Shown one piece after another: positions 1-64,000 of a stretch of DNA of 64,000 bases. The stretch comes from Profundibacter amoris. GTDB taxonomy: Bacteria; Pseudomonadota; Alphaproteobacteria; Rhodobacterales; Rhodobacteraceae. Location of the stretch: positions 1,812,001 through 1,876,000 of the forward strand of contig NZ_CP032125.1 of the NCBI RefSeq assembly GCF_003544895.1, read 5' to 3'. Numbering within the stretch: position 1 is the first letter of the stretch; every line of letters begins with the position of its first letter. A program made the translations under genes and the position numbers. Under the pieces are notes generated by a model. It ran no database searches and had not been told where the DNA came from. It saw only the letters and a program-made list of their open reading frames with translations.

Positions 1-2
1 GC

Positions 3-2045
3 AAATTGCAGGCGCAAGAGCAAAAAGCCGCCAAGGTGACGGCGCTTGATTTGCAAATGGACCCATCAGCGCCCGGGTTGCAATTTCACCGGATCAGCAA
101 TTCCAAGGATGCCAATTTCTGGTCAATCCGCGTCAGCCGCGATCTGCGCATCATCGTGCATAAAACCGCAAACAGTTTTTTGATTTGTTTTGTGGGGCAC
201 CACGATGATGCCTATGCATGGGCGGAGCGGCGACGTGTAGACACCCACCCGCGCACAGGGGCCGCCCAAATCGTCGAGGTGCGCGAACGGGTTGAGGAAA
301 TCCCAGTTTATGTGGAAGTGCCCGCCGAAGCACCGCCAGAACCAAAGATATTCGCATCCCTTGCTGAGGATGATTTGCTGGGTGTCGGTGTGCCCGAAGA
401 GTGGCTGAACGATGTGCAAAACGCCACGGAAAACAGTTTCTTTGATCTGCACGACCACCTGCCCGGAGAAGCCTCTGAGGCGCTGTTGAATTTTGCAACG
501 GGTGGCAAGCTGTCGATTGGCTTCCTTGTCGCTTCTGATACAACACCCTTTGAGCATCCCGATGCCATGCGTCGGTTTCGGGCCTTTGACAATGTCGATG
601 AACTTAAAACCGCGCTTGATCTGCCTTGGGAACAATGGATCGTTTTCTTACACCCCTCGCAACGGGCTGTTGTTGAGCGTGTTTTCAACGGTCCTGCACG
701 GGTCACAGGATCGGCGGGCACCGGCAAAACCATTGTCGCCCTACACCGCGCCGCCAGACATCTGCGCGAAGACGCGAATGCGCGGGTATTGCTGACCAGC
801 TTTTCCAGCCCTCTGGCCAACTCGATCAAAGGTAAACTTGCGCTGTTGCTCTCCGAAGAGCAGCACCTACTGGATCGCGCCACGGTTCTTTCTTTTAAGG
901 GAATAGCCAAAGAGCTGTTCATGCTGATCAATGGGCACGAGCCGCGCATCGCCAACGACAGCCAAGTTTCCGATGTCATATCCGCTGCAAAATCCAAGCT
1001 GGACTATCAGGACAACAGTTTGAACTTCCTGCTTTCCGAGTGGCGAAATGTGGTTGATGCTTGGCAGATTTCAGATCTTGAAAGTTATTCATCGGTCCAA
1101 AGAATTGGCCGCAGAAATCGTCTGGGCAATCAGCAACGCGCAAGGTTATGGCCTGTTTTTGAGCAGGCAAAACGGTCAATCAGCAATATGGGACGGACAA
1201 CTTGGGATGAGGTTTTCCAGAGTGTTGCTGACTATTATTTCAGCAAGCCTGAAAAACCATTTAGCCATGTTGTTGTTGATGAATCACAAGACTTAAGCGT
1301 TACCCAACTTCGAATGCTTTCAGCAATCTCCGCTGACAGTGCCAACTGCCTATTTTTTGCTGGTGACATCGGGCAGCGGATTTTTCAAGAACCCTTTTCT
1401 TGGAAATCCCATGGAATAGATATTCGAGGGCGTTCATCCACCTTAAAGGTCAATTACCGTACCTCACACCAAATACGTATGGTTATAGACAAATTGCTCC
1501 CTGAAACCTTACGCGATGCGGATGGCAATGAAGACAGCCGACAAGGCGTGGTTTCTGTCATAAATGGGACCAAGCCAATCTTGCAGGATTTTCCCAACCA
1601 ACAATCAGAGAACACTGCTGTTTCGGAATGGATTAGCAAACAAATATCCCAAGGTGTTGAGCCACATGAAATTGGCATTTTCACACGCGAAACAGACCAA
1701 CTAATTCGTGCACGTAGGGCGGTCCAACAGGCTAATCAATCTGTATGCGAACTATCCGAACGACAAGAAAGAGCTGAAGCTGCTGTCCGGATTGGCACCA
1801 TGCATCTTGCCAAAGGGCTAGAATTCCGCAGCGTCTGCGTTATGGCGTGTGATGAAGGTATTCTTCCATTAGAAAATAGGTTGGACATTTCCGGAGACGA
1901 AGATGAATTAGAGCTTCACTTCGAAACCGAGCGCCACCTATTCTACGTTGCATGCACTAGGGCTAGGGATGATCTGTTGGTAACAAGCGTTAGGCCACGT
2001 TCTGAATTTATCGATGATTTAGAGCAAAGCTTAGTGAGCGAATAA
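3..2045 (+). CDS. UvrD-family helicase with N-terminal RelE-like domain (5' end cut by window)
   Basis: Superfamily 1 DNA helicase of the UvrD/Rep type. The reading frame is open to the left edge, so the true start probably lies a few codons outside. The first ~80 residues resemble a RelE/ParE toxin fold (NFWSIRVSRDLR, then FVGHHDDAYAWAERR). The helicase part shows Walker A GSAGTGKT, the motif II variant DESQDLS, VNYRTS, GTMHLAKGLEF and a C-terminal FYVACTRAR. Proteins with this layout are known as UvrD-helicase domain proteins without a settled role. The next gene is a Fic protein 60 bp downstream. A part in DNA repair or in defence is inference only. Confidence 0.85.
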   Translation, partial: KLQAQEQKAAKVTALDLQMDPSAPGLQFHRISNSKDANFWSIRVSRDLRIIVHKTANSFLICFVGHHDDAYAWAERRRVDTHPRTGAAQIVEVRERVEEIPVYVEVPAEAPPEPKIFASLAEDDLLGVGVPEEWLNDVQNATENSFFDLHDHLPGEASEALLNFATGGKLSIGFLVASDTTPFEHPDAMRRFRAFDNVDELKTALDLPWEQWIVFLHPSQRAVVERVFNGPARVTGSAGTGKTIVALHRAARHLREDANARVLLTSFSSPLANSIKGKLALLLSEEQHLLDRATVLSFKGIAKELFMLINGHEPRIANDSQVSDVISAAKSKLDYQDNSLNFLLSEWRNVVDAWQISDLESYSSVQRIGRRNRLGNQQRARLWPVFEQAKRSISNMGRTTWDEVFQSVADYYFSKPEKPFSHVVVDESQDLSVTQLRMLSAISADSANCLFFAGDIGQRIFQEPFSWKSHGIDIRGRSSTLKVNYRTSHQIRMVIDKLLPETLRDADGNEDSRQGVVSVINGTKPILQDFPNQQSENTAVSEWISKQISQGVEPHEIGIFTRETDQLIRARRAVQQANQSVCELSERQERAEAAVRIGTMHLAKGLEFRSVCVMACDEGILPLENRLDISGDEDELELHFETERHLFYVACTRARDDLLVTSVRPRSEFIDDLEQSLVSE

Positions 2046-2107
2046 CAAACTCATTGCATTTGCGGTGAATAATCATCATTATCCCCGCAAATAACGCGGA
2101 GAATAAT

Positions 2108-3223
2108 TTGTATATCTGGGAGTTACCTGAATGGCCCACCCTGAAATGGGATGAGGCCAGCCTTGCCGAACCTCTGGCAACCGTGCGTCATGAGCAAGGT
2201 CGCCTGCTTGGCCGCATGGAGGGGCTGGGTTTTGATCTGCGTGAAGAAGCCAATCTGCAAACTCTGACCCGTGACGTGGTGAAAACCAGCCAGATCGAGG
2301 GCGAGGATCTGGATGCCTCCACCGTGCGCTCCTCTATCGCGCGGCGATTGGGGATCGACATTGGCGCATTGAAACCTGCTGACAGACATGTGGACGGCAT
2401 TGTCGAGGTCATGCTGGATGCCACAGGCAACTACGACGCGCCCCTGACGGATGAGCGCCTCTATGGTTGGCACAGCGCCCTGTTCCCGACTGGACGCAGC
2501 GGCATGGCCAAAATCAGCGTTGGCGCGTGGCGCACGGATGTCAGTGGGTCAATGCTGGTAGTTTCCGGGCCTTATGGGCGTGAACGAGTTCACTACACCG
2601 CCCCCCCCGCCAAACGGCTGGCACCAGAAATGGTAAGGTTTCTAAATTGGTTCAACCAACCACCAACGGTTGACCCCGTTATGAAGGCCGCGCTGGCGCA
2701 TCTGTGGTTCGTGACCATCCACCCGTTTGACGATGGAAACGGTCGTATTGCCCGTGCAATCACCGACATGGCGCTGGCCCGTTCCGAGCGCAGCCCTCAA
2801 CGGTTCTACAGCATGTCCACCCAGATCGAGGCCGAGCGGAAAGCATATTACGACACGCTGGAACGCACCCAGAAAGGCGGACTGGACGTGACTGAATGGA
2901 TGGGCTGGTTTTTAAGCTGCCTGCACCGCGCAATTAACGGAGCGCAGGATGTTTTGGCAGCAGTAACAGCCAAAGCCGCATTCTGGGAGCGGGCCGCAAA
3001 ACTGCCGCTGAACGAGCGCCAGATTAAGGTTTTGAACCGGATGCTGGACGGGTTCGAGGGCAATATGACATCTTCAAAATGGGCCAAGATTGCCAAATGC
3101 TCCCAAGACAGCGCCAATCGGGATATTGCCGTGTTGGTAGGGTATGGGCTGCTGGATAAGGGTCCGGCGGGTGGGCGTAGCACACATTATGTGGTTGGGA
3201 AGTACACCCCAGAAAAGGAATAA
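2108..3223 (+). CDS. Fic family protein (class II, self-inhibited)
   Basis: Predicted AMP-transferase or related nucleotidyl-modifying enzyme acting on a cytosolic protein. The complete Fic motif HPFDDGNGRIAR is at residues 205-216. An inhibitory-helix motif TSQIEG at residues 60-65 fits the (S/T)xxxE(G/N) pattern of class II Fic proteins, which hold themselves inactive. The C-terminal third looks like a winged-helix DNA-binding segment (residues ~300-350). Translation starts at TTG 2108 (MYIWELPEWP, the usual beginning of this family). The target is unknown. It lies between the helicase gene and a hypothetical gene 2 bp downstream, so the three may be one transcript. Confidence 0.88.
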   Translation: MYIWELPEWPTLKWDEASLAEPLATVRHEQGRLLGRMEGLGFDLREEANLQTLTRDVVKTSQIEGEDLDASTVRSSIARRLGIDIGALKPADRHVDGIVEVMLDATGNYDAPLTDERLYGWHSALFPTGRSGMAKISVGAWRTDVSGSMLVVSGPYGRERVHYTAPPAKRLAPEMVRFLNWFNQPPTVDPVMKAALAHLWFVTIHPFDDGNGRIARAITDMALARSERSPQRFYSMSTQIEAERKAYYDTLERTQKGGLDVTEWMGWFLSCLHRAINGAQDVLAAVTAKAAFWERAAKLPLNERQIKVLNRMLDGFEGNMTSSKWAKIAKCSQDSANRDIAVLVGYGLLDKGPAGGRSTHYVVGKYTPEKE

Positions 3224-3225
3224 TC

Positions 3226-3972
3226 ATGAGGCATATTGATTTAACCGATGCAAACGCATTGATAGCTCGATCCGAAAAGCACTATGCGGATTATAAGAAT
3301 AAAATGAGTGGGCTCACGAGCATAGCTAAAAAGCAAGACCCGAAAGATGGGAAATGGATTTATACGCTGGTTTTCAATGGTCGGTTGCTAATCGATGGAA
3401 AAGCAATCTTAAGCGATGCTGCAAACAATTTAGTATCAGCAATGGATCATATCGCGTCAGCAATGGCTAGACAAAATGGAGTGTTGCAAAACCCCAGATT
3501 TTATTGCCCTTTTCACACTACTGAGACTGAATTCCAAATAAAGCTGGGAGGTGTGACACGACACATTGGAAATGCCAACGCTGCAATCCTTAACCAGCAC
3601 TATCAAGCAAACAGGCAGGAAGTTATCCATGTAGACGCACTAAAGCAATTAGCAAACACGGGAAAGCACTGGGAATTGGCTGTGCCAGCAATCAGCCCAC
3701 ACACTATTGGGATGAACCAAGAAAATGGGCCGCAAAAGTTCATTGAAATCCCAGAAAGCATTTTTGCAAACAGCACAGAGACTGGGTTTGAATTCTACAG
3801 GGAAAAAGAACCAATGTGGGATGAAAGCATATACCTGATCACAAAAGAAGAGATTGTCGGCCTCACTGACCATCACCCACATAGCCCAGACACTATTTTT
3901 TCATGCTCAACGCGATACGTCAAAGCCCTAATCACAGAAATAGAAATCGCTGGAGGTACCAGGCCTACTTGA
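3226..3972 (+). CDS. hypothetical protein, possible partner of the Fic gene
   Basis: A 248-residue soluble protein of unknown function. The start is ATG 3226, preceded by AAAAGGAA and only 2 bp after the Fic stop, so translation is probably coupled. A segment with ..SAMDHIASAMAR.. followed by ..LKQLANTGKHWEL.. recalls a widespread unnamed family of hypothetical proteins with a conserved LDH...KH pattern. No signal peptide or membrane helix is visible. It is notably more AT-rich than the Fic gene before it. Confidence 0.65.
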   Translation: MRHIDLTDANALIARSEKHYADYKNKMSGLTSIAKKQDPKDGKWIYTLVFNGRLLIDGKAILSDAANNLVSAMDHIASAMARQNGVLQNPRFYCPFHTTETEFQIKLGGVTRHIGNANAAILNQHYQANRQEVIHVDALKQLANTGKHWELAVPAISPHTIGMNQENGPQKFIEIPESIFANSTETGFEFYREKEPMWDESIYLITKEEIVGLTDHHPHSPDTIFSCSTRYVKALITEIEIAGGTRPT

Positions 3973-3984
3973 AACTAATGCACA

Positions 3985-4572
3985 TCAAAACGCCATCACC
4001 CGAAACGTCAGTGAAACCCGCCGCCCACGCGGCACACGTTGCCCGCCAACCAGATCGCTTTTACGCGCTGCAATTGCGTGGGTCCAATCATACCGCGCAG
4101 GGCCTTGCATCAATGCCAAGCTCTGCGGCTCCAAATATTGATCGACAACCTGTTTTGAACTGACTTGCCCAAATCGCATCACACAACCGCCAAGCAGGCT
4201 GATCGAGCCAATTTGCCCGCCGAAACAGGGCACACAATCCACATGCGCCGCAATGCCCTGCCCCGGGTGGTATTCGTTCACAATGACCTGATCCGGCAGC
4301 TTGGGAAAATACCCGTCGGAATACAGCTTGTTGGCAATTTCCAGCAGCCAATCCGGTAGCGGCCCCAAGAAATCCTGCTGCCGCGCCCGCCGTGCTTTGT
4401 AATCATATCGAAACCCGTAATGCTGCACACGACGTTTCAGATCACACAGCCAAACCTGCCGGTCCAGTTCAGAAACCAGCGCTTGCGCCTGTTCGGATGT
4501 CAGGTAGTCCGGAACATAGCTCAACCCTTCGGGCAGATCAGGGGGTAAAAACGAAAGTTGCGAATTTGTCAT
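3985..4572 (-). CDS. AlkB-type 2-oxoglutarate/Fe(II) dioxygenase, ALKBH8-like
   Basis: Oxidative demethylase or hydroxylase acting on nucleic acid. The iron site H-x-D is in GIAAHVDC, the distal histidine in YDWTHAIA, and the 2-oxoglutarate arginines in RRVSLTFR. The sequence around QHYGFRYDY, LPDQVIVNEYHPGQGIAAH and the segment ISLLGGCVMRF follows the ALKBH8 subgroup (tRNA wobble-uridine hydroxylases in eukaryotes) more than classic E. coli AlkB. The start is placed at ATG 4572 (MTNSQLSF); upstream in-frame codons lie inside the preceding gene. It overlaps the 3' end of the DUF2431 gene by 35 bp, so the two are translationally linked. DNA repair is possible, but RNA is the more likely substrate given this partner. 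Confidence 0.88.
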   Translation of the reverse strand: MTNSQLSFLPPDLPEGLSYVPDYLTSEQAQALVSELDRQVWLCDLKRRVQHYGFRYDYKARRARQQDFLGPLPDWLLEIANKLYSDGYFPKLPDQVIVNEYHPGQGIAAHVDCVPCFGGQIGSISLLGGCVMRFGQVSSKQVVDQYLEPQSLALMQGPARYDWTHAIAARKSDLVGGQRVPRGRRVSLTFRVMAF

Positions 4573-5254
4573 GGCTTTCCAGTGCAGATTCATCATTGTC
4601 GGTGTTCTGGTGGATATAGCCAGAATATTGATCAGGATCAAAATCGAAAATTTCAGGCGGCTGATATCCCGCCTTTTTAGCAGCGTCATCCATTTTAAAC
4701 GCGCCCTCATAGTAGGGGCTGTCAACCGTCGAGATAACAATTTCACCCAAGGCTTTCAGATGATCTTTCGCATTTTTTATGAACCTTGTGATCAAAGTAT
4801 GATTTGGATTTTGACCATAGATTGAAGATCGGGATGCTACATTTGGAAATTGGAAAATAATCCTGTCAAACCGGCGATTGCCGAACGTGTCCTTCAGTTT
4901 TGTTGCATCTACATTGGTTTTGACCGTCACACCGAGACTGATGAGTGATTGGGCATTCTGGTATGCCAAATCGTCCAGATCATTTTCTGATTCATAACTG
5001 GTTGATATAAACTGCGATGCTTTTACCAATCTTGCACGCGCCATATTTAATGAAAAACTGAAATTCCCTTCGCCTACAAAGAGTGTCGTTCCATTTTTTA
5101 GATTTCGCTTAAAAGGGTAATGATCTGATCTTTTCTCAATTTTTTTTGTTCCGAGGGACTGAGGAAATTCCAAAACATCAAACTTTGGTAAGCTATTTCC
5201 CCGAACAGCATTGCTAACAGCCTCCGAAAGAGTTTTTCCGCGGTATTCATACAT
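4538..5254 (-). CDS. BMT5-like (DUF2431) Rossmann-fold RNA methyltransferase
   Basis: Resembles the eukaryotic BMT5 25S rRNA uridine-N3 methyltransferase family. Visible signatures: SAM-binding VGEGNFSFS (60-68), NVDATKL (114-120), RFDRIIFQFPNV (128-139), the helix NHTLITRFIKNAK (151-163), GEIVIST (170-176) and the C-terminal YSGYIHQNT. These follow BMT5 in order and spacing. The 238-residue length suits a single catalytic domain. Upstream there is an AT-rich promoter-like stretch with TATACT. The product overlaps the AlkB gene and was probably acquired with it. The reaction (m3U in RNA) is inferred from the family; the bacterial substrate is unknown. Confidence 0.82.
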   Translation of the reverse strand: MYEYRGKTLSEAVSNAVRGNSLPKFDVLEFPQSLGTKKIEKRSDHYPFKRNLKNGTTLFVGEGNFSFSLNMARARLVKASQFISTSYESENDLDDLAYQNAQSLISLGVTVKTNVDATKLKDTFGNRRFDRIIFQFPNVASRSSIYGQNPNHTLITRFIKNAKDHLKALGEIVISTVDSPYYEGAFKMDDAAKKAGYQPPEIFDFDPDQYSGYIHQNTDNDESALESHDKFATFVFTP

Positions 5255-5386
5255 AATAATGCGCCCATTTTAGTATAATTAGCGCGAACTATACCAATAA
5301 TTGGTTAACGAAATGGCGACCATCCGCCCTTTTGGTTATTTGAAGAATAATGCTACCCACACGGGCTAGGCATGCGCCATGATCCA

Positions 5387-5599
5387 TCAATGCGCAAAAT
5401 GCTGGCCATGCTCAACAAACCGCTTCCAATCTGACGCATAGGCCCCTCCGTGCAGGCCAAAGATCACGGGCATTGCCTGCCCTTTGATCCAGTTGCGGAA
5501 TTCGCTGCGATGTGGTTCGGGAATATCCATGATGGCGATGAATTTAGTGTCATACCAACGTCGGATTTTGACTTCTGGAAATTGCTTTGTAGTTGGCAT
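5387..5599 (-). CDS. small hypothetical protein
   Basis: A 70-residue soluble protein, unrecognised. The start at 5599 is chosen over 5611 because GGAGGGT lies 5 bp upstream of that ATG. Downstream of the secreted-protein gene and probably in the same transcript. It contains a tryptophan-rich core (RRWYD, FRNWIKGQ, ASDWKRF). Confidence 0.6.
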   Translation of the reverse strand: MPTTKQFPEVKIRRWYDTKFIAIMDIPEPHRSEFRNWIKGQAMPVIFGLHGGAYASDWKRFVEHGQHFAH

Positions 5600-5610
5600 G
5601 TCACCCTCCA

Positions 5611-6114
5611 TTAATGCAAATACACCTTGATAGCATCCAGCGCCTTGGCCGATCCCGCAAGGCTGAACTTTTGGCTATCCGCGCCGAACGAAACCTCCAC
5701 CCACTCCGCCGCACGGATATTGTCTACAAATACACCCGTTGCGCCCATGCCTGCCGTGGTGAAGTTGCTCAACAGCGCATCAGAGCCACCGCCCGCGCTG
5801 TATTGGAAGTCCAGCGCCTTGCCGTTGGAAAACCGGACCTTCACTTGCTCCCAATCCCGTGGTGAGCGTCCACTGATATAAACTGTGACAGTGCAATTCT
5901 CAAAACTGCACGATCCATCCGGACCCAGATCATTCACCGCATCGGTGCGGGTGATCCAGATTTCATTGCCCTTCACACGGCGCGGGCTGACGTTGCCGTT
6001 CTCGTTGGTGTAGGTCCAAAACTCCGCCCCGCCTTCCAGTGACGCCTCGAAATACCAGTCGGCAGCGGCGGGTTGGGCAAAGGTAATCAGGGCACAGATC
6101 AGCAGGGGTTTCAT
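5611..6114 (-). CDS. secreted hypothetical protein
   Basis: A 167-residue protein with a clear N-terminal signal peptide (MKPLLICALITFAQPAAA, cut likely after AAA-D). The mature part is rich in beta-strand-like residues with two cysteines (CSFENC) that could form a disulphide, so a periplasmic beta protein is likely. Overlaps the 140-residue gene upstream by 4 bp (ATGA) and sits just before the 70-residue gene, so it is part of a four-gene minus-strand operon. Function unknown. Confidence 0.7.
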   Translation of the reverse strand: MKPLLICALITFAQPAAADWYFEASLEGGAEFWTYTNENGNVSPRRVKGNEIWITRTDAVNDLGPDGSCSFENCTVTVYISGRSPRDWEQVKVRFSNGKALDFQYSAGGGSDALLSNFTTAGMGATGVFVDNIRAAEWVEVSFGADSQKFSLAGSAKALDAIKVYLH

Positions 6115-6533
6115 ATTTTCATTTCTTCGGTGGCCAGACGCAGGTTGGTGAAGCTCAGGATTAGGGTTGAAGCAGCCTCAAAGCTCAACCCGTGCTCGAT
6201 GAAGTTTTTGTCCTCGAAACTGACGGATAGGTTCAGCCCGCCTTCGGGATTGACGGACAGGTCAAACACCGTGTCATTGCGTGGGGCGCGCAGCCTGCGC
6301 GGCGTCGACCATTCCACCGCCTCATCTGCCGGAACCAGCAGTCGCCGCACCCCAATTCCGCTGTCTTCCAGAATGTCGATCAGCAGATCAAGCATTTCTG
6401 CCGCCCGCTCGCGATCCTCTATCGCCAACGGCCTTAAATTATACTCAAGCCAGCTCGGCGCAAGAATGGGTTGCACCAATGCCCGCAACCGTCGTTTAGC
6501 ACCTTTGGGGTCATCCAGCATCACCGATACCAT
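6111..6533 (-). CDS. hypothetical protein
   Basis: A 140-residue soluble protein of unknown function, without signal peptide. The N-terminal half is helical and basic; the C-terminal half is beta-like (GGLNLSVSFEDK). Translational overlaps with the zinc-ribbon gene upstream (13 bp) and the secreted-protein gene downstream (4 bp) show operon membership. Confidence 0.65.
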   Translation of the reverse strand: MVSVMLDDPKGAKRRLRALVQPILAPSWLEYNLRPLAIEDRERAAEMLDLLIDILEDSGIGVRRLLVPADEAVEWSTPRRLRAPRNDTVFDLSVNPEGGLNLSVSFEDKNFIEHGLSFEAASTLILSFTNLRLATEEMKI

Positions 6534-6838
6534 TTTGGTGGTTCCTTCAGATCAACGAAATCTTTGCGGGCGTGAAACAGAGTGTAAGCACTTAGCCCCG
6601 CGAAAACCAACCCGACGATAATACCGTCCGCATCGGCCACAAGCAGGCCATACAGACCCCCGAAGAACAGCGTCAGCAGGATAAACGGCACGGACAACAG
6701 TAGCAGGAAAACCACCCGCGCTTTCAAATACCCAACACCAAACCGCCCGCCTTCGCCATACCCTTTTCGCGCCTTGCAGGATGGGCAAACCGTAGCTTCA
6801 TCGTGGATTTCGGTCATGCAATGGGGGCATTGGGTCAT
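6521..6838 (-). CDS. zinc-ribbon membrane protein
   Basis: A 105-residue protein starting at ATG 6838 (MTQCPHCM). The N-terminus holds two CxxC pairs (CPHC and CPSC), a typical zinc ribbon, followed by two hydrophobic helices (residues ~45-65 and ~68-88). First gene of the four-gene minus-strand operon ending at 5387. Such small zinc-ribbon membrane proteins have no assigned reaction; the role is unknown. Confidence 0.72.
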   Translation of the reverse strand: MTQCPHCMTEIHDEATVCPSCKARKGYGEGGRFGVGYLKARVVFLLLLSVPFILLTLFFGGLYGLLVADADGIIVGLVFAGLSAYTLFHARKDFVDLKEPPKWYR

Positions 6839-6939
6839 GGGGAAACTCGCTTCTAATACGCACAATCCACAATAACCTGAAATGGGATATTTCTCAAGTC
6901 GCATTATTCGAATTCCGGATATAATCAACCGGAGCTCCT

Positions 6940-7191
6940 ATGAATCGAACATTACGCAGCGCAGGCCACCGTGCCTTGATGGAAGCCCTCAAAACCGCAC
7001 GGCTGGACGCAGGCCTGACCCAAACCGAAGTTGCCCAAAAGTTGAAACGGCCACAGTCGTTTGTGGCAAAATATGAGAATGGCGAGCGTAAGGTCGAGGT
7101 CGTCGAACTGGCCCATATTGCGCGGGCGATTGGGTGTTCAGCTTGCAGGGTGATTGAACAGGTGGAGCTGGCGGAATTCAATATAGGGTAG
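6940..7191 (+). CDS. XRE-family helix-turn-helix regulator
   Basis: An 83-residue Cro/C1-type DNA-binding protein. The helix-turn-helix is at residues ~24-45 (GLTQTEVAQKLKRPQSFVAKYE, a canonical XRE pattern) followed by the usual NGERKVEVVELAHIARAIG. Divergent from the zinc-ribbon operon with ~100 bp between starts, so it may control that operon. Small single-domain regulators like this also act as antitoxins, but no toxin gene lies beside it. Confidence 0.85.
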   Translation: MNRTLRSAGHRALMEALKTARLDAGLTQTEVAQKLKRPQSFVAKYENGERKVEVVELAHIARAIGCSACRVIEQVELAEFNIG

Positions 7192-7275
7192 TTCGTACCC
7201 AGTCGACCATCATTAGCTAACATTTTGAGAATTTAGCCGACGGCGAAGATGCAAAGCGCATCCGGTCTCAATGCT

Positions 7276-8133
7276 TCACAACTTCGTTGCTAGAATACAT
7301 TTATTCCAAAGCGGCACATTCGATAGATTAATATCAGACAAGAAGGGATTTCCATACCGATTACCATCAATAACATCTAGAATCTTTAGCGTGCAAAGTG
7401 CATGGTTTGTGGCGAGAATAGGAAGATTAGCAAATTCTTTTTGCCAGTCAGAAATGAAGGTAGAAATAACTGACTTCCCCGGCTCTACGACTAAAGCCCA
7501 ATCATTTTCAGCTAGCTGATTCATATAAACTGCGTTGGACTCCGCGGCAGGATGAGCAAAGCCGCAGAGTATTTTATACATTTCATATATTTTTGGATTA
7601 TTTGGCTTTAGCTCATTTACATAATGGTAAGTCTGTTTTGCAATATGGGTTTCTGGGGTATTATCGGATTTTTTTAACTTTCTTGCGTGAGTGTAATGTA
7701 TCAACGAATCCTCTAATTCCTTTGAGGTAAAGAACGGGTTTACGTTTCCATCAAGCATTTTTCGAATGGCGCTATTACTTTCGGCCAAAGTAAGCGACAC
7801 CGAACCAAGTGAATGGACAGCATCCCCTGTGAACTCTACGAGGGCACGAAGTGATGATATAAACGAAAGGTGGTTCTCACTTTCATAAGCGGCATTAATT
7901 GCGTTCACCCAAGTGACCGTTCTCATGATTGATGAACAGCTTGCAAAATGTGCGCGATCCAGCGTTTCTTTCCAGTAAGCCACACCCATTTCGTTCACGG
8001 GTAATCTAGAAAAATCGTCTTCACTCATGAAGTTGTATGTAATCGTCTTTTTTTTCAGGTCTTCAACGAGTTGAAACAGGATTTCGACCACTTTTGCGAT
8101 GTCACTTCCGAATATGGATTCATTGCTACGCAT
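7276..8133 (-). CDS. hypothetical protein, mostly helical
   Basis: A 285-residue protein starting at ATG 8133, chosen because AGGGA lies 8 bp upstream; a start at 8178 is also open. No signal peptide or membrane helices. The composition and the segment YEMYKILCGFAHPAAESN resemble the helical family often labelled DUF5677, but I cannot confirm that. AT-rich relative to neighbours, in keeping with acquired DNA. Function unknown. Confidence 0.6.
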   Translation of the reverse strand: MRSNESIFGSDIAKVVEILFQLVEDLKKKTITYNFMSEDDFSRLPVNEMGVAYWKETLDRAHFASCSSIMRTVTWVNAINAAYESENHLSFISSLRALVEFTGDAVHSLGSVSLTLAESNSAIRKMLDGNVNPFFTSKELEDSLIHYTHARKLKKSDNTPETHIAKQTYHYVNELKPNNPKIYEMYKILCGFAHPAAESNAVYMNQLAENDWALVVEPGKSVISTFISDWQKEFANLPILATNHALCTLKILDVIDGNRYGNPFLSDINLSNVPLWNKCILATKL

Positions 8134-8295
8134 ATTATCATTCCCTACTTTGATGACTAAACAACCGTGAGTTTGCAATAAACACTACCATCCAAAGTAG
8201 ATCAAGATTTGCACCATCTAGAACTCGGTGAATTTTGCCCCCATATAGCAAAAATTCCCAATAACAACTTCGGCTTACACAAACACCTTCACTCA

Positions 8296-8631
8296 TCACC
8301 ACTCCCCCATTTCCGCCGTATAAAACGACTTTCTAGGCCTGTTAAACTGGGTCATATACTCCAGCTCGTCAGCAATTTCCGGCAGGGCGCATATATCAAT
8401 CAGATCTTCGACGATGTTATCCAGACGGGTGCCGAATCTATCCAGCCGCCGGTCCGTGACGGTGATTTCATCCCCAACCATCACCCCGACGCAGATATAT
8501 TCAAGGCAAATGCGCACCAGATAGGTGGTGTCGCCAACCACGTAGCGGCCCTGATTGAAAAACGGTTTCCCCTCGATCAGACGTTCCTGCGCGTCACGAA
8601 TAATTCCGGTTTCCTGAAATGCTGTGATCAT
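8296..8631 (-). CDS. hypothetical protein downstream of mobilisation genes
   Basis: A 111-residue acidic soluble protein, unrecognised. It follows the mbeD-like gene by 73 bp on the same strand and may be the last gene of the mobilisation transcript. It contains RLDRFGTRLDNIVEDLIDICALP, which looks helical. No motif of known function. Confidence 0.55.
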   Translation of the reverse strand: MITAFQETGIIRDAQERLIEGKPFFNQGRYVVGDTTYLVRICLEYICVGVMVGDEITVTDRRLDRFGTRLDNIVEDLIDICALPEIADELEYMTQFNRPRKSFYTAEMGEW

Positions 8632-8704
8632 AATTCCCTCCCGATACTTAATTACATCTGCGGCCCGCGCGGTGCCGGTACTGGCCGATCTGGCTGTGCC
8701 TTCT

Positions 8705-8938
8705 TCACCTCGACAAGCTGCGCAGCAAGTCGAACAATTTCACCTGCCCGTCTTCCAGCGCTTTCAACCGCATTTCGGTAGAGTTCTTCTGCTCGCTGGC
8801 GAAGCTCATGAAATCGCGTTGCATATTCTTCAAGGCGGTATTGAATCCGCTTAAATTCCGCGCCTCGTCGTTCATGCGCGTTAGCGAGTCCTCGACGCAA
8901 CGCAGCAACTCTTTCTCTAGCGGGGTCAAATCGGTCAT
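8705..8938 (-). CDS. MbeD/MobD-like mobilisation protein
   Basis: A 77-residue coiled-coil protein beginning LTPLEKELL, like the small MbeD proteins of ColE1-type mobilisation regions, which are of this length. It is the fourth gene in the order C-A-B-D seen in ColE1 plasmids, 12 bp after the MbeB-like gene. The exact role of MbeD in plasmid transfer is not settled; entry exclusion has been reported for some homologues. Confidence 0.65.
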   Translation of the reverse strand: MTDLTPLEKELLRCVEDSLTRMNDEARNLSGFNTALKNMQRDFMSFASEQKNSTEMRLKALEDGQVKLFDLLRSLSR

Positions 8939-8950
8939 GCGGGCGTTCCT

Positions 8951-9496
8951 TTACCGAAACAGCAGGCAAATGCGGTTTTTTTCCGTGCCCTGCGGACAGG
9001 AAACCACCCTTACGCCCTCGCGCAATTTGGTCAGGTAATAAATCCCGCCATGGCCAAAGACCTGTTCGCTGTTCTTCAGGGCTTGGGGTAACACCGGTAC
9101 GGGTGGTGGCGCTGGCTGGTAAAGCGCCCACGTGGCCACCAGAAGGCTGCCCAGCAACGCCGAGCACGCCCCGATGGTCATCGCCGTTGCCATCAAGGTT
9201 GTGCCCTTCATTCGCGTCAGCTTTCGGGTCTCGTCCAAATCCTCGATCTGGCTGGTCAGCTGGTCCAGCTCCTGATTGATCCGGTGCTTGATGTGGCGGC
9301 TCTTCTCCTGCGTCAGCCGCACCAGATCGTCCATATCGCGCGTGGTTGCACTTAGCGCGGTTTGCAACTGCTTGTTGTAATCGGCTTCGAAGCTGCTCAA
9401 TGCCAGCCCGATCCGCTCGCTGCTTTCACTCTCCTGTTGCAGTGCTTTCTCTTGCAGCTTTTCCAGCAAGGTATTCGTCTGCGGTCCATTCTTCAT
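8951..9496 (-). CDS. MbeB/MobB-like mobilisation protein
   Basis: A 181-residue protein: a long charged coiled coil (residues 1-95), then one membrane helix (~100-122, GTTLMATAMTIGACSALLGS) and a C-terminal tail with a cysteine pair. This layout matches MbeB/MobB proteins, which help the relaxosome contact the membrane. The start ATG 9496 lies inside the 3' end of the relaxase gene (71-bp overlap), an arrangement typical of ColE1-type mob cassettes. Confidence 0.7.
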   Translation of the reverse strand: MKNGPQTNTLLEKLQEKALQQESESSERIGLALSSFEADYNKQLQTALSATTRDMDDLVRLTQEKSRHIKHRINQELDQLTSQIEDLDETRKLTRMKGTTLMATAMTIGACSALLGSLLVATWALYQPAPPPVPVLPQALKNSEQVFGHGGIYYLTKLREGVRVVSCPQGTEKNRICLLFR

Positions 9497-10319
9497 AATA
9501 AATTCTGTCCTCCATTCTGAACGTGTCTTTTGCCCCCTCGCCGCCAATTTTGCGCAGGGTGATGCGGGTATCGCGGCGGCGCTTCTTCCCGCCTTCTGCC
9601 TCAAGCGCATCCTGCTTGGCCCGTCGTTCCTGTTGCTTTTCGCTTAAGGGCTTGATCTCGATCCCGACATCGGCAAGCGTTTCCAGATAACGGCGCATAT
9701 CGGTATGGTCGCGGATGTCTCCGGCTTCGATCTGTTGCAAAACCATCGTATGAATGGCTTCGCGCAATTCGGCACGGTCTGCGGTTTCAAACACCGTTTT
9801 CAGATCACGGCGACGATCCGGTGCTTGCGGATCTGCCCAGCCTTTTAGCGCATTCCAGTAATCCCGAAAGGCGTTGAAATATTTCTCCGCCCCCGGTGGC
9901 GCTGCATTGAAGGCGCGGTTGTCATACAGCTCCACACGCGGGATCAGGAAATGCAGCTCTACATTGCCCATATGCTGATGCCGCACCCAGAGGATGTTGC
10001 ATTGGTCCTCGGCCATGCCCGCGAATGCCGATTCCTCAAAACCCTGCATCACTTGCACCTGTTCATCCGGCGTTGGCGCATCACTTGCCGCAAAGGCAAT
10101 CACGCCGGATGTGTAGCGCCATTTGCGATGATTATTGTTAATCAACAAGCGGGTCAGTTCGGCATCACCGCCCGAAATTTCAGGCAAGGTTTCACGCCTA
10201 ACAGTTTCGCCTTTGATGCGGTGACGTTGCGTGTCATAGGCGGCAACCTCCTCGGCCAACAGATAATCCACTGCCGCGCTGCCACTGCCATTGCCATGTG
10301 CAAAGAAACGGATCATCAT
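9426..10319 (-). CDS. mobA: MOBP relaxase, MbeA (ColE1) type
   Basis: DNA-nicking relaxase that cleaves oriT and pilots the strand for transfer. The N-terminus (FFAHGNGSGSAAVDYLL) matches the MbeA start with its conserved tyrosine (Y19 here), and KWRYTSGVIAFA is the usual second motif. The metal site, H-E-N in ColE1 MbeA, reads H114...E121-x-H123 (HQHMGNVELHF), so the asparagine is replaced by histidine. 297 residues is short for MbeA (~500), so the C-terminal part is reduced. Overlaps mobC upstream (4 bp) and mobB downstream. Confidence 0.85.
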   Translation of the reverse strand: MMIRFFAHGNGSGSAAVDYLLAEEVAAYDTQRHRIKGETVRRETLPEISGGDAELTRLLINNNHRKWRYTSGVIAFAASDAPTPDEQVQVMQGFEESAFAGMAEDQCNILWVRHQHMGNVELHFLIPRVELYDNRAFNAAPPGAEKYFNAFRDYWNALKGWADPQAPDRRRDLKTVFETADRAELREAIHTMVLQQIEAGDIRDHTDMRRYLETLADVGIEIKPLSEKQQERRAKQDALEAEGGKKRRRDTRITLRKIGGEGAKDTFRMEDRIYYEEWTADEYLAGKAARESTATGE

Positions 10320-10660
10320 CGGATATGGTCTTTGAGCAAGCCACGCAATGTGCGGTCGATCACCACCAGTTCGGTCAACACCGCAATTGCCGTAATCCGG
10401 TGTCTCTGCCGCCGGTCCGCATTCATCGCCCGCGCAATCTGGTTCAGGTTATTGCCCGCCCGCGCCACCGATGCCAGCAACCGGCTATCCACCTCGGGCA
10501 CAGATCGGCGCTTGGTTGCGGGCGCATTATCCAGCTGGCGGCGCAAGTATTCCGAGAGCGAATATGGCCCCGCCTTGCGTCGCCATTCCGCCAGCTCGGC
10601 GTCGGAACAACGGATGTGGATTGCCTTGGAACGAAGGGCGCGAGGGTTCGGTTTAGACAT
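10316..10660 (-). CDS. mobC: MobC/MbeC-like relaxosome accessory protein
   Basis: A 114-residue protein from ATG 10660. It has a ribbon-helix-helix-like N-terminus (KAIHIRCSDAELAEWRRKA) and the MobC core LARAGNNLNQIAR-type helix (SVARAGNNLNQIARAMN). It binds oriT and assists the relaxase in known plasmids. It overlaps the end of the rep gene upstream by 8 bp and the relaxase start by 4 bp, so rep, mobC, mobA, mobB and mobD form one minus-strand operon. Confidence 0.85.
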   Translation of the reverse strand: MSKPNPRALRSKAIHIRCSDAELAEWRRKAGPYSLSEYLRRQLDNAPATKRRSVPEVDSRLLASVARAGNNLNQIARAMNADRRQRHRITAIAVLTELVVIDRTLRGLLKDHIR

Positions 10661-11876
10661 GCCGCCCCCCGTGAATTTCTGGGGTGCCATCACTTCGTGG
10701 CTTGGTTGGGGTTGAGGGGAAGGAGCGCAGCATTCCTTCCCTCACAAGGTGCGGTGGCGTAGCCACAAGCGTAACCTTGCTCTCTTCATCCTGACATCGC
10801 GGATGGGGACTAGATTTCTTTATCTCAGCAATCAATCCGGCAAGGTTCAACTGGCGCTTGGCATGTTTCCACGCCATGCCGCTTAGACATCGCTGTGGCT
10901 CCCTAACGCGGTATGGATCACCGTCTGGCCGCTGGAAATTTCGGTCAATAACGGTAATGAACAAGGCGGCAACACCCACCCCGAACTTGCGTTTGGTCAA
11001 TCGCCAGCGCTCATCGGGAATTCCCATATCCTCGCATCTGTCTCTGCAAGCCAACGACAGTGCCGATAGCGGATCATTGTATCCGGCATAGGTTTCAATC
11101 GCCTCTTTCATCTGGGTTGTCGCAACCAGTTCAAGTGCGGTTAGATCAAGTGGTTCGACATCAAGGCTTTCACCCTTCTGCGCAGTACTATCAATATATT
11201 TAGGTTTATGGATTGTATTAGGTCGTACAGTTTGGGCCGACCCCGTCGGACATTCTGGCCGACTGGTGCAACCCAAAACAGTATCCTCCACCTCCTTCAA
11301 AGCTGCCAAGATGCTGTTCAGTTCATCGAGATTGTAAATCTCGCATGGCCTGCCACGCGGATAGGCTTGCACCGCCTCGCCCTCAAATCCAGCATCAATG
11401 ATCTGGCGACGTGTTGCGTTGATCTCTGCGCGACAGGCTTGTAATGCCAGCGTCTCCATTTCGATCTCTGCGACCAGTTCCTGAAGCTCTGGAAACCTAT
11501 CAATCAACGGTCCAAGGTTTACGCCCGCGCCCCACTTTATTAGTTTTCTGCCATCCGAGGCCCGTACCCCATTGCGGCGACCGCGTTTAGGGCAGCTCAT
11601 AACAATCCACCCTGTCTCGGCCAGTTCTGCCTCGGCCCGATTGATCGAACGGCGTGGCATCCCGATTTTCTGGGTCAGCTTAGCCACTCCGTAAAAAACG
11701 GCACAAATCGAATTGGGCAGGTAGTCCTGCTTGCTGGTCAGCTCGATCAGCCTTCGAACATATTTGATCGCCGTTGGTGAAAGTCCGAGCTTCGGCGCTG
11801 CGGTTTCCCAAACCGTCCGCAATTCGCTCTTAGGGAAATCATGCGACAAGCCCACGTGAGTTAAAACGGTGCTCAT
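10653..11876 (-). CDS. RepC-like replication initiator
   Basis: A 407-residue protein from ATG 11876. The N-terminal 120 residues resemble the winged-helix region of alphaproteobacterial RepC initiators: AAPKLGLSPTAIKYVRRLI, a helix-turn-helix IGMPRRSINRAEAELAETGWI, and a DGRKLIKWGAGVNLGPLI segment. The C-terminal half, with DRCEDMGIPDERWRLTKRKFG and GMAWKHAKRQLNLAGLI, fits the same family. No repA/repB partitioning genes are adjacent. It suggests that the mobilisation module came from, or can still become, a small replicon. Confidence 0.7.
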   Translation of the reverse strand: MSTVLTHVGLSHDFPKSELRTVWETAAPKLGLSPTAIKYVRRLIELTSKQDYLPNSICAVFYGVAKLTQKIGMPRRSINRAEAELAETGWIVMSCPKRGRRNGVRASDGRKLIKWGAGVNLGPLIDRFPELQELVAEIEMETLALQACRAEINATRRQIIDAGFEGEAVQAYPRGRPCEIYNLDELNSILAALKEVEDTVLGCTSRPECPTGSAQTVRPNTIHKPKYIDSTAQKGESLDVEPLDLTALELVATTQMKEAIETYAGYNDPLSALSLACRDRCEDMGIPDERWRLTKRKFGVGVAALFITVIDRNFQRPDGDPYRVREPQRCLSGMAWKHAKRQLNLAGLIAEIKKSSPHPRCQDEESKVTLVATPPHLVREGMLRSFPSTPTKPRSDGTPEIHGGRHV

Positions 11877-12237
11877 ACCAACACCCCGCTTGCCACGGAT
11901 TCCGGCATCGGGTAGAATAGGCAAACACAGACTATTTCAAATGGACCGTCGACAAGAGTGCCAGCTCTTTCGGCGGTTTTTTGTTTGTCTGGGGGTAAAG
12001 TGGAATCGGAATTGTAGAGAAAGGCGTGTACGCGATTTGTACAATTTATCCCTCGATTTTGGGGCCAATCCGGAAAAAATCTGGAAAACCCCTTTCGCGA
12101 ATGAGGAGAAATAACACCTAACCCATTGAAAAGATTGGTGCGCCTCGAAGGAGAGATATCGAACACTCTCTTTGAAGCGCTAACCGAGTGGGAACGCCAT
12201 CTTACGCAGTTAGACCGTAAAGGTCTGAGGTGCGACG
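11877..12237. other. non-coding interval between rep/mob operons (candidate oriV/oriT region)
   Basis: 361 bp between the divergent RepC-like gene and the second mobC gene. It contains AT-rich stretches (around 12030-12060, TTTGTACAATTTATCC) and near the right end the hairpin AGACC-GTAAA-GGTCT (12212-12226), 12 bp before mobC. Origins of replication and transfer often sit beside rep and mob genes, but no nic consensus or iteron array could be identified by eye. Confidence 0.35.
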
Positions 12238-12672
12238 ATGAGCAACTTAGACCATAATTTCAACAGTATAGCATCTAACTCGGCAAAATCAAAAGCCGAT
12301 GTTCCGAAATACCCGCCGCCGTTTTCTATCCGTTTTACTTTCGAGGAACGCGCAAGGCTTGACGCAGAGCGCGGGTGCAAAACGCTTTCTGCCCATATTC
12401 GTGAGTGCTTGTTCGGCGAAGATGCCGCGCCACGCAAGCGGCCAGGCAACAGCCCTGTTGGTGATGCAGAAGCTTTGGGGCGCGTGCTCGGGGCGTTGGG
12501 ATCTTCGCGCCTATCCTCAAACCTCAATCAACTCGCCAAGGCGGTAAACACAGGTTCGCTGCCGGTGACACCTGAGACCGAAGCCGATCTGGTCGAGGCC
12601 TGTCATGAGATCAGGGCTTTGCGCTCTGACATGCTGCGAGCGCTCGGAAAATTGCCAAGGAGCGAGCCATGA
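12238..12672 (+). CDS. mobC: MobC-family relaxosome protein (second cassette)
   Basis: A 144-residue protein with FSIRFTFEERARLDAERG followed by LSAHIRECLFG (ribbon-helix-helix-like) and the conserved LSSNLNQLAKAVNTG core of plasmid MobC proteins. Its stop overlaps the relaxase start (ATGA), so it is the obligate partner of that relaxase. It differs from the MobC on the minus strand; this is a separate mobilisation cassette. Confidence 0.85.
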   Translation: MSNLDHNFNSIASNSAKSKADVPKYPPPFSIRFTFEERARLDAERGCKTLSAHIRECLFGEDAAPRKRPGNSPVGDAEALGRVLGALGSSRLSSNLNQLAKAVNTGSLPVTPETEADLVEACHEIRALRSDMLRALGKLPRSEP

Positions 12673-13961
12673 TCCTCAAAGCCAAGGAACGCGGAGGTGC
12701 TGGGCAGCTTGCTCGTTACCTATTGGCGATGCGCGGCAATGAGCATGTCGAGCTTCATGAAGTGACCGGCTTTGCCAGTGATGATCTGATCGAAGCGTTC
12801 AGTGAGGCCGATGCGATTGCCAAGGGAACGCGCTGCAAGAATTACCTGTTCTCCATGAGCCTGAATCCGCCAGAAGGCGCTGAGGTTTCGGTAAAGGCTT
12901 TTGAGCAAGCGGCTGATAGAATCGGAAAAAAGCTCGGTCTGAACAATCAACCGCGCGCAATAGTCTTTCATGAAAAAGATGGCAGACGCCATGCACATGT
13001 TATTTGGTCTCGGATCGATGTTGAGCGGATGCGGGCAATCAACCTGCCCCACTTTAAATCCAAGCTGCGCGGTGTTTCGCGTGAATTGTTTCTGGAGCAC
13101 GATTGGGACATGCCACGTGGCTTGCAGGATAAACGCTTGCGCGACCCGCTAAATTTTTCACGGGAAGAATGGCAACAGGCAAAACGAGCCGGTCTTGATC
13201 CCAGAGAAATCAAATCCGTTTTGCGTGGTTGTTGGGAAAGCTCTGACAATCTGGCGTCATTTGAACAAGCGCTTAAAAGCCGGGGGTTTTGGTTGGCACG
13301 AGGCGAGCGTCGCGGCTTTGTCGCCATCGATTATATGGGCCAGGTCTATTCCCTCTCACGTTATGCCGGGGTGAAGGTCAAAGAGATTGAAGCTCGTCTT
13401 GGAGATCACAAGCAACTGGCTTCTGCTGAGGCGGTCAGGGCCAGAATTGCAGACGGCATGTCCGCCAAGCTTGAAGAATTCATAAAGGAGGCCGAGCGCG
13501 ATGCAGGGCAACGCCTGTCCATACTCGAATTTCACAAAAAGGAAATGGTCGCGCGTCAGCAAGAGGAGCGAAAGCATCTCTGGAACGCACTGGATAATCG
13601 TTGGCAGGCAGAAACCAAAGTAAGAGCAGAGCGGTTGCCGCGCGGCTTTTCCGGTATATGGCACCGCCTGACCGGACAATATAGCAAGATCAAAGCGCAA
13701 AATGAGCAAGAAACCCTGCAGGCCTGGCAACGGGGTCGGGAAGAAAAAGATGCGCTGATCTTCCGCCACCTGCAAGAGCGCGCCGCCTTGCAGAAAGATT
13801 TCAAGCGGCAAAATGCAAGGGCGCAGCAAGAATTGATGCAGTTGCGCGCCGATGTAGTGCGCTATCATGAAAGCCCTGATCATGAACCGCCGATTACGCG
13901 GGACAGGGAAGACGCGCAAAGACGGCGTAAGAATGCGCGCACGCGCAGGCTGGAGCCGTAG
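12669..13961 (+). CDS. relaxase/mobilisation nuclease with HUH-type metal site (second cassette)
   Basis: A 430-residue relaxase of the VirD2/MobA-like MOBP group. A nucleophilic tyrosine candidate is Y17 (LARYLLAMRG). Motif III is HEKDGRRHAHV, giving H101, H108 and H110. The C-terminal half (residues ~250-430) is a long charged coiled coil with few hydrophobics, often used for relaxosome contacts. It lies head to head with the ColE1-type cassette, so the element carries two unrelated relaxases. Confidence 0.88.
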   Translation: MILKAKERGGAGQLARYLLAMRGNEHVELHEVTGFASDDLIEAFSEADAIAKGTRCKNYLFSMSLNPPEGAEVSVKAFEQAADRIGKKLGLNNQPRAIVFHEKDGRRHAHVIWSRIDVERMRAINLPHFKSKLRGVSRELFLEHDWDMPRGLQDKRLRDPLNFSREEWQQAKRAGLDPREIKSVLRGCWESSDNLASFEQALKSRGFWLARGERRGFVAIDYMGQVYSLSRYAGVKVKEIEARLGDHKQLASAEAVRARIADGMSAKLEEFIKEAERDAGQRLSILEFHKKEMVARQQEERKHLWNALDNRWQAETKVRAERLPRGFSGIWHRLTGQYSKIKAQNEQETLQAWQRGREEKDALIFRHLQERAALQKDFKRQNARAQQELMQLRADVVRYHESPDHEPPITRDREDAQRRRKNARTRRLEP

Positions 13962-13966
13962 AATAA

Positions 13967-13986
13967 GGGGCGCTTATGCGCGCCCC
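13967..13986. terminator. hairpin between convergent genes
   Basis: GGGGCGC-TTATGC-GCGCCCC, a 7-bp stem immediately after the relaxase stop and overlapping the stop codon of the convergent small gene. Probably a shared transcription end; no strong T-run follows. Confidence 0.5.
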
Positions 13987-14201
13987 TGAAGTTCTGGTGC
14001 ATCTTCAAAGGGAAGCCGTAGAACGATGCGGCCATTGATCGGGCAAGTTTCAAGCTGCAGCGTATAGCCCTTGCCGTCCTTGTGTTCCCATGCCGCGCCG
14101 ACCTTGTTCCAGTAGGACTTATCGCCCTTTTGAGTGACGTGCCAGGCCAGGTAATCGGGGGCTTTGGGGGCTTTTGTTGTGATGTGATTTTCGCGTGTCA
14201 T
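13974..14201 (-). CDS. small conserved hypothetical protein of mobile elements
   Basis: A 75-residue soluble protein (DYLAWHVTQKGDKSYWNKVG, GYTLQLETCPINGRIVLR). This compact beta-rich pattern occurs in many plasmids and integrative elements of alphaproteobacteria, without known function. Start ATG 14201 has AAGGAGAC 5 bp upstream. Convergent with the relaxase gene. Confidence 0.65.
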   Translation of the reverse strand: MTRENHITTKAPKAPDYLAWHVTQKGDKSYWNKVGAAWEHKDGKGYTLQLETCPINGRIVLRLPFEDAPELQGRA

Positions 14202-14203
14202 TT

Positions 14204-14670
14204 CTTAGTCTCCTTTGCTTGGGTTGCTTGCTAACACCCTCCCGAGAGATCGAAAGCAAAGGCTCAGAGTTCATGGTCAACACGGCTGGCGCAGTCAGGT
14301 GGTGCGGGCAGACCATTGAAATTTGATGCCGCGTTCGGTCAGGGATTTTGGGTGCCTTTTTGCAAGCAAACCCGATCAAAGGGGAAAGACGCGCGCCTTA
14401 AGAATTCATCACGGGTCGCGTTACGTTCCCTATTTTCTGCCTGAAATCCACACCCTGGTGACAATGCCCTACTGGAATGCTGATTGCGGCCATGGGAGCA
14501 TCGCGGCAAGTATTTACCAGCCAGCTATCTTCCCGATCAAACCTGCAATTTCCAAGCTGAGCCAGCATTTGTACGACTTCAATAAATCGAGCGATTCACG
14601 CCTATCCAATCCTGTTTTTTGAGTAGTCTCCCAAACCATCAGAGCCTTCATAGGCGAATGATGTGTGCCG
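14204..14670. other. stretch without a supported gene
   Basis: About 470 bp with no reading frame that looks coding on either strand. It leads into the hairpins upstream of the 59-residue gene. No recognised repeat or binding site was seen. Confidence 0.4.
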
Positions 14671-14718
14671 GGGCCGAAAGGCCCTGAGCGGTTCGGGGCC
14701 TCCTTGCAATACAGGAGG
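14671..14718 (+). promoter_or_regulatory. 5' leader hairpins; the second masks the Shine-Dalgarno sequence
   Basis: Two hairpins precede the 59-residue gene. The first is GGGCC-GAAA-GGCCC (14671-14684) with a GNRA tetraloop. The second pairs CCTCCT (14699-14704) with AGGAGG (14713-14718); AGGAGG is the gene's ribosome binding site, 5 bp before ATG 14724. The ribosome site is therefore fully paired when folded, which suggests translational control. Confidence 0.55.
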
Positions 14719-14723
14719 ATAGA

Positions 14724-14903
14724 ATGAAACTTATCTCACAATTTGAAGCGGCTATGCTTGGCACCGCTGAGCTTTACGGTTTGCGCAAAAAGGCTTTCAT
14801 AGCTTTTGGGGCTGCCGCGCGCGGCTCTCAAGAACAGCGTGATGCGCTCACCTCGATGCGCAACATTGAGCGCGAATTGGCGTCACGCGTGCTGTCACCA
14901 TAA
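14724..14903 (+). CDS. 59-residue hypothetical protein
   Basis: Short gene with an ideal AGGAGG site and ATG 14724. The product begins MKLISQFEAAMLGTAEL and includes GLRKKAFIAFGAAARGSQEQ; it looks like one or two amphipathic helices with a basic centre. It is closed by a strong terminator 9 bp downstream, which supports a genuine monocistronic unit. Role unknown; small proteins like this are common near mobilisation genes. Confidence 0.65.
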   Translation: MKLISQFEAAMLGTAELYGLRKKAFIAFGAAARGSQEQRDALTSMRNIERELASRVLSP

Positions 14904-14911
14904 ATCTATTG

Positions 14912-14938
14912 CGGCTGGCTTTCGCCAGCCGTTTCTTT
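14912..14938 (+). terminator. intrinsic terminator
   Basis: CGGCTGGC-TTTC-GCCAGCCG stem (8 bp) followed by TTTCTTT, directly downstream of the 59-residue gene. Confidence 0.75.
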
Positions 14939-14978
14939 ACGCATTCCGACAATCCTGTAGGTGCATTATAAAGAACTC

Positions 14979-15968
14979 TTAAATTCCCAATACTTGAAAC
15001 TCATTTGCAAGATTTCGAAACAGTCTTGATTTTGGCGTAATCCTATAACTTGAAAGCTCGATGCTTTCGACCGGGCGCATCTGCTGTTTGAACTGGTTTA
15101 GACCAGAAGTTTCTGACCCTCCAATACATACGCGGCCAAAACCTCTGGCCTCCAATGCTTGGCACATATCGAGCATTACAAATCTGGAAAGGCCACTTAC
15201 TTGGTGGATGCCAATATGGGCATGAGCGTTTGCCATGCCATTCCTCGGGTCGGTTTCTTCCCAAATGGAAAATCCGGCTGGCTTGCCATCATGATAAATA
15301 AGGCGACCTTGCATTGGTAGAATATCAAAAAGCTCAAGAAGGCGTTGATAAGGTTCGCTCTTGCCTTTTTCGTTTGATGCCCACTGTTCTAGGACTTCGA
15401 AAATATCGCCGCGATGCTGACTTGGATCGAAATCTATTGCCAATACCCTTGTATGGTCCAGCTTGTTTAAAGCCGTTCGTAATTGTTGGAATTTATTTCC
15501 CCGGTGCTGGCCTACAAGTTTTGTATCGAGCGTACAGACTGGATAAGCCCAATCCAAATGTTTTTCTGGTATTTTCTGCGCATTGAAGTTTGGGTTGATT
15601 TTATCCTCAGGCAGGAGCCCTTCTGCGCGGGCATAAATTGGCACGCCGCCACTAGACACAATTGCGCCTAAAGCTTCTGTCAAAAGTTCATCGCTTTCCT
15701 GTCCAATTGTCGGAAATACCAGAAAATAATCTTCAAGATTTGGATGACGGCAATAAATGATAGCTGTATTTTCGTCCCGAGCCATCCACAAGCCATTCCG
15801 CCCAGTCATTGCAAAATATGCGGCAGATTTTTGGTATGGATCATCGCTTTTTGAGAAGTTTAGAACCCTTTGCAATAAAGGTAGGTCATCATATCCTATT
15901 GCAACAATTCTGCTATAGGTTTGTTGCTCGAATTCCTTCCCTAATCTGATCTCACTTAATTCGTTCAT
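14979..15968 (-). CDS. GNAT/DUF2156-like acyltransferase
   Basis: A 329-residue protein from ATG 15968. The C-terminal half has GNAT-like features: GRLIYHDGKPAGFSIWEE, then ANAHAHIGIHQVSGLSRFVMLDM and a GFGRVCIGGSETSGLNQFKQQ segment, reminiscent of the phosphatidylglycerol lysyltransferase C-terminal domain (DUF2156). No membrane helices, so a soluble aminoacyl- or acyltransferase is more likely than a lipid synthase. The start lies 2 bp after the stop of the HTH gene, so the two are co-expressed. Substrate unknown. Confidence 0.65.
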   Translation of the reverse strand: MNELSEIRLGKEFEQQTYSRIVAIGYDDLPLLQRVLNFSKSDDPYQKSAAYFAMTGRNGLWMARDENTAIIYCRHPNLEDYFLVFPTIGQESDELLTEALGAIVSSGGVPIYARAEGLLPEDKINPNFNAQKIPEKHLDWAYPVCTLDTKLVGQHRGNKFQQLRTALNKLDHTRVLAIDFDPSQHRGDIFEVLEQWASNEKGKSEPYQRLLELFDILPMQGRLIYHDGKPAGFSIWEETDPRNGMANAHAHIGIHQVSGLSRFVMLDMCQALEARGFGRVCIGGSETSGLNQFKQQMRPVESIELSSYRITPKSRLFRNLANEFQVLGI

Positions 15969-15970
15969 GG

Positions 15971-16612
15971 CTACTCGACTACCTTGGCAACATTGTCCCA
16001 AACGCAATCGAACAAAAGCCTTTCCGTTCGGAAAAGTGCTTTGTCTTCAATGATAGTAAGCGTTTCGATATCACCCCAGGAAATCATCGCCACCTTGTTC
16101 GCGAATATCCAGTGCGTGTGGGGAGTGAAATACTTGCTGGGAATTTTTCGATACCAGTGAATTGGGGCTACGAAATAATCGGCGTCCTCAGAAACAATCA
16201 TCCGTTCGGTAATTCCGGCCTGCTTTAGGCGATCTAGATGGTTCTTAAGAAAAGACTTATCATCACCATCTTCCCAACTCGTCTCAATCACACCTTTAAT
16301 AAGAATTTCACCGCCATTTTCTTTCAAATCGCTGTAAATTTCATCAAGAAGTTGGCGATGAATCTTCTCGCCTTTGTATACCCTCACGGTGTTCTTGCGC
16401 TCGCGGACGCCATCATCGTCTAAGAATTCAATCCCTTTGCCCTCAAGCGCTGCTCGTACCAAAGAGATTGACGCCGCACGCGGAGTGGTCGCTTCAGTCT
16501 CAAAACCACCAATTGCAGCGGAGGAAACCGACGAAATTTGGGATAAATCTGCGCGGGTAATGTCTAATAATGCCCTAGCCGCACGGCATTGTTTGGGAGA
16601 AATAACATTCAT
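15971..16612 (-). CDS. HTH regulator with C-terminal sensor-like domain
   Basis: A 213-residue protein. Residues 1-60 form an XRE-like helix-turn-helix (ISPKQCRAARALLDITRADLS ... AAIGGFETEATTPR). The C-terminal 140 residues carry ILIKGVIETSW, MIVSEDADYFVAPI and end with ALFRTERLLFDCVWDNVAK, recalling the ligand or PLD-like domain at the end of TrmB-type regulators. First gene of a two-gene operon with the acyltransferase. Probable autoregulator acting at the divergent promoter region to its right. Confidence 0.7.
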   Translation of the reverse strand: MNVISPKQCRAARALLDITRADLSQISSVSSAAIGGFETEATTPRAASISLVRAALEGKGIEFLDDDGVRERKNTVRVYKGEKIHRQLLDEIYSDLKENGGEILIKGVIETSWEDGDDKSFLKNHLDRLKQAGITERMIVSEDADYFVAPIHWYRKIPSKYFTPHTHWIFANKVAMISWGDIETLTIIEDKALFRTERLLFDCVWDNVAKVVE

Positions 16613-16698
16613 AATTCAACAACTTATCTATGCCTTTTTGTAAAAAATACGCCTTAAATCGAAAAAATACATCGAATAAGGTAAATAATATTGACCTT

Positions 16699-16718
16699 TT
16701 AACCAATTTTTAACCAAT
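16699..16718. promoter_or_regulatory. direct repeats, candidate operator
   Basis: TTAACCAAT occurs at 16699-16707 and again at 16710-16718, 11 bp apart, one helical turn. They lie between the divergent HTH gene (start 16612) and the small operon starting at 16775, next to an AT-rich promoter-like stretch (TATATAA at 16723-16729). Confidence 0.45.
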
Positions 16719-16774
16719 TGTCTATATAAATTCACAATATTGAATATGTAATTTGATTTTAAAGGGGAAATACC

Positions 16775-17020
16775 ATGATCATTTTAAAGAAAATCGGAGG
16801 GCGTGCCTGGAACGCATTTCGTCCACAAAACGACAATAAAGGCGAAGTCTCGCTTTTTGATGTTAAAGAGCTTTACGACGCTGCTTATGCAGAAAAAGCC
16901 AATGCGCGGGTTAATATCAAGCGTTTTCGCTCATTGCTCGAAAAAGCTACAAAGCTAGATGCTGCCTATCGCAAGCAACTCAGCAAAGCGAATGTAACGC
17001 GTTATGGGAGGGCAGCATAA
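16775..17020 (+). CDS. small hypothetical protein
   Basis: An 81-residue basic, helical protein (KELYDAAYAEKANARVNIKRFRSLLEKATK). Start ATG 16775 has AAAGGGGAAA upstream. First gene of a pair with the 74-residue gene, whose start overlaps its stop (TAATG). Not recognised. Confidence 0.65.
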   Translation: MIILKKIGGRAWNAFRPQNDNKGEVSLFDVKELYDAAYAEKANARVNIKRFRSLLEKATKLDAAYRKQLSKANVTRYGRAA

Positions 17021-17244
17021 TGACAAAAATTTCAAACAAATATCATGCCCATGCGCGCGTTGAATATGACCTGCAGTTTCAGAATTTCCTGGCCAAGCTG
17101 GTCAATGTCTCAAGCCTTCAGCCAAGAGAGCTCTACCTTTACCCGCTGATGGATCGGGTCGTGTTCAAGGATTTTGAAACCGCGATTGGCGGCACAATCG
17201 CAGATTTTGCCAAGGCCTCGAATGACAATGAAGCGCAGGTTTAA
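17020..17244 (+). CDS. small hypothetical protein
   Basis: A 74-residue protein translationally coupled to the gene before it. It contains SSLQPRELYLYPLMDRVVF and ends acidic. Not recognised; found beside mobile-element functions (ArdC, mob genes). Confidence 0.62.
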   Translation: MTKISNKYHAHARVEYDLQFQNFLAKLVNVSSLQPRELYLYPLMDRVVFKDFETAIGGTIADFAKASNDNEAQV

Positions 17245-17272
17245 TAGTGGGGGATTTTTTGTCCCAATAAGG

Positions 17273-17301
17273 CGGCGGGCTGCAAAGCCCGCCGTTTTTT
17301 T
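17273..17301 (+). terminator. intrinsic terminator
   Basis: CGGCGGGCT-GCAA-AGCCCGCCG, a 9-bp stem followed by seven T. It ends the two-gene operon and lies just before the convergent ArdC gene. Confidence 0.85.
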
Positions 17302-17326
17302 GATGGGTTCAAAGCGAGCCGCCGCT

Positions 17327-18229
17327 TTACGCGGCAACTCCTTCTTTTACTGCATTTGTTTCTTGAAAACCGTGCAGGAAATCCGCTGCGCGCTGCGCAT
17401 GGGCGGCTGCAGAAAAGATTGCCCGTTTGTCTTCCTTCAAGACTTTCAGCCAGCTTTGAATATAGGCCGCGTGATCTTTACCCGGCTCAGGTGTCAATGC
17501 CAGATCAGCGCAAAGGAACGCCGCGCCAAGTTCGGCAACAAGTTCTTCGCGGGCATAGCCTTCATCGCCCCATTTTTTGCGGCCAAATTCTCGGTCAAGA
17601 CGCTTGGGATGTTTGGTCCAATGCGTCAGTTCATGAGCCAAGGTCGCATAATAGCTTTCAGGAGTGTTGAAGCACTCAAAAGGCGGCATTTGCACATGGT
17701 CGCTGCCGCCTGAATAAAAGGCACGATTTCCGCCAGGCCGAATATCAGCCTTGCTTGCGGCAAAGAATGCTTCTGCATGGTCAATCCGCTGCGCGGGATC
17801 AATTACGGGCTCGGGCTTTGCATAGAAATGCTCGGGAAGCCCTTCGATTTGCTCGACGTTGAAAACACTGTACCCTTTCATGAAGGGGATTTTGCGTTCT
17901 TCCTCACTTCCGTCTGCTTTCTCCTCGGTCTTGGTGATGGTGTTGGCATATACCACAAGATTGCCGCGCTCGCCTTTACGCACATTTGCGCCATATTCCT
18001 TGGCTTGGCGGTAGGTCATCCAAAACGGCGATAGATAACCGCCTTCAATGGCCGCGCCCCAAAGCATTAGCACGTTAATTCCGCTATAGGCCATGCCGTT
18101 ATGACGCAGCGGTTTAACAATCCGCCCGTCCATATTGCCCGCTGACCACGGCTTGAGCCATGACAGCTCGCCTTGCTCCAAGTCGGCAATAATCTTGTCA
18201 GTAACTTTTTGATAAACATCTTGTTTCAT
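17327..18229 (-). CDS. ardC: ArdC-family antirestriction protein (ssDNA-binding, zincin-like)
   Basis: A 300-residue protein from ATG 18229 with AAGGAA upstream. The N-terminal domain (YQKVTDKIIADLEQGELSW, NGMAYSGINVLMLW) is the ArdC/DUF1738 single-strand-DNA binding fold. The C-terminal part is a zincin-like metalloprotease with HELTHW and the downstream glutamates in REELVAELGAAFL. Known homologues protect incoming DNA from type I restriction during conjugation. Its place between mobilisation genes and the defence cargo fits protection of the element on entry. Confidence 0.9.
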   Translation of the reverse strand: MKQDVYQKVTDKIIADLEQGELSWLKPWSAGNMDGRIVKPLRHNGMAYSGINVLMLWGAAIEGGYLSPFWMTYRQAKEYGANVRKGERGNLVVYANTITKTEEKADGSEEERKIPFMKGYSVFNVEQIEGLPEHFYAKPEPVIDPAQRIDHAEAFFAASKADIRPGGNRAFYSGGSDHVQMPPFECFNTPESYYATLAHELTHWTKHPKRLDREFGRKKWGDEGYAREELVAELGAAFLCADLALTPEPGKDHAAYIQSWLKVLKEDKRAIFSAAAHAQRAADFLHGFQETNAVKEGVAA

Positions 18230-18250
18230 TGGCTTTTTCCTTCTCTGGTT

Positions 18251-18560
18251 TAGTCGGTTGCGCATGCAACTGGACTAGGCCCGCGCCAATGAGCGGGGGG
18301 GAGACCGTCAAGATCGCAGCCAGCGGAGGGGGATCACCCGTCCTGCACAAGCAACGCGCGGAAGGATGGGGAGACCGCTGGCAAGCGCCCAAAGCCCATG
18401 CGAAGGGCTTGGTCTTGACGGAGGACGGGGGCGCAGACCCCAATCAGAAAAGAAGAAGTTCAGCCCGCCTGGGCTGGCATCAGATCACGCGCAAGGGGTG
18501 GAAGCCGGATGGCCGAGACTACAGGCTCGGTTCACGACAGCCCGGCCACAAAGTGGTGCA
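18251..18560. ncRNA. candidate structured RNA (multi-helix, GC-rich)
   Basis: No credible gene. Perfect helices: TAGTC/GACTA (18251-18255/18273-18277) enclosing GTTGC/GCAAC; a long-range stem GTCAAGA/TCTTGAC (18307-18313/18413-18419) enclosing CCAGCGG/CCGCTGG (18320-18326/18375-18381) and the hairpin AAGCCC/GGGCTT (18392-18397/18405-18410); then hairpins GGGG/CCCC (18427-18441), CAGCCC/GGGCTG (18461-18476) and CCGAG/CTCGG (18513-18530). The nesting of distant 7-bp stems is unlikely by chance. Strand and boundaries uncertain. Confidence 0.45.
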
Positions 18561-18606
18561 CCGTAAAATGTGTGAATGACCATTGATTTTCATTTTTTTG
18601 GTTGCA

Positions 18607-18635
18607 TTGGAATAGGTATTGGGAGAACCTAATAA
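18607..18635 (+). promoter_or_regulatory. predicted promoter of the Hachiman operon with embedded palindrome
   Basis: TTGGAA (18607-18612), a 17-bp spacer and TAATAA (18630-18635), about 75 bp before hamA. The inverted repeat TAGGT-N9-ACCTA (18613-18617/18627-18631) fills the spacer, where a bound repressor would block RNA polymerase. Predicted by eye only. Confidence 0.4.
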
Positions 18636-18710
18636 TATATGAAAATTCAACAGATTAAGCCCGCACGCGCGTCGGACATTCAGTCTGTTTTGAGGGATTG
18701 TTGAAGCAGT

Positions 18711-19511
18711 ATGTTGGAAGGCATTCAATTCGAAAAGAGCAAAACGGGCTCATTATGTTTCACCATCGAAGATATTTCCGATGAGTTGAAGAACGTCATC
18801 CGCGCGCGCCTGTCCGAGATTTGCATTGGAGCAGCAAAGGCCTCAAGAAATTCGGTACTATACTCCTATCAGAGAACCCTGAAGGCATTCTTTCAAAAGT
18901 TCGATCCGAAAAATCCAGATATTCAAAAGGGCATGATTGGGGAGCTTCTTACCCATGTGCTCTTACTGCACTATGAGGACTATTTTCGCGCGGCTTCTCC
19001 GTACTTCAACATGGAAGAAGACTCGATTAAGAAGGGCTTTGATCTAGTCTTGCAACATAAGGCCACGAGCGAAATCTGGTTTGTAGAAGTGAAGGCTGGC
19101 GAGTGCGGGCTGGAAACGAGCATTAACAAGCTGGGCAGTCTTCTTTCGCTTGCGAAGAACGGTCTAAAAACTGCGTTGGGCAGTGATAGAAATACACTTT
19201 GGCAAAACGCTGTGAACGGCGCCAGCTTGGTCATCGATGACACTAGCCTCAAGGCACAAGTTGAAGCGCTGCTTGAAAGCTACAACGTAAAAGCTGTGGA
19301 CGGTGAGTCAGCGAGCACTGACTACAACGCGGTTCTGGTCGCCGTGAGTTTTTCGGGCGCGCAGGCTTTTGCCACCGGGGCAGAGTTTCAGGCCCGACAC
19401 ACCACGCAAAAGGATATGAACGAGTTCAGGGATTTGATGTCGATCGCAATGCAAAAGGACACCTTTAAAAGCGTCACAGATTTCTTGCGAAGCGAGATTT
19501 CCGATGTCTAA
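18711..19511 (+). CDS. hamA: HamA, Hachiman effector nuclease (DUF1837)
   Basis: A 266-residue nuclease subunit of the Hachiman antiphage system. A PD-(D/E)xK-like active site can be read: E78 (IGELLTH), D111 (KKGFDLVLQ), E126 and K128 (WFVEVKAG). In known systems HamA is held inactive by the HamB helicase and released on detecting damaged or foreign DNA, degrading DNA in the cell. The gene overlaps hamB by 8 bp. Length and gene order match type Hachiman (E. coli AbpA-AbpB is the same pair). Confidence 0.88.
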   Translation: MLEGIQFEKSKTGSLCFTIEDISDELKNVIRARLSEICIGAAKASRNSVLYSYQRTLKAFFQKFDPKNPDIQKGMIGELLTHVLLLHYEDYFRAASPYFNMEEDSIKKGFDLVLQHKATSEIWFVEVKAGECGLETSINKLGSLLSLAKNGLKTALGSDRNTLWQNAVNGASLVIDDTSLKAQVEALLESYNVKAVDGESASTDYNAVLVAVSFSGAQAFATGAEFQARHTTQKDMNEFRDLMSIAMQKDTFKSVTDFLRSEISDV

Positions 19512-21948
19512 AGCGCCGCTCAGAACACTCAGGAATTCCAACTTTTTCGAGCTTTATCAGACGCTCTTGACTCGCGGCGAATTGAGTAGGGCACAGTCGG
19601 AAACACTGCTCTCGGCGGCAGTCCTTTTCCTAAACCACGAGAACCCGGATGTTGCTGCTTTGGGATACCGGATTGTGGTGATGTACGCGAACCTCACCGG
19701 TGACTACGTTCCGCTCTATGACGTTGCCATTGGCCGGGGCTTTATGCCGATTGTAGACAGCGTACAATCGGGTCTGGCTGCGGAAGAAGAGCCTGTCCAC
19801 TTTTTCCCGGAATATTTTTCGTCTTTGCTGGAGCTTTTTGAGGTAGAAGACGCCGTCTTCACCCAGCAGCAGCTTGATTTAAGAAATTTTTTCAATGAGC
19901 ATAACTTGACCGACGTGACCATCACGGCACCAACATCTTACGGGAAGTCCGAGCTGATTTCAGGTTTTTGCAATCAAAATCTTCAGAGCAATATCTGCAT
20001 ATTGGTGCCCACAAAGGCCTTACTCGCTCAAACCAAGCAACGGCTCTTGAAAAAACGGACTGCAGACGATAACCGTCAAATCATAACCCACGCCGAGATG
20101 TTTCAAGGAGGCGATCAAAACTTCCTAGCGGTACTAACGCAAGAGAGGTTGCTCCGATTTTTTATCAAGCATCCAGATGTCAACTTTGACTTTGTCTTTG
20201 TCGATGAAGCGCACAACCTGCTCGGGGACGACTCGCGGGCCTTGTTGCTTGCGAAAGTCATCATCCTGCAAAAGCGGCGAAATCCGGCTGCGCGCTTCAA
20301 GTACCTAACGCCATTTCTTGTGGATCAAAAGAACTTGCAGCTTCGATACGCCGAAATCGAACCGGCTGACTACAAGGTCAAAGAAGGATTGAAGACAGAG
20401 CGATACTATGTGGTTGATTGTCGGGAGGGCGAAGCTGTCAGTATTTACGACCAGTACTTTGACAGGTTCGTTCAAAGCACCGAGGAAGTTTTTGACGATG
20501 AGCTGCAACTAATTCTAAATCTAGCCGCCAAGAAGAACATTATTTTCTTCAATCTGCCCAAAAAGATCGAACTGTTTATGCGCGCATTTCTCCCGCGTAA
20601 TGACGATCTCGAAAATGAAAGCATAGCGCGTGTCTGCGACAGTATTGCAGATTTTTTGCATAGCGAGTATCTGCTTGTTGAGGGCTTACGCAAAGGCATC
20701 CTTTATCATCACGGTTCGGTACCGGATATCGTTAAGCTTTACATCGAGCGAGCCTACACCGAGATCCCCGAAATTCGCCACATCGTCTGCAATTCTACTC
20801 TTCTTGAAGGGGTGAACATCCCAGCTGAGAGGATGTTCATCCTTGAAAACAAAAAGGGGCAGAGGAATCTTACCAAGTCTGAGTTTCGCAATCTTGTTGG
20901 CCGCGTATGCCGATTCAATGAAATATTTAGCGTTGGGTCGGGCAACCTAAGAATGCTTGAACCAGAAATCTATCTGGTTGGAAGCCATGCGTATCTGGAT
21001 GCGCGGGCTAATCTGCGCAAGTTCATCAAAACCGTTGCTCAGGTTGATTTGAAGCTTCAGGATGAGGTCGATAATGTGCTGTTGGAAGAGGTGTTGATCG
21101 AAGATGACGCTAGAGAGGAACGTAAGCGAGAAGCCGATGAATTCCTTGAGAACGTCCTTCCAGGAACAACGGGGCTAGACGTAGCAAGAGCGGTCACGCC
21201 GGTTGGGCGCGCATGTTTTTTGAACAATATTTCTGAAATCGATGTTCTGCAACATGAGACACAAATTCAGGGCCTTCTCGACGGTGTAAGGGCCCCCACT
21301 CAATCGTCTAATGAGGTCTTGGCGCTGATTGCCAGTGCATTTATTCCGTTCCTGAAGGATGGCGGGGCATTTGATGTTCTTCGCCGTATTGGGGAGGAAA
21401 GTGCCCAGACCTTCTATGCCATGCTGATTGATTGGAAAATCAGGGGTGCGTCCTATGCCGAGATGATCAATAACTTCCTGCGCTATTGGGAGGACATGGG
21501 AGGCGATGAGGTCTACGTGGGGAAATGGGGTGACATTGCTAGGGAAGGCTCTTATCGCCAAAGTTGGGTGATCATCAGCGAGAAGTCTCACACAGAGCAA
21601 GTGAATCTGGCGATTGTCCGCATTAAGGAAGAGCAGGACTTCATTGACAACCACTTGTTGAAATACGTGGAACTGCTGAACGATCTAGGCAAGCTCGAAG
21701 AGGACCTTTATTTGCAAATCAAGTTTGGGACAACCAATCAGAACAAAATTAGATTAATGAACTTCGGAGTGAACTCGATCCTAGCGGGCAAGCTCATCGA
21801 TAACTATGCAGACTTTGTTGATCTCGAGCTGGATACTGGTGTTTTAAGGCTTCGTCCCGAGTTGATTGAGCAGATGCGCCAAAGCAGAGAAAACGAAATT
21901 CTAGTCTTCGAGGCTGGAATGCACATGGGACTTACACATGAATTCTAA
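19504..21948 (+). CDS. hamB: HamB, Hachiman helicase
   Basis: An 814-residue superfamily 2 helicase. Walker A is APTSYGKS (142-149), motif II VDEAHN (233-238), and the C-terminal lobe carries HHGSVPD, CNSTLLEGVN and LVGRVCRF (motifs IV-VI). The ~110-residue N-terminal extension and the ~280-residue C-terminal helical region fit HamB. It scans DNA and controls HamA. The ORF is intact, so the system is probably functional. Confidence 0.88.
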   Translation: MSKAPLRTLRNSNFFELYQTLLTRGELSRAQSETLLSAAVLFLNHENPDVAALGYRIVVMYANLTGDYVPLYDVAIGRGFMPIVDSVQSGLAAEEEPVHFFPEYFSSLLELFEVEDAVFTQQQLDLRNFFNEHNLTDVTITAPTSYGKSELISGFCNQNLQSNICILVPTKALLAQTKQRLLKKRTADDNRQIITHAEMFQGGDQNFLAVLTQERLLRFFIKHPDVNFDFVFVDEAHNLLGDDSRALLLAKVIILQKRRNPAARFKYLTPFLVDQKNLQLRYAEIEPADYKVKEGLKTERYYVVDCREGEAVSIYDQYFDRFVQSTEEVFDDELQLILNLAAKKNIIFFNLPKKIELFMRAFLPRNDDLENESIARVCDSIADFLHSEYLLVEGLRKGILYHHGSVPDIVKLYIERAYTEIPEIRHIVCNSTLLEGVNIPAERMFILENKKGQRNLTKSEFRNLVGRVCRFNEIFSVGSGNLRMLEPEIYLVGSHAYLDARANLRKFIKTVAQVDLKLQDEVDNVLLEEVLIEDDAREERKREADEFLENVLPGTTGLDVARAVTPVGRACFLNNISEIDVLQHETQIQGLLDGVRAPTQSSNEVLALIASAFIPFLKDGGAFDVLRRIGEESAQTFYAMLIDWKIRGASYAEMINNFLRYWEDMGGDEVYVGKWGDIAREGSYRQSWVIISEKSHTEQVNLAIVRIKEEQDFIDNHLLKYVELLNDLGKLEEDLYLQIKFGTTNQNKIRLMNFGVNSILAGKLIDNYADFVDLELDTGVLRLRPELIEQMRQSRENEILVFEAGMHMGLTHEF

Positions 21949-22138
21949 AAACCAATACTGGCTTAATGCTTCATGGCCTTCGAACCCCAAGAGCCTAAAT
22001 TAGCTGAACCCTCGCAATCAAACATCTAATGCAGCCCCATGTATGTGCGTTAAGGATCATGAGGGATTACCAATCGACTATTTTGCACGCGACTTATGCA
22101 CACGCCAAGCATTTGATTTCATAGGACCGAACCAGGCG

Positions 22139-22591
22139 TGAATAGCCCCTAGTTTCCTAGACACTTTCTTATTTCATTTTCTGCTGCCTTTCGAACTCTA
22201 CGGGCGACAGCATTCCGTTTCTAGCGTGTTTGCGTTTCGGATTGTAGAACATTTCGATGTAGTCGAATATATCCCGCCTTGCGTCTTCTCTGGTTTTGTA
22301 TGCCCTGCGCCTGATGCGCTCCCGTTTCAGCAGGTTGAAGAAACTCTCAGCGACTGCATTGTCATGACAGTTTCCACGGCGACTCATGCTGTGCTCCAGA
22401 TTGTGGTGCTTTAGAAATGAAGCCCATTCCATGCTGGTGAATTGCGAGCCTTGGTCCGAGTGGATTAGCACATTGCCCGTTGGTTTACGCCGCCAAACGG
22501 CCATCAGCAGTGCCTGCAAAACGAGGTCAGTATATTGACGGCTATGTGTTGCCCAGCCAACCACACGACGAGAATATAGATCGATCACAAC
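22139..22591 (-). mobile_element. truncated IS3 copy: 453-bp duplication of the orfB end
   Basis: Direct repeat of 22592-23044, identical as far as I can read. It includes the terminal inverted repeat TGAATAGCCCCTAG and the last ~140 codons of orfB, and abuts the full element head to tail. The outer edge is preceded by GCG (22136-22138), the same triplet that follows the far end of the full copy, consistent with a 3-bp target duplication around the whole composite. Confidence 0.85.
22169..22588 (-). pseudogene. IS3 transposase orfB fragment
   Basis: The 139 C-terminal residues of the OrfB transposase, identical to the same part of the neighbouring complete gene. It retains the second Asp (IHSDQGSQ) and the Glu (NAVAESFF) of the DDE triad but lacks the first Asp and the N-terminal region. 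Confidence 0.85.
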
Positions 22592-22621
22592 TGAATAGCC
22601 CCTAGTTTCCTAGACACTTTC

Positions 22622-23485
22622 TTATTTCATTTTCTGCTGCCTTTCGAACTCTACGGGCGACAGCATTCCGTTTCTAGCGTGTTTGCGTTTCGGATTGTAG
22701 AACATTTCGATGTAGTCGAATATATCCCGCCTTGCGTCTTCTCTGGTTTTGTATGCCCTGCGCCTGATGCGCTCCCGTTTCAGCAGGTTGAAGAAACTCT
22801 CAGCGACTGCATTGTCATGACAGTTTCCACGGCGACTCATGCTGTGCTCCAGATTGTGGTGCTTTAGAAATGAAGCCCATTCCATGCTGGTGAATTGCGA
22901 GCCTTGGTCCGAGTGGATTAGCACATTGCCCGTTGGTTTACGCCGCCAAACGGCCATCAGCAGTGCCTGCAAAACGAGGTCAGTATATTGACGGCTATGT
23001 GTTGCCCAGCCAACCACACGACGAGAATATAGATCGATCACAACCGCCAGATACAGGAACCCCTCATAGGTTTTGATATAGGTAATGTCCGTGACCCAGA
23101 ATCTATCCGGTGCATCAACATCGAATTGCCGGTTCAGCGTGTTATCCACGACAATCGATGGCTTACCACCATACTTGCCAGGGCGGCGTTTATAGCCGAT
23201 CTGGGCCTTGATACCCGCCAGCCTTGCCAAACGAGCTACACGGTTCGGGCAGCAGGCCTCGCCTTGATCCAATAGATCATCATGCAGTTTCCGATACCCG
23301 TAAATCTTGCCGCTTTCGTCCCAAGCCTCTTTGATCAACTTTGTCTGACGCTGGTCCTCGATGGCCCTTTTGCTAAGGGGGCTCTTCAGCCAAGCATAGA
23401 AACCACTGGGGTGAACGCGCAGACAACGGCACATTGCACGGATCGAAAACAGTGGGCGATGCCCTTCAATAAACGCATACTTCAT
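22622..23485 (-). CDS. IS3-family transposase OrfB
   Basis: A 287-residue rve-type integrase with the DDE residues in WVTDITYI, IHSDQGSQ and NAVAESFF and an N-terminal HTH_21 region (YGYRKLHDDL). The start ATG overlaps the orfA stop (ATGA). The frame is open upstream to the A6G slippage site, so the active protein is probably the OrfAB fusion. Confidence 0.92.
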   Translation of the reverse strand: MKYAFIEGHRPLFSIRAMCRCLRVHPSGFYAWLKSPLSKRAIEDQRQTKLIKEAWDESGKIYGYRKLHDDLLDQGEACCPNRVARLARLAGIKAQIGYKRRPGKYGGKPSIVVDNTLNRQFDVDAPDRFWVTDITYIKTYEGFLYLAVVIDLYSRRVVGWATHSRQYTDLVLQALLMAVWRRKPTGNVLIHSDQGSQFTSMEWASFLKHHNLEHSMSRRGNCHDNAVAESFFNLLKRERIRRRAYKTREDARRDIFDYIEMFYNPKRKHARNGMLSPVEFERQQKMK

Positions 23486-23757
23486 TTGGCATCTTTCGCG
23501 AAGTATACGGTGGCCTTTTTTAGGATATCCCTTTCCTCGGTGACCCGCGCCAACTCCCGTTTTAATCGTCTATTCTCAGCGGCATGATCGTCGTTGATAT
23601 TAACCTCAGCCGACTTCGAATACTTCTTCACCCACGAATACAACGAGTGGGTGCTGACGCCCAATCGCTTTGATACCTCCGCTACCGGGTATCCCCGCGT
23701 CGTGATTTGATGCACCGCATCCCGTTTGAAATCTTCACTGAATCTTGCATTGCCCAT
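23482..23757 (-). CDS. IS3-family transposase OrfA
   Basis: A 91-residue DNA-binding protein with the IS3 helix-turn-helix (RFSEDFKRDAVHQ, VAEVSKRLGVSTHSLYSWV) and a leucine-zipper-like coiled coil (ENRRLKRELARVTEERDILKK). A slippery AAAAAAG sits in ILKKA near its end. Confidence 0.92.
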   Translation of the reverse strand: MGNARFSEDFKRDAVHQITTRGYPVAEVSKRLGVSTHSLYSWVKKYSKSAEVNINDDHAAENRRLKRELARVTEERDILKKATVYFAKDAK

Positions 23758-23961
23758 GGTGGCCTCCTTGCCTCATTTTTAGGAAAGAAGGTGTCTACAA
23801 ATCTAGGGGCTATTCAGCGTGCAAAAGTCTTGATTTATGCACGCCTACTGCCCTAATTTTCTCCACAATCTTTAAAGATTATGGAAAACAGATGTGAAAC
23901 GAACTTTGAGCCCGACGAAACCGACCCCTGCCCTAGTTCCACAAAGTATAGTTTATGGGAA

Positions 23962-26900
23962 TTAACTGCGCGATTTTTCTTCCCTGTACTGGATTGAAGA
24001 AATCAGACCTTCTTTGATCCTTTTGGACAGGTCAGAGAGCCCGAGAGCTCCCAGAACAATTTCGTCTATCTGCTCATGCTCATTCGTCGAAACTTCAGCC
24101 AACGTTCCTAGCGGCGGTCTTGTTTCCAGCATTGCCTTTATCTTCAAAATTTCCGACGCAAATGGGGCAATGACTTTATAAGGAAATGGTAATCTTGCTA
24201 CATCTGTAGCTTCGGATTTCAACATACCCCCACCAAGGTTGGTGCGACCAGACAGCTCCCTAAGAAACCAGAAAAGTGAGGAATTGCAATAAGCCCAAAC
24301 AGCAAGCTCTTCTTCTTCAGTCAAGCCTTGAGGATAAATCTCAACGTAGCTATGAGTATACGTTGAGCACTCATTCATCGCACAGAAATGCCTTCCAATA
24401 CCTCTAGGGAGCACAAACTTTGCCGGAACTTTTCTAGTTTTAGTGAAATCAATCCCCTTGTGCCCATTTTCATCTAGTGAATTCTTCACTGACGAAGAAA
24501 TGTACTTCAAGTCAACAAGAACATCTTCAGTTACTGTGATGACGAAAGAGTTCTTTTTGCGGAAGAACGGAACACACCATTCCTCTTCTAATCCTAGCAC
24601 AAGAAGGTCTTTTCTCGGAATTGCGTGGTCAGCTGTTATGTTCAGGCCTTGACCGAAATTCAAAGCACTCCGTTCATTTAAAACCTGAGCCTGGAGCTTA
24701 AGGATTACGTCTGGCATCCAGATCGGAAGACGGTAGAGAAACCCCCACTTGTTAAGCAGGATTGTTTTATCGTCCTTAGCGTAATATCTAAGATCAATTC
24801 TCGGATCGTCAGTGCTCTGCAAAGATGAAAGGGAGTGTCCAATATTTGCTATATTATCATCAACGTGTATCAAGCGAAGCCCGCCAACACTCTTGGTATT
24901 AGGTCGCGAAAACATAGATATTACGGTGTTGATGTTTGGCCCCCCATCCCCCGAGAAATACTTATACTTGCTATCAACTACGGCTCTAAAATTGGACTTC
25001 TTAAGTAGGAATTCCTGACATTTATCTCCATAATCTGTGTCCAACCACGAGTTTTCCGTGATAAAACATGCGCTACCGGTTGCATTCAGAATCTCTAGTG
25101 CTTTTGGGTAGAAATACATCATGAGGTCTGAACCACGCGGGATCAGACTGGAGCTCTGACCCCACATCTTTTTAAGATGTGCCTGAAATTGAACTTTATC
25201 TTTATCACTAAATTCTTTGGATCGAGACTCGAGATATGGTGGATTGGCTATTACAATATCAAAACCGGCTTTATCCTGGAAGACTTCTGAAAACTCCAAC
25301 TTCCAGACAAAGAATGGTCTGATATTATGTTTTCTTAGCCTTGCAACCTCCTCGAGCTTTCCATTCATTCTGTTCTCAAGCAGAGTGGCCTCAATCAGCT
25401 CCCATTTTAGGTTGTCAATACGTGCCTTGAGGCTTTGCTTTTTTGACCTTTGAGCTTCGGTAACAAATTCTTCAATGCAGCGGTTTAACTCATCCATCTT
25501 TACTTGGATGAGCTTTTTATCGAAACCAAATGCTAGCTGTTCAGCCCCTTTGGAGTCCGTTTTTGTTAAGATGCTTTCGTCGAATAACTCAATACCTTCA
25601 TAGTCTTCCAGAAGGCTGTTTCCCTGCATTATCTTGTGGTCTAGGTTTGGCAAAGGGTGCGGCTCATCTTCATCAACGACCAAAGCAAGCCAAAGCCTAA
25701 GCTTTGCAATCTCTACGGCACCGGGATCAATATCAACTCCATGTATTGAATGTGAAATACTATGGAGCTTGAGTTTATAGGGATTTCGCTCTCTACCGAG
25801 ATGAACGCCTAAAACCTCCCTAGCCTGAACTATCTCATTTAGCATCCCAAGAGGAAATGCCCCTGAACCGACGGCAGGGTCGCAAACCTTTACATCAGAA
25901 AGCGCTTGATCGACGTCTCTTGCTCTTGCTCTGATACTTTCAGGAAGCATAAATTTGTATGTGTCTGTTTCTCTACCGCGTTCGATTACTATGGAATCAA
26001 CTTCGATTACTCTTGAACCTCTGAAAATTAGAACTTCAAGATATTCTCTTCGTATCTCTTTACGAAGGGAATGATACAGATAGTTTATAAGGCTGTCTTG
26101 GCACATATAGTGAACGATTTCTCGTGGTGTATAGAACGTCCCCTTACTCTTTCTATCCTTCACTTCCAGTAGATTTTCGAAGACCTTACCGAGCATCTCA
26201 GGATCAACAGCCACCTCTTTTTCGAGCGGCTCGTTCTCGTTTACCGTGAAGTTGTAACGGTCGAAGATATCAAGGATTCCGTCGCCCGCATCCCCTTCAG
26301 CGGTGCGGTTCGAATTTGAAAAAAGCTCATCAGGAAGACGGATGTTCGTTGTCTCCCATGAGTAGCCGTTCATAGGTTCGAAGAGACCACCGTTCAGAAA
26401 CGGCATCCGGCAGTTGTTAAGGCGCGGGTAGATAGCCTCTACACCTCTATCCTGGGCAAGCGCTTCGTAGAAAAGCGGCTCCAGCACATCATCAAAGAAG
26501 TTTTTTCCATACTTCTCGCGGCGACCAAATAGCTGCCTCAAAAAGTCTTTTGGTCCGGTTCCCCAAGGCTTTCCTGGAGCAACACCGAACCATCCTTTCT
26601 TTTGGAGGAAGTAGAGGAATGCCATCTGCCCAAGCGTCTTCTTGGCAAAATCAACGGTAGTAAGCTCTTTCGCTTCGAAGTCAGCTTTGATGGCTGGATC
26701 GCCTTCCACAAGCTTGTCGAGTGACTCCTTCATTCGGAAAAAGAGCTCGCAGTATTTCTTGAAGAACTCATCGGTGACGCTCTCGATATTGAAAGCCTCT
26801 TCCAGCTCTTTCAGAAGCGGCTTTTGGCTATCCTGGAGCAGGGAGACGAAGCGGCTTTGTACGGTGTGGCTCCCCTCATGACGCCCAATAAGGAACGACC

Positions 26901-27348
26901 AACGTTTCGCGGGCGTTAGCTCCTCTTCCGTCTTTAGCTTTCCGTCCTTGACCTCGAGAGAATACTCGAGCTTCACGAGTGAGAAGCGCCAGTCATGTTG
27001 ATCAGGCGAGAGAAAAGCAACAAGCGCAGCATCTCGACCGTTCTTCTTCAGGTAGTCAGCGATAAAGTTCCTCTGCGCGGTCCGAGCTCGATCAAGCGAG
27101 CTTTCGCGCTGAAGCGTCACCTCAAGGATGTCGAGACTTGTTCCTTCGGCGTCCTGATACGTCCCAAGAATTAGGTATCCTTGAACGAAAGCGCGAAATG
27201 CCTCTCGAACGTACTGCCCATCACGGCGCTTATCGAGAGGGGTATACTCGCCCTTGAAAAGGTTGCTGATAAAGCGAACAAAATACTCGGCGGAGTAGTC
27301 TGCTTCAAATGCGCCTTGTACGAGTGAAATTGCTTCAGCTTTGTTCAT
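23962..27348 (-). CDS. Eco57I-type DNA methyltransferase of a two-gene restriction-like system
   Basis: An 1128-residue N6-adenine methyltransferase of the type IIG/ISP style. SAM motif I is DPAVGSGAF (490-498), the catalytic motif IV NPPY (702-705), and KGTFYTPREIVHYM (402-415) is the usual helical entry segment. The C-terminal ~350 residues look like a target recognition domain. The N-terminal ~150 residues (LDILEVTLQ, RTAQRNFIADYL) are typical of these large methylases but show no complete PD-(D/E)xK site. The start ATG overlaps the helicase stop (TAATG), so both are made together. The nuclease would come from the partner. Confidence 0.88.
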   Translation of the reverse strand: MNKAEAISLVQGAFEADYSAEYFVRFISNLFKGEYTPLDKRRDGQYVREAFRAFVQGYLILGTYQDAEGTSLDILEVTLQRESSLDRARTAQRNFIADYLKKNGRDAALVAFLSPDQHDWRFSLVKLEYSLEVKDGKLKTEEELTPAKRWSFLIGRHEGSHTVQSRFVSLLQDSQKPLLKELEEAFNIESVTDEFFKKYCELFFRMKESLDKLVEGDPAIKADFEAKELTTVDFAKKTLGQMAFLYFLQKKGWFGVAPGKPWGTGPKDFLRQLFGRREKYGKNFFDDVLEPLFYEALAQDRGVEAIYPRLNNCRMPFLNGGLFEPMNGYSWETTNIRLPDELFSNSNRTAEGDAGDGILDIFDRYNFTVNENEPLEKEVAVDPEMLGKVFENLLEVKDRKSKGTFYTPREIVHYMCQDSLINYLYHSLRKEIRREYLEVLIFRGSRVIEVDSIVIERGRETDTYKFMLPESIRARARDVDQALSDVKVCDPAVGSGAFPLGMLNEIVQAREVLGVHLGRERNPYKLKLHSISHSIHGVDIDPGAVEIAKLRLWLALVVDEDEPHPLPNLDHKIMQGNSLLEDYEGIELFDESILTKTDSKGAEQLAFGFDKKLIQVKMDELNRCIEEFVTEAQRSKKQSLKARIDNLKWELIEATLLENRMNGKLEEVARLRKHNIRPFFVWKLEFSEVFQDKAGFDIVIANPPYLESRSKEFSDKDKVQFQAHLKKMWGQSSSLIPRGSDLMMYFYPKALEILNATGSACFITENSWLDTDYGDKCQEFLLKKSNFRAVVDSKYKYFSGDGGPNINTVISMFSRPNTKSVGGLRLIHVDDNIANIGHSLSSLQSTDDPRIDLRYYAKDDKTILLNKWGFLYRLPIWMPDVILKLQAQVLNERSALNFGQGLNITADHAIPRKDLLVLGLEEEWCVPFFRKKNSFVITVTEDVLVDLKYISSSVKNSLDENGHKGIDFTKTRKVPAKFVLPRGIGRHFCAMNECSTYTHSYVEIYPQGLTEEEELAVWAYCNSSLFWFLRELSGRTNLGGGMLKSEATDVARLPFPYKVIAPFASEILKIKAMLETRPPLGTLAEVSTNEHEQIDEIVLGALGLSDLSKRIKEGLISSIQYREEKSRS

Positions 27349-30300
27349 TATTCTACCGCGTTAAAATATTCAGAAAGTATGATCTCTTTGGCTGCACCCC
27401 TACCCTGCCCTTGCTCGGCTTGGTTTGGCTGCAAGAAGGCCATTGGGAGCTCTAGCTTCAGGAGGGTTAAAAGCTTCAGTGGGTTCACCAAGAGCTCTGG
27501 GGTATTCTCGACCTTCGCAAAAATTCTCTGCGAGATTTTCTTTGGAATCCCACCAGCATCAAGCTCAGAAATGACATTCGAAATGTACTCCTCATCATCC
27601 TCTGTGAAGCCCTGAAAATTCCGCACTTGCTTTGCTTTCAGCATTTTCGAAAGCCGCGCAGCGTTGTCTCTGCTTCCACGTTTAGTCGAGAACTCCTCTT
27701 CTTCTATTTCGGTTGATCGAGTAAGCATCTGCGAATTTTTCTCAAGAAGCGAGTAGAAGGTTTTATCAAGCTTCGACCTTTTCTCTTGAGCATCTGCTTT
27801 GAAAGCATGGGCTGCTTGAATGAAGTCGAGCTCTTCTGCCACATTGATATCATCCGCGCTGACTAGGAAAAATTTCTGAAGTTTCCCCTTGCGGAAATAG
27901 GTCAACAGGTTGGAAACAGAACCTTTTGATTTTCGAGCTGTGCGAGCTTTCTTCGGGAGACGTTTCACCTTCTCAAAGAGCGATGGGTTCTCGTCTCGAA
28001 CAAGACGTATCTCTTGAAGGTACTTGAGTTCACTCTCTGGCTCGTCCCCTCCTTCGATGGTCTCTTTAGATAGAAGTTGGCTAAAGAGACTATGTGCCTC
28101 TAACTCCTCACTATCAGTTAGCAAGCGAGCATCAGCCCCGAGAAGAGAGATGAAAGCCGCAATCTTCGCTTCAGCGGCTTCCTTTAACTTAATATGATCG
28201 TTTGACTGATCTGTCGGGAAGAATGTGTAGGTGTGTATCTTCTCGTGTTTTGTATCTACGCGGTTGATCCGCCCTACCCGCTGCATGATGCGCGTCGGGT
28301 TCCACGGGATATCATAGTTAATAACCACGTTTGCGCGGTGAAGGTTGGCACCTTCAGCAAGCACATCGGTCGTGATGAGTAGTTTAAAGTCATCTTTTGG
28401 GTGCTTCGCGTTAGCGTCGAAGTTCGCGATGACTTCTTCTCGGTCAGAAGCGGAGTTGGAGCTAGTAAAGCAGACAATCTGCCCTGCGAATTCATCTTGG
28501 AGTTGTGCCTTGAGGTATTCCGCTGTTTCCTTGGACTCTGAAAAGATGATCGACTTTCCGTCATGAATTGGCGTTTCCTTTTTCAGTGCATCCTTAAACG
28601 CGAGTATCTTGGGGTCTCTTTTGACGGTTTTCCACATATCCTTGATTTCTTGCAGGATATGCCGATCAGCTTGAAGCTCCAGCTTCAGCTTATCATCAAA
28701 CTCATCAGCCGGAAATTTCTCGGCCTTTCCTTCTTCCACGAGCCGGTCAACGCCATCTAGGTCACCGCGTTCAAGATACTCAAAAATCTTCTGCGTGTGT
28801 TTCGCGCTGACGTAGACGGTTCCATCCTCAAACTCTCGGATGAAGCGATCATAAGATGCGATAAAGCGGTCTAGAGTCTGCGTGAATGCAAAGAAACTAC
28901 TCTCAAGTCGCTTAATCAGAAGCATTTTCATGAACTTCATCATGTTCTGCTGACTTTGACGCTCCATGGCTGTCATACTCCCCTTATAGTGGAGCATTGG
29001 CGTGTAACGCGCATACATGAAGTCTTGCGTCACGAGCTCTATGGTACGGAAGAAGATGCGATCCTCTTCTGGGTTGAACTCATAGAAAATTGGTTGGGGT
29101 TCAGCCACTTCAGGAAAACTCATTCCCTGCTGCCGGAGGTCATCACCGTAATATTCCGTGATTTCTTTACGGGTTCGGCGCACCATCAGGTGCTTCAGAA
29201 CTCGGTCTCGGATGAGTGCTGCGTTCTCCTTCGTAGCCGCAATATATTCTTTCTTATCTGCTTGGCGATCCAAGCCCTTGAGCTTGCGCTCGAGACTCTT
29301 GAAAAAGCCTTCAAGGTCCGGAAGGTTGGGGATCGTGCTTTGCCGCGTTTTCTGGAACAATTTGATCTGAGCCAGTAGGTCACTTGGCTTATTGTTATAC
29401 GGTGTTGCCGTGACCAAAATCACCTTCTTACCCCGACATATTTCTGCAAGCTTTGCATAGGTATCTGTTTCTTCAGAGCGAAACCGATGTGCCTCATCAA
29501 TGAGTACTACATCATAGTCCTGGTGCTCATTCTTGCGGATTATTCGGTCGAGAATTCCGACGGACCGGCAAGTGTAATCCCGAGCCCTAAATCCAAAGGT
29601 TCTAAAAGCGTTCTCCCAGCTTCCTGGGTTGTCTTCGTCAATCAAATGGGGCGGTGCTAAGACAAGAACTCGTCGGTTCAGTTCTTGGCACAACATCGTT
29701 CCCATGAAGGTCTTACCTAGACCCACAACATCCGACAAAAATACGCCGCCGTATTCATCGACGATCTTGCGAGCGTTGATAACCGCATGGTCCTGATACT
29801 TCAGCTCCTTGAAGTTCTCTGGCCGATAGCGGTGGTCGAGGGCCTCTTCGTTTATTTCTTCCCTAAAATATTCATAGAGAAATTTTAGGTAAAGCTCGTA
29901 CGGGCTGATATCTTCTCTTAGCCAAGTGTCCTTCTGAATGGTCTCGACGTACTTATCGCTGACATCGACCCCCTTTGCCCAAAGCTCTTCGAATTTATCT
30001 CGGGCAAATTCATAATCTGATCGGTTTTTCAACTCCACGTTAAACTCGAGATTCTCGACCAAGCCATTTCTCGTAAAGTTGCTTGACCCGGTGATCACCC
30101 GACCCATGTCCATCTGGCCTTCTTTAAAGCCCATCACGTAAAGTTTTGAGTGAATCTTCTCCTCTGGATAGGCGCGAATTTCGAGCTTTCCCGACTTTAG
30201 CCATTCGAGAAATTTCTTCACTCCGACTTCGACATGAAGTTCATTTTCCGAGAGCTCCATCTCCTCCTTCACGGCATTTGAAAACTGGTCACGGGTCTCC

Positions 30301-30554
30301 TTATGGGACTGTATCCTCTGAAGGAGGTCATACGTTTCTCGGTTTGTGCTGATACCGATTAAGATTCGAATGCGATCTGTACCTTCAAGTGAAGGGTACA
30401 TTGCGTGAAAGCCACTTGTGTAAAAGTAGCCAACCAGAACATCAAAATACTGGGTTGCCTTGATGAGTGTTGCAAACCTATCTCTCAGATTGCCCGCTTC
30501 ATCGTTCGTAATGAACGTTAGATCATTGTTAGTTATTGTTGTATTTTGTTTCAA
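27348..30554 (-). CDS. PLD-nuclease/SF2 helicase of the two-gene restriction-like system
   Basis: A 1068-residue protein. A phospholipase-D-like domain with one HxK motif (IHSKLYVMG, 134-142) and GSSNFTRNG (156-164) precedes an SNF2/SF2 translocase with Walker A VGLGKT (277-282), DEAH (353-356), VTATPYNN and the C-terminal motifs TTDVLAEGANLH and QRVGRINRV. Starts at TTG 30554, with no ATG in frame near it. One HKD half-site per chain suggests a dimeric nuclease. It probably translocates on DNA and cuts unmodified phage DNA, while its partner methylates host sites. Distinct from DISARM and Mokosh in gene content. Confidence 0.85.
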   Translation of the reverse strand: MKQNTTITNNDLTFITNDEAGNLRDRFATLIKATQYFDVLVGYFYTSGFHAMYPSLEGTDRIRILIGISTNRETYDLLQRIQSHKETRDQFSNAVKEEMELSENELHVEVGVKKFLEWLKSGKLEIRAYPEEKIHSKLYVMGFKEGQMDMGRVITGSSNFTRNGLVENLEFNVELKNRSDYEFARDKFEELWAKGVDVSDKYVETIQKDTWLREDISPYELYLKFLYEYFREEINEEALDHRYRPENFKELKYQDHAVINARKIVDEYGGVFLSDVVGLGKTFMGTMLCQELNRRVLVLAPPHLIDEDNPGSWENAFRTFGFRARDYTCRSVGILDRIIRKNEHQDYDVVLIDEAHRFRSEETDTYAKLAEICRGKKVILVTATPYNNKPSDLLAQIKLFQKTRQSTIPNLPDLEGFFKSLERKLKGLDRQADKKEYIAATKENAALIRDRVLKHLMVRRTRKEITEYYGDDLRQQGMSFPEVAEPQPIFYEFNPEEDRIFFRTIELVTQDFMYARYTPMLHYKGSMTAMERQSQQNMMKFMKMLLIKRLESSFFAFTQTLDRFIASYDRFIREFEDGTVYVSAKHTQKIFEYLERGDLDGVDRLVEEGKAEKFPADEFDDKLKLELQADRHILQEIKDMWKTVKRDPKILAFKDALKKETPIHDGKSIIFSESKETAEYLKAQLQDEFAGQIVCFTSSNSASDREEVIANFDANAKHPKDDFKLLITTDVLAEGANLHRANVVINYDIPWNPTRIMQRVGRINRVDTKHEKIHTYTFFPTDQSNDHIKLKEAAEAKIAAFISLLGADARLLTDSEELEAHSLFSQLLSKETIEGGDEPESELKYLQEIRLVRDENPSLFEKVKRLPKKARTARKSKGSVSNLLTYFRKGKLQKFFLVSADDINVAEELDFIQAAHAFKADAQEKRSKLDKTFYSLLEKNSQMLTRSTEIEEEEFSTKRGSRDNAARLSKMLKAKQVRNFQGFTEDDEEYISNVISELDAGGIPKKISQRIFAKVENTPELLVNPLKLLTLLKLELPMAFLQPNQAEQGQGRGAAKEIILSEYFNAVE

Positions 30555-30768
30555 TGCATACCCATTCGATTGAACTGAACTTCAAATGAGTGAGAATCTG
30601 TTGCCATGCATACTGCCCTTGAGATCATGCCTGTTTCCCCTCATTCAGTCCGAATTCTTAGCTTTTCAAATAGTAACAGCCGCTTACGAGTGATGCACTC
30701 GCAAAACGCGCTAAGGGAGAGCTATCCACAACACACATTTTGCATGCAACCATGCTTAGCGCCGAACA

Positions 30769-31086
30769 TTAAACTAACCTTGGCTGCTCTGCTTGAGGCG
30801 GTAAGGTCGCCTTTGTCGGCAAGCGCTTGATAACATCACCGGTTTCTTTGCCCGCTACGGCAAGCTCATACTGCGCCTGTAGATTGATCCAAAACTGCGG
30901 ATCAGTGTCAAACCAGTGCCCGAACCGAAGCGCGGTGTCGCCTGTTACGCTGCGCTTGCCAGAAATAATCTGGCTGACGCGGTTGGGTGGCACGTCGATC
31001 TGGCGTGCAAACTCGGTCGGCGTGATGCCTATTTCTTCCAGCTCGTCCTTAAGGATAACGCCGGGATGAACAGTTCTCATATACAT
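30769..31086 (-). CDS. higA: HigA-family antitoxin
   Basis: A 105-residue XRE-type antitoxin starting at ATG 31086, which has AGGAGG 6 bp upstream. It carries the family opening HPGVILKDELEEIGITPTEF, the helix-turn-helix DVPPNRVSQIISGKRS and the typical FGHWFDTDPQFWINLQ. It neutralises the HigB toxin encoded 16 bp upstream and represses the operon. Confidence 0.92.
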   Translation of the reverse strand: MYMRTVHPGVILKDELEEIGITPTEFARQIDVPPNRVSQIISGKRSVTGDTALRFGHWFDTDPQFWINLQAQYELAVAGKETGDVIKRLPTKATLPPQAEQPRLV

Positions 31087-31102
31087 GTGGAACCTCCTTT
31101 CC

Positions 31103-31387
31103 TTAATGGTAGTCCACGATTTCAACATTTGATGGTCCAGGTTGGCCTTCTGACCATTCGAAACAAATACGCCATTGCTGATTGATGCGAATGGAATACT
31201 GCCCCGACCTGTCCCCGCGTAGCGCTTCCAATCTGTTGCTTGGTAATGCTTGCAAGGTATCGAGTGCAGGAGCCGCGTTCAGGATCGCCAGTCGCTTTGC
31301 AGCCTGGGCTTCAAACCCCTGGAACGATTTTACGAACTTACCGCCTGCAAAATTTTCAGTCTTTTTGTCTCGATAGCCCTGTATCAT
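31103..31387 (-). CDS. higB: HigB/RelE-family toxin
   Basis: A 94-residue ribosome-dependent mRNA interferase starting at ATG 31387 (MIQGYRDK). The sequence RLEALRGDRSGQYSIRINQQWRI matches the HigB core, and it ends with VEIVDYH as usual. The toxin-first order is typical of higBA. The operon may stabilise the mobile element or the neighbouring defence genes. Confidence 0.92.
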   Translation of the reverse strand: MIQGYRDKKTENFAGGKFVKSFQGFEAQAAKRLAILNAAPALDTLQALPSNRLEALRGDRSGQYSIRINQQWRICFEWSEGQPGPSNVEIVDYH

Positions 31388-31409
31388 TGCTATCAATATA
31401 ACAGCAATG
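31385..31409 (-). promoter_or_regulatory. palindrome at the higB start, likely HigA operator
   Basis: CATTGCT-N11-AGCAATG spans 31385-31409 and overlaps the higB start codon. Antitoxin operators commonly sit here, so HigA autorepression is the natural reading. Confidence 0.5.
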
Positions 31410-31512
31410 ACGGAATACGTCAAGCGTCAAGACTATCTTCACCCTCAAATACGCAACGGGTATTTTCTTGATTCCTATAAAATGGCGCGGATCAATCTGG
31501 CGGTAGGATTGT

Positions 31513-31857
31513 GCATGGCTGGGTGTTGGGGGAGAGGCACTTCTCCATGCCTGACGAGCTGGGTCTCAGGGGCGGCAAAAGGCCCCTGGGAGTGGTCCAT
31601 CTTCGGCAAGCTGGCGGCATCCAAACCGCGCAGGGTTGGTCTCCATGAAATGGTCATGGGGGTATCGGGGGCAGCAGCAACGCTCCCCTGATTGGCGCGG
31701 CAACGGCCAAACGGTGCGAGTGGGTTCAGGGGGCGCGATAGCCCCCGATCCTCCTGAAAGGATCGATGGGTGCAGGGAGAACGAAGTCTCCCGCGAGTGT
31801 TTGACCGGCGATACGGTCTATTGGCTCTGAAACGGGTTCAACGCCCTTGAAAGAGCC
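31513..31857. ncRNA. candidate structured RNA (hairpin array)
   Basis: No gene is supported between higB and 32092. Perfect hairpins follow one another: GCATGG/CCATGC (31513-31550), CAGGGGC/GCCCCTG (31567-31588), GGGGGC/GCCCCC (31729-31746), CGATCCT/AGGATCG (31746-31765), GGGAGA/TCTCCC (31775-31792), GACCG/CGGTC (31803-31818), and GGCTCT plus TTCAA pairing with TTGAA plus AGAGCC (31823-31857). Four have six-base loops, and two of these loops are the same (GCGATA). Strand unknown. Confidence 0.45.
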
Positions 31858-32091
31858 ACGGCCTGGGGGATGCAACGGGGGCGCGCAGCGGGCCACCTTG
31901 CCAAGATAGTTTTGTACTACAAAACACATCTTGCGACTGTGAAATAGTGGTAGAATCGGGCTCTATCAAGATTTTTCAACCCAAATCTCTGCAGATTAGC
32001 TGTCCACTAAAGCTCTGTTCTGCAGTGCTAAAGGTGCTGTTCCTTAAGAAATTACTACTAAGCCTGTAAAGCAAATTCTCCCACTAAGCGC

Positions 32092-33417
32092 TCAAAGTCT
32101 ATGCCCTCTATAAACTCGTCCGGTAGAGCGGGCTGCAGAGAGCTCCGAAAAAAACAACTCGTCTGCTAGGTCCGAATCTGCTGTTGCGAGATCAGAGGGA
32201 TATGCGCCATCATGATCCTCCACCAATGGATCAATATCGGGCACAGATAGGAGAATTTTCACTACATCCCAACAGCAGTTAACCGCAGCATTGTGCAGTA
32301 CGCATCCTGGGGATGTCCAATGGAAGAAATTAGCATTCGCGCCGTTTTCTAAAGCCTCAGCAGCCTTTTCCGCTTCACCTTCCTCAACCGCCCCATACAG
32401 CCTCATATTGAGTTGCAATTTCTCCCACAACACATTATCCGCAGAAGGCTTCTTCGAGCCAATTTTTGACCTGAACGCTCCGCCAGAGGTTAAAATTTTG
32501 TCTTTTCGTGAAGGCTCTGAAAAGAAGTGTGATGTCAAACTTACGTCGATTTCCTTATCTACTAATTGATTGATCATGACGGCACTATCTTGCAATCTGT
32601 TTAACGTAAATTCTCCTCTGTTTTCCGGCATATGATTAAGCTCAAAAGTACATTTTTTTCTTAAAACCGAACAAAAGCTATCATCATAGCGTTTATGCTC
32701 AGGCAAGAAGAATTGAATGCTCAAGCCACTCGCAATTGGAGCACAAACACCAAAAAAACGTTTCTTCCTGTAAGGTCTCTTTTTCTGCCACATGGCAAAT
32801 ACGCTGTGTGCATCGGGAAAAAGAGACGTGAAATACCATTGCTCACTGATATCAACCCTAAGACTGGCAGAATCGTTTATCCGATTAAACTCCAATACCT
32901 CAAGCACGTAGCTTTTTTTTGTCGTTCTAAGAGTTTCTACGGGTGAACAGAGGCAAAGTTCTTTTGCGGCAAAAGTATCTTTGCCAGTCCAAGGTGATAG
33001 AGCCTCAACGAGAGCTAAAAAATCACCAGCTGGAAGTAGCTGATCTCGAACGACAAAGCGGTTAGCAATCAGAAATTCAGAAATTGCGACGAGCTTATGA
33101 TGTTCAGGTCTCGTATATCTTTTATGCCCACCCGGACCAGCCATACCAATAATCCACCGTTCAAGCGTTTGACCACTTAAGGGCCAACCGCTATCGGCTT
33201 TTTTTCCGATGGGTCCAGTTATGATCTTAGAAGAGTCAATTTCTGGAAAGTATGCCGAGGCCCCTTCCCAGGTTAAGATGTCTTCCGCAATCTTGATCCA
33301 CGAACGCGGGCGGCTATCGGACCTGAAAGCCTCCCTGTACCATCTTATGCCACGGGCTAACAATGCAAGCTGCCGTTGAGAGAATTCACCCTTCTTTGTG
33401 TTAGCATCATATTCCAT
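32092..33417 (-). CDS. hypothetical protein with C-terminal ankyrin-like repeats
   Basis: A 441-residue soluble protein, unrecognised over most of its length. Residues ~345-420 look like two or three ankyrin repeats (AAEALENGANANFF, CVLHNAAVNCCWDVVKILLS, DHDGAYPSDLA). The N-terminal part has LALLARGIRWYREAF and a possible HTH-like region (WPLSGQTLERWIIG). Very AT-rich compared with the core chromosome. Stand-alone gene at the edge of the defence cargo, so a defence or regulatory part is conceivable but unproven. Confidence 0.62.
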   Translation of the reverse strand: MEYDANTKKGEFSQRQLALLARGIRWYREAFRSDSRPRSWIKIAEDILTWEGASAYFPEIDSSKIITGPIGKKADSGWPLSGQTLERWIIGMAGPGGHKRYTRPEHHKLVAISEFLIANRFVVRDQLLPAGDFLALVEALSPWTGKDTFAAKELCLCSPVETLRTTKKSYVLEVLEFNRINDSASLRVDISEQWYFTSLFPDAHSVFAMWQKKRPYRKKRFFGVCAPIASGLSIQFFLPEHKRYDDSFCSVLRKKCTFELNHMPENRGEFTLNRLQDSAVMINQLVDKEIDVSLTSHFFSEPSRKDKILTSGGAFRSKIGSKKPSADNVLWEKLQLNMRLYGAVEEGEAEKAAEALENGANANFFHWTSPGCVLHNAAVNCCWDVVKILLSVPDIDPLVEDHDGAYPSDLATADSDLADELFFSELSAARSTGRVYRGHRL

Positions 33418-33594
33418 TCAAACTACCTATTCATGCATTGCCGCATAGTCTCCGCTTTCACCCAAGCCAAAGGCTACCCCATATCAACAACAATCTTTGG
33501 CTGTGAGGAATCCGTGAGGAAACATCGGCACAACCAACGTTTAAAGTGCTTTGGACGCCACTGAACTGTCAATATTTCGAGGGAACATAGAGCG

Positions 33595-33984
33595 ATGTTT
33601 TCTATCATATCTGCCCTGAAACTTTTTAGACGCAAGAAAAAGAAGAAAACCGTATCGGGTCACGCGCCAATGCCAAGGGCCCTGCCCGAGGCAAAGATCG
33701 TGACACGGCGGCAAGCGCCCGAATGGGAAAAGGTTCTGACAGCCTCGCTGAAAGAAAACTCGCTCGCGCCTGCCGAAGAGGTGATCCTTCTCGCATTTGA
33801 TCTTTATTGCGACGAGCTGAACGCGCCGTTTGATCAGCGCCGCCAGGTGATGGCCAAGCATTTTTCCAAAATAGCTGCCCTGTTTGCGCAGGTGCAATCG
33901 CTTGCCCCCGACATGGTCGAACGGGCAGCGGCAAAGCACCGGCTCGAACTTGATCGTTTCATCGAAAAGAAAGGAGAATTCTAA
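33595..33984 (+). CDS. hypothetical protein, first gene of the VWA/T4CP-like module
   Basis: A 129-residue protein with a very basic N-terminus (LFRRKKKKKT) followed by a helical region (EEVILLAFDLYCDELNAPFDQRRQVMAKHF). No membrane helix. Its stop overlaps the start of the membrane protein (TAATG). Function unknown. Confidence 0.65.
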   Translation: MFSIISALKLFRRKKKKKTVSGHAPMPRALPEAKIVTRRQAPEWEKVLTASLKENSLAPAEEVILLAFDLYCDELNAPFDQRRQVMAKHFSKIAALFAQVQSLAPDMVERAAAKHRLELDRFIEKKGEF

Positions 33985-34982
33985 TGCCGGTTTTGCGCAC
34001 GCCAAACGGTCAGGACAAGCTTTGGATTGTCTTAAGCGCCCTTGAACATGACATGCGAATGACAACCCACCGCAGGCGGGTGGCCGTTTTTGTCGGCGGT
34101 TTGTTCGCAATCATCTTTTTTGTTCTTCTGATCGGCGAAACCCTGTTCGCCACATTGATGTTTTCAATTATCAGCGTTGAAATTCTCGGCAAGGTTATCT
34201 CGGGCGCGGCGTTCGCGCTGATGGTGCCGACGGTGATTTTCGCAGCGCATGTGAAAATTCACTATGAGGGCGACCATTTTACAGAGATGTGGCTGAAAAA
34301 GCTGAGCGGGATCGGCATTTTGCTTTTTGCGCTCGGTATGTCGTTGATGGTTGGGTTTTCTGCCTGGCAGGCGGCGCGCGATGCAGTATCAATAGTTGCA
34401 ACCGGCCCCACGGGCATGCTGGGAAATCGCTTGGTCGATACTCAGCCCGAAGCATCAACCGGCATTGCCTCCTGGATAAGCACGATCCCCAACGGCCTGC
34501 TGTTTCTTGGCCTGTCGTTCGGCATGATCATCACGATCTATTTTGCCTCTTTTTGCCTGGGGCGGGCTTTGCAGGCCTTCAACCTGCTGACCCAAACGCC
34601 GCCGACACCCAGGAAACTGAAATCCACCGTTGAATTGATCAAAGACGAAATGACCATCTTCCGCGCCCTGCAAATCGACGATGATGCGGCGCGCTGGAAG
34701 CTGCCGCTTGATCTCAAGCACAAATTCGCTCGCGTCGCGTTTCATGCCTGCTGGAAAATATCCCAGGCCAAACTGGCTGCTGCGCGCCGGAAATTTGACC
34801 CGTCTCGGATGGATGACCCGCTGGCTGCAGCCTTTCACGACGCCGATGCCCAGAGCATCCCAAACCGGTTCGAGGACGAAGAGAGCTTTTGCCGCCACAT
34901 GGCCGACATGATGGACCAAATGCGCATTCACAACCTGCTGCGCATCCTAACCGGCCTTCCAGAAAAAGGAGATGAAAAATGA
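33984..34982 (+). CDS. four-helix inner-membrane protein of the module
   Basis: A 332-residue protein with hydrophobic helices at about 34-58, 62-90, 106-128 and 165-195 and a large cytosolic C-terminal domain of ~130 residues (LKSTVELIKDEMTIFRALQI, WKISQAKLAAARRKFDPSRM). Overlaps the genes on both sides (TAATG, ATGA). Not recognised as a T4SS component; it could anchor the module in the membrane. Confidence 0.68.
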   Translation: MPVLRTPNGQDKLWIVLSALEHDMRMTTHRRRVAVFVGGLFAIIFFVLLIGETLFATLMFSIISVEILGKVISGAAFALMVPTVIFAAHVKIHYEGDHFTEMWLKKLSGIGILLFALGMSLMVGFSAWQAARDAVSIVATGPTGMLGNRLVDTQPEASTGIASWISTIPNGLLFLGLSFGMIITIYFASFCLGRALQAFNLLTQTPPTPRKLKSTVELIKDEMTIFRALQIDDDAARWKLPLDLKHKFARVAFHACWKISQAKLAAARRKFDPSRMDDPLAAAFHDADAQSIPNRFEDEESFCRHMADMMDQMRIHNLLRILTGLPEKGDEK

Positions 34983-35668
34983 AACTCAAATCCAGCCTTC
35001 TTGCCGCCAGCTTTCTGGTGGCCGCATCTGCTGCCTCAGGGCAAGAGGATGTAAACTCGACGATGTTCGCAGTGGATATTTCAGGCTCGGTCGGCCATCT
35101 GTTCGATCAGATCGTTGCCGATGAAACCGCCGAGTATGTCGGAGGCTACATCGCCGGTCTCGACAACCCGCACCGGATTTGGATGCTGTCTTTTGGCGAG
35201 CCCGGTCAGGCGCACCGCCTGATCAACATCAAGGCGATGGTCACTGAGCGCCGAGGATCAAACGCGCGCGCCTTATCTTCCCAGTTCAGCGCGTATTTTC
35301 GCGCGCTGCCAGGTCTGGTGCAAAGCGGTGATCTGACCCCGCAAAACTCCACCTCGATCATCGAGTTTCTTCATGCCCTTGAGCCTGTCTGCGCGCGCGG
35401 AAAAACCCGCGTCATCATGTTCACCGATGGGATTGAATGGAGTGCTGCAGTCGATGGCCCAGGGCTGATGAGCGGCGCTGTGAGACTGCCGATGCCAAGT
35501 GAAGAATTCTTGAGCGGATGTCAGATAGAGATGCTTGGTGTTGGCCAAGTCAAAGGCACCATGAGCGCCGAAGGTCTGGCAGGCCGCCTTATCCCCCAAT
35601 GGGAAGCATTCCTCGGCGCTGCAGGCGCTGACGCGGTCCGCGTCATGGGCAGTTTCTACAATTTTTAA
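34979..35668 (+). CDS. secreted VWA-like protein
   Basis: A 229-residue protein with a signal peptide (LLAASFLVAASAASGQ, residues 7-22). The mature part begins with a metal-ion-dependent adhesion motif DISGS (33-37) and later carries VIMFTDGIEW, the usual third element of a von Willebrand A domain. It probably binds a protein partner in the periplasm. ATGA overlap with the membrane-protein gene makes the two a unit. Confidence 0.75.
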   Translation: MKLKSSLLAASFLVAASAASGQEDVNSTMFAVDISGSVGHLFDQIVADETAEYVGGYIAGLDNPHRIWMLSFGEPGQAHRLINIKAMVTERRGSNARALSSQFSAYFRALPGLVQSGDLTPQNSTSIIEFLHALEPVCARGKTRVIMFTDGIEWSAAVDGPGLMSGAVRLPMPSEEFLSGCQIEMLGVGQVKGTMSAEGLAGRLIPQWEAFLGAAGADAVRVMGSFYNF

Positions 35669-35683
35669 AAAAGGGGCGCGCTG

Positions 35684-36040
35684 TTGAAACGCATAGTGAA
35701 AAGAAAGCGCAATAAGCGGGCGCAGGCTAGCCCGGCCCGCGCCGGGCTATCGCTTGGGGCCATCATCAAGGTCAATGGCAAGTTCCTGCAGGCCTTTGTT
35801 TTTGGTGCCTGTGCCTGGTGGCTCTGGCCGTCTTCGCTTGAGTGGTGGGGCCTGGGAATGATCAGCCTTGTCTTGGCAGTAGCCGCCGCAGGCAAGTTCT
35901 TTGAGGCCATCAAAGCGATGGTAAAACTCTACGCCCGCGAAAAAGAGCTTGCCCGCCTGAGCGCCACCGCCCGCGCGCCGGTCCAATCTGATCTGGCCAA
36001 TGACAATGTCATGGAAGATGCGGGGATGTTCGATGACTAA
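35684..36040 (+). CDS. small two-helix membrane protein
   Basis: A 118-residue protein from TTG 35684, with AAGGGG 7 bp upstream. A basic N-terminus (KRKRNKRAQ) precedes two hydrophobic helices (~residues 37-52 and 56-76) and a charged tail. The 3' end overlaps the start of the VirD4-like ATPase gene. Its layout resembles the detached N-terminal membrane part of a coupling protein. Confidence 0.65.
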   Translation: MKRIVKRKRNKRAQASPARAGLSLGAIIKVNGKFLQAFVFGACAWWLWPSSLEWWGLGMISLVLAVAAAGKFFEAIKAMVKLYAREKELARLSATARAPVQSDLANDNVMEDAGMFDD

Positions 36041-37427
36041 GCCGGTTAAACGCCTATTGGGGATCAATAAGAAAGACAGCAGGCCGATCTTCTCCCCAAA
36101 GGATTCTCACAGTATGCTTCTTTCTGCCGCCGGGGGCGGTAAAACCACCTGCGGGGCCATTCCCTGGATTTTGTCACTACTTGCCGATACGACCCGCGCC
36201 ATTGTTGTTAATGATTGCAAGGATGGCGAGATTGCACGCCAGCTTGCCGCCTTGTGCCAAAGATATGGGCGCAAAGTGGCGGTGATCGATGATTTTTCAG
36301 TTTTGGGGGCGGATTGCCCCTTCCGAATTTCGCTGTCTCCGTTTGGCAGCATCTTTCAAGCCGCAGGAATTGAAGCTAGTGGCGAATTGGTTTTTGCCAT
36401 GGATAATGCCGCGCACGCGCTTATCCCTGAGCCGCCCAATGATGCCAAGAACCAGTATTTCAGGGATTGGCCACGCCTTCTTTTGGAGTTTTGCATTTAT
36501 GCCCTTGCGTCCCGAGACTTGCATCTGGCTGTGCCGGGCGGGGTCTGGTCAATGCTGGCGGACCCGGAGCTGTTGCTGAGCGCCGCGCGCATTGCGGTTG
36601 AAGAAGATGATGCCAATCTGCGCGCGCTTGGCGCGGATATTCTGGATATGGAGCGCCACAATAAAGAGCATTGGGGCCAGCACCGCTCTGCCGCCCTTAA
36701 AGCCCTGCGAATATATAGCGCGGCAAGCCCGCTGCATAATGCAGGGCGCAAAGCTGCACTCACCCATGAACAACTGCTCAAAGAGCGCTATGTAATCTTC
36801 ATCGTTGGGCCGCAACGCCATATGGCCCGCCTGGGTCCGCATTACGCGCTGCACCTGCAATCCTTTACCGATGCGGTTCTTTCCGGGGCTGACGCAAAGG
36901 TGGATTTCATCCTCGATGAGGCCACCAATGCCCCGCTGAAATCTTTGATTTCTGCAATGACAGTCATTAGGGGCTATGGCGGAAACCTTCATTTCATCGC
37001 CCAGTCACGCTCTGAAATTCAGCGTGCCTATTCCGAAAAAGAAACGGCGACAATCGAAGAAAACGCCATTATCAAACAGTATTTCGGCTTTTCTTCATTC
37101 GAAGAATGCGAGCGCATTTCCCGCGCCATTGGCGAGACGCTAACCCAGCAGCACAGCATGGGTTTGAGCAGCGCCAGCCTTGACTACACTTCCAACATCG
37201 GCACCGGCAAGGACCGCCTGATTTCAGCCGAGCGCCTGATGCGCATGCGCCCGGATGAACAGCTTATTCATGTGAAAAATGTCGGCTGGATATTGTGCAA
37301 CAAGGTTGCCCAGCACCAGATCGCCCCGTTTTGTCATGGCGAGCTTGCCGACAACCCGCTTGAGGGGCCGCAACTACCGCCCGATCCGAAAGTCAGCATT
37401 GAAATTAAAAAGGCGCACCGGCAATGA
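36033..37427 (+). CDS. VirD4/TraG-like type IV coupling ATPase without membrane domain
   Basis: A 464-residue ATPase from ATG 36033 (MTKPVKRLLG). Walker A is AAGGGKTT (32-39), Walker B FILDEATN (~295), and the segment GNLHFIAQSRSEIQRAY with the following TIEENAIIKQYFG is the TraG/TraD C-terminal signature. Coupling proteins normally start with two membrane helices; here these are absent but are encoded by the overlapping gene just upstream. It would move the relaxase-DNA complex to a transfer channel. No VirB-type channel genes are seen in the window. Confidence 0.8.
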   Translation: MTKPVKRLLGINKKDSRPIFSPKDSHSMLLSAAGGGKTTCGAIPWILSLLADTTRAIVVNDCKDGEIARQLAALCQRYGRKVAVIDDFSVLGADCPFRISLSPFGSIFQAAGIEASGELVFAMDNAAHALIPEPPNDAKNQYFRDWPRLLLEFCIYALASRDLHLAVPGGVWSMLADPELLLSAARIAVEEDDANLRALGADILDMERHNKEHWGQHRSAALKALRIYSAASPLHNAGRKAALTHEQLLKERYVIFIVGPQRHMARLGPHYALHLQSFTDAVLSGADAKVDFILDEATNAPLKSLISAMTVIRGYGGNLHFIAQSRSEIQRAYSEKETATIEENAIIKQYFGFSSFEECERISRAIGETLTQQHSMGLSSASLDYTSNIGTGKDRLISAERLMRMRPDEQLIHVKNVGWILCNKVAQHQIAPFCHGELADNPLEGPQLPPDPKVSIEIKKAHRQ

Positions 37428-37681
37428 AACCGCGCTTTTTCAAACTCGGCTATTTCATTTGGATCATCGTGCCTGCGGGCCTGTGGCTGACCTATCAACT
37501 GATCGGCCTGCCGCATGTGATCTGGTCCTATTCATGGGTTGACCAAGGTCAAGGATCGGACCCGTTTGCGCGCCGCTATTACACCCAGTGCCGCTTCATT
37601 GGCCCATATGGTCAGATTGAACGTCCTGCTAACGCCGGGCGATGCGCCTGGGCACACTTCTTCAAAGAGGAGCCACGCTAA
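37424..37681 (+). CDS. small membrane-anchored protein
   Basis: An 85-residue protein with one N-terminal hydrophobic helix (LGYFIWIIVPAGLWLTYQL) and a soluble tail with two cysteines. Starts inside the ATPase stop (ATGA). Likely periplasmic, tethered to the inner membrane. Not recognised. Confidence 0.65.
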   Translation: MKPRFFKLGYFIWIIVPAGLWLTYQLIGLPHVIWSYSWVDQGQGSDPFARRYYTQCRFIGPYGQIERPANAGRCAWAHFFKEEPR

Positions 37682-37938
37682 TGAACCGCTGTCGATTGCA
37701 TCAAGGGATCGCGCCATTCAAGCTTCAAAATCTTGGCCAGTTCCATCCTAACGAAATTCTTCATCACATAAAGCACGGTCTCTTCATCCGTTGCGCCGCT
37801 GGCAATGTCGCGGTCGCATTTTTCACGGGTGAGCAAGATCAGGCAGAAGGGTTTTATTTCCTTCCAAAACGTTTCGTAATCCATTGGCTCAAGCCATTCT
37901 ACGATTTCATCTATGTCTTTGAATCCTTTGAATGTCAT
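37678..37938 (-). CDS. small hypothetical protein on the opposite strand
   Basis: An 86-residue acidic protein (DIDEIVEWLEPMDYETFWKE, KNFVRMELAKILKLEW). The composition and helix pattern look like a real protein, and TAGGA lies 10 bp before ATG 37938. It interrupts an otherwise plus-strand series. Not recognised. Confidence 0.5.
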   Translation of the reverse strand: MTFKGFKDIDEIVEWLEPMDYETFWKEIKPFCLILLTREKCDRDIASGATDEETVLYVMKNFVRMELAKILKLEWRDPLMQSTAVH

Positions 37939-38006
37939 AGTGGAGTGATCCTATCAGATCGGATTTGCTCCGCGCAAATTTCTGCTCCAGATGCAGGGAT
38001 TTTGCG

Positions 38007-38498
38007 ATGACCAGCCTGACCAAAGAAGTCAAAGACCTGTTCAAACCGCGCGGCGATCTGTTTGATCTGCGCCGAGAAGCAGCCAAGATTTTAGGCCAGG
38101 AAGAATGGGCGGCATATAAAAAGCAGGCGGAAAAATTCGACGGTGAACGCCGCTATGTCAAACGGGCCTATGAGCTCGAATATCCTCACCGTTTCGCCAA
38201 GGCGCAGCGCCGCCTGATCAATGAGGCCGGATCGGTCAAACGCCGTTTGGTTTACAAAGTTTTTGGCTCCGATGCGTTCGACAAAGGTGAAATAAACCGG
38301 CGCGCACAAATGAATGTGCGCGGGGCGCATAACAACGACCTTGCGCAGATTGATCAGCGCGAAGGCGATGTACTGCGCTCCATGCTGAGCAAGGCACAAA
38401 AGCGCTCGGTGCAGCGCGAAAAACCGATCAAGGACTTTCAAAAAGCCGTGGATCGACGCTCCGGTATGGAGCGCCGCGTTCGCTCATGGAGCCGATAA
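38007..38498 (+). CDS. basic helical hypothetical protein
   Basis: A 163-residue, strongly basic protein (DLRREAAKILGQEEWAAYKK, KRAYELEYPHRFAKAQRR, MERRVRSWSR), probably nucleic-acid-binding or a structural helper. The start at ATG 38007 follows CAGGGAT. It precedes the 199-residue gene by 22 bp. Not recognised. Confidence 0.6.
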   Translation: MTSLTKEVKDLFKPRGDLFDLRREAAKILGQEEWAAYKKQAEKFDGERRYVKRAYELEYPHRFAKAQRRLINEAGSVKRRLVYKVFGSDAFDKGEINRRAQMNVRGAHNNDLAQIDQREGDVLRSMLSKAQKRSVQREKPIKDFQKAVDRRSGMERRVRSWSR

Positions 38499-38520
38499 CC
38501 CGGAGGAAAGGAGAACAACA

Positions 38521-39120
38521 ATGAACGATGCAACTAATCGCGAAACTATCAAGAAAGCACGGGAAAGCTTTACCGGCCAGAACCTGACGGAATCCCAGGC
38601 CGATATCGTCGCCGGGCTTACCGGGATCATTGATCGCCATATCCACAAGACCGGCTCATTCCGTGAACCGCTGACGGATTATGCCCACGCCTTCGCACGC
38701 TCAGAAAAGTTTGACGCGATGAAGGGGGAAATGATCATTCGTGACTTCTACAAAGCCCGCTATGGCCGCACTATGAATACCACACGCGAGACGCTCTTGG
38801 AAAATGAAAAGAACCTTCCCGAGACTGCCCGCGAACAGGCCCTTCAGGCGGCGCGCCAGACACTGGATGCGATCTCAAAGGGTAAGACCGAGCCTTTCTA
38901 CAAGAGCTATGACCGCGAAGGCAGCGCGCTGGCCCGCGAACTCAGCATCACTGAAAGCGGCGCAAAGCACTTGATGAGCGAATGCTATCAGTCGGTTGAA
39001 GGGCGTGCGCTTTACGAGGCCGGAAAGAAGCTCGAAGAAAAATATCACCGCCCCAACGCCGAAGCCGCGCGCCAAGAGCGCATAGAAGCGCAGACCTTGC
39101 GGCAAAACCCGGCCCGTTAA
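38521..39120 (+). CDS. hypothetical protein
   Basis: A 199-residue helical protein with a strong ribosome site (GGAGGAAAGGAGAA). Contains SQADIVAGLTGIIDRHIHKTG and EKNLPETAREQALQAARQTL. No membrane helix or known motif. Last large gene of the 33.6-39.1 kb module. Confidence 0.65.
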   Translation: MNDATNRETIKKARESFTGQNLTESQADIVAGLTGIIDRHIHKTGSFREPLTDYAHAFARSEKFDAMKGEMIIRDFYKARYGRTMNTTRETLLENEKNLPETAREQALQAARQTLDAISKGKTEPFYKSYDREGSALARELSITESGAKHLMSECYQSVEGRALYEAGKKLEEKYHRPNAEAARQERIEAQTLRQNPAR

Positions 39121-39277
39121 ACCAAGGGGGAAAAATTTGCCAAACTCGAAAACATTCCCTTCTAGAGGGCACAGGCAATGATGCCAAACCCTCTGTAACC
39201 CGCAGAAATTAGGGGTTTTTATCAAAATGTGGTACAATGAAACTGGGCCTAAAAACCCACCTCCGAAAGGAGACAAT

Positions 39278-39607
39278 ATGGATGGTAGCATAAGTAACGA
39301 GTCAGGCCTTGAAGGCCTTAAGGTGGATTTCGAAAAATCCTCAAAGCCTGTTTTGACGGTAGATGTCGAAAAGTATCAAGGCTACCTTGATGAAACGAAC
39401 ATGACGGATGCCCAGAAGGAGGAATTCCTGCAAAATCTGTGGCAAATAATTGTCAGCTTCGTAGAATTGGGTTTTGGAGTGCATCCGCTGCAAGAAGTCT
39501 GTGGAAAAGACGCCGGAACCTGCACGCAAAACGCAAGCGGCGCGTTTGATGCGGTATCATCAGACGAACCCGAAAAAGAAAACAAAAAGGACGACATGCG
39601 CCCGTAG
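39278..39607 (+). CDS. small hypothetical protein upstream of the recombinase
   Basis: A 109-residue acidic protein beginning MDGSISNESGLEG, with AAAGGAG upstream. Contains MTDAQKEEFLQNLWQIIVSFVELGFGVHP, a helical pattern seen before serine recombinase genes in alphaproteobacterial elements. It lies 14 bp before the recombinase and is probably co-transcribed; a recombination helper is possible. Confidence 0.65.
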   Translation: MDGSISNESGLEGLKVDFEKSSKPVLTVDVEKYQGYLDETNMTDAQKEEFLQNLWQIIVSFVELGFGVHPLQEVCGKDAGTCTQNASGAFDAVSSDEPEKENKKDDMRP

Positions 39608-39621
39608 GCCGTGGAGGTAAA

Positions 39622-41291
<1,670 letters not shown>

Positions 41292-41295
<4 letters not shown>

Positions 41296-41951
41296 CTTTT
41301 TTTCAACCGCCAGGGTTCGTCTTTTTCCAGATAGGCTTCTTCCTCGGGCGACAGGTCGATTTCGTCGTAACCCGTGATCATCGGCTTTACATGGGCGCGA
41401 AAACCGTGACCGATCGTCAGCATATAGATATGGATGACAACGAAGGCGGCAACGATATAGGCTGCCAGAAGATGCAGGTTGGCTACGATGTTCAGATAGA
41501 ACCCGGCATTTGGCACGGTTTCCCAGAAATTATAGGTCATATACAGGATTCCGGTGATCCAGACCATCGGGAATACAGCAATCTTCAGGCCAAGGTAGGA
41601 CAATGATTGCAAAGGGTTGTGTTTGCGCCAGAGTATTTTCAGATAGGGTGGCTGTTCCCCTTTGAATACACCATAGGCGTAATACCGGACGACGCCGAAC
41701 AACCCGTCCAGCGTTGGCACAAACTGGCGCCATGTGCCGGTTGTGAACAGCCAGAAGGTGGCAAATATCCACAGGACCAGCAGCAGGATGGCCGCCGCAC
41801 TGTGGAGCATCGCGGCAGGGCCGAAGGGCAGGATGTGATGCAAACCGTTCAACCCGAGGCCGGTGAAAAGCAGGGCGAAGATCAGCAAAGCCTGGGTCCA
41901 GTGCCATATCCGTTCAAAACGCGGGTAGATTTTGACCTGACGTTTACTCAT
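41292..41951 (-). CDS. cytochrome b561-type membrane subunit
   Basis: A 219-residue di-haem cytochrome b from ATG 41951. Four membrane helices carry candidate haem histidines (RIWHWTQALL, MLHSAAAILLL, NLHLLAAYIV, VVIHIYMLTIGHG). This family passes quinol electrons to periplasmic c-type cytochromes or reductases. It overlaps the octahaem cytochrome gene by 8 bp and is almost certainly its membrane partner. Its 3' end touches the tail of the recombinase frame. Confidence 0.9.
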
Positions 41952-43683
41952 GGTTTTTCCCCTGCTTTTTGTTGCTGACCAGACGTAACAGCCCGTGACC
42001 AAGAACCCCCAGAAGGGCAGCCAGAACCATCAGTATTCCGAAGATTCCAGCGGTTGAAACCGGATTGCGGCCCGGCATATAGAACCCGTCCAGCCCCTCC
42101 AGACGCCCGTCTTCGGCATGGCAATCCTTGCACTCCAGCGCCTTTTCTGCCGGCGCTACCATATGGGCAATCGGCCAATACATGCGCGTATCGACAAAAC
42201 CGTATTCGCCAGAATAGTCCGATCCGGCGGCTTTCATCCCTGCCTTGATCGCTTTGGCCCAGTCAAAGTTGGTCCAGAATGCCGTGTCGGTTTCCGGTCC
42301 CCAGACGTGGCTATAGGCCAGTTTGTTGAACCCCGCATCATAGGCTTGACGCCCGATCATCCGCTTGAAGGGCCAGATGCGTGAATCGGGGTCATCGGCA
42401 GAGCCGAAGATGTGGTTGATCTCGACCGGTTTGCTTGGGTCAATGATGGTTTCAGGCATCGTATATTCGACCTTGCCGTTGAACCAGCTATAGTAGGGAA
42501 CCACGTCCTCGCCCCACTCGAAATCCCCTTTGGTGGACAGGTAGGTATGCAGTTCCTTGCCGTCCGACTGGGTGTATTCCTCGCGTTTGATGATCTTGCC
42601 ATTGTCCAGTTGACCGGCGGTTGACCAGTCCCACAGGGTTTTGGTGGCGACGCCTCCGCGGGCGAATTCGGGGATGTGGCAGGTCTGGCAGGCCACACGG
42701 TTGGTGTGGTCATTCAGCTTGACCCCGCGCAAAACCTCAAGCGGGTTCGAGGCGGCAATCGGATGTGGCCGGTCCGAATGGCAGCTTTCGCATGTGGCCG
42801 TTGTGCGGGCCGCGCCGGGCTTGCCGGTGCCGTGGGGATCGGTCGCCATCGCATCATAACGGCTGCCGGCGATTTGGTGCTGGTCGGCAACGTGGCAGGT
42901 GGAACAGGTAAAGTTCAACCCGTCCGCCGCCATATGCACATCCACTTCTTTCGTCGGCTTGTACAACACCGAGGACAGATCACCGTGTTTCACATTATCC
43001 CCGCCCCCGCCGTAAAAGTGGCAGTTGCCGCAGTTGTCGCGGCCTGTCGGGCCAACGCTTTGAGCGGCACGTTTCAGGTCAACAACCCATGCTTTGGCAC
43101 CGGTGATGGTTTTCAAACCATCGGGCATGGGGTTGAGCGGCGGATGGCCCGCCAGTGTTGCGGCTTTGGTATACTGGCCTGAACGGTCGTGGCAAGCCAG
43201 ACAGTCCACCGCATTGTTCTGCCCGTTGGCCGGTGTCGGGCGCGGCAAGGTTGTATCCCAACCGGTGCCCACAGTGGACTGACGCGGTGGCGGGTTGGAC
43301 ATATCATCCCAGCCATAACCGGCGTGGCAGGAGGTGCAGCGCGGCTCGTTCCCCGCCACATTGCCGCAGAATGAGTTAATCACATGGCGCTTGCCCAGCA
43401 ACTGGCCGGTTTTCGGGTTCTCGAATTCCCATGTGAAGTGGATTGAATGCATCATCTGGTCGTCTGCCTCGGTGTGGCAGGTCAGACAGGCCGATGTTAC
43501 CTCGGGACCAGAGGTGAAATCGCGTTGCAGGATGGCGAATTTGCTGTGGTCGGCAGTGCTGGTGGCCCCGACCGGAATTTCCGGCGCATCAGGCGCGGTT
43601 GATTGCTGTGCCTGCGCACCCAATGACAACGTTAATAATGCCAATCCTGCGGCAAATCCGTTCAACACCCGTTGATAGCGCAT
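41944..43683 (-). CDS. octahaem tetrathionate-reductase-family cytochrome c
   Basis: A 579-residue periplasmic multihaem protein from ATG 43683, preceded by GGAGGGG. Signal peptide MRYQRVLNGFAAGLALLTLS; eight CxxCH haem motifs (CLTCH, CTSCH, CLACH, CGNCH, CSTCH, CESCH, CQTCH, CKDCH); a C-terminal membrane anchor (~residues 545-565). Family members such as Shewanella OTR reduce tetrathionate and can reduce nitrite and hydroxylamine in vitro; the physiological substrate is uncertain. With the cytochrome b it forms a short quinol-linked electron chain. Confidence 0.92.
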   Translation of the reverse strand: MRYQRVLNGFAAGLALLTLSLGAQAQQSTAPDAPEIPVGATSTADHSKFAILQRDFTSGPEVTSACLTCHTEADDQMMHSIHFTWEFENPKTGQLLGKRHVINSFCGNVAGNEPRCTSCHAGYGWDDMSNPPPRQSTVGTGWDTTLPRPTPANGQNNAVDCLACHDRSGQYTKAATLAGHPPLNPMPDGLKTITGAKAWVVDLKRAAQSVGPTGRDNCGNCHFYGGGGDNVKHGDLSSVLYKPTKEVDVHMAADGLNFTCSTCHVADQHQIAGSRYDAMATDPHGTGKPGAARTTATCESCHSDRPHPIAASNPLEVLRGVKLNDHTNRVACQTCHIPEFARGGVATKTLWDWSTAGQLDNGKIIKREEYTQSDGKELHTYLSTKGDFEWGEDVVPYYSWFNGKVEYTMPETIIDPSKPVEINHIFGSADDPDSRIWPFKRMIGRQAYDAGFNKLAYSHVWGPETDTAFWTNFDWAKAIKAGMKAAGSDYSGEYGFVDTRMYWPIAHMVAPAEKALECKDCHAEDGRLEGLDGFYMPGRNPVSTAGIFGILMVLAALLGVLGHGLLRLVSNKKQGKNHE

Positions 43684-43772
43684 AACATCCCCTCCCTGCA
43701 TACCCGTTGTAAAAACGAGTCAGGTTATTATCCAATCACATTCAGGATATTGAATAACAGGCGAGGGATTCC

Positions 43773-43786
43773 TTGATGTAGATCAA
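43773..43786 (-). promoter_or_regulatory. FNR/FnrL-type binding site upstream of the octahaem cytochrome
   Basis: TTGATGTAGATCAA is a perfect TTGAT-N4-ATCAA box, 90 bp upstream of the cytochrome start. It implies activation under low oxygen by an FNR-family regulator. Confidence 0.75.
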
Positions 43787-43853
43787 ACTTTCAAATCTTT
43801 TATATCTTTATTGGAACTATTTTAGGTATAGGCTGAAATTTTCCGATACGCCT

Positions 43854-45077
43854 TCAGGCAAATAGTTCGTGGCACAGCTCCAGCGCATCGATCAGCACAT
43901 CCACCTCGTCAGTGGTGTTATACAGGCCGAACGACGCCCGCGCTGTGGCCGGAACCCCCAGAAACTCCATCAATGGCTGGGCGCAGTGATGCCCTGCCCG
44001 CACGGCCACGCCTTTCTTGTCCAACACGGTCGACAGGTCATGCGCATGGGCCGCCCCCTCCATGGTGAACGAAAAAATCGCGCCCTTGGTGGTGGACTGC
44101 CCCTGCACATTCAGCCAGTTCAGACCATCCAGTCGCGCCCGCGCGTAATCACGCAAGTGGCGCTCGTGTGCTGCGATGTTGTCCATCCCCAGCGCCATCA
44201 TGTAGTCCAGCGCCACGCCAAGACCGATGGTCTGCACGATACCCGGCGTGCCGGCCTCGAACATCATCGGCGGATCGTTATAGCTGACTTCATCGCGGGT
44301 TACCTCGCGGATCATGTCACCGCCGCCCATAAAGGGCTGCATTTCGGCCATCCGTTCCTTGCGTACATAAATCGCGCCGGACCCTGACGGGCCATACAGC
44401 TTGTGCCCCGTAATCGGGTAAAAATCACAGCCGATGTCGGTCACATCCACCGGCATATGCACCGTAGCTTGCGAGCCATCCACCAGCACCGGAATGCCGC
44501 GCGCGCGGGCCTCATGACAGATGGTTTTCACATCTACCACCGTGCCCAGCACATTGGACATATGGGTGACGGCAATCAGGCGGGTTTTGTCGCTGATGGC
44601 GTCGATCACCTTTTGCGGGTCCAGATCACCCACCGCGTCGATATCGACCCATTTCAGCACCACGCCCAAACGCTCGCGCAGGAAATGCCACGGCACGATA
44701 TTGGCATGGTGCTCCATCACCGACAGGATGATTTCATCGCCCGCCTTCAGGTTGTTCATCGCCCAGCCATAGGCGACCATATTGATCCCCTCGGTGGTGC
44801 CGGAATTCAACACGATCTCGCGCTCATCCGCTACGTTCAGGAACCGCGCAATAGTGCCGCGCACGGCCTCGTATTTGTCGGTGGCCAGATTGGAAAGATA
44901 GTGTAAACCCCTGTGAACATTGGCATATTCTTCGGCATAGCCACGCGTCACCGCATCAATCACCGCCTGCGGTTTCTGCGCCGAGGCACCATTGTCCAGA
45001 TAGACCAGCGGTTTACCGTTGACCTGCCGCGACAGAATAGGAAAATCCTTGCGGATTTCGTTTACATCATACGTCAT
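43854..45077 (-). CDS. sufS: SufS cysteine desulfurase
   Basis: A 407-residue PLP enzyme from ATG 45077 that takes sulphur from cysteine for Fe-S cluster assembly. The PLP lysine is in ITGHKLYGPSG and the persulphide cysteine in RAGHHCAQPL. Upstream in-frame codons belong to the overlapping YIP1 gene (ATGA overlap), so the longer frame is not used. Last gene of the suf operon; the sufT and sufA/hesB genes that often follow in relatives are not present. Confidence 0.95.
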   Translation of the reverse strand: MTYDVNEIRKDFPILSRQVNGKPLVYLDNGASAQKPQAVIDAVTRGYAEEYANVHRGLHYLSNLATDKYEAVRGTIARFLNVADEREIVLNSGTTEGINMVAYGWAMNNLKAGDEIILSVMEHHANIVPWHFLRERLGVVLKWVDIDAVGDLDPQKVIDAISDKTRLIAVTHMSNVLGTVVDVKTICHEARARGIPVLVDGSQATVHMPVDVTDIGCDFYPITGHKLYGPSGSGAIYVRKERMAEMQPFMGGGDMIREVTRDEVSYNDPPMMFEAGTPGIVQTIGLGVALDYMMALGMDNIAAHERHLRDYARARLDGLNWLNVQGQSTTKGAIFSFTMEGAAHAHDLSTVLDKKGVAVRAGHHCAQPLMEFLGVPATARASFGLYNTTDEVDVLIDALELCHELFA

Positions 45078-45565
45078 TTCATTCCCCATTCCGCCTGTCG
45101 CACCCCTGCGATCCAGAACCAGACAAACACCGCGAACCAAAGAAATCCAACGATGGATTGCTGCTGCCCCGGCCCGATAAAACCGGCCACCAGCCCGTGT
45201 AATAAAAACAGCGGGGCGGCGGCCAGAAAGGCCCAAAACACCGCAATCCGCGCGCCATATCCGCTGCCCTGCCCGCCCATCAGACGCGCCACCAGATGCG
45301 ACACGGCGGCCAGCACATAGAGGATCACCGGCATGATGAACACCAGCGCGATAAAGGCCGAATAGTAGGACAGCGCGCCCTCGCTCTCGGCCCCTTGCAG
45401 GTAGGATTCCCGCGAAATCCGCGGCCATTGCGCGACAAAAGCCACCACGCACCCCGCCATCGCAATGGACAGCGCGAAAGGCTCGCTGCGGCCTTTTTCC
45501 AGCAGGCGTTTCACCACCCGACCCGGCCCGCGATAGGTTGCGACAATGTCTTGTGTTAGTGCCAC
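45074..45565 (-). CDS. YIP1-family membrane protein
   Basis: A 163-residue protein with four to five membrane helices (FALSIAMAGCVVAFVA, ALVFIMPVILYVLAAVSHLV, IAVFWAFLAAAPLFLLHGL, IVGFLWFAVFVWFWIAG). Found at this place, between sufD and sufS, in suf operons of related alphaproteobacteria. Coupled to sufS by ATGA overlap and 4 bp after sufD. Role unknown. Confidence 0.8.
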   Translation of the reverse strand: MALTQDIVATYRGPGRVVKRLLEKGRSEPFALSIAMAGCVVAFVAQWPRISRESYLQGAESEGALSYYSAFIALVFIMPVILYVLAAVSHLVARLMGGQGSGYGARIAVFWAFLAAAPLFLLHGLVAGFIGPGQQQSIVGFLWFAVFVWFWIAGVRQAEWGMK

Positions 45566-45569
45566 AACA

Positions 45570-46766
45570 TTAGCCCCTGTGACGGGCCAGCCAGCCCTCG
45601 AGACGGGCGCGGATGTCGTCGGCGATTGCCTCGTCCTCGATCTCGTCTATCGCGTCGGCCATGAAGGCCAGCACCAGCATATCCTGCGCATCCACCTTGG
45701 GCACCCCGCGCGAGCGCAGGTAATACATCGCCTCGTCGTCAATCGCGCCGGTGGTCGAGCCGTGACTACACATCACGTCATCGGCGTAAATCTCCAGCTC
45801 GGGCTTGCCGAAAAACTGCGCCTCGTCATCCAGCAACAGCGATTGGCTCATTTGATAGCCATCGGTTTTCTGGGCGCCCGGCTTTACCAGAATCTTGCCC
45901 TGAAACACGCCGGTCGCACCATTGCGCAGCACCTTTTTGAACACCTGACGGCTTTCGCAATTCAGACTGTCGTGGGTGATGAACACGGTGTCGTCATGCA
46001 GAAAATCACCATCCCCCATCGCCGCACCGGCGATATGGGCGATGGCATCGTCGCCAGTCAGCTCCAGCACCACTTCGTTGCGGGTCAGCTTGCCGTTGAC
46101 CGTCATGGTAAAGCTTTTGAATTTGCTTTCATGGCCAAGGCGTCCGAAAATATGCGTGGCCGCGCGGCGTTCGTGGTCGCGCCCCATCGCACGGACATGG
46201 TGGAAAGCAGCGCCATCGGCAATGTCCACTTCCATCACCGAATTGAACCGCGCACCAGCGGGGCCGTTTTCCAGAATGGTCAGATCAGCGCCCTCTTCCA
46301 CGCGGATAACGTGGTGTAGCATCACATCCGAAGTCTCTGATTTACGTAGATAAATCATGCTGACAGGTTTTGCAGCCTTGCCGGTGGCACGGATCACCAC
46401 ACCTTCGCGGGCATTGGCGCTGTTCAGGGCCGCCAGCGGGCGGGCAACGGGGGTTTGGCCCGCAGCCTCAAGCGTGCCGTAAAGCGCATCAGCCCAGTCT
46501 GGCGCGTCTTTCAGCAAGGCAATCTCGATCCCTGCCATTAACAGATCGTCGGAGGCTTCGGCATCATAAACCCCGTCGATAAACACGATTTTCAGCCGGT
46601 CGATCGCGTCAAACAGCGGGGCTTCGTCCAGATTAAGGATCGCGGCCGGCGCCACATCATCAGTGGTCAGCAGCTCGGGGCGGGTGTATTTCCAGTATTC
46701 ATCACGGCGCTGTGGCAGGCCCATCGCGGCCAGCCGTTCCTGCGCCTGTTTGCGGGCAGTTTCCAT
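45570..46766 (-). CDS. sufD: SufD, Fe-S scaffold subunit
   Basis: A 398-residue SufB/SufD-family protein. The C-terminal beta-helix region includes SHGSTTGAIDDEAMYYLRSRG, with the conserved ..CSHG.. cysteine and histidine. It forms the SufBC2D scaffold complex. The start overlaps the sufC stop by one base. Confidence 0.95.
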   Translation of the reverse strand: METARKQAQERLAAMGLPQRRDEYWKYTRPELLTTDDVAPAAILNLDEAPLFDAIDRLKIVFIDGVYDAEASDDLLMAGIEIALLKDAPDWADALYGTLEAAGQTPVARPLAALNSANAREGVVIRATGKAAKPVSMIYLRKSETSDVMLHHVIRVEEGADLTILENGPAGARFNSVMEVDIADGAAFHHVRAMGRDHERRAATHIFGRLGHESKFKSFTMTVNGKLTRNEVVLELTGDDAIAHIAGAAMGDGDFLHDDTVFITHDSLNCESRQVFKKVLRNGATGVFQGKILVKPGAQKTDGYQMSQSLLLDDEAQFFGKPELEIYADDVMCSHGSTTGAIDDEAMYYLRSRGVPKVDAQDMLVLAFMADAIDEIEDEAIADDIRARLEGWLARHRG

Positions 46767-47521
46767 CAGGCAACCTCCGCCAGAATATCGGCATAACCGT
46801 TGTGCTCGACTTCAAGCGCCAGTTCCGGCCCACCGGATTTGATGATCCGCCCATCGGCCATAATATGCACCACATCGGGTTTGATATGGTCCAGAAGCCG
46901 TTGATAATGCGTGATAACCAGAAACGACCGCTTGCCGTCGCGCAGCGCGTTCACGCCTTCGGAAACCAGCTTCATCGCGTCCACATCCAGACCGGAATCG
47001 GTTTCATCCAAGATACACATCTTGGGCTCAAGCATCGCCATTTGCAGAATTTCGTTGCGCTTCTTTTCGCCGCCCGAAAAGCCCACGTTGACGGGGCGCT
47101 TCAGCATATCGGCGTCAATCTTCAGCGTCTTGGCCTTGGCGCGGATCACCTTCAGGAATTCCCCTGCCGACAGTTCCTCCTCGCCCCGTGCCTTGCGCTG
47201 TGCGTTCACAGCGGTGCGCAGGAAGGTCATGTTGCCCACACCGGGAATTTCTACCGGATACTGGAACGCCAAAAACAGCCCCATCGCGGCGCGTTCTTCG
47301 GGGTCCAGACCCAGCAGGTCAATCCCGTCCAACGTGGCGGTGCCTTCGGTCACCTCATAGCCATCACGGCCCGACAGCACATAAGACAGCGTCGATTTAC
47401 CCGAGCCGTTCGGCCCCATGATCGCATGCACCTGACCAGGCCCGACTTCCAGATCGACCCCTTTCAGGATTTGCTTTTCCTCGTCTTCAAGTTTGACGTG
47501 CAGGTTATTGATTTTCAGCAT
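46766..47521 (-). CDS. sufC: SufC, Fe-S assembly ATPase
   Basis: A 251-residue ABC ATPase: Walker A GPNGSGKS, signature FSGGEKKRNEI, Walker B CILDETDSGLD, as in all SufC proteins. It drives rearrangement of the SufBD scaffold. No membrane partner is needed. Confidence 0.97.
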   Translation of the reverse strand: MLKINNLHVKLEDEEKQILKGVDLEVGPGQVHAIMGPNGSGKSTLSYVLSGRDGYEVTEGTATLDGIDLLGLDPEERAAMGLFLAFQYPVEIPGVGNMTFLRTAVNAQRKARGEEELSAGEFLKVIRAKAKTLKIDADMLKRPVNVGFSGGEKKRNEILQMAMLEPKMCILDETDSGLDVDAMKLVSEGVNALRDGKRSFLVITHYQRLLDHIKPDVVHIMADGRIIKSGGPELALEVEHNGYADILAEVA

Positions 47522-47556
47522 TTTATTTCCTCAAAGCGCGCTTCGTTTTTCATAAG

Positions 47557-47877
47557 CTATTCAACGGTTACAGCAGTGCCGGTTGCCGATACCATCAGCA
47601 TTGAACCGGTCTTTCCCAGATCTTCGCAATCCAGATCGACGCCGACAACGGCGTTGCCGCCGGCCGCCGTGGCGCGTTGCTGCATCTCTTGTAGGGCGAT
47701 CTCGCGCCCCTCTTGCAACTTGGCCTCGTAGGTGCCGGAACGGCCCCCGACGATATCGGTGATCGAGGCCACAATATCGCGCATGATATTGGCGCCCATG
47801 ATGGTCTCGCCGGTAACGATTCCGTGGTAGGCGGTGATTTTTCGGCCCTCGATTGAGGGTGTGGTGGTCGTGATCAT
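47557..47877 (-). CDS. YbjQ-family (DUF74) protein within the suf operon
   Basis: A 106-residue YbjQ/UPF0145 protein ([32 protein letters not shown]), which forms pentamers and is annotated as heavy-metal binding on structural grounds. It overlaps the 85-residue gene upstream (ATGA) and lies 35 bp before sufC. A role in metal handling during cluster assembly is inference. Confidence 0.88.
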
Positions 47878-48131
47878 TCCTGCACCTCCGGATTTTTCGT
47901 ATCAGCGGGTTTCTTGCGCTCCACCAGCCCCACACCCGGCCCCTTTTTATGGGCCAGCCAGACACAGAAGGAGGTAAAGGCCAGCGACGTGCCAACAGCG
48001 GCCCAGATGCCCAGAAACGGCGCAATCACGATGGCCGAAACCACCGCCCCTTTGATGAAGGCCATGAATGCGGTCATCATCAGGCGGACCGGCTCGGGCG
48101 GCGGCAGGCGTTTTGGGGTGGTGGCTTCCAT
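47874..48131 (-). CDS. small membrane protein within the suf operon
   Basis: An 85-residue protein with two membrane helices ([39 protein letters not shown]). One-base overlap with sufB. Unknown function; its place next to ybjQ suggests a joint role. Confidence 0.72.
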
Positions 48132-49654
48132 TACCCCACAGACCCCTCAAGCGAAATCGCCACCAGCGCCTGTGCTTCCATCGCAAATTCCATCGGCAGC
48201 GCCTGCAACACTTCCTTGGCAAAGCCGTTGACGATCAGCGCCACCGCCTCTTCCTCGTCCATGCCGCGCTGGCGACAATAAAACATCTGTTCGTCATCCA
48301 CCTTACTGGTCGTGGCCTCGTGTTCCACCCGTGACGAATTGTTCTTCACCTCGATATAGGGCACCGTGTGCGCGCCGCATTTGTCGCCGATTAACAGGCT
48401 GTCGCACTGGGTATAATTGCGCGAATTCTTGGCCTTTGGGTGCATCGACACCAGCCCGCGATAGGTGTTCTGTGCGCGCCCCGCCGAAATCCCTTTGGAC
48501 ACGATCCGCGATTTCGAATTCTTGCCCAGATGCACCATTTTGGTGCCGGTATCGGCCTGCTGGTAGTTGTTGGTGATGGCGATCGAGTAAAACTCGCCCT
48601 GCGTGTTGTCGCCACGCAAAATACAGCTTGGATATTTCCACGTCACGGCCGAGCCGGTTTCAACCTGTGTCCACATCACCTTGGCATTGTCGCCACGGCA
48701 ATCGGCCCGCTTGGTGACAAAATTGTAAATCCCGCCCTTGCCGTCCTCGTCACCCGGATACCAGTTCTGCACGGTGGAATATTTCACCTCGGCGTCTTCC
48801 TCGATGATGATTTCCACCACAGCGGCGTGCAATTGCGCCACGTCGCGTTTGGGCGCGGTGCAGCCCTCAAGGTAGCTGACATAGCTGCCCTTGTCGGCAA
48901 TGATCAGGGTGCGTTCGAACTGGCCGGTGTTTTCGGCATTGATGCGGAAATAGGTGGACAGTTCCATCGGGCAGCGCACGCCGGGCGGGATGTAGACGAA
49001 GGATCCGTCGGAAAATACCGCACTGTTCAGGGTGGCATAGAAGTTGTCGGACACCGGCACCACAGACCCCAGATATTTCTTCACCAGTTCGGGATGCTCG
49101 CGGATGGCTTCCGAGATCGAGCAGAAAATCACGCCCGCCTCGGCCAGTTCCTTCTGGAACGTGGTGCCCACGGAAACGGAATCAAACACCGCGTCCACCG
49201 CCACTTTGCGCCCGTCGGCTGGCGTGGCCTCGGCACCCTCGACACCGGCCAAAATCATCTGCTCCTGCAGTGGGATGCCCAGTTTTTCATAGGTCGCCAG
49301 CAGTTTCGGGTCCACCTCGTCCAGCGATTTCGGTTTGACCTCCATCGACTTGGGGCGCGCGTAATAGTAAATGTCCTGAAAATCGATATCGGGATAGTTC
49401 ACCATCGCCCATGTGGGTTCTTTCAGCTTCTGCCAGCGCTCGAAGGCGGCCAGACGCCATTCCAGCATCCATTCCGGTTCCTCGTTCTTTTCGGAAATCA
49501 GCCGCACGATATCGGTGTTCACCCCTTTGGGGGCATAGTCCATCTCGATATCGGTTTCCCAGCCGTATTTGTAATTGTCGGCAAGGGTGCGCACCGCATC
49601 AACGGTTTCTTCCTCGACGCCCTCTTTCGCAATCATATCGCCTGTTGCAGCCAT
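48131..49654 (-). CDS. sufB: SufB, Fe-S scaffold subunit
   Basis: A 507-residue SufB from ATG 49654 with AAGGAA upstream. It contains [12 protein letters not shown], the beta-helix repeats, and the C-terminal [20 protein letters not shown]. It carries the cysteine on which clusters are built. Ten bp after the nifS-like gene; the frame extends further upstream but without a better start. Confidence 0.96.
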
Positions 49655-49664
49655 TTTGTTTCCT

Positions 49665-50714
49665 TCATCCCGCGCCATGACGCGCCTTAAACTTCCTTGC
49701 CGCAGCGCCCCATGCTTTTGCAAAGCGCTGCACATCTTCCTTTGTCGTCGCCGCCCCGATCGAGACCCGGATCGCGCTGGCAGCAATATTGTCGTCAAAC
49801 CCCATCGCCCGCAAAACCCGACTGGACCGCACCTTGCCGCTTGAGCAGGCCGAACCGGCAGAAACCGCAAAACCGGCCAGATCCATCTGCATCACCTGTG
49901 TCTCGCCTTTCCAACCCGGCAGGGCGAAACATAAGGTGTTCGGAAGCCGCGCGACTCCATTCCCGACAAAAATAGTATCTTTTTCCGATTCTGCCAGCGA
50001 AATTTCTAGAATCTTTCTAATTTCGGCAACTTCGTCCCAGATTCCGCGCACCAGATCCGCCGCTGCGGCCTCGGCTGCCGCGCCAAAACCCGCTATTCCT
50101 ATGACATTTTCGGTGCCCGCACGCCGGCCCATTTCCTGACCGCCACCTTTGACCTGCGCGCTTACGTCGCTACCGCGTTTCACCACCAAAGCGCCAACGC
50201 CTTTGGGCCCGCCCAGCTTGTGTGCCGAGATCAGCGCCATTTCCGCCCCGCACCAGTTGAACGCAAACGGCAGCTTGCCAAAGGCCTGCGTCGCATCGGT
50301 CAGTGCCAGCCCTTCGGGCAGTTCCTGCACCACGCCGGTCTCGCTGTTGGCCACCTGCAACGCCGCCTTTGCCGGATCAGCCACCGTCACCCGCCCGTCG
50401 CTATCCACCGGCAAATCCGCCGCGCACCACGCCGCCACTGCGTCATGCTCTACCGCACCGCACTGCAACTCCCTGCCCGCCATCGCCAGCGCCGCCGCTT
50501 CGGTCGCACTGGCGGTGAATATCACATCCGCCCCCTCGGCCCCGAAGGCCGCCGCCACCTGTGCCCGCGCCCGTGCCACAACCCCCAGCGCCGCGCGCCC
50601 CTCGAAATGCACGCTGGACGGATTACCCACCACATCCATCGCCGCCATCATCGCCGCCCGCGCCTCGCCCCGCAAAGGCGTCGTTGCGTTCCAATCCAGA
50701 TATGTCCGCTTCAT
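49665..50714 (-). CDS. IscS/NifS-like cysteine desulfurase
   Basis: A 349-residue PLP-dependent desulfurase from ATG 50714 ([15 protein letters not shown]). PLP lysine in [11 protein letters not shown], active-site cysteine loop [11 protein letters not shown]. Shorter than E. coli IscS (404). A second desulfurase beside SufS in the same operon is typical of Rhodobacterales. Start has AAGGGCC upstream. Confidence 0.92.
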
Positions 50715-50817
50715 AGCGCGGCCCTTTCCTTCTTCTTGCTGAAAATACCTCCGCCGGAGGCACCGCGCGCCCCGCCAGGGGCGCGCCCGGGGTGACGCGC
50801 ATCGCGCGACACAACCC

Positions 50818-51279
50818 CTATTTGTCGTCCACCACCTCGAACAGGTTCGGAACCGCCGGACAGGGTGCCAGCTCGTTGGCAATCACATCCGACAGGCGCG
50901 TCTGGTGCAAGAACACATAAACATGCGCCGACAACCCTTCCCACAACCGGTTGGTCATCGACTGCGCTTTTGATCCCGACGCGGCCCCCTTGGCCCCCGC
51001 CCCCGTGTGCATCGCTGATACCGTTTCATCCACCGCCACCATCACATCCGAAATCCGGATCTCGGACGGGTTGCGCGTCAATCGGTACCCGCCGCCCGGC
51101 CCGCGCACGGATTCCACCAGACCGGCACGGCGCAGTTTCACGAACAGCTGTTCCAGATAGGGCAGTGAAATATCCTGCCGTGCCGAAATTTCGGCCAAGG
51201 ATACCAGCCCGCCATCAGGCTGAATGGCCAGATCGGCCAGTGCAACCATTGCATATCTGCCCTTTGTGCTCAGTTTCAT
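50818..51279 (-). CDS. iscR: IscR-like Rrf2-family regulator
   Basis: A 153-residue winged-helix regulator (MKLSTKGRYAMVALADLA, SLPYLEQLFVKLRRAGLVESVRGPGGGYRL). E. coli IscR binds its cluster with three cysteines around residues 92-104; this protein has none there and only one near the C-terminus (LAPCPAVP). The same unusual layout is known for Rhodobacter sphaeroides IscR. Start 51279 is preferred because GGGGG lies 8-9 bp before it. Controls the suf operon it heads. Confidence 0.93.
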   Translation of the reverse strand: MKLSTKGRYAMVALADLAIQPDGGLVSLAEISARQDISLPYLEQLFVKLRRAGLVESVRGPGGGYRLTRNPSEIRISDVMVAVDETVSAMHTGAGAKGAASGSKAQSMTNRLWEGLSAHVYVFLHQTRLSDVIANELAPCPAVPNLFEVVDDK

Positions 51280-51428
51280 CGCCATTCACCCCCAAATATA
51301 TTGACCTTCGCCGCCACGACGCTTACTTCCCAATAAACCCCCTGACCGCATTCACCGGTTATGGAAAAGGTCTAAGGTGCCATTGATATACAGTCAACGC
51401 GCCCACGCCAGATAAGAGGACGACAAGA

Positions 51429-52082
51429 ATGCCCGAAGTCATATTTCCCGGCCCCGAAGGCCGCCTGGAAGGCCGCTATCACCCGCAAAAGGCCAAAGAC
51501 GCCCCGATTGCCATCGTTTTGCACCCGCATCCGCAGTTTGGCGGCACGATGAACAACCGGCTGGTCTATAACCTGCATTACACCTTCTACAACATGGGCT
51601 TTACCGTGCTGCGGTTCAATTTCCGCGGTGTGGGCCGGTCGCTGGGCGAATATGACCAGGGCGTTGGCGAATTGTCCGATGCGGCCTCGGCGCTGGATTA
51701 TCTGCAAACCCTGAACCCCAATTCCAAACACTGCTGGGTCGCCGGATTTTCCTTCGGTGCATGGATCGGCATGCAACTGCTGATGCGCCGCCCCGAAATC
51801 ACCGGCTTTATCAGCGTCTCGCCGCCGGCCAACATGTATGACTTCAGCTTCCTTGCGCCCTGCCCGGCCTCGGGTCTGATCATCAACGGCACCGCCGACC
51901 GCGTGGCGCCACCGCAGGACACCCAGTTGCTGGTCGAAAAACTGCACGAGCAAAAGGGCATCACAATCACCCATCAGGAAATCGAGGGCTCGGGCCATTT
52001 CTTTGAGGACGAGCACATGGACACGTTGCAAAGCAACGTCGAAACCTATGTCCGTCGCCGTCTGACCGAAACCACAAGGTAG
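51429..52082 (+). CDS. alpha/beta hydrolase
   Basis: A 217-residue hydrolase of the small serine type often found near iscR in this group. The nucleophile elbow is GFSFG, the oxyanion segment LHPHPQFGGTMNN, the acid in INGTADRVAPP and the histidine in EGSGHFF. Substrate unknown. Divergent from iscR; the 71-residue gene follows by 8 bp. Confidence 0.9.
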   Translation: MPEVIFPGPEGRLEGRYHPQKAKDAPIAIVLHPHPQFGGTMNNRLVYNLHYTFYNMGFTVLRFNFRGVGRSLGEYDQGVGELSDAASALDYLQTLNPNSKHCWVAGFSFGAWIGMQLLMRRPEITGFISVSPPANMYDFSFLAPCPASGLIINGTADRVAPPQDTQLLVEKLHEQKGITITHQEIEGSGHFFEDEHMDTLQSNVETYVRRRLTETTR

Positions 52083-52089
52083 CCAAAAC

Positions 52090-52305
52090 ATGGGAATTGT
52101 CGAGGATCTGGCCGATGAACTGGCCAAGGAAGCCCTGAAAGCGGTCGATGAACACGAGGACGATATGATCATTGAACGTGTTGCCGAAATTCTGGGCGCG
52201 GATTCCATCACCACCCAAGAGGCATTTATGACCGCGATACGCGTGCGCAAAGCCGACAGGCGGGCGCGGGTCTATCTATCGAAGCTGAACAAAACAAAAG
52301 CCTGA
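52090..52305 (+). CDS. small hypothetical protein
   Basis: A 71-residue acidic helical protein (MGIVEDLADELAKEALKAVDE, ITTQEAFMTAIRVRKADRRAR). Co-transcribed with the hydrolase. A conserved companion in relatives, without known function. Confidence 0.7.
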   Translation: MGIVEDLADELAKEALKAVDEHEDDMIIERVAEILGADSITTQEAFMTAIRVRKADRRARVYLSKLNKTKA

Positions 52306-52436
52306 ACACCCCTCTGGACGCCCTGTTAACCGGCGCGGAGGTGAAATTACGGTATACGACCGCATACAGTCTTTCCCCCTGCCCGTCTTTGCGCTAGAAG
52401 GCAGGCAAGCGAATCCATATCAAACCGGAGCACCCT

Positions 52437-53651
52437 ATGACCAAGATCAAGGTAGAAAACCCCGTCGTCGAACTCGACGGCGACGAAATGACCCGCATCA
52501 TCTGGGATTTCATCAAGAAAAAGCTGATCCTGCCCTATCTGGACATCGATCTGAAATACTACGATCTGGGCATGGAAGAGCGCGACCGCACAGACGACCA
52601 GATTACCATTGATGCCGCCCATGCGATCCAGAAATACGGTGTTGGCGTGAAATGCGCGACCATCACCCCCGATGAAGCCCGGGTCGAGGAATTCGGCCTG
52701 AAGAAAATGTGGAAATCGCCAAACGGCACCATCCGCAACATTCTGGGCGGTGTGGTGTTCCGCGCGCCGATCATCTGTCAAAACGTACCGCGCCTTGTGC
52801 CCGGCTGGACCGACCCGATCGTCATTGGCCGCCACGCCTTTGGGGATCAGTATAAAGCCACCGATTTCCGCTATCCCGGCAAGGGCAAGCTGACCATGAA
52901 ATACGAGGGCGAAGACGGCACCGTGATCGAAAAGCTGGTGTATGATGCCCCGTCGGCCGGCGTTTACATGGGTATGTACAACCGTGATGACAGCATCCGC
53001 GATTTTGCCCGCGCCTCGCTGAACTATGGCCTGAATCTGGGCTGGCCGGTGTATCTGTCGACAAAAAACACCATCCTCAAGGCCTATGACGGCCGTTTCA
53101 AGGATCTTTTTCAGGAAGTGTTCGACGCCGAATTCGCCGAAAAATTCGCCGATAAGGGCATCACTTATGAACACCGCCTGATTGACGACATGGTCGCTGC
53201 CGCAATGAAATGGTCGGGCAAATTCGTCTGGGCCTGTAAAAACTACGATGGCGACGTACAATCGGACACCGTGGCGCAGGGCTTTGGTTCGCTGGGTTTG
53301 ATGACCTCGATCCTGATGACACCGGATGGCAAGGTCGTCGAGGCCGAAGCGGCCCACGGCACCGTCACCCGCCACTATCGCCAGCACCAGAAGGGCGAAG
53401 CGACCTCGACCAACTCGATCGCCTCGATCTATGCCTGGACCGGCGGTCTGAAGCACCGTGCCAAGCTGGACGGCAATGACGCCCTGAAAACCTTTGCCGA
53501 AACGCTGGAAAAAGTGGTTGTCGACACGGTTGAAAGCGGCCAGATGACCAAGGATCTGGCCCTGCTGGTTGGCCCCGAACAGAAATGGCTGACGACCGAA
53601 GGCTTCCTTGAAGCCATCGACACCAACCTGAACAAGGCGCTGGCCGGCTGA
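52437..53651 (+). CDS. icd: NADP-dependent isocitrate dehydrogenase
   Basis: A 404-residue enzyme of the eukaryote-like type II subfamily that converts isocitrate to 2-oxoglutarate in the TCA cycle. Substrate-binding SPNGTIRN, metal site DDMVA, and the end [12 protein letters not shown] are all present. Stand-alone gene with its own terminator. Confidence 0.97.
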
Positions 53652-53674
53652 TCCCTGCCAGACCACGAAAAACA

Positions 53675-53706
53675 GGGGCGGAGGCGCAATAGCCTTCGCC
53701 CTTTTT
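53675..53706 (+). terminator. intrinsic terminator of icd
   Basis: GGGCGGAGGC-GCAATA-GCCTTCGCCC (one mismatch) followed by TTTTT, 24 bp after icd. Confidence 0.85.
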
Positions 53707-53789
53707 CGTGTTTTCCCGGCCATAGGGGCTTTCCTTTGTGGCAAAGGCAGGGTATGCGCGCCCCAAACATCCCGAAAAGGCTTATTCCT

Positions 53790-55610
53790 ATGGACATGCG
53801 AAATATCGCTATCATCGCTCACGTTGACCACGGCAAAACCACGCTGGTGGACGAAATGCTGAAGCAATCCGGCATCTATCGCGACAACGAGGCCACCGTC
53901 GAACGTGCGATGGACAGCAACGACCTGGAACGCGAACGCGGCATTACCATCCTTGCCAAGGCCACTTCGGTGGAATGGAAAGGCATTCGCATCAACATCG
54001 TCGACACCCCCGGCCACGCCGATTTCGGCGGCGAGGTTGAACGCATCCTGTCGATGGTGGATGGTGTTGTGCTGTTGGTGGACGCGGCCGAAGGGCCGAT
54101 GCCGCAGACCAAATTCGTAACCTCCAAGGCGCTGGCGCTGGGTCTGCGCCCGATTGTGGTTCTGAACAAGGTGGACAAACCCGACGCCGAACCCGACCGC
54201 GCGCTGGACGAGGTGTTCGACCTGATCGCCAATCTGGACGCCACCGACGAGCAGCTTGATTTCCCCGCCATGTATGCCTCGGGCCGCTCGGGATGGGCCG
54301 ATATGGAACTGGACGGCAAGCGCGAAAATCTGGATGCGCTGTTTGACCTGATCGTTCAGCACGTCCCCGCCCCCGCACAGATCGCCCGCCGGGACGAGCC
54401 GTTCTCGATGCTGGCCACCACATTGGGGGCTGACCCGTTCATCGGCCGCCTTTTGACCGGTCGCGTTGAAAGCGGCACGTTGAAGGTTGGCGAAACCATC
54501 AAGGCCCTGTCGCGCGAAGGCGAAAAGATCGAACAATTCCGCGTCACCAAAATTCTGGCCTTCCGCGGGTTGGACCAAAAGCCGATTGATGTAGCCGAAG
54601 CCGGCGATATCGTGTCCATTGCCGGCATGGCAACGGCCACCGTAGCCGATACGCTTTGTGCGCTGGATGTCGATACCGCGATTCCGGCCCAGCCGATTGA
54701 TCCGCCCACCATCACCGTCACCTTTGGCATCAACGACAGCCCCTTGGCCGGTCGTGACGGCAAAAAGGTGCAATCACGCGTGATCCGGGACCGCCTGATG
54801 AAAGAGGCCGAAACCAATGTCGCCATCCGCGTCACCGACACCCCGGGCGGCGAGGCCTTCGAGGTTGCGGGCCGTGGCGAATTGCAGATGGGTGTTCTTA
54901 TCGAGAACATGCGCCGCGAGGGGTTCGAGTTGTCGATTTCCCGCCCGCAGGTTCTGTTTCAGGAAATCGACGGGCAGCGTTGCGAGCCGATCGAAGAAGT
55001 CACCATTGATGTGGATGACGAATATTCCGGCGTCGTGATCGAAAAGCTGACCGGCCCGCGCAAGGGCGCGCTGGCAGAAATGAAACCCGCCGGTGTTGGC
55101 AAAACCCGCATCATCGCCCATGTGCCATCACGCGGATTGATCGGCTATCACGGTGAATTCATGACCGACACCCGCGGCACCGGTGTGCTGAACCGTGTGT
55201 TCCACGAATGGGCGCCGCACAAGGGGTCGATCCCGGGCCGTCGGGCCGGTGTTTTGATCTCGATGGAAAACGGGGTTTCGGTGGCTTACGCGCTGTTCAA
55301 CCTCGAGGATCGCGGCCGCATGTTCATCGGTGCGCAGGAACAGGTTTACACCGGCATGATCATCGGCCAGCACAGCCGTGAAAACGATCTGGAAGTGAAC
55401 CCGCTGAAGGGCAAGAAACTCTCCAACGTGCGGGCCTCGGGCACGGACGAGGCCGTGCGCCTGACCACCCCGATCACCCTGTCACTGGAAGAGGCGATTG
55501 CCTATATCGACAATGACGAGTTGGTCGAGGTCACACCGAATGCGATTCGGATGCGCAAGCGTCATCTGGACCCGCACGAACGCAAACGCGCCGCCCGTAC
55601 TGACGGATAA
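53790..55610 (+). CDS. typA: TypA/BipA ribosome-associated GTPase
   Basis: A 606-residue translational GTPase. G1 [10 protein letters not shown]3 [13 protein letters not shown]4 [10 protein letters not shown]; the C-terminal half has [20 protein letters not shown], the TypA signature. It acts in ribosome assembly and stress adaptation. The start at 53790 ([12 protein letters not shown]) is the family norm. Confidence 0.96.
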
Positions 55611-55651
55611 GCGCCGGTTCAAAATATAATTTTCGGGCCTTGCCCGATGAA

Positions 55652-55684
55652 AAAGCCCCGCAAGTCAATTTGCGGGGCTTTTTT
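55652..55684 (+). terminator. intrinsic terminator of typA
   Basis: AAAGCCCCGCAA-GTCAAT-TTGCGGGGCTTTTTT, a 12-bp stem with a T-run, 42 bp after typA. Confidence 0.92.
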
Positions 55685-55836
55685 GCATTTATTCATATGA
55701 CACAGGTCTGAACGGCATAAGACCTTTGCTTATGCGGGCCAAAACAGGACCTCGGCGCAATAGAGGATGGCGGCGAAAACCCTTTCATTGACGGCAGTGG
55801 CGATCCTGCCGCACCAAATATTTAACGAGGTTTACC

Positions 55837-56172
55837 ATGAACAAGCTATCACTCACATTCGTTGCTCTGGCCTTCTCGGCTTTCCCCGCACTGGCACAGG
55901 ACGTGCCCGTCGTAACCAACCCGGCCACAGGCGAAGAAGTTGCCGTGACAGAAATTGACATGTCCACACTGACAGACGAGCAAATCGCCGATATCAAGGA
56001 ACAGGTTGCAGCCATCCGCGAAGATCGCCAGACCACCATGGAACAAACACGCGAGCGCACTCGTGAACGCACCCGTGAAGGCGCCGGCGAAATGGGCGCA
56101 GCTGCTGCCAGTGCCGGTGCTGGCATGGGTGGTGGTGCCGGTGGTGGTGCCGGTGGCCCGGGTCGCCCTTAA
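55837..56172 (+). CDS. small secreted Gly-rich protein
   Basis: A 111-residue protein with a signal peptide (MNKLSLTFVALAFSAFPALAQ). The mature part has an acidic stretch, a helical Arg/Glu repeat (TRERTRERTREG) and a C-terminal glycine run (GGGAGGGAGGPG). Repetitive low-complexity tail; likely periplasmic or surface-exposed. Not recognised. Confidence 0.7.
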   Translation: MNKLSLTFVALAFSAFPALAQDVPVVTNPATGEEVAVTEIDMSTLTDEQIADIKEQVAAIREDRQTTMEQTRERTRERTREGAGEMGAAAASAGAGMGGGAGGGAGGPGRP

Positions 56173-56190
56173 TCCCTTTGCCCATGGAAA

Positions 56191-56265
56191 GGGTGTCAAC
56201 CGATCGTCCCATCCCCGGTTGACACCCGCGTCCCCCTGCGTGATCTTATCGCATTGCGCAGGGGG
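56191..56265. other. two tandem hairpins between the small secreted-protein genes
   Basis: GGGTGTCAACC/GGTTGACACCC (56191-56201/56217-56227) and CCCCCTGCG/CGCAGGGGG (56232-56240/56257-56265). Neither is followed by a T-run, so they may stabilise or attenuate the mRNA rather than end it. Confidence 0.5.
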
Positions 56266-56306
56266 AATAGACGCGGGACAACGCACTCCTTAACCTCAGG
56301 ATTCTT

Positions 56307-56696
56307 GTGATGAAACACGCGATGGTCTGGACATTCATTCTGCTTTTGGGCTGGGCCTCTCCTGCCCTTGCCCAAACCGATGTCACTGCACCGGCTGTGC
56401 AAATGCTGCAAGGCGAGGGATACAAGGTTTCGGAAGTGCGCCGTACATGGCTTGGACGCATTCTGATCGTTGCCAAAAAAGGCCAGATCCTGCGTGAAGT
56501 GGTGTTGAACCGCCGCTCGGGGGCGATCCTGAATGATCAGGTTTTCAATGCAAGCCCCGATTCCAACATGCCGTCCGATCCGACCGGCATGGACACACCC
56601 GACCCCGGAGATATGGGCGGGCCAGGTGGTGGCAATGGTCCCGGTGGTGGTCCCGGTGGTCCTGGGGGCGGTGGTAGCGGCCCCGGAGGGTTCTAG
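56307..56696 (+). CDS. small secreted protein with Gly-Pro tail
   Basis: A 129-residue protein with a signal peptide ending ..WASPALAQ. Residues ~25-70 resemble a PepSY-like fold (VQMLQGEGYKVSEVRRTWLGRILIVAKKG). The rest is a Pro/Gly-rich repeat tail (GGPGGGNGPGGGPGGPGGG). Pairs with the preceding secreted protein of similar design; the regulator gene follows. Confidence 0.72.
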   Translation: MMKHAMVWTFILLLGWASPALAQTDVTAPAVQMLQGEGYKVSEVRRTWLGRILIVAKKGQILREVVLNRRSGAILNDQVFNASPDSNMPSDPTGMDTPDPGDMGGPGGGNGPGGGPGGPGGGGSGPGGF

Positions 56697-56753
56697 GAAG
56701 ATGCGCGCACGCACATATAACATCGCTCTCATACGCCAACAAAGGTTCAGGCG

Positions 56754-57233
56754 ATGTTGAGACACCCCCTGATCGTCTGGTTTCTGGTGGCGCTGCAAAT
56801 GATTTGCGGCGCCTATTTCCTGTGGGAAATTCTGGCCTCGGTTCTGGGCCTGCCCGTTATCCCCTTGCGTTGGGAGCAACGCGAAATTGTCGAAATCGGT
56901 GCCACACTGGGGCTGATACTGGGCAGTCTGATGGGGGTCGCACTGGCGATTACCGCACGACGCGAGATGCAGCGAGCAAAGACAGCACAACGGCTGACGG
57001 CCGGTCAGTTCACCGATGTGGTTCGCGAATATTTCGCCAAACTGGGCCTGACACCGGCCGAAACCGAAGTGGCGTGGTACATCCTGAAGGGCATGTCGGT
57101 TTCCGAAATCGCCCAGTTGCGCAACACCCGTGAAGGCACGGTCAAAACCCAGGGCACCGCGATATACAAAAAAGCCGGTGTGAACGGCAAATCGCAACTG
57201 ATGGCGCTGCTGGTCGAGGATCTGTTGCTTTAG
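56754..57233 (+). CDS. membrane-tethered LuxR-type transcriptional regulator
   Basis: A 159-residue protein with two membrane helices (~residues 6-28 and 44-65) and a C-terminal GerE/LuxR helix-turn-helix (LTPAETEVAWYILKGMSVSE, then NTREGTVKTQGTAIYKKAGV). No receiver domain. It would bind DNA while anchored in the inner membrane. It lies 57 bp after the secreted-protein gene and convergent with the histidine kinase. Confidence 0.85.
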   Translation: MLRHPLIVWFLVALQMICGAYFLWEILASVLGLPVIPLRWEQREIVEIGATLGLILGSLMGVALAITARREMQRAKTAQRLTAGQFTDVVREYFAKLGLTPAETEVAWYILKGMSVSEIAQLRNTREGTVKTQGTAIYKKAGVNGKSQLMALLVEDLLL

Positions 57234-57236
57234 CCC

Positions 57237-58556
57237 TTACCGCGCCAGCACCAGATCCACCTTCAACCCGCCCAGCGTTTCGCTTTCCCCCAGCCGTAAT
57301 GACCCACCATGCGCCCGCGCCACATCCAGCGCGATCGACAGGCCCAGCCCGACGCCGGACCCCTTGTTCTGGTTGCGGGCCGGCTCCAGTCGGGAAAACG
57401 GTTTCAGCGCCTCGTCGCGATCCTTGACGGCAATCCCCGGCCCGTCATCCTCGACGCTGATTACCAGTGTGCGGTCCGTCATCACCACCGACACCACCGC
57501 ACGGCTGCCATAGCGCACCGCATTGCCGATCAGGTTTTCCACCGCCCGCAGCACCACCTTGGGGCGCAGCATCATCTTGCCCTCGCCGCTGACCTTGCCC
57601 AGCTCCACCGCCTTGCCAGCCCTGTGCGCATTGCTGACGGCCTGCCGGACCAGGTCCAGCGGGTCAACCTCTTGCGGCTCTTCCCCGGCATCCCCACGGG
57701 CAAAATCCAGAAACCCGTCCAGCAGCCCTTCCATATCGGCCACATCCTGCAACAGATCGGCGGTATCTTCGCCTTCTTCCATCATCGACAGGCCCAGTTT
57801 CAGCCGTGTCAAAGGCGTGCGCAAATCATGGCTGACACCGGACAGCATCATCGTGCGCTGTTCAATCTGCCGGTCGATCCGTGTCCGCATCGCCAGAAAG
57901 GCATTGCCTGCCGCCCGCACCTCAATCGCGCCGGTCGGATGGAACGGCACCACCTGCCCCTTGCCAAAGGCCTCGGAGGCCGCCGCCAGCCGTTTGATCG
58001 GGCGTAACTGGTTACGCAGGAAAATGATGGCGATCAGGGTCATCAGAATACCGGTGAACAACATCAGCACCAGCAACTGGTGCGGATTGCGGGCCGAAAC
58101 ACGCAGCCGGTCGAACACCACCTTCATGTCACCAAAGCGGGTTGCAATCCAGACCTGCACCAGATCGTCATTGCCAAGCAGATCAACGGCTTTTACGCCT
58201 TCAACCCCGCCGCGCAGGGTCTTGATCATCGCCCGCCCCGACAGATCGGCAAAGGCACGGCGTTCCTGCCCGCTGTCCCTCGCCGGCAATGTAATCTCCA
58301 TCGCCAAGGGCTCTTGCAACCCGGCCAGGTGACCGGCTGCCGTTTCAACATCCGGCGCGGCATTGACCTGACGCAACAAATACTCCAGCTCGTGCACCAC
58401 GCTGCGGGTCATCTGCACCGTCACGGCCTCGTAATACCGTTGGACAAACACGACCGAGACAACCAGTTGCGTCGTCACGATCGGCACCAGCAGAATCAAC
58501 GCCGCGCGGCCATAAAGGCTGCGGGGCATATAGCGTTTGAGCCATTTAAAGTTCAT
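57237..58556 (-). CDS. EnvZ-like sensor histidine kinase
   Basis: A 439-residue membrane kinase from ATG 58556. N-terminal helix (ALILLVPIVTTQLVVSVVFV), periplasmic domain ~150 residues, second helix (LLVLMLFTGILMTLIAIIFL), HAMP, H-box SGVSHDLRTPLTRLK, N-box ENLIGNAVRYG and G-boxes DDGPGIA and GSGVGLGLSI. No response regulator gene is adjacent, so its partner is encoded elsewhere. Signal unknown. Confidence 0.92.
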   Translation of the reverse strand: MNFKWLKRYMPRSLYGRAALILLVPIVTTQLVVSVVFVQRYYEAVTVQMTRSVVHELEYLLRQVNAAPDVETAAGHLAGLQEPLAMEITLPARDSGQERRAFADLSGRAMIKTLRGGVEGVKAVDLLGNDDLVQVWIATRFGDMKVVFDRLRVSARNPHQLLVLMLFTGILMTLIAIIFLRNQLRPIKRLAAASEAFGKGQVVPFHPTGAIEVRAAGNAFLAMRTRIDRQIEQRTMMLSGVSHDLRTPLTRLKLGLSMMEEGEDTADLLQDVADMEGLLDGFLDFARGDAGEEPQEVDPLDLVRQAVSNAHRAGKAVELGKVSGEGKMMLRPKVVLRAVENLIGNAVRYGSRAVVSVVMTDRTLVISVEDDGPGIAVKDRDEALKPFSRLEPARNQNKGSGVGLGLSIALDVARAHGGSLRLGESETLGGLKVDLVLAR

Positions 58557-58599
58557 AATAGAAGCGTAACGGGACGCAGCCACAAGGGGAAGCCGGATT

Positions 58600-59508
58600 A
58601 TGACGATGGACGCAGATTTCAACCCGCCCGCAGGTGTGGCCGAACAACTGGCACCAGACCTGCGCCGCATCCTTGCGCCCAACCCCTCGCCGATGACATG
58701 GCGCGGCACCAACACCTATATCGTCGGGCACGGGCAAGTGGCGCTGATCGACCCCGGCCCCGCCATCCCCGCCCATTTCGATGCCATTATGAGCGCCACC
58801 AAAGGCGAAGTGATCACCGCCATCCTTGTCACCCACAGCCACACCGACCATTCCCCCCTTGCCCGCCCGCTGGCCGAGGCTACAGGCGCCCCCGTCATGG
58901 CCTATGGTGACAGCACCGCGGGTCGCAGCGAAGTGATGGCCGATCTGGTGGCCCGTGGCCTGACCGGCGGCGGCGAAGGCATCGACGCCGGTTTTCGCCC
59001 CGATCGCATCTTGCAGGATAACGAGGACATCACCGGCCCCGACTGGACCCTGCAAGCGCTTTGGACCCCCGGCCATATCGGCAACCACCTGTGTTTTGCA
59101 TGGGGGGATGTGCTGTTCACCGGCGATCATGTGATGGGCTGGGCCAGTTCGCTGGTTTCACCCCCTGATGGCGATCTGACGCAATTCATGGCCTCTTGCG
59201 CCCGTCTGGCGGCGCGGGATGATGCGATTTACCATTCCGGCCACGGCGCGCCGATCACCCAGCCGGCAAAACGCATCCAGTGGCTGATCAACCATCGCCA
59301 GTCCCGCGAGGCGCAGATTCTGGCGGCGCTGGGGGACAGGCCCGCGAGTGTCGCCACCCTGACCAAACAGGTTTACACCGACACTCCCCCCGCGCTGATC
59401 CCCGCGGCACAAAGAAATGTTTTCGCCCATCTGATTGACCTGACCACGCGCAAGCGGATCAAGCCCCTGAAAACCCTGTCACAAGACAGCGAATTCATCC
59501 GCCTGTAG
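58600..59508 (+). CDS. MBL-fold metallohydrolase
   Basis: A 302-residue metallo-beta-lactamase-fold protein with HSHTDH, GHIGNH and FTGDHVMGW, and a C-terminal winged-helix-like region as in LACTB2-type proteins. A hydrolase or possibly endoribonuclease-like enzyme; substrate unknown. Divergent from the kinase gene with 43 bp between starts. Confidence 0.9.
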   Translation: MTMDADFNPPAGVAEQLAPDLRRILAPNPSPMTWRGTNTYIVGHGQVALIDPGPAIPAHFDAIMSATKGEVITAILVTHSHTDHSPLARPLAEATGAPVMAYGDSTAGRSEVMADLVARGLTGGGEGIDAGFRPDRILQDNEDITGPDWTLQALWTPGHIGNHLCFAWGDVLFTGDHVMGWASSLVSPPDGDLTQFMASCARLAARDDAIYHSGHGAPITQPAKRIQWLINHRQSREAQILAALGDRPASVATLTKQVYTDTPPALIPAAQRNVFAHLIDLTTRKRIKPLKTLSQDSEFIRL

Positions 59509-59575
59509 AAAATTGCGTTTTGTTGAAAATCCCTCTGGACGCGCCCCGAACCCGTTGCTATATCCGCCCACATGT

Positions 59576-59650
59576 TCCGACGTAGCTCAGTGGTAGAGCA
59601 GTTGACTGTTAATCAATTGGTCGTAGGTTCGATCCCTACCGTCGGAGCCA
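59576..59650 (+). tRNA. tRNA-Asn(GTT), with encoded CCA
   Basis: Cloverleaf TCCGACG acceptor paired with CGTCGGA, D-arm GCTCAGTGGTAGAGC, anticodon arm GTTGA-CTGTTAA-TCAAT (anticodon GTT), T-arm GTAGG-TTCGATC-CCTAC, discriminator G and CCA. Confidence 0.97.
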
Positions 59651-59664
59651 TTATCCCTTATAAA

Positions 59665-60150
59665 TCAGGCCACAGGCCGTTCGTCCGCGCCCACCGGCAG
59701 CACTGTCGTTGATTTAATCTCTTCCATCGACAAAAGCGCTGTGACATTGAAAATCTTCACCTCGGCAATCAGCGCCTGATAGAAATCGTCATAGGCCTTG
59801 GCATTCTTCACCCGCACTTTCAGGATGTAATCAATGTCCCCGGCCAGACGATGCGCCTCCATCACTTCGGGGCGCGCCTTGAGCGTTGCCAAAAACCGCG
59901 CCTGCCAATCCGCATCATGTTCACTGGTGCGCACCAGCACAAAGAAACAGGCCTCAAGCCCCAGCGACAGCGGATCCAGCAGCACCGTTTGCCGCCCGAT
60001 CACCCCCGCCGCCTTCAGTTTGCGAATCCGGTTCCACACGGGCGTCTTGGAAGACCCCACTTTGCGGGCAATTTCGTCCAGCGACAGCGACGCATCCTCT
60101 TGCAGCTGCGCAAGGATTTTCCGGTCCAGCCCGTCAAGTTGTGCGTTCAT
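59665..60150 (-). CDS. Lrp/AsnC-family regulator
   Basis: A 161-residue regulator from ATG 60150 with GAGGGGA upstream. Helix-turn-helix LSLDEIARKVGSSKTPVWNRIRKL and the RAM-type effector domain (VMEAHRLAGDIDYILKVRV). In relatives such a gene stands divergent from sulphate-assimilation genes. Likely senses an amino acid. Confidence 0.92.
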   Translation of the reverse strand: MNAQLDGLDRKILAQLQEDASLSLDEIARKVGSSKTPVWNRIRKLKAAGVIGRQTVLLDPLSLGLEACFFVLVRTSEHDADWQARFLATLKARPEVMEAHRLAGDIDYILKVRVKNAKAYDDFYQALIAEVKIFNVTALLSMEEIKSTTVLPVGADERPVA

Positions 60151-60297
60151 TCCAAATCCCCTCTCGATGCGGAACATATGTTCCGAATTGATATAGTTTC
60201 AGCCTATATTACCCTTTATTTGTTTAGCATATGGCCGATTGATAGAACAATATTCTATACTAACATCAAAGCACAACCCCTATTCAAGGAGCCTAAG

Positions 60298-60525
60298 ATG
60301 ACACATGCCAAAGTAATCTCGGCCGTTTCCGTATCTGGCGGCGAAACCGTTTACCTGACCTCTTGCGATGCCTGGACCGGCGATGTCACAATGGCCGAAT
60401 TGCTGGGGGCCGAGGATTTCGACTGGCGCCTGGCCTTTGCGCAGCGCCTGCGCGAAGTCACCGGTGCAAGGCTGGTGGATGCCGTTGAGGGGGAATTCGG
60501 GTTTGCCCGACTGGCTGCGGCATAA
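60298..60525 (+). CDS. DUF2849-like small protein
   Basis: A 75-residue protein (VISAVSVSGGETVYLTSCDAW, FDWRLAFAQRLREVTGARLVD). It resembles DUF2849 proteins encoded before sulphite reductase (cysI) in Rhodobacterales. Here it stands alone, divergent from the Lrp-type gene and closed by a hairpin; no cys genes follow. AAGGAG upstream of ATG 60298. Confidence 0.68.
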   Translation: MTHAKVISAVSVSGGETVYLTSCDAWTGDVTMAELLGAEDFDWRLAFAQRLREVTGARLVDAVEGEFGFARLAAA

Positions 60526-60567
60526 ATCGCACATTCCGCCAATAAATCTCTGTCCAATTCGATCAAA

Positions 60568-60602
60568 CGCCCCGCTACACACAAGATGTAGCGGGGCGCA
60601 AT
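60568..60602 (+). terminator. hairpin terminator after the DUF2849-like gene
   Basis: CGCCCCGCTACA-N7-TGTAGCGGGGCG, a perfect 12-bp stem, followed by CAATTTT. Confidence 0.75.
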
Positions 60603-60762
60603 TTTGCCCACACAACGCCGCCACATTCTTGCCCCATTTCGCCCCACGAATACCCACAGTGACGTGATCCCCTCTTATCAAACAGCGCCCGAACAACGAG
60701 GTGCCAAGGGAGGAGAGAACAGAGGCAACCGGACCGCAGCGGTCCCTATCAGGAGCAAGACC

Positions 60763-60924
60763 ATGGCAAGCTATCAGCCACGTGAAGATCAGGCACAATC
60801 CGCACCCGAACCACAGCCGCGCAAAATCGGCTATGTCACCGAGCGTCTGGAAGGGGTGCAAGCTGCCCCGAAAGCCGAGGAAAAGCCCAAATTTCAACTG
60901 ATAACCGACTGGGCCAGCATCTAG
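60763..60924 (+). CDS. 53-residue hypothetical protein
   Basis: Short gene with AGGAGCAAGACC before ATG 60763. The product (MASYQPREDQAQSAPEPQPR..) is Pro/Gln-rich and probably disordered. A small hairpin GGACC-GCAGC-GGTCC (60731-60745) lies in its leader. The TAG stop overlaps the first bases of the 113-bp repeat. Confidence 0.6.
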   Translation: MASYQPREDQAQSAPEPQPRKIGYVTERLEGVQAAPKAEEKPKFQLITDWASI

Positions 60925-61035
60925 AGCGCATCCAATCTATTCAGGATCATGTATTCACACAGTAGCCCGAGGCAGCGTTTGCGCAAGCAAATGCGTTCGG
61001 GGTTCTGTGTGAATTCAATTTGATTGGATTTGCTC
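60923..61035 (+). repeat. 113-bp fold-back repeat, copy 1
   Basis: Begins AGAGCG and ends TTTGCTC. Nested stems: GAGCG.ATCCAATC with GATTGGAT.TGCTC, ATTCACACAG with CTGTGTGAAT, and TTTGC with GCAAA at the tip. Same length, ends and central CCGAGGCAG..GCGTTCGG as copy 2. No coding potential; it separates the small gene from the TfoX-C gene. Confidence 0.8.
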
Positions 61036-61076
61036 CAGGGTTTTCTTATCGGGAATGAACCGCTAGGCTTTGGCCT

Positions 61077-61415
61077 ATGCCTGATCCCGTTTCCAGTATT
61101 CGCAACCTTGGCCCTGCCTCTGACGCTGTTTATGCGCGGGCGGGGATTACCACGGCAGAACAATTGCGCGATCTTGGGCCGGATGCGGCCTATGGAAAAC
61201 TTCTGCAATCGGGCGGCAAACCGCATTTCATCGGCTATTACGCGATGGTTATGGGGCTGCAGGGGCGGCCGTGGAATGATTGCCAGGGGGACGAGAAAAA
61301 GGCCCTGCGCGTGCGCTTTGATGCGATCAAGGCCGGTATTTCAGATAATGCACATGACAAAGGCCGCTCCGAACTGGAAGCGGCCCTTGATAGAATCGGG
61401 GTGATTGAAAGGTAG
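61077..61415 (+). CDS. TfoX C-terminal domain protein
   Basis: A 112-residue protein containing IRNLGPASDAVYARAGITTAEQL and LGPDAAYGKLLQSG, the helix-hairpin-helix-like C-terminal domain of TfoX/Sxy competence regulators; the N-terminal TfoX domain is absent. Convergent with ndk, 3 bp between stops. Function in this short form unknown. Confidence 0.85.
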   Translation: MPDPVSSIRNLGPASDAVYARAGITTAEQLRDLGPDAAYGKLLQSGGKPHFIGYYAMVMGLQGRPWNDCQGDEKKALRVRFDAIKAGISDNAHDKGRSELEAALDRIGVIER

Positions 61416-61418
61416 GGA

Positions 61419-61841
61419 TTAGCCTACGATTTCAAGACCCGAGAAGAAGTAAGCGATTTCAACAGCCGCAGTTTCCGGTGCGTCCGACCCGTGAACCGAG
61501 TTTTCGCCGATCGACAGGGCGAATTCCTTGCGGATGGTGCCATCAGCCGCATCGGCCGGGTTTGTGGCGCCCATGACTTCGCGGTTTTTGGCAATGGCGT
61601 CTTCACCTTCCAGAACCTGAACAACGATCGGTTCGGAAATCATGAATTCGCACAGCTCGTCAAAGAAGGGGCGTTCCTTGTGAACACCATAGAATTCCTG
61701 CGCCTGCGCCAGTGTCAGCTGGATGCGCTTGGAGGCAACAACCCGCAGGCCGGCCTCTTCGAATTTGGCGATGATCTTGCCGGTCAGGTTGCGTTTGGTG
61801 GCATCGGGCTTGATGATGCTGAAGGTGCGTTGAATGGCCAT
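61419..61841 (-). CDS. ndk: nucleoside diphosphate kinase
   Basis: A 140-residue enzyme exchanging phosphate among nucleoside di- and triphosphates. It opens [14 protein letters not shown] and carries the active-site histidine in [12 protein letters not shown]. Full length. Start ATG 61841 is preceded by AGGAAGAGA. Confidence 0.97.
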
Positions 61842-61971
61842 GATGGTCTCTTCCTGTTTATGGGGCAGGCCCCTGCCCGCCCCGTGATAATTTCGCCGCC
61901 CTGCTAACATGCCCGCGCGCCCTTGAAAAGCGGTGATTGACCTTCCCCGCAACATCCTGCAAACCGCCCCC

Positions 61972-63819
61972 ATGTTACGCATCAATGATCTGAACTACGC
62001 AATCCAGGGCCGCCCGCTATTTGAAGGGGCCAGCGCTGTCATTCCAACGGGCCACAAGGTGGGCCTGATCGGGCGCAACGGCGCGGGTAAAACCACGCTG
62101 TTCAACCTGATCCGTGGCGATATCCCGTCCGAATCCGGCACCATCACCCTGCCCGCCCGCGCCCGCATCGGCGGCGTCAGTCAGGAAGTGCCCGGCAACG
62201 AGGTGTCCCTACTGAACACCGTTCTGGCTGCCGATGTGGAACGCGCCGCCTTGATGGCCGAATCCGAAACCGCCAAGGACCCGCACCGCATCGCCGACAT
62301 CCACACCCGTCTGGCCGATATCGACGCCTATTCCGCCGAGGCCCGCGCCTCCTCGATCCTCAAGGGTCTGGGGTTTGACGCCGAGGAACAGCACATGCCC
62401 TGTTCCGCCTTTTCCGGCGGCTGGCGGATGCGGGTGGCCTTGGCTGCCGTGCTGTTTTCCGAACCCGACTACCTGCTGCTGGACGAGCCGACCAATTATC
62501 TGGATCTGGAAGGCGCGCTGTGGCTCGAGGCCTATCTGGTGAAATACCCGCACACTGTGCTGATCATTTCCCACGACCGCGAATTGCTGAACCGTGCGGT
62601 TGGCGCAATCCTGCATCTGGAAAACCGCCAGTTGACCTATTACACCGGCCCCTACGACCAGTTCGTGCGCCAGCGCAAGGCACAACGCGAGGTGCAGGCG
62701 GCGGCGGCCAAGAAACAGGAAGCCCACCGCGCCCATTTGCAAAGCTTTGTGGACCGCTTCAAGGCCAAGGCATCCAAGGCCAAACAGGCGCAAAGCCGGG
62801 TCAAGATGCTGGAAAAGATGGAAACCATCCGCGCGCCCGAAGACGCCGCGCGCACCGTGTTCACCTTTCCGGAACCCGAGGAACTGTCGCCCCCCATCAT
62901 CGCCACCGAAGGTGTGTCTGTAGGCTATGATGGCAAGGCCATTCTGAAAAACCTGAACCTGCGGATTGATCAGGACGACCGCATCGCGCTGCTGGGCAAG
63001 AACGGTCAGGGAAAATCCACTCTTGCCAAACTTCTATCGGGCAGACTTGATCCAATGTCGGGCAATATGCAGACCTCGCGCAAGCTGCGGATCGGCTTTT
63101 TCGCCCAGCATCAGGTGGACGAATTGTTCATTGACGAAACCCCGATCCAGCACCTGCGCCGTGAACGTCCGGACGAGGGCGAGGCGCGTCTGCGCGCACG
63201 TCTGGCCGGTTTCGGCCTTGGCCCGGATCAGGCGGAAACCGAGGTCGGACGCCTGTCCGGCGGGCAAAAGGCGCGGTTGTCGCTGCTGCTGGCAACCCTG
63301 CCCGCGCCACATCTGCTGATTCTGGACGAACCCACAAACCACCTTGATATCGAAAGCCGCGAAGCATTGGTCGAGGCGCTGACCGCCTATTCCGGCGCCG
63401 TGATCCTGATCAGCCACGATATGCACCTGCTGTCGATGGTTGCGGACCGTCTGTGGCTGGTCAAGGACGGCCATGTCAGTGTCTGGCAGGAAGATCTGGA
63501 AGCCTATCGCAAGGATCTGCTGACCAAAGAGGCACCGGACAGGCCCAAGAAAGCCAAAGCCGCCCCCAAACGCGCCAGCCGCGACACCATCCTTGCCTTG
63601 CGCGCCGATGTGCGCAAATGTGAGGAACGGGTCAACAAGTTGAACGAAATGCGCGACAAACTGGCAAAGAAACTGGCCGATCCGGCGCTCTATGACGAGG
63701 ACGCGGGCAACCGCGCCGAACCGTGGCAGCGCAAATACTCCGAGGTGATGAACGCTTTGGATCGCGCGGATGATATGTGGATGAAGGCATTGGAAAAGCT
63801 GGAAAAAGCCGAGAAATGA
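61972..63819 (+). CDS. ABC-F family ATPase (Uup/EttA-like)
   Basis: A 615-residue protein with two ABC domains and no membrane helices: Walker [10 protein letters not shown] and GKNGQGKST, signatures FSGGWRMR and LSGGQKARL, Walker [13 protein letters not shown] and [12 protein letters not shown], with a charged linker between and a coiled-coil C-terminus like Uup. It acts on ribosomes or branched DNA. Start ATG 61972 fits the family opening MLRINDLNY. Confidence 0.93.
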
Positions 63820-63930
63820 GCATGTCTCGTTTAAATGAATTCGACAGACTGTCCGAACGCGGTTGCAGTGCAACCACTGCCTCGGCCTGCCTGCCGAATA
63901 CTCCTATACAGTTGTCTCGAGACACGCTCT
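63818..63930 (-). repeat. 113-bp fold-back repeat, copy 2 (inverted orientation)
   Basis: Read on the minus strand it begins AGAGCGTGTCTCG and ends CGAGACATGCTC, which pair fully; an inner stem ATTCGGCAG/CTGTCGAAT and a tip GGTTGCA/TGCAACC follow. It shares CCGAGGCAG and GCGTTCGG with copy 1 at matching positions. It fills the whole gap between the ABC-F stop (overlapping its TGA) and the marC start. Confidence 0.8.
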
Positions 63931-63931
63931 A

Positions 63932-64000
63932 ATGGACCAAGCCGCCCTGATAACCGCCTTTATCACCCTGTTCGTGATCATTGATCCGATCGGGCTGGCG
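63932..64000 (+). CDS. MarC-family membrane protein (3' part beyond window)
   Basis: Only the first 23 residues are inside the window: MDQAALITAFITLFVIIDPI then GLA, the typical MarC/UPF0056 start with helix and IDP motif. Family members are inner-membrane proteins of uncertain transport role. Confidence 0.75.
   Translation, partial: MDQAALITAFITLFVIIDPIGLA

What the first reader, a model, noticed from the sequence alone, without database searches (positions are those of the whole stretch)
3985..5254. Eukaryote-like RNA methyltransferase (BMT5 type) coupled to an ALKBH8-like dioxygenase
The two genes overlap by 35 bp. One resembles the rRNA m3U methyltransferase BMT5; the other resembles ALKBH8, an Fe(II)/2-oxoglutarate enzyme acting on tRNA uridine. 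AlkB-family enzymes can remove N3-methyl groups from pyrimidines. The pair could be a writer-eraser for uridine methylation or two steps of one tRNA/rRNA modification, carried on a mobile element. I know of no described bacterial system of this form.
Basis: partly seen in the sequence, partly recalled or inferred. Interest (0 to 1): 0.7.

Follow-up and report, generated by a model that had tools for sequence, protein, structure and literature searches.

The report
Likely methyltransferase toxin with AlkB antidote
Two overlapping genes on a mobile DNA element probably form a poison-and-antidote pair, in which one enzyme puts a methyl mark on nucleic acid and its AlkB partner takes it off again; this has not been tested at the bench.

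Summary
Confirmed: window 4538-5254(-) encodes a BMT5-like (DUF2431) class I methyltransferase and 3985-4572(-) an ALKBH8-like AlkB dioxygenase, overlapping by 35 bp on a mobile element. The pairing is not local: in one genome-wide scan AlkB lay downstream on the same strand in 65 of 65 testable loci from Alphaproteobacteria (2 labelled only Pseudomonadota). The same methyltransferase domain is the C-terminal cargo of three toxin-like secreted proteins (one after a pretoxin HINT, two with eCIS_core), each followed by one homologous immunity-like gene; one also has an ALKBH8-like AlkB nearby. In paired loci the methyltransferase is broken with AlkB intact ten times, the reverse once. A tested Roseobacter ALKBH8 removes m3C from DNA, not m1A, and does not modify mcm5U (PMC4051686), as an N3-pyrimidine eraser might. 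Best reading: a toxin-antitoxin module, methyltransferase toxin and demethylase antitoxin, working like DarTG. Toxicity, substrate and reversal are inferred. Against: no activity data; solitary AlkBs are common, so AlkB has other uses; bacterial ALKBH8s did not rescue MMS-treated RNA phage in that paper; two of the three secreted proteins have no AlkB nearby.

The parts
4538..5254 (-). BMT5-like/DUF2431 class I SAM methyltransferase, 238 aa; proposed toxin (writer)
   Evidence: PF10354 E 3.7e-32; AlphaFold2 model pLDDT 83.6, methyltransferase matches up to VIA Z 13.8; GEGN (61-64) and FQF (134-136) at least 90% conserved, P137 invariant, in 55 sequences
3985..4572 (-). ALKBH8-like Fe(II)/2OG dioxygenase, 195 aa; proposed antitoxin (eraser)
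   Evidence: PF13532 E 1e-22; PDB ALKBH8 E 4.2e-24; model pLDDT 94.2, ALKBH6 Z 24.8 and ALKBH8 Z 24.4; H110, D112, H165 invariant, R185 and R191 (RX5R) at least 90% in 63 sequences
4538..4572 (-). 35-bp overlap of the methyltransferase 3' end with the AlkB start
   Evidence: in other loci 30 of 46 pairs with a measurable start overlap, 13 of them by 4 bp (nearest-ATG heuristic)

Best explanation
A two-gene toxin-antitoxin module of writer-eraser type. The BMT5-like protein puts a methyl group from SAM on a nucleic acid, most likely N3 of uridine (or cytidine) in rRNA or tRNA, which blocks base pairing and stops growth. The ALKBH8-like dioxygenase, made from the overlapping downstream gene, oxidises the methyl group off again and keeps the cell alive. 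It rides on mobile elements, where loss of the pair would be punished, or where it may act in competition or against phage. Shown: the two families, folds and conserved active-site residues, the near-universal coupling in Alphaproteobacteria, gene overlap, mobile settings, and the same domain at the end of toxin-like proteins with an adjoining immunity-like gene. Inferred: enzymatic activity, toxicity, the base and the nucleic acid methylated, and that AlkB reverses that very mark.
For: (1) AlkB downstream on the same strand in 65 of 65 testable loci. (2) 30 of 46 measured pairs overlap. (3) The domain is the C-terminus of a Gemmataceae protein right after a PT-HINT pretoxin domain and of two eCIS_core proteins beside contractile-injection genes; in these three loci the next gene is one immunity-like family (43% identity between the two eCIS loci; 25-30%, E 3e-11 and 6e-18, against Gemmataceae). 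(4) In Crossiella an ALKBH8-like AlkB lies about 560 bp beyond the toxin-like gene. (5) Methyltransferase broken with AlkB intact 10 times, reverse once, p 0.012. (6) The two trees co-vary, r 0.72 against a permutation maximum of 0.45. (7) AlkB next to a different methyltransferase in Picosynechococcus plasmids and in genome G553. (8) A Roseobacter denitrificans ALKBH8 removes m3C, not m1A, from DNA (PMC4051686). (9) Small-plasmid cargo, L018.
Against: No growth or enzyme data. Solitary AlkBs are common: 7 of 12 loci in 247 genomes of the Neorhizobium genome's family and 4 of 6 in 23 genomes of the Rickettsia endosymbiont's genus (three of those four AlkBs are themselves shortened and one of the seven has a stop), and 26 viral contigs, none with the methyltransferase in the stretch held. 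An Agrobacterium ALKBH8 knock-out was viable and not MMS/CAA-sensitive (PMC4051686); whether that gene is paired was not established. [quoted passage not shown] the Roseobacter enzyme also repairs etheno adducts, its m3C test was on DNA, and m3U does not occur in the text. Two of three secreted toxin-like proteins have no AlkB in the stretch examined. Distant BMT5-like genes in Chlamydiae, Legionellales and Pseudoalteromonas lack AlkB. Seven of the ten broken methyltransferases are in metagenome assemblies; in isolates alone it is 3 to 0 (p 0.25).
Confidence: 0.56

Rival explanations
1. Two consecutive steps of one RNA hypermodification: the methyltransferase makes a methylated uridine derivative and AlkB hydroxylates it without removing it, a split version of what eukaryotic ALKBH8 does with its own methyltransferase and AlkB domains.
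For: AlkB is closest to ALKBH8 and ALKBH6 in sequence and fold; the stretch KRRVQHYGYRYDY is conserved (that it belongs to the substrate lid is my inference from PMC4051686); that paper favours an RNA modification role for canonical bacterial ALKBH8s (passages).
Against: The Roseobacter protein does not act on mcm5U and demethylates m3C; the Agrobacterium knock-out left tRNA-Gly(UCC) unchanged. Patchy presence: 9 of 385 class genomes over the cut-off. The same methyltransferase domain ends toxin-like secreted proteins. AlkB also sits beside an unrelated methyltransferase.
Confidence: 0.16
2. A reversible, non-toxic epitranscriptomic switch that tunes translation under stress (writer and eraser, but no growth arrest).
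For: The same genetic evidence as for the toxin-antitoxin reading; among ten locus comparisons, dN/dS where computable was 0.07-0.34 for both genes, except one methyltransferase value of 0.88 at dS 0.03.
Against: Toxin-like fusions with an adjoining immunity-like gene and the one-sided loss of the methyltransferase point to harm. No conserved regulator seen: no Pfam family in more than 3 of the 134 neighbour ORFs scanned.
Confidence: 0.13
3. An anti-phage defence module in which the methyltransferase marks phage or host RNA during infection and AlkB protects the host; phage-borne solitary AlkBs would be counter-defence.
For: Mobile, toxin-antitoxin-rich settings; Picosynechococcus AlkB with another methyltransferase among type III CRISPR, reverse transcriptase, Abi and restriction genes; solitary AlkB in very long viral contigs.
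Against: No confident PADLOC match for either window protein (mads_2 at E 1.2e-05, partial, for the methyltransferase; none for AlkB). Half of the viral AlkBs (13 of 26) lie by a portal-like gene, so they may be passengers of a structural gene cluster. No infection data.
Confidence: 0.1

Closest known systems
DarT/DarG toxin-antitoxin system (PMC5179494, abstract and outline seen)
   Same: Works alike if the reading is right: two enzymes, one covalently modifies nucleic acid, the other removes the modification.
   Different: ADP-ribosylation of DNA and a macrodomain protein there; here a SAM methyltransferase and an Fe(II)/2OG dioxygenase. No DUF4433 or macrodomain match in the Pfam scan.
Bacterial ALKBH8 group (PMC4051686, passages)
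   Same: AlkB domain alone without RRM or methyltransferase domain. The AlkB on plasmid pTB4 of Roseobacter denitrificans OCh 114, the strain used in the paper, groups with paired AlkBs; that it is the tested protein is likely but not confirmed.
   Different: The passages read treat the proteins singly and name no partner gene; the physiological substrate is called unknown.
BMT5/BMT6 rRNA m3U methyltransferases of yeast (PMC7694415, passages)
   Same: The window protein matches the Pfam family named after BMT5.
   Different: Those act on yeast 25S/28S rRNA; the bacterial genes are patchy, mobile and paired with AlkB.
Polymorphic toxin systems (PMC3482391, one passage)
   Same: C-terminal domain after HINT or in an eCIS_core protein with an immunity-like gene next door.
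   Different: In the window the domain stands alone and AlkB takes the immunity gene's place. The held part of that review (300,000 of 357,715 characters) has no AlkB, BMT5 or methyltransferase.

Membership tests
BMT5-like family (PF10354) | Profile match above curated cut-off over the full domain | tested here: met
   112.4 bits against 24.7, positions 1-167 of 168
BMT5-like family (PF10354) | Class I SAM-methyltransferase fold | tested here: met
   Model m27180bef6382; 942 of 1000 Foldseek-ranked chains with Z 8 or more, top rows methyltransferases, best Z 13.8, rmsd 3.5, 156 aligned
BMT5-like family (PF10354) | N3-uridine methylation of rRNA | not testable with these tools
   needs an enzyme assay
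ALKBH8-type AlkB | HXD...H iron triad and RX5R | tested here: met
   H110, D112, H165 invariant; R185 and R191 at least 90% of 63 sequences
ALKBH8-type AlkB | Closer to ALKBH8 than to DNA-repair AlkB | tested here: met
   ALKBH8 E 4.2e-24 against E. coli AlkB 0.011; Z 24.4 against 19-20; 22-25 bits against NCBIfam AlkB cut-offs of 231 and 267. ALKBH6 ties with ALKBH8 by fold
ALKBH8-type AlkB | mcm5U hydroxylation in tRNA | not testable with these tools
   Literature: Roseobacter protein negative (PMC4051686)
Toxin-antitoxin module | Conserved, tightly linked two-gene unit with patchy, mobile distribution | tested here: met
   65 of 65 testable scan loci paired; PF10354 in 3 of 295 family and 9 of 385 class genomes over cut-off; small-plasmid cargo L018
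Toxin-antitoxin module | Toxin lost more easily than antitoxin | tested here: met
   10 to 1, p 0.012; isolates alone 3 to 0, p 0.25
Toxin-antitoxin module | First protein arrests growth, second relieves it | not testable with these tools
   needs expression experiments
Polymorphic toxin domain | C-terminal position in a secreted multidomain protein with an immunity gene next to it | tested here: inconclusive
   Layout met for L081, L085, L174, the neighbour being immunity-like by position and a weak SUKH match only; the window protein itself is stand-alone
DarTG | DUF4433 toxin and macrodomain antitoxin | tested here: not met
   Pfam matches are BMT5-like and 2OG-FeII_Oxy_2
Known anti-phage systems (PADLOC-DB 2.0.0) | Strong profile match | tested here: not met
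   AlkB none; methyltransferase only mads_2 at E 1.2e-05, partial

The most novel reading that the evidence does not exclude
A so far undescribed class of toxin-antitoxin and toxin-immunity systems built on reversible methylation of the Watson-Crick face: a BMT5-like methyltransferase N3-methylates uridine (or cytidine) in rRNA or tRNA and stops growth, and an ALKBH8-like dioxygenase demethylates it. The same toxin domain is swapped into eCIS and HINT-type secreted proteins. This would also say what a large share of bacterial ALKBH8 proteins are for.
Probability: 0.4. Interest if true: 0.92.

Novelty: new variant of a known kind. Interest (0 to 1): 0.8.

Why it matters
PMC4051686 (passages) states that the physiological substrate of bacterial ALKBH8 proteins is unknown. 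Finding that many of them travel with a BMT5-like methyltransferase turns that open question into a direct test: the substrate should be whatever the neighbour methylates. If true, it adds a new chemistry (methylation and oxidative demethylation) to writer-eraser toxin-antitoxin systems such as DarTG, and points to a toxin domain shared with contractile-injection and HINT-type proteins.

Tried and rejected
Two-step hypermodification, regulatory switch and phage defence were weighed and kept as rivals. Viral contigs: no relative of the methyltransferase. Phage records: no match for either protein. Plasmid records: one distant methyltransferase without an AlkB neighbour. The methyltransferase has no PDB sequence match at E 1. 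The gene upstream of AlkB on pTB4 is not a BMT5-like remnant. An HMM of the immunity-like gene found only its own loci among the ORFs of the other loci collected. Three class genomes with PF10354 matches under the cut-off (L014-L016) have no AlkB within 1.5 kb. A sub-cut-off match in genome G1576 (22.3 bits) was weak with our own profile too. Searches for a printed description; none of the papers listed describes the pair, but only the top titles and abstract starts were seen (for example 20 of 576), and the library holds CC-licensed PMC papers only. The paper that first grouped bacterial AlkB proteins was seen only as a reference number in PMC4051686. VIA-align rows showed no BMT5 structure; that is no evidence against.

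Corrections: a note says 9 of 16 ALKBH8-like loci in the class sample adjoin the methyltransferase; the recount is 8 adjacent plus 1 about 1.5 kb away.

Full report
The observation. The second is closest by sequence to human ALKBH8 among solved structures (E 4.2e-24; E. coli AlkB 0.011). With the ATG at 4572 the overlap is 35 bp. The genome holds one other PF13532 gene (G000:C1:3155016-3155585, E 1.1e-49 against 5.4e-21 for the pair's), probably the housekeeping AlkB.

Conserved adjacency. PF10354 is rare: 3 of 295 genomes of the family and 9 of 385 of the class over the cut-off (12 of 385 at E 0.001). A pattern-based scan of 84,980 species genomes with a methyltransferase alignment gave 74 loci: 67 from Alphaproteobacteria (2 of them labelled only Pseudomonadota) and 7 others. 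In 2 of the 67 no AlkB was found because the contig ends at the methyltransferase (L074, L075). In the other 65 an ALKBH8-like AlkB lies downstream on the same strand within 1 kb; in L044 it is 749 bp away, in L039 it is a remnant, and in three (L017, L035, L038) it runs off the contig end. L025 carries two tandem pairs. Of 46 pairs with a measurable start (nearest ATG, a heuristic), 30 overlap, 13 of them by 4 bp. In the family sample 3 of 3 and in the class sample 9 of 9 genomes over the cut-off have AlkB, in the latter 8 adjacent and 1 about 1.5 kb away; three class matches under the cut-off have none within 1.5 kb.

The reverse direction. In the same 385 genomes there are 16 ALKBH8-like AlkB loci at E 1e-40 or better: 8 adjoin the BMT5-like gene, 1 has it about 1.5 kb away, 1 adjoins a different methyltransferase, 4 have no BMT5-like gene (nor a methyltransferase that I recognised by reading) within 1.5 kb, 1 lies at a contig edge and 1 is fused to a large protein. 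In the family of the Neorhizobium genome, 12 loci in 247 genomes: 3 with an intact partner, 2 with a remnant, 7 with none (one of these AlkBs has a stop). In the genus of the Rickettsia endosymbiont, 6 loci in 23 genomes: 1 intact, 1 broken, 4 none, three of these four AlkBs being shortened. On a 77-row AlkB tree (quick method, many weak forks) the label 'has BMT5-like partner' needs 9 changes. The unpaired rows L102, L111, L115, L117 and the G394 rows L108 and L124, and the Picosynechococcus rows, fall among paired ones; L103, L112 and L120 are unresolved, L093 and L125 are remote. L117 (unpaired) is sister to L010 (paired) from the same genus group. So the methyltransferase was probably lost more than once while AlkB stayed.

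One-sided decay. Among the 67 scan loci the methyltransferase is broken or truncated and AlkB intact in 10 (L050, L055, L058, L067, L069, L078, L080, L082, L083, L084); the reverse in 1 (L021, a frameshift at the very end); both are damaged in 2 (L029, L039); L079 is ambiguous and was left out, and contig-cut genes were not counted. The sign test gives p 0.012. From the other samples, L011, L012 and L013 add three of the first kind (13 to 1, p 0.0018) and L004 one with both damaged. Seven of the ten are metagenome assemblies, so assembly errors are possible, but such errors should hit both genes; in isolates it is 3 to 0 (p 0.25). In ten locus comparisons dN/dS, where computable, was 0.07-0.34 for both genes, except one methyltransferase value of 0.88 at dS 0.03. 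The two trees co-vary, r 0.72 for 49 pairs against a permutation maximum of 0.45, and r 0.69 (maximum 0.53) for 38 without the Rhodobacterales-like rows; shared descent contributes to this.

The toxin link. In a Gemmataceae protein of at least 2,860 aa the BMT5-like domain (2679-2834) follows a pretoxin HINT domain (2539-2666) behind Ig-like, cadherin-like and PKD domains. In a Crossiella protein of 1,995 aa it is the C-terminus of an eCIS_core protein, beside Phage_base_V and gp25 genes. A third, in genome G1534 of the same family (2,105 aa; eCIS_core 93-166, BMT5-like 1924-2082), lies in a syntenic contractile-injection locus. In these three loci the next gene belongs to one family of about 190 aa (43% identity between the two eCIS loci; 30% and 25%, single-comparison E 6e-18 and 3e-11, against the Gemmataceae one). 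One member has a weak SMI1/KNR4 (SUKH-1) match at E 0.1, below the cut-off. That is the layout of a toxin domain with its immunity gene. In Crossiella an ALKBH8-like AlkB also lies about 560 bp beyond the toxin-like gene on the other strand. PF10354 was otherwise absent from 296 genomes of that phylum and found over the cut-off in 2 of 160 of that family, so this meeting is unlikely to be chance; but G1534 and the Gemmataceae locus have no AlkB in the stretch examined.

Mobile setting. In the window the pair lies on an element with relaxase, RP-C replication protein, coupling protein and serine recombinase, near a Fic gene and a UvrD-like helicase gene. L018 is a small plasmid-like contig with a 127-bp terminal repeat, a replication initiator and the pair. 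Of 224 neighbour ORFs collected by a heuristic, 134 were scanned; no Pfam family occurs in more than 3; the commonest are ParD, ParE, Fic and an integrase arm domain, 3 each. The pair therefore stands on its own.

What is known of the AlkB. PMC4051686 (passages) tested bacterial ALKBH8 proteins. The Roseobacter denitrificans protein repaired m3C in single- and double-stranded DNA as well as the positive control, not m1A, also etheno adducts, and did not modify mcm5U in tRNA; m3U does not occur in the text. [quoted passage not shown] The Agrobacterium knock-out was viable, not MMS/CAA-sensitive, with unchanged tRNA-Gly(UCC). The physiological substrate is called unknown. The paper used strain OCh 114; on its 5.8-kb plasmid pTB4 we found an ALKBH8-like gene that groups with paired AlkBs and has no BMT5-like gene beside it. 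That this is the tested protein is likely, not confirmed. Yeast BMT5 makes m3U in rRNA (PMC7694415, passages), and the AlkB relative FTO removes m3U (PMC11431407, passages). A writer of N3-methylpyrimidine and an eraser able to remove one thus fit chemically; this is inference.

A second methyltransferase. In three Picosynechococcus plasmids an ALKBH8-like AlkB starts 31 bp after a different class I methyltransferase (PADLOC C3a159 in the two of three scanned, E 3.7e-118 and 6.8e-125), in regions with type III CRISPR, or reverse transcriptase, Abi and restriction genes. Genome G553 has AlkB after a distant relative of it (E 1.4e-09). AlkB seems to partner methyltransferases more generally, as an eraser would.

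Against the reading. Nothing here measures activity or harm. Solitary AlkBs occur in 26 viral contigs; in 13 a portal-like gene of one family is in the held stretch (portal, protease, capsid and gene-transfer-agent are my labels from reading the sequences), so AlkB has other uses. Distant BMT5-like genes in Chlamydiae, Legionellales and Pseudoalteromonas have no AlkB. The RNA-phage result above speaks against general RNA demethylation, though not against one defined site.

Verdict. The most likely mechanism is a methyltransferase toxin with a demethylase antitoxin, confidence 0.56 for the module, 0.40 for the full N3-pyrimidine RNA version.

Noticed in passing
L144, L145, L147, L149-L152, L154, L156, L159, L161-L163: Thirteen viral or provirus contigs carry a solitary ALKBH8-like AlkB with a portal-like gene of one family in the same stretch, often with protease- and capsid-like genes after it, possibly a gene-transfer-agent or phage head cluster (labels from reading, not from a profile search).
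   Followed up: partly
L104, L105, L106 (Picosynechococcus plasmids), 5031-6555: ALKBH8-like AlkB directly after a C3a159-type methyltransferase (scanned in L104 and L106), itself after an AAA_33 protein (kinase-like is my label; scanned in L104 and L106), in defence-rich plasmid regions.
   Followed up: partly
L174:8274-8852, L085:8498-9097, L081:8552-9109: A family of about 190 aa, one member weakly SUKH-like, directly after each of the three secreted BMT5-like proteins; candidate immunity family.
   Followed up: partly
window 6-2045 (+): UvrD-like helicase with a weak ParE-like N-terminal match (E 0.076) and PADLOC GajB and NERD-UvrD matches.
   Followed up: no
window 2108-3223 (+): Fic protein with DUF4172 N-terminus, PADLOC SoFic E 8e-43, two genes from the pair.
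   Followed up: no
window 39622-41295 (+) and tRNA-Arg 41153-41229 (-): The serine recombinase open frame runs across a tRNA-Arg gene on the other strand, a possible insertion end of the element.
   Followed up: no
window 23962-30554 (-): A 1068-aa PLD-nuclease/helicase protein beside an 1128-aa protein that reads like a restriction-modification enzyme (by reading only), a possible phage-defence unit on the same element.
   Followed up: no
L120 (genome G570): ALKBH8-like AlkB at the C-terminus of a protein of at least 689 aa without a PADLOC match.
   Followed up: no
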